Below are positions 1-23,294 of a DNA stretch of 23,294 bases, piece by piece. The notes beneath the pieces were generated by a model. That model was not told the origin of the DNA, ran no database searches, and saw only the letters and a program-made list of their open reading frames with translations. The number at the start of each line of letters is the position of its first letter. Position 1 is the first letter of the stretch. The DNA lies in contig DDSO01000062.1 in the NCBI GenBank assembly GCA_002343425.1, forward strand, positions 12,038-35,331. The letters are read 5' to 3'. The stretch comes from Brevundimonas sp. UBA2388 (GTDB lineage Bacteria > Pseudomonadota > Alphaproteobacteria > Caulobacterales > Caulobacteraceae). Both the position numbers and the translations under genes were made by a program.

Positions 1-339
1 GTGCTGGGCGATGACGATGCCCTTTTCGTCGCCGACGGGGTCCTTGCCCATGACGGTCATCCGGCCGCGCATCAGCTCGCCGGCGGGCGGGTTGCGCATA
101 TAGCGAAGGCCGTCGACCGCCAGCACCTTGGACTGGGCCCAGCCCGCGGCCTTGTCGGCGAACAGCCGGCTCCACAGCGCATAGACCATGGCGTCCGGGG
201 CGCCGTAGGAGGCGTCCCAGCCCGGCAGGAACCGTTCGACGAAGACATCCAGCGCGCCGGCATCGACCATACAGGCGCCGAGGGGCACGACCTCGCCGAC
301 GCCCAGATCTTCAAAATGGACGTGCAGCGGTTCGGTCAT
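1..339 (-). CDS. MaoC-like hot-dog fold protein, C-terminus missing at window edge
   Basis: Reading leftward from the ATG at 339, the frame stays open for 113 codons to the window edge, so the C-terminus is missing. The start MTEPLHVHFEDLGVGEVVPL has the shape of MaoC-type hydratase/dehydratase domains, which usually open with a 'yFEDLevGd' strand. The later stretch LRYMRNPPAGELMRGRMTV resembles the second half of the hot-dog fold, which ends in a 'rGiv' strand (EKGIVIAQH here). Family members hydrate enoyl-CoA or act on other acyl thioesters; the substrate cannot be told. The catalytic Asp/His pair of true enoyl hydratases is not evident in the visible part. The start lies 13 bp after the stop of the upstream oxidoreductase, so the two are probably cotranscribed and may act on related substrates. 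An overlapping ATG at 343 is in another frame. Confidence 0.6.
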   Translation of the reverse strand, partial: MTEPLHVHFEDLGVGEVVPLGACMVDAGALDVFVERFLPGWDASYGAPDAMVYALWSRLFADKAAGWAQSKVLAVDGLRYMRNPPAGELMRGRMTVMGKDPVGDEKGIVIAQH

Positions 340-352
340 CCATTCGGTCCTA

Positions 353-1375
353 TCAGCCTGCAGGCTCTTCCGACACCCGGACCAGCAGCTTGCCGTCGTG
401 GTCGCCGGTGAACAAGCGGTTCAGCGAGTCCAGCGCCCCTTCAAGACCGTCGTCGACGTGGACCTTCCACTTGACCTCGCCGCTCTGCAGCCACGGGCCC
501 ATCTCGGCGACCATCTCGCGGGCGCGATGGGCGTAGTCCAGCACCAGGAAACCCTGGATGTTGAGGCGATGGGTGATGATCCGGCTGAAATTCGGCGAGG
601 GCGGCATCTTCGTGGCGTTGTAGGCCGAGATCAGGCCGCAGACCGCCATCCGGCCGTGGGTCTTCAGGCGGTTGAAGACGGCGATCATGATGTCGCCGCC
701 CACATTCTCGAAATTGAGGTCGATCCCGTCGGGCGCCAGTCGGTCAAGCGCCTCGCCCACGTCCTCATTCTTGTAGTCGACGGCGGCGTCGAAGCCGAGC
801 TCTTCGGTCAGCCAGCGGCATTTGTCGGCGCCGCCCGCGATGCCGATGACCCGGCAGCCGCGCGCCTTCGCCACCTGGCCGGCGATCGAGCCCACGGCGC
901 CGGCGGCGGCCGAGATGACCAGTGTTTCGCCCGCCTTGGCCTTGAGCACGTCGGTGACGCCGAAATAGGCCGTCATTCCGGTCATGCCGAGAACGCTGAG
1001 GTTGGCGGTCAGGGGCATGCCCGGCGCGCGGTGCACCTGCCGCAGCTCCATCTCATTGACGACGGCATAGTCCGCCCAGCCGCCTGACATGGGCGTGACC
1101 ACGTCGCCGGCGCGGAACCGGCTGGAGCGGCTTTCCTCCACCACGCCCAGGGTCAGGCCGCGCATGACGCCGCCGATCGGCACCGGCGGCAGGTAGCCCT
1201 CGGCGTCGTTCATCCAGGTGCGGTTGGTGGGGTCCAGCGACAGATAGACGGTGCGGACCAGCACCTGGGATTCGTTCAGGGCGGGAACCGGCGCCTCGAC
1301 CAGCTCCAGGTCGCCCGGCTGGATCAAACCCCGGGGCCGCTGGCGCAGCACCCACTGACGATTCACGCGAGCCAT
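353..1375 (-). CDS. NADP-dependent oxidoreductase, zinc-independent MDR (PTGR/CurA-like)
   Basis: The 340-residue product belongs to the medium-chain dehydrogenase/reductase group that reduces activated double bonds of enals and enones with NADPH, as in prostaglandin/leukotriene reductases and curcumin reductase. The N-terminal GroES-like half lacks the cysteine cluster of zinc alcohol dehydrogenases. The Rossmann part carries SAAAGAVGSIAGQVAKARG, the usual AxxGxxGxxxGQ nucleotide loop, followed by NVGGDIMIAVFNRLKTHGR, also typical of the family. I chose the ATG at 1375 (MARVNRQW) because GGAG sits 6 bp upstream. An in-frame ATG at 1381, and a longer frame starting at 1498, are possible, but the longer one would run across the sRNA terminator. 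It is probably cotranscribed with the MaoC-like gene. Confidence 0.85.
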   Translation of the reverse strand: MARVNRQWVLRQRPRGLIQPGDLELVEAPVPALNESQVLVRTVYLSLDPTNRTWMNDAEGYLPPVPIGGVMRGLTLGVVEESRSSRFRAGDVVTPMSGGWADYAVVNEMELRQVHRAPGMPLTANLSVLGMTGMTAYFGVTDVLKAKAGETLVISAAAGAVGSIAGQVAKARGCRVIGIAGGADKCRWLTEELGFDAAVDYKNEDVGEALDRLAPDGIDLNFENVGGDIMIAVFNRLKTHGRMAVCGLISAYNATKMPPSPNFSRIITHRLNIQGFLVLDYAHRAREMVAEMGPWLQSGEVKWKVHVDDGLEGALDSLNRLFTGDHDGKLLVRVSEEPAG

Positions 1376-1453
1376 GGCCATCTCCGGGTCTGTATGGGGT
1401 TTTCTTTGTGAACCCGCATAGTCTGCAAGCCGCGGCCCGCTGTCCAGCGCGCG

Positions 1454-1485
1454 AAAAGAAAAAGGCGGACCGGGAGGTCCGCCTT
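1454..1485 (-). terminator. Intrinsic terminator of the GsrN-like sRNA
   Basis: On the minus strand AAGGCGGACC, loop TCCC and GGTCCGCCTT form a perfect 10-bp stem (1485 to 1462). It is followed by a T-rich tail TTTTTCTTTT (about 1463-1454). This is a textbook rho-independent terminator. It lies about 80 bp upstream of the oxidoreductase start, so it ends an upstream minus-strand transcript that contains no convincing ORF. Confidence 0.85.
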
Positions 1486-1571
1486 GAAGTGGCATCATCG
1501 AGAATGAGGCGCGGAGGCGACAGGCCGATTTGCATCGGCCTCAAGTCGGGGGGGCGTCGTCGCCTCCGCAG
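1454..1571 (-). ncRNA. gsrN: GsrN-like general stress response small RNA
   Basis: A minus-strand transcription unit with no credible coding frame is bounded by an exact EcfG-type promoter (1602-1578) and a strong intrinsic terminator (1485-1454). The transcript would be about 118 nt. Its 5' end folds into a long stem: GCGGAGGCGAC (1569-1559) pairs perfectly with GTCGCCTCCGC (1521-1511). The stem encloses an unpaired segment with seven consecutive C residues (1554-1548) and an 8-bp hairpin AGGCCGAT-GCAA-ATCGGCCT (1541-1522). From established knowledge, GsrN of Caulobacter crescentus is a sigma-T-dependent sRNA whose exposed C-rich loop base-pairs with G-rich leaders such as that of katG and raises their translation. 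Promoter type, loop and location beside the stress locus all fit. The homology is inferred from architecture, not alignment, and the 5' end is estimated from the promoter. Confidence 0.75.
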
Positions 1572-1577
1572 GAGAAC

Positions 1578-1602
1578 AACGGCGGATCCGGCATCCGGTT
1601 CC
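1578..1602 (-). promoter_or_regulatory. EcfG-type promoter of the GsrN-like sRNA
   Basis: On the minus strand GGAAC (1602-1598) is followed after exactly 16 bp by CGTT (1581-1578). This matches the alphaproteobacterial general-stress sigma consensus GGAAC-N16/17-CGTT. Transcription should start near 1571, just before the first stem of the predicted RNA. Confidence 0.8.
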
Positions 1603-1640
1603 CGGCGTCCTGAATCTTTTTTCGCCTGGAGAGCGACCCC

Positions 1641-1666
1641 GGAACGGCGGCGCTTCGGCCCGCGTT
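1641..1666 (+). promoter_or_regulatory. EcfG-type promoter of the small membrane protein gene
   Basis: GGAAC (1641-1645), a 17-bp spacer and CGTT (1663-1666) match the EcfG consensus. The start codon is 36 bp downstream. The site lies back-to-back with the sRNA promoter, only 38 bp away. Confidence 0.75.
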
Positions 1667-1702
1667 CATGTGGGTCAGACCCATCGCTCACGGAGCCGCG
1701 CC

Positions 1703-1978
1703 ATGACCCATCCATCTCCGCACGACAAGGCCGCTGACGCGGTGCATGAAGGCCGCCCCGTCGAGGCGCAGTATGTTCGCGGCGGTGGCAAGGGTCGGCG
1801 CATCCTGACCATTCTGGTGGTTTCGCTGGCGGCCGTCGCCGTGCTGCTGCTCGGCATGTGGTTCGTCAGCCAGGGCGGCTTCGCCGAGACCAACCCCAAC
1901 ACCGGCGCCCAAGCCGTCGATGTGGAGGCGTTCGACAACACCGGCGCAGCTCCGGCTCCGACGCCCGCCCCCCAATAG
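1703..1978 (+). CDS. Small single-pass membrane protein, predicted general stress regulon member
   Basis: A 91-residue protein of unknown function. It has a basic N-terminal segment ending in GGGKGRR, one membrane helix (about residues 34-57, ILTILVVSLAAVAVLLLGMW), and an acidic, Ala/Pro-rich tail ending APAPTPAPQ that should face the periplasm by the positive-inside rule. I used the ATG at 1703 because GGAG precedes it by 7 bp; an in-frame ATG at 1670 would leave almost no leader after the promoter. The exact EcfG-type promoter upstream predicts induction by the general stress sigma factor. The gene converges on phyR and shares a bidirectional terminator with it. No family was recognised. 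Confidence 0.75.
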   Translation: MTHPSPHDKAADAVHEGRPVEAQYVRGGGKGRRILTILVVSLAAVAVLLLGMWFVSQGGFAETNPNTGAQAVDVEAFDNTGAAPAPTPAPQ

Positions 1979-1986
1979 GCGGAGAC

Positions 1987-2020
1987 AAAAAAGCCCCGGT
2001 CCTGCGACCGGGGCTTCTTC
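1987..2020. terminator. Bidirectional intrinsic terminator between the small membrane gene and phyR
   Basis: AAGCCCCGGTC (1991-2001) and GACCGGGGCTT (2006-2016) form a perfect 11-bp stem with a CTGC loop. On the minus strand the stem is followed by six T residues (1992-1987), making a strong terminator for phyR. On the plus strand the tail is CTTCTTCTCT, weaker but serviceable for the convergent gene. Confidence 0.85.
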
Positions 2021-2038
2021 TCTGTCCGGGGAGTGGCT

Positions 2039-2836
2039 CTATGCCGCCGCCTTCTGACGCGACGGGTGGAAGAACAGAGCCTGGCTGATCGCCGCCTTCA
2101 CCGTTTCCGGCTGGAAAGGCTTGGTGATCAGGAAGGTCGGCTCGGGCCGTTCGCCGGTCAGCAGGCGCTCCGGGAAGGCGGTGATGAAGATGACCGGCAC
2201 GTCGATCCGCTTGAGGATGTCCTTGACCGCGTCGATGCCCGAAGAGCCGTCGGCCAGCTGGATGTCGGCCAGAACCAGACCGGGCCGGTGACGCGCGACC
2301 GCGTCGACGGCCTCGTCATGGGTGGTGGCGGTTCCGGTGACCCGATGGCCCAGTTCCTTCACCAGACTTTCGATGTCGGCCGAGATGATCGCCTCGTCCT
2401 CGATGATCAGGACGTCGGTGGCCAGTTCGGCGTCGATGTCGGTCTGGGCTTCGGTGATCAGGCGCTCGACGTCATGGGCGTCGGCGTCGAGGATCTGGGC
2501 GGCTTCGGAAGGGGTGAAGCCCTCAAGCGCAGTCAGAAGGAAGGCCTGGCGCGAGCGCGGGGCGATGCGCAACAGCCGGCGCGAGGCGTCGTCGTCGCGT
2601 CCCTCCAGACCGCTCTTGTCTTCAAGTTGCGCGCCGGTGGTCGTCCAGATGGCGTGGAAGACATGATAGAGCGCCACGCGAGGCGTCATATCCGTCGGCA
2701 ACTGCCGCTCGCCGGCGGCGAGGGCTTCAAGCGCGACACGAACATAGTTGTCGCCCGTGGTCTGGTCCCCGGTCAGCGCGCGGGCGTAACGACGGACGTA
2801 AGGCAGATGCGGCGCAAGGCGGGCCAGCAGGCTCAT
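2039..2836 (-). CDS. phyR: General stress response anti-anti-sigma response regulator PhyR
   Basis: This 265-residue protein has the full PhyR layout: an ECF-sigma-like N-terminal domain (about residues 1-138) joined to a C-terminal receiver (about 141-255). The receiver shows the acidic pair E146/D147, phospho-acceptor D191 in LADIQLAD, T219 in FITAF and K239 in ITKPF. In the known pathway, phosphorylation opens the protein so that the sigma-like domain binds NepR and releases EcfG. The start at 2836 (MSLLARLAPHLPYVRRYA) gives the usual family length and has a GGGGAA sequence about 9 bp upstream. A longer frame to 3118 would run through the promoter. The gene is divergent from nepR-ecfG-phyK and carries its own EcfG-type promoter, so it is positively autoregulated. 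Confidence 0.97.
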   Translation of the reverse strand: MSLLARLAPHLPYVRRYARALTGDQTTGDNYVRVALEALAAGERQLPTDMTPRVALYHVFHAIWTTTGAQLEDKSGLEGRDDDASRRLLRIAPRSRQAFLLTALEGFTPSEAAQILDADAHDVERLITEAQTDIDAELATDVLIIEDEAIISADIESLVKELGHRVTGTATTHDEAVDAVARHRPGLVLADIQLADGSSGIDAVKDILKRIDVPVIFITAFPERLLTGERPEPTFLITKPFQPETVKAAISQALFFHPSRQKAAA

Positions 2837-2891
2837 ATAGGAATTCCCCGACGAAGGCGGCTCCCACCTTGGAACCGCTGCAGGCCTCGTC

Positions 2892-2916
2892 AACGTATCA
2901 AATCGGCCACGGTTCC
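2892..2916 (-). promoter_or_regulatory. EcfG-type promoter of phyR
   Basis: On the minus strand GGAAC (2916-2912), a 16-bp spacer and CGTT (2895-2892) match the EcfG consensus exactly. This leaves a leader of about 50 nt before the phyR ATG at 2836. Confidence 0.85.
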
Positions 2917-2957
2917 GCTTCCGTGAACAAGCTTGAGCATTTATCACCCGTTCCATA

Positions 2958-2982
2958 GGAACCGGGCTTGCGGGGCGGCGTT
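2958..2982 (+). promoter_or_regulatory. EcfG-type promoter of nepR-ecfG-phyK
   Basis: GGAAC (2958-2962), a 16-bp spacer and CGTT (2979-2982) match the EcfG consensus exactly. Transcription would begin near 2989, about 38 nt before the nepR ATG. With the phyR promoter it forms a divergent pair with 41 bp between the two -35 elements. Confidence 0.85.
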
Positions 2983-3026
2983 TCGGCACTCGCAACAACA
3001 TCGTCAGGGTGGCGGCCGTTTTCTCG

Positions 3027-3224
3027 ATGACAGATAAATCCAATCCCCCGGTCAAGCCTCCCAAGGGTGGCGCAAACCTGGAGGAATCCCGGCTTCGGCA
3101 GCAGGCGATCGGCGTCAAACTGCGTCATATGTTCGATGAGGTCGTGAACGAGCCGGTTCCCGACGAATTTCTCGACATCCTGCGCCGGGCCGATGAGCGT
3201 TCCTCCGGAGGGGGCGGCGAATGA
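3027..3224 (+). CDS. nepR: Anti-sigma factor NepR
   Basis: NepR is a small anti-sigma factor that clamps EcfG in unstressed cells and is titrated by phosphorylated PhyR. The 65-residue product has the conserved two-helix core IGVKLRHMFDEVVNEPVPDE (residues 29-48), followed by FLDILRRAD, flanked by disordered Pro/Lys-rich and Gly-rich ends. The ATG at 3027 gives a typical NepR length but has only a weak ribosome site; a GTG at 3009 in the same frame would add six residues. The stop overlaps the ecfG start in ATGA, so anti-sigma and sigma factor are translationally coupled, which would keep their ratio fixed. Confidence 0.93.
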   Translation: MTDKSNPPVKPPKGGANLEESRLRQQAIGVKLRHMFDEVVNEPVPDEFLDILRRADERSSGGGGE

Positions 3225-3832
3225 GCGGCGCCTCCAGCGCGCCGCCCAAGCCGCCTTCAGCCGACGACGACGCCTTCAAGCGCGAGCTGGTCGTGCTGAT
3301 CCCGCATCTGCGGGCTTTCGCGCGGACCCTGACCGGCGATCCGACCGCGGCCGATGATCTGGCGCAGGACGCCATGATGAAGGCCTGGGATGCCCGCGCC
3401 AGCTATCAGATGGGCACCAATATGAAGGCGTGGACCTTCATGATCCTGCGCAACCAGTTCTACTCCGAAAAGCGCCGCTCGTGGCGCCAGACGCAGCTGG
3501 ACCAGGAGGCCGCCGAGCGCACCCTGGTGGCTGTGGATGATCCGGAATCGCCCGTGGCGCTGGACGAACTGCGTCTTGCCCTGAACACCCTGCCCGAAGA
3601 GCAGCGCGAGGCGCTGATCCTCGTCGGCGCCGGCGGCTTCGCCTACGAGGAGGCCGCCGAAATATGCCAGTGCGCGGTCGGCACGGTGAAGAGCCGGGTC
3701 TCGCGGGCTCGCAAGGCCCTGCAGGCGACGCTGGATAAGGGCGGCTATGCGCGCGACGGGCGCGCCGCCGGAGATGCCATGCGGTCCATCCTGGCCGCCG
3801 CGGACCGTCTGAGCAGCGTCAGGCAAGGCTGA
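3221..3832 (+). CDS. ecfG: General stress ECF sigma factor EcfG (sigma-T type)
   Basis: A 203-residue ECF sigma factor. Region 2 spans about residues 22-90 ([20 protein letters not shown], then [17 protein letters not shown], the core-binding and -10 recognition part). Region 4 spans about 113-170, with [17 protein letters not shown] and the helix-turn-helix [14 protein letters not shown] that reads the GGAAC -35 element. Its position between nepR and a PhyK-like kinase, and opposite phyR, identifies it as the EcfG/SigT stress sigma. It starts in an ATGA overlap with nepR and ends 4 bp before phyK. Five matching promoters in this window, including its own, imply autoactivation. Confidence 0.95.
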
Positions 3833-3836
3833 CGCT

Positions 3837-5621
3837 GTGGTCCGGTTCGGCCGAGCGCTCGCAAGGGGACTGGGAGGGGGTCCGAGGGCCCAGAGATTCC
3901 AGGGCATCCGCTTCCGTCTGGGTCTCTGGCTGGCCATCGCCCTGCTGCCCCTGCTGATCCTTGGCGGCTTTCAGGCCGAGTCCGCGTTCCGGGCCCAGGA
4001 CGCCGAACGCCGCTCCGACCTGCAGCGGGCCGCCGAACGGAGCGCCGCCAGCGCCAAGGCACGCCTCGACAGCACCGGCATCCTGCTGATGGCCTTGAGG
4101 CCAGAAGCCCTTGAGATGTTTTGCCAGCCGCGGCTGAGCGATCTCGTCGGCCGTCTGGACGGTCTGGACGGGCTTGCGCGGTTGACGGCGACCGGCGCTA
4201 CGGCCTGCGCCTCAGACAACCTCGCTTCAACGCCTCCGGCCTGGTTGACCCGGGCGCAATCCAGCCCCTGGTTTGACCGACTTCGCGCGGGCGAAGGCAC
4301 CGTGCTTGCGCGCGCCCCGGCCGGCGTCGGCCACCCGGCTGGGCTGATCGTCGCGATCCGGCTGGAGCGACCCATGGGCCGGTTCGACGGCGCCATGGTC
4401 GCCCTGATCCCCCTGTCCAGCCTGCAGCCCGACATCGACGATCCGTCCTTGCCCGAAGGCTCGCAGGCGGCGCTGACCGATGCGGACGGGCGACTTCTGA
4501 CGGCAACCGACATCGACGCCTTCACCTTGACGCGTGGCGAGTCGTTGACCGGCTGGGTCCAGCGGGCGCGCGCCGGCGCCTCGGCGATCTTCGAGGCCGA
4601 CGACGCCGCCGGCCGACATCGGGTCTATGCCGGGGCGGCCCTGGCCGGACGGGATGTCTACGCCCTGCTATCGGCGCCGGCGCCGGGGCTGCTGTCCTGG
4701 GCGCGGCTGAACCCGGTCGGCGCGCTGTTCATGCCGCTGCTGGCCTGGCTTCTGGCCTTCACCGCCGTGATGTGGGTCAGCGAGCGGATCGTGGTGCGCT
4801 GGCTGAACTATCTGGAGCGGGTGGCGTCCATCTATGCGAAGGGCCGGTTCTCGGTGCGTCCGGTCCAGGCCATGAACGCCCCGGCCGAGATCCGCGTGCT
4901 GGCGCGAACGCTGGACGAGCTGGCCGAATCCATCGTCACCCGCGACGCCGCCCTGACCGCTTCGCTGGAGGAAAAGGACGCGCTGATGCGCGAGATCCAC
5001 CACCGGGTGAAGAACAATCTTCAGATCATTTCGTCCCTGCTGTCGATGCAGCAGCGGGCCCTGACCGATCCGGCGTCCAAGGCGGCGGTCGGCGATACGC
5101 GCCAGCGGATTTCGGCGCTCGCCCTGATCTATCGCACCCTCTACCAGAGCGACGACCTGCGCTATGCCGACGCCCGCGTCTTCCTGACCGAACTGGTCGG
5201 GCAACTGGTCGCCAGCGAAACGGGGCGCGGTCACCTCGTCACCTCGTCGGTCGAGGCGGACTCGCTGGTCGTCGATCCTGACAAGCTGGCGCCGCTGGCG
5301 CTGTGGCTGGTCGAGGCCGTGACCAACGCCCAGAAGCATGCTTTCAGCGGACGCGGCGGCGATCTGAAGGTCCGGTTCTTCGTGCACGGCGAGACGAGCA
5401 TTCTGGAGGTCCAGGACGACGGACCAGGCGTCAGCGAGACCTTCCGTGCGGGCGTGGGGCGCACCCTGATGGGCGCCTTCGCCAAACAACTGCGAGGGTC
5501 CGTCGAACTGGTCCCGGCCGAAGGCGGGGGCATGATCGCCCGCATGACCTTCGCCACGCCGGAGGCGGTCGTGCCGACGGACCCCGCCGACCTTGGAACC
5601 GGCGCCGCGCCGCGACGTTGA
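3837..5621 (+). CDS. phyK: PhyK-like membrane sensor histidine kinase of the general stress response
   Basis: A 594-residue sensor kinase expected to phosphorylate PhyR. Order of parts: cytoplasmic N-terminus; membrane helix at about 28-45; periplasmic sensor at about 46-290; second helix at about 293-314; HAMP-like linker at about 316-368; HisKA_2 dimerisation segment with [11 protein letters not shown] (His388/His389, the latter before the RVKNN motif); and an HATPase domain with N497 in [11 protein letters not shown] and the G1 motif DDGPG at 527-531. This HisKA_2 type is the one used by PhyK kinases. The start is GTG at 3837, 4 bp after the ecfG stop, with AGGCAAGG about 8 bp upstream. 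The last 27 bp contain an EcfG-type promoter for the next gene, so the C-terminal codons carry two signals. The sensed ligand is unknown. Confidence 0.88.
5595..5619 (+). promoter_or_regulatory. EcfG-type promoter inside the phyK 3' end, for the entericidin-like gene
   Basis: GGAAC (5595-5599), a 16-bp spacer and CGTT (5616-5619) match the EcfG consensus exactly. The site ends 2 bp before the end of the phyK stop codon. The lipoprotein ATG is 43 bp downstream. Confidence 0.82.
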
Positions 5622-5662
5622 TAGTCCAGACGCCGCCTCCCCGGCCTCAAGGAGTTCGACCA

Positions 5663-5800
5663 ATGCGCAAGATTTTCGTCCTGTTCGCCGCCGCCGCCGC
5701 CCTGACCACCGCCGCCTGCAATACCGTCTCCGGCGTGGGCCGTGACGCCTCGGCCGCCGGCCAGGCCGTGACCGGCGCCGCCGAAGACGCCAAGAACTAG
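5663..5800 (+). CDS. Entericidin-like small lipoprotein
   Basis: A 45-residue precursor. It has a short signal peptide MRKIFVLFAAAAALTTAAC whose lipobox (TAAC) places the lipidated cysteine at position 19. The mature 27-residue peptide NTVSGVGRDASAAGQAVTGA plus AEDAKN resembles the entericidin A/B family, whose mature forms begin CNTxxGxGxD and form an amphipathic helix at the outer membrane. AAGGAG lies 8 bp before the ATG. In other bacteria entericidins are stress-induced membrane-active lipoproteins, and small proteins of this kind are frequent general stress regulon members. The EcfG-type promoter directly upstream supports this here. A strong hairpin follows, so it is probably monocistronic with some read-through from phyK. 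Confidence 0.85.
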   Translation: MRKIFVLFAAAAALTTAACNTVSGVGRDASAAGQAVTGAAEDAKN

Positions 5801-5850
5801 GACGCCCCCTTCCCGACCGCGATTCCCCCCGACGCGCGGTTCGGTTGAAG

Positions 5851-5884
5851 AAGGCCCGCCGGCATCCCCCCGCCGGCGGGCCTT
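5851..5884 (+). terminator. Hairpin terminator after the entericidin-like gene
   Basis: AAGGCCCGCCGGC (5851-5863) and GCCGGCGGGCCTT (5872-5884) form a perfect 13-bp stem with an 8-nt C-rich loop. The following sequence CGCTATTTG has only a short T run, so termination may be partial, but position and stem strength fit. Confidence 0.7.
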
Positions 5885-5964
5885 CGCTATTTGCGCCGCC
5901 GGCAACGCCGTCTAGCATCCCCGTACAGGCGTCCGCAGAGACGCCATGACGCGGGGAGGCATCG

Positions 5965-7623
5965 ATGACGGCTACCAAAGAGACACGGGCAGAACCGGGC
6001 CTGAGAACCGTGGTGGCGGCCTCTGCCACCGGTACGGCCTTCGAATGGTACGACTTCTTCGTCTTCGGGGCCTTGGCCACTGTCATAGCGCGGCATTTCT
6101 TCGCCGAGGCGGGTGAAACCGTCGCCTACATCCTGGCGCTGCTGACCTTCGGGCTCGGCTTCGTGGTCAGGCCACTGGGGGCGCTGGTGTTCGGCTGGTT
6201 CGGCGACCGGACCGGGCGCAAGACCACCTTTCTGGTCACCATCACCCTGATGGGTGTCGCCACCGTCGCTATCGGCCTGCTGCCCGACTACAACCAGATC
6301 GGCATCGCCGCCCCCATCCTGCTGCTGGTCATGCGCATGCTGCAGGGCTTTGCCCTGGGCGGTGAGTACGGTGGGGCGGTCGTCTATGTCGCCGAACACG
6401 CCCCGGCCAAGAAGCGTGGCCTGATGACCGGCTGGATCCAGACCACCGCCGCACTGGGCCTGATCGGAGCCCTGTCGGTGATCCTGATCACCCGCGCCAT
6501 CGTCGGGACCGAGGCCTTTGACGAATGGGGCTGGCGCATTCCCTTCCTTCTGTCCGCCCTTCTGCTGGGTGTCTCGCTCTGGATCCGGCTCAAGCTGAAC
6601 GAAAGCCCGGCCTATCGCCGGATGGAGGCCGAGGGCGGTGAACGCCGCGCCCCGTTCAAGGAGGCCTTCGGCACCTGGCGCAACGGCCGGTTCGTCCTGA
6701 TCGCCCTGTTCGGGATCATGATCGCCCAGGGCGCCGTCTGGTACTGCGGCTATTTCTACGCCCGCTTCTTCATGGAACGGGTGCTGAGGGTCGACACCAA
6801 CACCATCGATCTGGTGATGCTGGCGGTGACCGCCGTCTCGGCCTTCCTCTATGTCTTCTTCGGCTGGATTTCGGACCGGATCGGGCGCAAGCCGGTCATG
6901 CTGTTCGGCATGATCCTGGCCCTGATCGCCATCTTCCCGGGCTTCCAGGCCCTGACCCGGGCGGCCAATCCCGCCCTCGCCGAAGCCCAGGCCTCATCGC
7001 CGATCGTCGTCATGGCCGATCCCGCCACCTGCGCCCTGCAGTTCGATCCGATCGGCAAGACCGCCTTCGCCAGCTCCTGCGATATCGCCAAGAACGTGCT
7101 GTCCAATGCGGGTATTTCGTACAGCAATGTCGAGGCCGAGCCCGGCTCGGTCGCCGTGGTCCGGATCGGCAGCATCGAGATCCCTTCGGTCGAGGGCGAG
7201 GGCATGGACCCGGCGGCGCTGAAGGCCGCGCGGGCCGGTGTCGAGACCCGACTCAAGGCCGCCCTTCTGGAGGCGGGCTACCCCGCCGTAGCCGATCCCG
7301 AGCGGATCAACCTGCCGATGGTGTTCGGCATATTGATGATCTTCATGGTCGCGGCCACGGCCCTGTATGGACCCCAGGCGGCCGCCCTGGTCGAGCTGTT
7401 CCCGACGCGGGTGCGCTACACGGCCATGAGCCTGCCCTATCATGTCGGCACGGGTTGGGTCGGCGGCATGCTTCCCGCGGCCAGTTTCGCCCTCGTGGCC
7501 TGGTCGGGGAACATCTATTTCGGCCTCTGGTACACCCTCGCCTTCACGGCGGTCGCCGTCGTGGTCGCCCTGATCTGGCTGCCGGAGACAAAGGGGCGCG
7601 ATATGGACGCGATCGGGTCCTGA
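5965..7623 (+). CDS. MFS transporter of the metabolite:H+ symporter (MHS) family with a large inserted segment
   Basis: A 552-residue transporter related to the proline/betaine, alpha-ketoglutarate and citrate proton symporters. Family marks seen: TGTAFEWYDFFVFG in the first helix, the loop 2-3 signature GWFGDRTGRK (residues 77-86), RMLQGFALGGEYGGA in helix 4, and a second cytoplasmic signature GWISDRIGRKP in the C-terminal half. MHS proteins are usually about 430-500 residues. Here roughly residues 334-447 form an extra, mainly hydrophilic stretch between helices, with two cysteines (CALQFDP and SSCDIAK). The ATG at 5965 follows GGGGAGG by about 5 bp. The next gene begins 3 bp after the stop. 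The substrate cannot be predicted. Confidence 0.88.
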   Translation: MTATKETRAEPGLRTVVAASATGTAFEWYDFFVFGALATVIARHFFAEAGETVAYILALLTFGLGFVVRPLGALVFGWFGDRTGRKTTFLVTITLMGVATVAIGLLPDYNQIGIAAPILLLVMRMLQGFALGGEYGGAVVYVAEHAPAKKRGLMTGWIQTTAALGLIGALSVILITRAIVGTEAFDEWGWRIPFLLSALLLGVSLWIRLKLNESPAYRRMEAEGGERRAPFKEAFGTWRNGRFVLIALFGIMIAQGAVWYCGYFYARFFMERVLRVDTNTIDLVMLAVTAVSAFLYVFFGWISDRIGRKPVMLFGMILALIAIFPGFQALTRAANPALAEAQASSPIVVMADPATCALQFDPIGKTAFASSCDIAKNVLSNAGISYSNVEAEPGSVAVVRIGSIEIPSVEGEGMDPAALKAARAGVETRLKAALLEAGYPAVADPERINLPMVFGILMIFMVAATALYGPQAAALVELFPTRVRYTAMSLPYHVGTGWVGGMLPAASFALVAWSGNIYFGLWYTLAFTAVAVVVALIWLPETKGRDMDAIGS

Positions 7624-7626
7624 GCG

Positions 7627-7845
7627 ATGGCGGCGAGGCGGAGTCGGCTCAAGCCGCTGGTTTGGCCGGTCTCGCTGCTGGTTCTCGGCGGCGTGGGCGG
7701 CGGGCTGGCGGATTACGCCGTCGGCCGATGGCAGGACTACGGGCTGTACAGCCTGACCCGGCCGGTGGCCGACCTGCTGATGATCGTCGGCGCGGTCTGG
7801 TTGGTGGTGGCGGTGATCGGTAAGGTGCGCGCTCAGCGAGGCTGA
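7627..7845 (+). CDS. Small two-helix membrane protein of unknown function
   Basis: A 72-residue protein with a basic start (MAARRSRLK) and two predicted membrane helices, about residues 11-29 (LVWPVSLLVLGGVGGGLAD) and 45-65 (RPVADLLMIVGAVWLVVAVIG), ending KVRAQRG. It begins 3 bp after the MHS transporter stop, so translation is likely coupled and it may be an accessory of that transporter. That link rests on position only. No family was recognised. It converges with the broken minus-strand gene, leaving just 2 bp between stops. Confidence 0.65.
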   Translation: MAARRSRLKPLVWPVSLLVLGGVGGGLADYAVGRWQDYGLYSLTRPVADLLMIVGAVWLVVAVIGKVRAQRG

Positions 7846-7847
7846 GG

Positions 7848-8254
7848 TCAGACCTTCCTGAGGCTCGCGATGAAGGTTTGGACCTCATCATTCATCCAGT
7901 GAGCGCCCACCGACCAGAATCGGGCGAGCGCCTCGTGATTCAGCTTCACCCAATCGATCACCAACGGTGCCCTGCGATTAAGGTCGCGAGCCGCCATGCT
8001 GCTGGCTAGCACGCGCGGCTCCGACGCTACTGCAACGGAAAAGCTCGACTGACCCGGCCCGGTCTTCAGGTAATATTTCACCCGAGGACCGTGGGACCCC
8101 ATGGCGGTCGAGATCATGATGACGCCCGGCACCCCGTCCTCTCTTCGCCCAAATTCGCCATGTCGAAGATGTCCTCATCGTCGAGCGCGCCAATTTCCTC
8201 GTCGAGCGTCGGCTCACGATCGGTCCAGACAGCGGGTTTTTCGGAGAAGCCCAT
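7848..8254 (-). pseudogene. Conserved hypothetical gene split by a probable one-base frameshift
   Basis: Two overlapping minus-strand frames make up this locus. The first (8254-8114, 46 residues) starts MGFSEKPAVWTDREPTLDEE and is acidic. The second (open from a GTG at 8132, or an ATG at 8117, to 7848) holds GSHGPRVKYYLKTG and RRAPLVIDWVKLNHEALARF. Adding one base to the run of four G at 8135-8132 joins them into one protein of about 135 residues reading DIFDMANLGEERTGVPGVIM. This resembles small hypothetical proteins I recall with a 'MANLxxxxTGLPM' motif ahead of 'VRVKV' and a C-terminal 'DLxxVxxWIxLN'. The break falls inside that motif, which favours a frameshift. The alternative is two real genes coupled through an ATGA overlap (8117-8114). 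Function unknown. Confidence 0.55.
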
Positions 8255-8285
8255 CAGATCAGTATCCGCGCAACGAATGGTTGTG

Positions 8286-8762
8286 TCAAACCGGCAAGGC
8301 TCCCCGCTTGACCACCGTGCGCATGGCCACGCTGGACGACACGCGGGTCACGCCGGGGATGCGGGTCAGTTCGCGTGAGTGCACCCTTTCCAGGTCGTCG
8401 ACATCCCGCACCACCAGCCGCAGCAGATAGTCAGAGCCGCCGGTCATCAGATAGCATTCGACCACCTCAGGCACGGTTGAGATGGCGGTCTCGAAGGCGG
8501 TCAGGGAGGCCTCGGCCTGGGAGGACAGGGTCACGGTCACGAAGACGCTGATCGGCAGGCCGACGGCGCGCTCGTTGATGATGGCGGTGTAGCGACTGAT
8601 CACCTCGGCCGCCTCGAGCGCCCGCAACCGGCGCAGGCAGGCACTCTCCGACAGGTTCACCGCCTTGGCCAGATCGGCATTGGTCATCCGGCCGTCGCCT
8701 TGAAGCGCGCGGATCATCTTGCGGTCGGTGTCGTCGAGGGCGACGGCGGAAACAGTCTTCAC
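8286..8762 (-). CDS. Lrp/AsnC family transcriptional regulator, likely regulator of ald
   Basis: A 158-residue feast/famine regulator. Residues about 9-70 form the helix-turn-helix domain (DDTDRKMIRALQGDGRMTNA, then LSESACLRRLRALE as recognition helix). The rest is the RAM ligand-binding domain with ECYLMTGGSDYLLRLVVRDV. The start is GTG at 8762, with GAGG 6 bp upstream. The gene is divergent from alanine dehydrogenase, a common arrangement (AldR/Lrp-type) in which the regulator senses alanine or another amino acid and controls ald. A perfect dyad just upstream of its start suggests autoregulation. The amino acid sensed is an inference from context. Confidence 0.92.
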   Translation of the reverse strand: MKTVSAVALDDTDRKMIRALQGDGRMTNADLAKAVNLSESACLRRLRALEAAEVISRYTAIINERAVGLPISVFVTVTLSSQAEASLTAFETAISTVPEVVECYLMTGGSDYLLRLVVRDVDDLERVHSRELTRIPGVTRVSSSVAMRTVVKRGALPV

Positions 8763-8774
8763 AGAGAGCCTCGT

Positions 8775-8789
8775 TCGCAGATTCTGCGA
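8775..8789. promoter_or_regulatory. Perfect dyad, candidate Lrp operator between lrp and ald
   Basis: TCGCAGA-T-TCTGCGA is a perfect 7-1-7 inverted repeat, 12 bp from the regulator's GTG and 120 bp before ald. Size and symmetry suit an Lrp-family dimer. I saw no second copy nearer ald. Confidence 0.45.
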
Positions 8790-8908
8790 CTTTACCCCGA
8801 TCAGACGATGAAAAGAACAGGAACCTGCGGTGAGACCGCCGCTAGATTGCGGCCCGAAACGGAGCCGCCGCAGATCGGCCCGTCCCCTGTCTGGAAGAGG
8901 AAACGGTC

Positions 8909-10027
8909 ATGCGCGTCGGCGTCCCCAAGGAAATCAAGAAGAACGAACACCGCATCGGCCTGACGCCGACGGCGGTGCGCGAATACGTCGCCCACGGCCA
9001 CACCGTCTCGATCGAGACCGGCGCGGGTCTCGGCGCGGGCTTCACGGACGCAGACTACAAGAAGGCCGGCGCGAAGATCGTCGCCGATGCGAAGACCATC
9101 TTCGCCGAGAACGACATGATCGTGAAGGTGAAGGAGCCGCAGAAGGTCGAGTGGGAGATGCTCCGCGAGGACCAGATCCTGTTCACCTACCTGCACCTCG
9201 CGCCCGATCCCGAGCAGACCAGGGGCCTGATCGCCTCGAAGTGCGCGGCCATCGCCTATGAGACCGTCACCGACGACCGAAAGGGCCTGCCCCTTCTGGC
9301 CCCGATGTCGGAAGTCGCCGGCCGGATCGCCGTCTTCTCCGCCGCCGAGACCCTGCTCAAGCACAACGGCGGCATGGGCCTGCTGTTCTGCGGCGTTCCG
9401 GGCGTGGCCCCGGCGCGCGTGCTGGTTCTGGGCGGCGGCGTCGTCGGCCTCAACTCGGCCCGTATGGCCATGGGCCTGGGCGCCGAGGTCGTGGTGCTGG
9501 AACGCTCCATCCCGCGCATGGCCTATATCGACGAGGTCACCAACGGCCGAGTCATCACCCGCTATTCCTCGATCGGCGCGATCGAGGAGGAACTGGTCAA
9601 GGCCGACGTCATCATCGGCGCCGTGCTGGTCCCGGGCGCCGAGGCGCCCAAGCTGATCAAGCGCGAACACCTCAAGCAGATGAAGCCCGGCTCGGTGCTG
9701 GTCGACGTCGCCATCGACCAGGGCGGGTGTTTCGAGACCAGCCACGCCACGACCCACGAAGACCCGACCTATGTCATCGACGGCGTGGTCCACTACTGCG
9801 TCGCCAACATGCCCGGCGCCGCCCCGCGCACCTCGTCGGAAGCCCTCAACAACGCCACCCTGCCGTTCGGCCTGGCGCTGGCGGACCACGGTCTGGAAGC
9901 CCTGAAGAAGAACCCGCACCTCGCCCGCGGCCTGAATGTGCTGAAGGGCGAACTGACCTATCCGGCCGTCGCCGAGGCGCTGGACATGCCGTGGAGCGAT
10001 CCGTTCGGGGTGTGGGCCAAGGGGTAG
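8909..10027 (+). CDS. ald: Alanine dehydrogenase
   Basis: A 372-residue enzyme that interconverts L-alanine and pyruvate plus ammonia using NAD, in the cytoplasm. The start MRVGVPKEIKKNEHRIGLTP is the family hallmark. Pyruvate-binding K75 (VKVKEPQ) and catalytic H96 (TYLHLAPDP) are present. The NAD loop VLVLGGGVVGLNSARMA covers 171-187, and D270 (VDVAIDQGG) completes the active site. Length is normal. GGAAGAGG lies 8 bp before the ATG. It is divergent from an Lrp-type regulator, which probably induces it when alanine is available so that alanine can serve as a carbon and nitrogen source. Confidence 0.97.
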   Translation: MRVGVPKEIKKNEHRIGLTPTAVREYVAHGHTVSIETGAGLGAGFTDADYKKAGAKIVADAKTIFAENDMIVKVKEPQKVEWEMLREDQILFTYLHLAPDPEQTRGLIASKCAAIAYETVTDDRKGLPLLAPMSEVAGRIAVFSAAETLLKHNGGMGLLFCGVPGVAPARVLVLGGGVVGLNSARMAMGLGAEVVVLERSIPRMAYIDEVTNGRVITRYSSIGAIEEELVKADVIIGAVLVPGAEAPKLIKREHLKQMKPGSVLVDVAIDQGGCFETSHATTHEDPTYVIDGVVHYCVANMPGAAPRTSSEALNNATLPFGLALADHGLEALKKNPHLARGLNVLKGELTYPAVAEALDMPWSDPFGVWAKG

Positions 10028-10076
10028 TCCGCCGCCTGCCGGAACGGGCGCGGGCCGGGCTGATGGATATCGGCCT

Positions 10077-11180
10077 CTAGCTCGTCAGGGGGGCGGCGAA
10101 AACCGCGATCAGCTCGGGATAAAAGGCCGCCAGAGTGGGATAGGTGGCCCGATCGGCTTCGTAACGGCGCAACGCGGCGTAGACGGCGGGGGCGTACGCG
10201 AAGCCGCCCTCGACTTCCTTCCGGATCGCCGCCTCGCCTTCCGCCTCCCCCCAGCGACGCGCGATCAGCCGGGCGGTCAGGCCACGGATCACATGCTCGC
10301 TGACCGCGACGTGCCACTCCGAATACCCGTTTCGCTGCATGGCGCGCGCGATCGGAGCCAGATTCGCTGCGCTGGCGTCAATGTCGGCCCGGGATGCGGC
10401 GGTCAGTGGATTCACAACCAGATGCGCGAACTCGTGCGCGGCCAGCTCGGAGAGCCTCCGCTCGTCTCCGAAATCCGGCTGGCCCTGGGTTGCTGCTGCT
10501 GGACCAATAAAGGCAAAGGCCTCCGCCCGTCCTCCCGGCAGGTCATAAAGCGCCGCGAACCCACCGTCGTGAAGCAGGGGCCCGAGCACCACGGCCGCAT
10601 GGTCGATCCGCTGGCCGGTGTAGGACTGCAGGTCCAGGCCAAGCGTGGTCACGCCCGGTCGCGCTCGTTCCGCGAGGGTGCGATATTCGCCCTCATGCGC
10701 GCGATAGAAGCTCTCGAAGTCGCTGACCTGGGCGAAATCCCGCATCGCGGCGATCAGTTCAAGCAAACGGGCCTCGCCGCCTGCCGCGGCCGCGATCGCG
10801 GGGGTGATCGGCATCCTCTGGTCCAGCGCGGGCGGCGGAGAAAAGCGCAAGACTGCGTCCGGCACGTCACTGAACCGAAAATCCCCCGCGCTCATCTCCC
10901 TGAACAAGGTCACGGCGCGATGATTGGCGTGAGGGGCGAAATATGACGCCACTTCGCGCTTGTAGGTGGTGTCGTGCTGTGTGGTCAGGAAATAGCCGCT
11001 GAGCAGCTGGATGACGCTCAGCAACTCTATACGCCGATCCACACTGACCTCGATGGTGCCGCTGCGTGAGCCGGCGACCACGTCCGGCTGCAGGCGGGCC
11101 CGTGTCCCAGCGTCCCCGGCGCAGCCAGCCAGAGCCAGACTCAAAGCCGCCAGCAGTCCGCCAGCCACACGCCTTCGCAT
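10077..11180 (-). CDS. DUF4932-like lipoprotein with HEFAH zinc-protease motif
   Basis: A 367-residue exported lipoprotein. The signal peptide MRRRVAGGLLAALSLALAGC ends in lipobox LAGC with Cys20 as the lipidation site. The body matches my memory of the DUF4932 group: an N-terminal segment on a 'RIELLSVIQLLSGY' theme, then AAHEFAHLVVNP holding the HExxH zinc motif (H249, E250, H253), and a downstream glutamate (E295 in VSEHVIRG) suitably placed as third ligand, as in gluzincins. I infer a periplasm- or membrane-anchored metallopeptidase; the substrate is unknown. The ATG at 11180 follows GGGGAAG by about 7 bp. It converges on ald with a 49-bp gap that shows no good terminator. Confidence 0.72.
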   Translation of the reverse strand: MRRRVAGGLLAALSLALAGCAGDAGTRARLQPDVVAGSRSGTIEVSVDRRIELLSVIQLLSGYFLTTQHDTTYKREVASYFAPHANHRAVTLFREMSAGDFRFSDVPDAVLRFSPPPALDQRMPITPAIAAAAGGEARLLELIAAMRDFAQVSDFESFYRAHEGEYRTLAERARPGVTTLGLDLQSYTGQRIDHAAVVLGPLLHDGGFAALYDLPGGRAEAFAFIGPAAATQGQPDFGDERRLSELAAHEFAHLVVNPLTAASRADIDASAANLAPIARAMQRNGYSEWHVAVSEHVIRGLTARLIARRWGEAEGEAAIRKEVEGGFAYAPAVYAALRRYEADRATYPTLAAFYPELIAVFAAPLTS

Positions 11181-12550
<1,370 letters not shown>

Positions 12551-12552
12551 CT

Positions 12553-12720
12553 TTTCGTCATCCTCCGGCCAGCGGCGAAGCCGCGCAGACCGGGGGACCC
12601 AGCGGCGCGCGAGAGCGCGACACTGTCGAGAGCGCCATCGCTGGACACAGCGGTGTTTCGCCGCGGTCGCGGCGCCGCTGGGTCCCCCGGTCTCGCTTCG
12701 CTCGCCGGAGGATGACGAAA
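12553..12720. repeat. Nested inverted-repeat element (BIME/REP-like) between obgE and nadD
   Basis: Outer arms TTTCGTCATCCTCCGG (12553-12568) and CCGGAGGATGACGAAA (12705-12720) are perfect complements over 16 bp. Inner arms ACCGGGGGACCCAGCGGCGC (12589-12608) and GCGCCGCTGGGTCCCCCGGT (12672-12691) are perfect over 20 bp. The 168-bp unit starts 2 bp after the obgE stop. It resembles the dispersed palindromic intergenic elements common in alphaproteobacteria and would fold into a very stable RNA hairpin. Confidence 0.85.
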
Positions 12721-12773
12721 GCATAAGGGTGCGCATACAGGCGACATCGATAAAGCGCCGTGTTAGCTCCCTT

Positions 12774-13478
12774 GTGAGCATAAGCCCCCGCGAGCCCGAC
12801 TTGTCCTTCTTTCACGCCGGACCCGCGCCCAAAGCCAACGGCCCTCGGCCCGGCGCCCTGCGCGACGGGCTGGACCTGTCGCCGGGGATGGCGGTCGGCC
12901 TGTTCGGGGGCTCGTTCAATCCCGCCCATGACGGACACGCCCATGTCGCCGAAACGGCGATGCGGCGGCTCGGGCTGGACCGGGTGATCTGGCTGGTGTC
13001 GCCGCAGAACCCGCTGAAGGACGCCCGCGACAGTGCGCCGCTGGCCGAACGGATGGCCTCGGCGCGCGCGGCGGCGAGGCTGGCGTCGGCGGGCCCCTCC
13101 ATGGTCGTCTCGGACTTCGAGACCCGCGCCGGCACCCAATGGACCGTCGATACCCTGCGCGCCCTGACCGCGCGGCACCCCGGGGTGCGCTTCGTCTGGC
13201 TGATGGGCTCGGACAATCTGGCCAGTTTTCACAGATGGCGCGGCTGGACCGACATCATGCGGATGATGCCGATGGCGGTGATCGCCCGCCCCGGCAGCCA
13301 GCTGGACAGCCGCACCGCCCCCGCCGCCGCGCGCTTCGCCGCCGCGCGGGTGCCGTCCGGCCGTGCACGGCTGCTGCCGGACCTCGAGGCGCCCGCCTGG
13401 ACCTATCTGACGGCCCCGCTTAACCCCCGCTCCTCAACCGCGCTGCGGGCCGCGCGTGACGCCGCCGCGCGTTTGTGA
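12774..13478 (+). CDS. nadD: Nicotinate-nucleotide adenylyltransferase
   Basis: NadD joins ATP and nicotinate mononucleotide to form deamido-NAD in NAD biosynthesis. The nucleotidyltransferase core shows GLFGGSFNPAHDGH (the HxGH motif), WLVSPQNPLK, WLMGSDNLASFHRW and the closing SSTALR motif (RSSTALRAAR). From the ATG at 12888 the protein would be 196 residues. The in-frame codons upstream are clearly coding-like (almost all G/C-ending, reading PREPDLSFFHAGPAPK), so I extend to the GTG at 12774 (234 residues). Neither start has a good ribosome site; TTG at 12801 is a third option. The gene heads a conserved cluster with rsfS and rlmH. Confidence 0.88.
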   Translation: MSISPREPDLSFFHAGPAPKANGPRPGALRDGLDLSPGMAVGLFGGSFNPAHDGHAHVAETAMRRLGLDRVIWLVSPQNPLKDARDSAPLAERMASARAAARLASAGPSMVVSDFETRAGTQWTVDTLRALTARHPGVRFVWLMGSDNLASFHRWRGWTDIMRMMPMAVIARPGSQLDSRTAPAAARFAAARVPSGRARLLPDLEAPAWTYLTAPLNPRSSTALRAARDAAARL

Positions 13479-13575
13479 TAGGCTTCTGCTTTAGTAATCT
13501 CCCCGGAGCCCTCCGCTGACCCCCTCGCCCGCGCACGACGCGCAAGACACCGCCGCTTCCAACGCGGCGCACGAG

Positions 13576-13980
13576 ATGGACGAATTCGACTCCATCCGCT
13601 CCGAAGACGGTCCGCAGGCTCCCCTTCCCGTCGGCTCCACCGCTCTGGAAACGGCCATATTGTCGCGTCTCGACGACGACAAGGCCCAGGACATCGTCCT
13701 CATCGACCTGAAGGGCAAAAGCCCGATGGCCGACACCATGATCATCGCCTCCGGACGGTCGCACCGTCACGTCGGCGCCCTGGCCGACCACCTTCAGCGC
13801 GCGCTGAAGGAACAGGGTCTGGGCAAGGTCAAGGTTTCGGGCCTGCCGCACTGCGACTGGGTGCTGCTGGATGCGGGGGACGTCATCGTCCACCTGTTCC
13901 GTCCGGAAGTCCGCGCCTTCTACAACATCGAAAAGATCTGGTCGGTCGAGAGCGGCCACCGCGTCGACGCGCGCGCCTGA
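13576..13980 (+). CDS. rsfS: Ribosomal silencing factor RsfS (Iojap family)
   Basis: RsfS binds L14 of the 50S subunit and blocks joining of subunits when nutrients are short. The 134-residue product contains the DUF143 core: ILSRLDDDKAQDIVLIDLKG, MADTMIIASGRSHRHVGALA and the signature DWVLLDAGDVIVHLFRPEVR ahead of AFYNIEKIW. The ATG at 13576 is the first ATG, but no Shine-Dalgarno precedes it. Twenty codons upstream, in frame, a CTG at 13516 (LTPSPAHDAQ) sits 7 bp after CGGAG, so the true start may be that unusual codon. The gene lies 97 bp after nadD and 26 bp before rlmH, the standard order. Confidence 0.93.
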   Translation: MDEFDSIRSEDGPQAPLPVGSTALETAILSRLDDDKAQDIVLIDLKGKSPMADTMIIASGRSHRHVGALADHLQRALKEQGLGKVKVSGLPHCDWVLLDAGDVIVHLFRPEVRAFYNIEKIWSVESGHRVDARA

Positions 13981-14006
13981 TCTCCTGATCCCAAGGCCCT
14001 GAACCC

Positions 14007-14471
14007 ATGAAGCTGGCCGTCATCGCCATCGGCAAGCCGGGGCGGGGACCCGAGGCCGTGCTGGCGGCTGACTACGCCGAGCGCGCCACCCTGGCCGGAC
14101 GAGCGCTGGGCCTCGGCCCGCTGGAACTGATCGACCTGGAGCCGCGCAAGCCGGGCAAGGCGCCGGAGGCCGAGCTGATCCTCAAGGCCGCCGAGGGCGC
14201 GCACCTGATCGCCTGCGATGAACGCGGCAAGACCTTCTCCAGCCGCGCCTTCGCCGACCATATCGCCGGGCTGCGCGACCGCGGCGAGCGGCGGCTGGTC
14301 TTCGCCATCGGCGGGGCCGACGGGCTGGACGAAAGCGTGCGTGCGGCGGCGGGATCGACCCTCGCCTTCGGTCCCCAGACCTGGCCGCATGCGCTGGCGC
14401 GAGCCATGCTGGCGGAGCAGCTGTATCGCGCCGTGACCATTCTGGCCGGATCGCCCTATCATCGGGATTGA
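14007..14471 (+). CDS. rlmH: 23S rRNA pseudouridine-1915 N3-methyltransferase RlmH
   Basis: A 154-residue SPOUT-class methyltransferase that methylates pseudouridine 1915 in helix 69 of 23S rRNA using S-adenosylmethionine. The trefoil-knot SAM site is visible as LVFAIGGADGLDE (residues 97-109). The C-terminal catalytic tail RAVTILAGSPYHRD is intact, and the length matches the family (about 155). The start at 14007 (MKLAVIAIGK) is the conserved one. Its stop TGA shares one base with the next ATG (TGATG at 14469-14473), so the EnvC-like gene is translationally coupled. Confidence 0.96.
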   Translation: MKLAVIAIGKPGRGPEAVLAADYAERATLAGRALGLGPLELIDLEPRKPGKAPEAELILKAAEGAHLIACDERGKTFSSRAFADHIAGLRDRGERRLVFAIGGADGLDESVRAAAGSTLAFGPQTWPHALARAMLAEQLYRAVTILAGSPYHRD

Positions 14472-15550
14472 TGCGCGCGCCCCTCCTGATCCTCTGTCTG
14501 AGCCTGATCGCCCTGCCGGTGGCGGCGATCGCGCGCCAGTCACCGCCGACCGACGAGGTCAAACGGCTGCAGGGCGAGTTCCGTGACGAACGGGCGCGCG
14601 CCCTGCGGCTGCGCGCGGAGGCCACCGAGGCCGCCCGGGAGATCGCCGGGCTCGAACGACAGCTGGCCGAGTTGCGCGCCGCGGTCGGTCAGGATGACGC
14701 CGTCATCGCCGGCCAGAGGGCGCGACTGCGCGAGCTGAGTGCGCGCGAGGCGGCGCTGGTGGCCCAGCTGTCGCGGGCGCGGGGGCGTCAGGGCCGGCTG
14801 CTCTCCGCCCTGCAGATGATGAGCCGACGGCCGCCGCCGCCGCTGCTGGTGCCCGCCGACAAGGCGGTGGATACGGTGCGGGCCGCCATACTGATGCGGG
14901 CCATGGCGCCGGCGCTGCAGGACCGGGCCCAGGGGCTGGCCGACCGCCAGGCCGAGGTGGTGCGCGTGCGGCGGCTCAGCGCCCTGAACAGCGAGCAACT
15001 CTTCACCACCGAAAGCGCGCGGGGCGACCGGCGCGCGGAAATCGAGGCCCTGACCGGACGCAAGACCGCGCTTCAGGCCGTGTTGAGGGCCGAGGCCGAG
15101 GGCGCTGAACGGGCGACCCGCGTGCTGGAGGCGCGGCTACGATCACTGGGCGCGGCCGTCCCGCCCGTCGGGACCGAGAGCGAGCCCGCCGCCACGCGCC
15201 TGCCCGCCGGGCGCAGCCGCCTGACCGCGCCGGTCGAGGGCGCGCCGTCGCGCCGCTTCGGTCAGGGGTCGAGCGGCTGGAGCTGGCGCGCCGACGAGGC
15301 CGAGGTCCGTGCCCCGGCCGCCGGACGCGTCGCCTTCGCCGGGCCGCTGAGCGGCTGGGGACAGGTCGTCATCCTCGATCTCGGCCCCGGCTGGCGCGCG
15401 GTGATCTCGGGCCTGGACGAGGTTTCGGTCGAGGCCGGCGCCCAGGTCGCGGACGGCCAGGCCCTGGGTCGAACCGGCGCGGACGGCGAGGCGGCGTTCG
15501 AGCTGCGCCGCGACGAACGCCCGATCGATCCGGCGCCGTGGCTGAGGTGA
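14471..15550 (+). CDS. EnvC-like murein hydrolase activator with degenerate LytM domain
   Basis: A 359-residue exported protein. The signal peptide MRAPLLILCLSLIALPVAAIA is followed by two long coiled-coil stretches (about residues 27-110 and 150-225), then a LytM/M23 domain (about 250-355: APAAGRVAFAGPLSGWGQVV, SVEAGAQVADGQALGRTG). Active M23 peptidases need HxxxD and HxH zinc ligands. The LytM domain here has no histidine at those places, as in EnvC-type proteins that activate amidases instead of cutting peptidoglycan. Role inferred: recruiting or activating a septal amidase during daughter-cell separation. The ATG overlaps the rlmH stop by one base; a TTG at 14468 is less likely. The ctpA gene downstream is a frequent neighbour of EnvC homologues. 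Confidence 0.88.
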   Translation: MRAPLLILCLSLIALPVAAIARQSPPTDEVKRLQGEFRDERARALRLRAEATEAAREIAGLERQLAELRAAVGQDDAVIAGQRARLRELSAREAALVAQLSRARGRQGRLLSALQMMSRRPPPPLLVPADKAVDTVRAAILMRAMAPALQDRAQGLADRQAEVVRVRRLSALNSEQLFTTESARGDRRAEIEALTGRKTALQAVLRAEAEGAERATRVLEARLRSLGAAVPPVGTESEPAATRLPAGRSRLTAPVEGAPSRRFGQGSSGWSWRADEAEVRAPAAGRVAFAGPLSGWGQVVILDLGPGWRAVISGLDEVSVEAGAQVADGQALGRTGADGEAAFELRRDERPIDPAPWLR

Positions 15551-15670
15551 GTGATTGGTGGCTAGTGGCTGGTGGCTAGTGGCTAGTGGTCAGTGACTCG
15601 TGAGAAGCGCGCCTGTCTCACCCGTCACCGGTGCACCCACTCGTCACTAGCCACTAACCACTCGCCACTC
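15551..15670. repeat. Heptad-repeat palindromic element between the envC-like gene and ctpA
   Basis: Directly after the stop codon come eight consecutive 7-mers of form GTGNNNN (15551-15606), four of them GTGGCTA or GTGGCTG. After a spacer, the inverse 7-mers appear as NNNNCAC: TCGTCAC, TAGCCAC, TAACCAC, TCGCCAC (about 15641-15668). The two halves form an imperfect inverted repeat with arms of roughly 30-50 bp. The ctpA start is at 15808. Confidence 0.8.
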
Positions 15671-15807
15671 CCTCCCGGCGAAACCGCTTCCCATCCGCCG
15701 ATGACGCTGATTTTATCGGGGAATCGCTGATCGGCCACGTTTTCGTCGCCGGTCGGTCCGTAACTGCCCGACCAAGAGCCGCCTCCCCGTTCGCTGAAAG
15801 AGACCCG

Positions 15808-17178
15808 ATGCGTAAATTGTTGCTGGTTGGCGCCGCCGCCGTGACCCTGGTGGGGCTCGGCGCCGCGACCGCCACGGGCCAGACGCCGCGCAACGAGGCG
15901 TTCCGGATGCTGGCCCTGTTCGGGGATGTGCTGGGCATTGTCGAACAGGCCTATGTAGTGCCGGTCGACGACAAGAAGCTGATCGAGGCGGCGCTGCAGG
16001 GCATGATGGGCGCCCTCGACCCCCACTCCAACTATCTGCCGCCGGCCGGCTTCGACGAGCTTCAGGAGCGGACCTCGGGCGCCTATTCGGGCGTGGGTCT
16101 GACCATCCAGGCCGAAGGTGGGCTGGTGAAGGTGATCTCGCCCATGGACGGCGGCCCGGCCGCCCGCGCCGGCGTCAACGCCGGCGACGTCATCTCCTCC
16201 ATCGAGGGCCAGAGCGCCGCGGGTCTGACCGTCAGCCAGGTCTCCGAAAAACTGCGCGGGGCCGTCGGCACCTCGGTCCAAGTCACCTTCCTGCGCGACG
16301 GCGAGGAGCCGCGCGAGGTCACCCTGACGCGCGAGGTTATCCGGATCGACTCGGTCACGGGCCGGTTGGAGGGCGAGTTCGCCTATCTGCGCGTCTCGAC
16401 CTTCAATGAGAACACCGGCCGCGAACTGGGCGAAACCATCGCCCGGCTGAAGGCCGAGAATCCGCGCATCAAGGGCTATGTACTGGACCTGCGCAACAAT
16501 GGCGGCGGTCTGCTGGACGCGGCCATCGCCGTGTCCGACGCCTTCCTGGAGCGCGGCGAGATCGTCAGCCAGCGGGGGCGCAAGGCCGACCAGATCCAGC
16601 GCTACGGGGCCCGGCCGGGCGACCTGACCGGCGGCCTGCCGCTGGTGGTGCTGATCAACTACGGCTCCGCCTCGGCCTCGGAGATCGTCGCCGGCGCCCT
16701 GAAGGATCACCAGCGGGCGACGATCGTCGGCCTGACCAGTTTCGGCAAGGGTTCGGTGCAGACCGTCATTCCGCTGCGCAACGGGGCCGACGGCGCCCTG
16801 TCGATCACCACAGCGCGCTATTTCACGCCGTCGGGCGCCTCGATCCAGAAGATCGGTATCGAACCCGATCTGGAAGTGTCGCGGTCGCTGGCCGAGGCGC
16901 GGATCGTGTCGCGGTCGAACTTCATCTATTCCGAGGCCGCCTACGCCACGGCGCTGGACTCCTCGATCGGCGCCGAACGCCGCGGGCCGCACACCCCGCA
17001 CGAGGCGCCCGGCGAGGACTGGCCCGAGGACAAGGATTATCAGCTCGAGCGGGCTTTCGACGTGCTGCGCGCCGGCGGCAACCTGGCCCAGCTTGCGGCC
17101 GCGCCGGAGGGAATTGTGGTGACCGCACCCGGCACCGCCCTGGCCGCGGCCGAGCCGGAGCCCACGCCGGAAAACTGA
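15808..17178 (+). CDS. ctpA: S41 family carboxy-terminal processing protease
   Basis: A 456-residue periplasmic tail-specific protease. The signal peptide MRKLLLVGAAAVTLVGLGAA is followed by an N-terminal helical part with DPHSNYLPP, a PDZ domain (about residues 92-170, GVGLTIQAEGGLVKVISPMD), and the S41 catalytic core with LDLRNNGGGLLDAA. Catalytic Ser289 (NYGSASASEI) and Lys314 (TSFGKGSV) are 25 residues apart, as in E. coli Prc. A low-complexity C-terminal tail rich in Ala, Pro and Glu follows. It probably degrades or trims periplasmic proteins; its place after an EnvC-like gene suggests a link to cell-wall hydrolase control, as reported for Ctp/EnvC-type systems. The ATG at 15808 is preceded by AAAGAGA, about 5 bp away. 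Confidence 0.95.
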   Translation: MRKLLLVGAAAVTLVGLGAATATGQTPRNEAFRMLALFGDVLGIVEQAYVVPVDDKKLIEAALQGMMGALDPHSNYLPPAGFDELQERTSGAYSGVGLTIQAEGGLVKVISPMDGGPAARAGVNAGDVISSIEGQSAAGLTVSQVSEKLRGAVGTSVQVTFLRDGEEPREVTLTREVIRIDSVTGRLEGEFAYLRVSTFNENTGRELGETIARLKAENPRIKGYVLDLRNNGGGLLDAAIAVSDAFLERGEIVSQRGRKADQIQRYGARPGDLTGGLPLVVLINYGSASASEIVAGALKDHQRATIVGLTSFGKGSVQTVIPLRNGADGALSITTARYFTPSGASIQKIGIEPDLEVSRSLAEARIVSRSNFIYSEAAYATALDSSIGAERRGPHTPHEAPGEDWPEDKDYQLERAFDVLRAGGNLAQLAAAPEGIVVTAPGTALAAAEPEPTPEN

Positions 17179-17200
17179 CGCCGCCGGGGACGGCGCATGG

Positions 17201-17220
17201 CTAACGGCGCGTTAGGCTTT
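17201..17220 (+). terminator. Possible weak terminator after ctpA
   Basis: CTAACG-GCG-CGTTAG (17201-17215) is a perfect 6-bp hairpin followed by GCTTTCTTA. It lies 23 bp after the ctpA stop. The stem is short and the T run is broken, so at best it attenuates. A second hairpin, GTCCGC-TTC-GCGGAC, lies at 17256-17270 before the next gene. Confidence 0.3.
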
Positions 17221-17296
17221 CTTAACCGACGCAAGCCACTGTGAGCCTTGAAGGAGTCCGCTTCGCGGACCCCCGTTCGAGCGTCCAGTCCTGCCC

Positions 17297-18496
17297 ATGT
17301 TCGCCAAGCGCCAGTCTGTCCTCGCCACCACCGCCGGAGCGCCCCCGGTGCGCCGGTCGTTGCGCGAAATCCTCGCCCCTGTCGGCCGCATCCTGAAGAA
17401 GCCGCCCGTCGCCGTGGCCGGCGCGGGTCTGTTGCTGCTCGCCGCCGCCGCCCTGTTCATCACCGTGCTGGGCGACCCCCGCGCCGGCGCCCCATCGGCC
17501 CGCGCGGCGCTCAAGCGCGAGGTCGCCGTGGCCGCCCCGGCGCCAACCGGGCTGGAGGCCTTCTCCGTCGGCGCCTATGGCTCGTGGCAGGATCTGGCCG
17601 GAGACGGCGCCGCCGTCGATCCCGCCTTGGGCGGCGAGGCCGTCATCACCCTGCCCAACGGCGCCACTGTCTCCGGCAATGGCACGCCCGTGACCGCACC
17701 GCGCGTCGCCGCCAGCCCCCTGCCCGCAGCCCCGATCGCCGGCCTCAGCCAGCCGGGACCCAACGGCCCCCTGCCGGCCATCGCTGCGGACGGCCGGGTG
17801 CCGGCCCAGGCCTATGCCCGCCCGTTCCGCTCCAACGGCCGCCCGCGGGTCGCTATCATCGTCGGCGGCCTCGGCCTCAATGCCGTGACCACCCGCGCCG
17901 CCATCGAACGCCTGCCGGCCGAGGTCACCCTAAGCTTCGTCCCCTATGCCGAGGGCCTGCAGGGCTGGATCGATCTGGCCCGCGCGCAAGGCCACGAGGT
18001 CATGCTGGAAATGCCGATGGAGCCGTCGGGCTATCCCGACAACGATCCCGGCCCGCATACCCTGCTGGCCTCGGCGGAAGCGGCCGATATCCAGGCGCGG
18101 ATGAACTGGCTGCTCGGACGGGCGACCGGCTATTTCGGCGTCACCAACTATATGGGCGACCGTTTCGCAGCCTCGGATGCGGGAATGTCCGCCTTCATGA
18201 CCGTCCTGCGCCAGCGCGGGATCGCCTTCCTTGACGACGGCTCGATGAGCCGCCGTCCCGGCGCCTGGGCCCGGGCCAGCGCCAACCGCATCATCGACGA
18301 GGAACAGAACCCGACCGCCATCGTCGCCCAGCTGAACGCCCTGGAAGCGCTCGCCAAGGGCAACGGCCAGGCGCTGGGCACCGGCTTCAGCTATCCGGTC
18401 ACGGTCGAGGCCGTGGCCCGCTGGACCGCCGACATGGACGCCCGCGGCCTGCAACTGGCGCCGGCGTCGGCGATGACGCAGCGGCCGGGAAGATAG
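17297..18496 (+). CDS. Divergent polysaccharide deacetylase family protein (YibQ/DUF610)
   Basis: A 399-residue protein with a cytoplasmic basic start, one membrane helix (about residues 37-57, VAVAGAGLLLLAAAALFITV), a low-complexity Ala/Pro linker and a periplasmic domain (about 182-395). That domain matches the DUF610 'divergent polysaccharide deacetylase' family: RPRVAIIVGGLGLN, LSFVPYAEG, EVMLEMPMEP, GPHTLLAS, GVTNYMGDRF and IAFLDDGS. Relatives such as YibQ usually carry 'IDDLG' in the first strand; here it reads VGGLG, so one metal-binding Asp position appears lost. Function is unproven; in many alphaproteobacteria it sits with ctpA and an envC homologue. Start ATG at 17297. Its TAG stop forms the beginning of the heptad repeat that follows. 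Confidence 0.85.
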   Translation: MFAKRQSVLATTAGAPPVRRSLREILAPVGRILKKPPVAVAGAGLLLLAAAALFITVLGDPRAGAPSARAALKREVAVAAPAPTGLEAFSVGAYGSWQDLAGDGAAVDPALGGEAVITLPNGATVSGNGTPVTAPRVAASPLPAAPIAGLSQPGPNGPLPAIAADGRVPAQAYARPFRSNGRPRVAIIVGGLGLNAVTTRAAIERLPAEVTLSFVPYAEGLQGWIDLARAQGHEVMLEMPMEPSGYPDNDPGPHTLLASAEAADIQARMNWLLGRATGYFGVTNYMGDRFAASDAGMSAFMTVLRQRGIAFLDDGSMSRRPGAWARASANRIIDEEQNPTAIVAQLNALEALAKGNGQALGTGFSYPVTVEAVARWTADMDARGLQLAPASAMTQRPGR

Positions 18497-18599
18497 GGAT
18501 GAGGGATTAGGGATCAGGGATTGGAAGCAGCCTCTCGGCTCCGTCCCGCGCCAAACCCCCTTCCCTCCCTCATCCCTAATCCCTAATCCCTCATCCCTA
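18494..18599. repeat. Heptad-repeat palindromic element filling the gap before rppH
   Basis: Terminal 21-bp arms are perfect complements: 18494-18514 (TAGGGATGAGGGATTAGGGA, then T) against 18579-18599. They consist of 7-mers NAGGGAT: TAGGGAT, GAGGGAT, TAGGGAT and CAGGGAT on the left, mirrored by ATCCCTN units on the right. The left arm begins with the TAG stop of the upstream gene, and the right arm ends on the A of the rppH ATG, so the element is the whole 102-bp intergenic space. Confidence 0.85.
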
Positions 18600-19072
18600 T
18601 GACCGACCTCTCCCGCTACCGCCCCAACGTCGGCGTCGTGCTGTTCCATCCGGACGGGCGCGTCTGGTACGGGCGCCGGGTCGCGACCGAAGGCCCTCAT
18701 AACTGGCAGTTCCCGCAGGGCGGGGTCGACGACGGCGAGGACCTTGAGGCCGCCGCCCGTCGCGAGCTGTTCGAGGAGACCGGGGTGACTTCAGCGGAGC
18801 TGATCGCCCGCACCGAAGAGTGGATCGCCTACGACTTCCCTCCCGACTACGGCGGCTCGAAACAGGCCCGCGGCTGGGCCGGCCAGAAGCAGCAGTGGTT
18901 CGCCTTCCGCTTCACCGGTGACGAGTCCGAGATCGATCTCGAGGCCCACGGCGAGATCGAGTTCGACGCCTGGCGCTGGGGCCCGCTCAGCGACGCCCCG
19001 GACCTGATCGTGCCGTTCAAGCGGGCCTGCTACGAACAGGTCGTAGCCGTGTTCGCGCCGCTGGTGGTCTAG
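18599..19072 (+). CDS. rppH: RNA pyrophosphohydrolase (Nudix)
   Basis: A 157-residue Nudix hydrolase of the RppH/NudH type, which removes pyrophosphate from the 5' end of mRNAs to start their decay and can also act on diadenosine polyphosphates. It opens with YRPNVGVVLFHPDGRVW and NWQFPQGGVDDGED. The complete Nudix box Gx5Ex7REUxEExGU runs from G41 to V63, with metal ligands E56, E59 and E60 in RRELFEETGV. Normal length. The ATG at 18599 is the conserved start, but there is no Shine-Dalgarno because the repeat element abuts it. The gene ends in a 4-bp tail-to-tail overlap (19069-19072) with the DUF1272 gene. Confidence 0.95.
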   Translation: MTDLSRYRPNVGVVLFHPDGRVWYGRRVATEGPHNWQFPQGGVDDGEDLEAAARRELFEETGVTSAELIARTEEWIAYDFPPDYGGSKQARGWAGQKQQWFAFRFTGDESEIDLEAHGEIEFDAWRWGPLSDAPDLIVPFKRACYEQVVAVFAPLVV

Positions 19073-19314
19073 GCGGCGGCACAGCCCTGCGGCTTGAGCA
19101 CCCGTTTCGCCGAGGCCGGATATTTCGCCATCAGGTGCGCCGGTCGGACCGGTCTCGCGCTGAACCCCCCGCCGCAGTTGGGGCAGACGCCCTTGAGCGC
19201 CCTGTCCACGCAATCGGCGCAGAAGGTGCATTCAAAGGTGCAGATACGGGCCTCGGCGCTGTCGAATGGCAGGTCGCGATCACAGCATTCGCAGTTGGGA
19301 CGGAGCTCGAGCAT
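19069..19314 (-). CDS. DUF1272 zinc-ribbon-like protein
   Basis: An 81-residue protein that starts MLELRPNCECCDRDLPFDS, the signature of the DUF1272 family. Cysteines at 8, 10, 11, 25, 29, 32, 35, 44 and 47 form CxCC, CxxxCxxC, CxxC-like and CPNC pairs and probably bind two zinc ions in a RING- or ribbon-like fold. The family has no known function that I can cite. The C-terminus (RPAHLMAKYPASAKRVLKPQ) is basic. Its stop overlaps the rppH stop by 4 bp. The start at 19314 lies 18 bp downstream of the sugE-like stop on the same strand, so the two may be cotranscribed. Confidence 0.85.
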   Translation of the reverse strand: MLELRPNCECCDRDLPFDSAEARICTFECTFCADCVDRALKGVCPNCGGGFSARPVRPAHLMAKYPASAKRVLKPQGCAAA

Positions 19315-19332
19315 GGCCCGAAGCTAACGCCG

Positions 19333-19653
19333 CTACTGGCTGGGCGCCAGACGCATGAGAACGATCCCGCTGACGATCAGCAACGCCGCCAGCACCCGCC
19401 ACAGGCTGAGATGCTCCTGCAGGAAGACCACGCCGACGATGAAGGCGCCGACCGCGCCGATGCCGGTCCAGACCATATAGGCCGAGCCCATCGGCAGGGA
19501 CTTCATGGCCAGGGCCAGCAGGCCGAAACTGGCGCCCATGAAGGCCAGGGTCGCTACGCTGGGCCACAGGCGGGTGAAGCCGTGCGACTGCTTCATGAAA
19601 TAGGCCCACACGATCTCGAGCAGGCCGGCGATGATGAGATATGTCCAGGCCAT
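19333..19653 (-). CDS. sugE: SMR family transporter, SugE/Gdx type (guanidinium or quaternary ammonium exporter)
   Basis: A 106-residue four-helix small multidrug resistance protein. The first helix reads MAWTYLIIAGLLEIVWAYFM, with the essential E13 in the LLEIxWA context that marks the SugE/Gdx branch rather than EmrE. Later helices show WPSVATLAFMGASFGLLALA, GSAYMVWTGIGAVGAFIVGV and LWRVLAALLIVSGIVLM. Gdx proteins are proton-coupled guanidinium exporters that work as dual-topology dimers; quaternary ammonium export is the older assignment. GGAGGG lies about 5 bp before the ATG at 19653. The leader holds a strong hairpin that might be regulatory. Confidence 0.9.
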   Translation of the reverse strand: MAWTYLIIAGLLEIVWAYFMKQSHGFTRLWPSVATLAFMGASFGLLALAMKSLPMGSAYMVWTGIGAVGAFIVGVVFLQEHLSLWRVLAALLIVSGIVLMRLAPSQ

Positions 19654-19666
19654 GACGGCCCTCCGT

Positions 19667-19695
19667 GCAAAGGGCCGGGCCGTCCCGGACTTTGC
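19667..19695 (-). promoter_or_regulatory. Leader hairpin with ACGG tetraloop upstream of sugE
   Basis: On the minus strand GCAAAG / CTTTGC form a 6-bp outer stem, a small internal loop follows, and CCGGG-ACGG-CCCGG forms an inner stem with an ACGG tetraloop. The hairpin ends directly before the sugE ribosome site. Guanidine-II riboswitches use two hairpins with ACGR loops in front of Gdx-type genes; only this one fits clearly, so the assignment is tentative. A second simple hairpin, GCGATC-CTG-GATCGC, lies at 19698-19712. Confidence 0.3.
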
Positions 19696-19780
19696 CCGCG
19701 ATCCAGGATCGCCGGGGCGAGGACGTGGCCTCGTCTGCAGGGGCTATCTAGGGCACCCGTCGGGAGGGTCAAGGTCCGCA

Positions 19781-20001
19781 CACCTTGTCATCCCGGCCGA
19801 ACCCCGGCGAAAGCCGGGGGAAGAGCCGGGACGCGACCGGCACCCACAAACAGGAAATCCCGGGCAGCTCGGAGAGCTGAACCGGGATCCGGGTGGCTTC
19901 AACCCTGCTCCCGGACAGTCGCTGCGCGCCTTCCGGGAGGAGACTTGTCGAGAGGGTCGCGTCCCGGATCGCGGCTTCGCCACGTCCGGGATGACAAGGT
20001 G
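19781..20001. repeat. Nested inverted-repeat element after atpC
   Basis: Outer arms CACCTTGTCATCCCGG (19781-19796) and CCGGGATGACAAGGTG (19986-20001) are perfect over 16 bp. Inner arms CCGGGACGCGACC (19826-19838) and GGTCGCGTCCCGG (19955-19967) are perfect over 13 bp. It also contains CCCCGGC-GAAA-GCCGGGG (19802-19819) and a central hairpin around 19857-19882. It abuts the atpC stop codon and is the only candidate for ending atp operon transcription. Layout matches the 12553-12720 element, though the sequences differ. Confidence 0.85.
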
Positions 20002-20274
20002 TCAGGCGGCCGCCGTCACTTCCGAGGCCTGTTCGGCCAGGATGGTCAGGCCGGCCGGGGTCACGTCGGCGAAACCGCCGTGGACCTCGAACTGGCGGCG
20101 CGACCCGCCGTCGATGACCGTGACGACGCCTTCGCGCAGGGCGGTCATGAAGGGCGCGTGGTCGGCGAGGACGCCGAAATCGCCCTCGACGCCGGGCGCG
20201 TCGACCTGGTCGACGAGGCCGTTGAAGACCTCGCGCTCAGGCGACACCAGCGAGAAGCTGAGCTTGCCGGCCAT
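20002..20274 (-). CDS. atpC: F1F0 ATP synthase epsilon subunit (short form)
   Basis: A 90-residue subunit of the F1 central stalk. It contains the N-terminal beta-sandwich, MAGKLSFSLVSPEREVFNGL through VEGDFGVLADHAPFMTALREG to a C-terminal EQASEV. The usual C-terminal pair of helices (about 45 residues), which acts as a brake on ATP hydrolysis in E. coli, is missing. There is no sign of a frameshift, so this looks like a natural short epsilon; short forms are known in some alphaproteobacteria. The gene starts 3 bp after the atpD stop, as last gene of the operon. Confidence 0.95.
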   Translation of the reverse strand: MAGKLSFSLVSPEREVFNGLVDQVDAPGVEGDFGVLADHAPFMTALREGVVTVIDGGSRRQFEVHGGFADVTPAGLTILAEQASEVTAAA

Positions 20275-20277
20275 GGA

Positions 20278-21885
<1,608 letters not shown>

Positions 21886-22764
21886 TCAGAGGGCTTCGGC
21901 GCCGGCGATGATCTCGATCAGTTCGGTGGTGATCTGGGCCTGACGCTTGCGGTTGTACTGCAGGGTCAGGCTGTTGATCAGGTCGCCCGCATTGCGCGTG
22001 GCGTTGTCCATCGCGCCCATCTGGGCCCCGAAGAAGCTGGCCTGGTTCTCGTAGAGGGCGGCCAGCACCTGGGTGGTGATGTTGCGCGGCAGGAGCGTCT
22101 CGAGGATTTCCTCTTCCGACGGCTCGTATTCGTAGGTCGCGCCGTTCAGGTCGATCGGCGGGGCGTCGCCGTCGACGACGGCCGGGATGAGCTGTTTCGG
22201 CGTCGGGATCTGGGCGATGACCGACTGGAAGCGGCTGTAGAACAGGGTGACGACGTCGGCGTTTCCGGCCTCGAACTCCTCGGCGATCAGGGCCGCGATC
22301 GGCTCAGCCGCCGGAAGGCCGATGACCTTGTGGTCCGACATCTCGAATGTCTTCACCAGCTTGTCGCCGTAGAGACGGGACAGGCCGTCGCGGGACTTGC
22401 GGCCCACGGCGATGATGCGGACGTCCTTGCCGGCGGCGATCAGGCTGTTGATCCGCTCGCGCGCAGCCCGGATGACGTTGGTGTTGAACCCGCCCGCCAG
22501 ACCCTTGTCGCCGGTGGCGACGACGATCAGGTGCTTCTTGTCCGATCCCGTGCCGGCCAGCAGTTTCGGCGCCCCGTCGCCGGACACGCCGGCGGCGAGG
22601 TTGGCGATGACCGCGGCCATCTTGCGGGCATAGGGACGGGCGCTTTCAGCCTGGTCCTGGGCGCGCTTCAGCTTGGCCGCGGCGACCATGTTCAGGGCTT
22701 TCGTGATCTTCTGCGTCGACTTGACGCTTCCGATCCGATTGCGCATTTCCTTGAGGCTGGCCAT
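21886..22764 (-). CDS. atpG: F1F0 ATP synthase gamma subunit
   Basis: The rotor shaft of F1, 292 residues. The N-terminal helix [20 protein letters not shown] followed by [16 protein letters not shown] is diagnostic. A central Rossmann-like domain contains [19 protein letters not shown], and the C-terminal coiled-coil helix carries [20 protein letters not shown] followed by [20 protein letters not shown]. Length is normal. It starts 32 bp after the atpA stop and is part of the atpA-atpG-atpD-atpC transcription unit. Confidence 0.98.
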
Positions 22765-22796
22765 CCGGCGCTACTTTCTCGCTATCCGGTCCGGTC

Positions 22797-23294
22797 TCAG
22801 GCGAAGGTCTTGAGGAAGGCGTCCAGCACCGACTTCAGCTCGGCTTCGAGCTCGGCGGTGAGGTCCTTCTTGGCGCGGATGCCGTCCAGCAGGCCGGCGT
22901 TCGACGACTTGATGCGGGCCAGCAGCTCGCTCTCGAAGCGGCCGATGTCGCCGACCGCGATGCCGTCCAGATAGCCGCGCGTGCCGGCGTAAACCGAGAC
23001 GACCTGCTCTTCCATGGTCAGCGGGCTGTACTGCGGCTGCTTCAGCAGCTCGGTCAGGCGGGCGCCGCGGGCCAGCAGTTTCTGGGTCGAGGCGTCGAGG
23101 TCCGAGCCGAATTTCGCGAAGGCGGCCATTTCCCGATATTGGGCCAGTTCGCCCTTGATCGAGCCGGCGACCTTCTTCATCGCCTTGGTCTGGGCCGAGG
23201 AGCCCACGCGCGACACCGAGATGCCGACGTTCACGGCCGGGCGGATGCCCTGGTAGAACAGGTCGGATTCGAGGAAGATCTGGCCGTCGGTGAT
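22797..23294 (-). CDS. atpA: F1F0 ATP synthase alpha subunit, C-terminal part (start beyond window)
   Basis: The last 165 residues of the alpha subunit; the 5' end lies beyond the right window edge. From the edge the frame reads [20 protein letters not shown] and [18 protein letters not shown], the conserved segment that lines the nucleotide site and includes the arginine finger ([10 protein letters not shown]). The helical C-terminal domain follows, ending [13 protein letters not shown]. Alpha subunits carry non-catalytic nucleotide sites and form the F1 hexamer with beta. It is the first visible gene of the operon, upstream of atpG. Confidence 0.98.

Follow-up and report, generated by a model that had tools for sequence, protein, structure and literature searches.

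Genes and features of the locus

The window (the whole stretch of 23,294 nt of Brevundimonas DNA that was analysed) contains a gene for a small RNA on the minus strand, identified below as gsrN. One of its neighbours is a gene for a PF16884 oxidoreductase; on the opposite side lie a small gene, phyR, nepR, ecfG and phyK. The features of this region are as follows.

1462..1569, minus strand: gsrN small RNA, about 106 nt (RF01529 match, fold z -6.6; predicted 5' end at 1567-1569)
1578..1602, minus strand: EcfG (sigma-T) promoter GGAAC-N16-CGTT, exact match, directly upstream of gsrN
1559..1569, minus strand: stem 1, 5' arm, 11 bp, partner 1511-1521
1542..1558, minus strand: C-rich loop GACGCCCCCCCGACUUG, unpaired in the centroid, putative target-recognition loop
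1522..1541, minus strand: hairpin 2, 8 bp
1511..1521, minus strand: stem 1, 3' arm (fold and covariation)
1492..1509, minus strand: conserved 3' linker CCUCAUUCUCGAUGAUGC, 18 nt, mostly single-stranded, with a weak small hairpin predicted within
1462..1485, minus strand: intrinsic terminator hairpin, 10-bp stem (1485-1462), then TTTCTTTT; U-rich tail to about 1453
1641..1666, plus strand: divergent EcfG-type promoter, exact, before the small membrane-protein gene
1703..1978, plus strand: small gene, 91 aa, one hydrophobic (membrane) segment by eye
2039..2842, minus strand: phyR, anti-anti-sigma response regulator (NF006623, 380 bits, cut-off 240)
2892..2916, minus strand: EcfG-type site before phyR
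2958..2982, plus strand: EcfG-type site before nepR-ecfG
3027..3224, plus strand: nepR, anti-sigma factor (NF051865, 110 bits, cut-off 100)
3221..3832, plus strand: ecfG/sigT, general stress sigma factor (ECF sigma-70 by TIGR02937 and Pfam)
3837..5621, plus strand: phyK, sensor kinase (NF051872, 895 bits, cut-off 750)
5595..5619, plus strand: EcfG-type site at the phyK end

The window holds five sites of the form GGAAC-N15-18-CGTT, compared with an expectation of 0.52; none of 100 shuffles reached five. The name ecfG was given because the gene overlaps nepR; no closer model was above its cut-off among the matches listed. The 91-aa protein has no match to a Pfam or NCBIfam family, and its gene looks like an unnamed member of the general stress response. 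By eye, a similar start sequence was also seen behind an EcfG-type promoter beside phyR in the eight genomes that have a rebuilt gsrN and in which katG was undetected.

Identification of the RNA gene

The Rfam covariance model RF01529 (CC3552) matches 1463-1567 of the minus strand end to end (model positions 1-106 of 106; 105.1 bits, cut-off 50), and one gsrN copy was found in the source genome. The first-pass annotation of this DNA had proposed a GsrN-like sRNA under EcfG control, to be checked with a covariance model; this proposal is borne out, and on stronger grounds than before, by the family match, promoter, synteny and covariation. On the same four grounds the element is taken as the gsrN ortholog of a Brevundimonas with a probability of roughly 0.9, jointly with the mechanism proposed below. 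RF01529/CC3552 is a family that we take to be ccna_R0081/gsrN, an equation supported by its match in Caulobacter vibrioides, the length of 106 positions, the six-C loop of C. vibrioides record L085, and a complementary target. The latter is a published co-purified target site, UCAAGUCGGGGC (Table 1 of PMC5869019), which is exactly complementary to CCCCGACUUGA of this RNA at 11 of its 12 nt.

The gene is thus a real gene of a known kind and no new RNA. Homologs of gsrN in Brevundimonas, typically near the EcfG locus, have already been reported (PMC5869019) and the family is modelled in Rfam, hence the finding is already known; what the analysis settles is an unannotated gene, with its promoter motif, structure, orthology and synteny. 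The gene had been described as hidden, which holds insofar as frames of the oxidoreductase cross it, but not for Rfam, which recognises it, nor for the literature.

The RNA shares with the sigma-T-dependent C. crescentus GsrN (ccna_R0081; PMC5869019) the length of about 106 nt, the EcfG promoter, 5' stem, C-rich loop, inner hairpin, exposed 3' region and terminator. It differs in the loop, which has a run of seven C in place of six, and in position, since the C. crescentus gene is described as distal to the EcfG locus, whereas gsrN here is at that locus. The linker is shorter in the C. vibrioides records (L085, L155) than CCUCAUUCUCGAUGAUGC of this RNA. From the RF01529 (CC3552) family it differs by ordinary sequence variation only, and the likeness extends over the full length. 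A putative GsrN of Rhizobiaceae likewise has an EcfG promoter and a place beside the EcfG locus according to the published description (PMC5869019, Figure 9 legend). The matches of our order search are confined to the Caulobacter family.

An alternative reading takes the region for the 5' end of the oxidoreductase coding sequence, or for a structure that arose by chance. Open frames do span it on the minus strand (353..1498 and 1053..1715), and a third crosses it on the plus strand (1408..1737). In the 353..1498 frame, the oxidoreductase domain PF16884 does not start before residue 47, so that the likely start of this gene is the ATG at 1375 or 1381; the long frames across gsrN appear mechanical, and the earlier statement that they read across an RNA without a credible ORF agrees with this. 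Single-base length differences of the RNA among relatives, the Rfam match, the covariation, and the EcfG promoter also speak against a coding or chance origin, which we consider hardly conceivable.

Structure and covariation

The gsrN sequence (1463-1567, minus strand) folds at -53.8 kcal/mol compared to a shuffle mean of -33.5 kcal/mol (z = -6.6), and equal stability was reached by none of 200 shuffles. Stem 1 has 9 bp in this fold, and 11 bp (1569-1559 with 1521-1511) when two upstream bases (1569-1568) are included; with these, the 11-bp 5' stem of the first-pass annotation is recovered, and its 8-bp inner hairpin was found at 1541-1522. The EcfG promoter that it had called exact was confirmed at 1578-1602, and its terminator is strong, with a 10-bp stem at 1485-1462. 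The C7 run (1554-1548), which it had read as single-stranded, is unpaired in the centroid but partly paired in the minimum-energy fold.

Covariation was examined in an alignment of 51 rows (50 distinct), comprising 43 of 44 non-redundant sequences (L094 was omitted, as its end ran beyond the locus) and eight hand-chosen sequences of the C. vibrioides type. In the 50 distinct rows, 97.8% of the cells across both helices are paired, and 99.8% for stem 1. Changes on both sides were found in 9 of 19 pairs (stem 1, two of 11; hairpin 2, seven of eight), compared to a shuffle mean of 4.6 and reached by one of 500 shuffles; the cells with such changes number 68 against a shuffle mean of 19.3 (none of 500), with slid controls at 7 or fewer, and the shuffle statistics ignore the kinship among rows. 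Further pair types amount to 19 against 16.2 in shuffles, a value reached by 12 of 500.

The architecture of 5' stem, C-rich loop and inner hairpin is supported by covariation. Compensatory changes in the 11-bp stem, whose lack in related genomes would have counted against the RNA, were found in two pairs; eight of its 11 pairs are invariant, hence uninformative, and the invariance of stem 1 and loop says little because some of the rows had been selected with a pattern in which part of both is already set.

Distribution and divergent copies

RF01529 was matched in 84 of 101 Brevundimonas genomes at E <= 1e-3, with 80 exceeding the cut-off. GGAAC precedes the gene in all 84, with an exact -10 element in 63 (24 of the best 30 genus loci and 39 of the other 54) and another -10 in 21. 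In those 24 loci the EcfG element begins 35 nt ahead of the RNA, and the remaining six of the best 30 have GGAACC and an altered -10. Of the 14 control genomes, C. vibrioides alone matches at E <= 1e-3; at E <= 1 three further genomes match, all below the cut-off. A search of the order gave matches in 52 of 299 genomes (50 over the cut-off), all 52 in the same family; among the genomes listed, nine of the same family and 11 of other families were not matched by RF01529, and neither were 227 further genomes in this search. By named records (at least 120 stretches), the gene occurs in Caulobacter, Brevundimonas, Phenylobacterium and unclassified relatives.

Among the matches listed, 116 of 120 stretches have a GGAAC no more than 45 nt upstream. 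Two of the four exceptions, L130 and L166, are truncated at a contig or stretch end or lack GGAAC; the other two are Halomonas rows (L129, L163) that have no GGAAC element, read as coding by eye, and were left out. Weak second RF01529 matches in two genomes (G039, G056; L315, L316) were also read as coding sequence by eye; such second matches occur in G370 and G375 too.

A loss of gsrN in the remaining 17 genus genomes, tracking a loss of katG, was considered and rejected. A laxer RF01529 search of these genomes gave no match above the cut-off, and a phyR search together with a scan for EcfG promoters revealed gsrN-like genes in 12 of the 17, eight of them coinciding with sub-threshold RF01529 matches. 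The 84 genomes with a family-model match and these 12, whose divergent copies were recognised by promoter and position beside phyR, bring the genomes with a gsrN-like gene to 96 of the 101; the copies of G024, G031, G069 and G087 were assigned by promoter, position, and sequence by eye. The weakest divergent copies (G024, G088) are without the C-rich loop. In G014 and G041 phyR is present and no gsrN-like gene was found; in G006, G074 and G095 the phyR search gave receiver-domain matches only. Eight similar genomes in which katG was undetected (G007, G031, G043, G045, G051, G069, G075, G087) have a rebuilt 5' domain whose C-run is short, and retain TCTCGATGATGC; the same rebuilt domain with TCTCGATGATGC is found in G059 and G070, in which katG is present.

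katG as a candidate target

The C. crescentus katG mRNA pairs through its first 7 nt with seven nucleotides of the GsrN loop, including four of the six C of this loop (PMC5869019), and the first-pass annotation had pointed to katG activation through the C-rich loop. The leaders of katG were scanned from -150 to +30 for exact loop complements. The 30 Brevundimonas leaders examined are the best 30 of 88 genus genomes with a katG match (katG was found in 88 of 101), less L053, which has no anchor motif, plus G012; start codons were set by rule, and that of L032 appears one ATG too far in. An exact complement of at least 7 nt was found in one of these leaders (L040, CTCAAGTCG), and in two of 10 leaders from two other genera: GUCGGGG at -39 in two genomes of the second genus, presumably Caulobacter (L329, L330). 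This fits the published site and serves as a positive control for the scan. By the 30 leaders examined, katG activation is not supported for Brevundimonas.

An HMM search gave no katG for the source genome, and neither the body nor the leader of the gene was found in the assembly. A real loss of katG was rejected, as contig C159 opens with the last 21 katG codons (G000:C159:1-66, L319); the gene body falls in an assembly gap. An OxyR-like gene follows the katG end on this contig; the corresponding regulator of G012 scores 200 bits to OxyR, below the cut-off.

That GsrN acts on katG in Brevundimonas as published for C. crescentus (PMC5869019) is, in our estimate, unlikely, although there is evidence to favour it. 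At least the 3' end of katG is present in the source organism, and by eye many Brevundimonas leaders show a short motif, CAGGGGC or CAGGGCG, some 51-55 nt ahead of the start codon; shorter pairings, e.g. through CAGGGGC at about -52, are possible. Further, model-detected gsrN and katG co-occur above expectation (79/5/9/8 in 101 genomes; Fisher p = 1e-4), but this stems largely from eight similar genomes, with divergent gsrN scored as absent and the source genome scored as katG-less. As 12 of the 17 unmatched genomes have a gsrN-like gene, the association concerns divergence, not absence.

Apart from the rarity of complements, the katG leader of G012 pairs at -19.6 kcal/mol against a shuffle mean of -21.7 kcal/mol, with 76% of 200 shuffles equal or better. 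Two genomes (G090 and G073; 100% and 99% complete) keep gsrN over the cut-off with katG undetected, and the same holds for five of another 15 genomes of the family, all of them 99-100% complete; katG is therefore not the sole reason for keeping this RNA. Caution is due before the katG story is extended to Brevundimonas. Among the titles listed for the literature searched on GsrN and on EcfG of Brevundimonas, none concerned GsrN targets in this genus.

In G090, a catalase-family frame (L322, 1867-3390; HPII model, 427 bits, cut-off 1102) lies beside an OxyR-like gene, and in G073 an AhpC-like frame (L323, 2802-3356; 118 bits, cut-off 272) has this place; the peroxide enzyme next to the OxyR-like regulator has apparently been swapped in these two genomes.

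The conserved 3' linker

Motifs were counted in the 96 gsrN-like genus sequences, taking at each locus the GGAAC site in best agreement with the motifs, so that the counts lean upward. The linker CCUCAUUCUCGAUGAUGC (CCTCATTCTCGATGATGC) is exact in 78 of 96 and the loop motif CCCCGACUUGA (CCCCGACTTGA) in 54, while GACGCC-C(4+)-GAC is found in 72 and a bare C5 run in 92. Of the four motifs counted in this genus sample, the bare C-run alone is more conserved than the linker, which at least equals the flanked loop; among the published GsrN homologs, the 5' C-rich loop is given as the most conserved part (PMC5869019).

The C-rich loop and the linker vary independently of each other. In G024 (L211) the linker core TTCTCGATGATGC is kept and the C5 run is absent; in G083 (L214) and G047 (L215) the 5' domain is kept and the linker is absent from its usual place. 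These three loci are natural cases for separating the loop and linker modules.

One reading is that the linker is a second target-recognition site, and that the RNA consists of two independently evolving modules. It would account for the more frequent identity of the linker than of the flanked loop, for the three loci with one module each, and for the eight katG-undetected genomes in which the 5' domain is rebuilt and the linker core is intact. In C. crescentus, 67 genes or regions were co-purified with GsrN, of which 32 are predicted to pair via the loop and 27 via the 3' exposed region (PMC5869019). Against it stand the wider spread of the bare C5 run, and the report that nucleotides 59-106 are dispensable for peroxide survival of C. 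crescentus (PMC5869019). Moreover, a conserved target of the linker was searched for and none was found, and the conservation could also be explained by Hfq binding or cleavage. We place this second-site reading somewhat short of an even chance.

The other reading, to which we give close to an even chance, is that the linker is kept for contact with a protein (Hfq) or for RNase cleavage, and not for pairing. An exact conservation over 18 nt exceeds the usual need of an Hfq contact or a cleavage site, which counts against it, as does the statement of a 2024 Hfq study that no role of Hfq in GsrN activity had been observed (PMC11005374). In its favour, full-length GsrN is stabilised by Hfq, and GsrN ends have been mapped in or close to the linker, around nt 53, 54 and 64 (PMC5869019).

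The glmS mRNA was considered as a target of the linker and rejected. The 12-mer complement GCATCATCGAGA falls in glmS (TIGR01135) in 11 of 13 genus genomes that carry it (10 by flank comparison, G006 by position), and there it sits within HNGIIEN, a conserved motif of the protein. The synonymous codon AAT, which would extend the pairing, occurs in 62 of 100 rows (AAC in 38), and also in five of seven genomes without the usual linker or gene (G006, G047, G057, G067, G074, G083, G095). The target was rejected because the protein motif is conserved and the codon choice does not follow the loss of the linker. For the loop complement CAAGTCGGGGG, similar flanks were seen in one pair only among 17 non-gsrN sites (L297, L303), and the site of this pair reads by eye as a phosphatase motif.

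Proposed mechanism

Under general stress, PhyK and PhyR would release EcfG from NepR, and EcfG would then start transcription at the gsrN promoter (1578-1602), yielding an RNA of about 106 nt that ends with the terminator (1485-1462); the EcfG dependence is predicted from the promoter. The 5' domain, with its closed stem, C-rich loop and small hairpin, would present the loop to G-rich stretches of mRNAs, and the pairing, presumed for this species, may alter their translation or stability. In C. crescentus, GsrN is cut near nt 53 to a stable 5' form that carries the activity, and the 5' half suffices for peroxide survival (PMC5869019); processing to a stable 5' form may be expected in this species as well.

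As a more speculative extension, with the odds leaning against it, GsrN would consist of two modules, and its ancestral task in the Caulobacteraceae would not have been katG activation: the katG site would be recent, around C. vibrioides, and the linker an older and separately kept recognition element, with targets that perhaps include an undefined osmotic-stress target. The role of the linker is the one point of interest of this locus, and the comparison suggests looking for further GsrN targets via the linker and via the lineages that lost a module.

Further observations in the window

The exact EcfG-type promoter at 5595-5619 (plus strand) lies about 350 nt ahead of a gene for an MFS symporter (5965-7623, plus strand), for which the best models, TIGR00883 and ProP, are both below the cut-off; the gene possibly encodes a stress-induced transporter. 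A long imperfect palindrome is located at about 12550-12735 (fold z -9.6 for 12540-12750). Its kin of about 170 nt are found on five contigs of the source genome, its own contig included, and in many places in G012, and the palindrome is a member of a dispersed repeat family.
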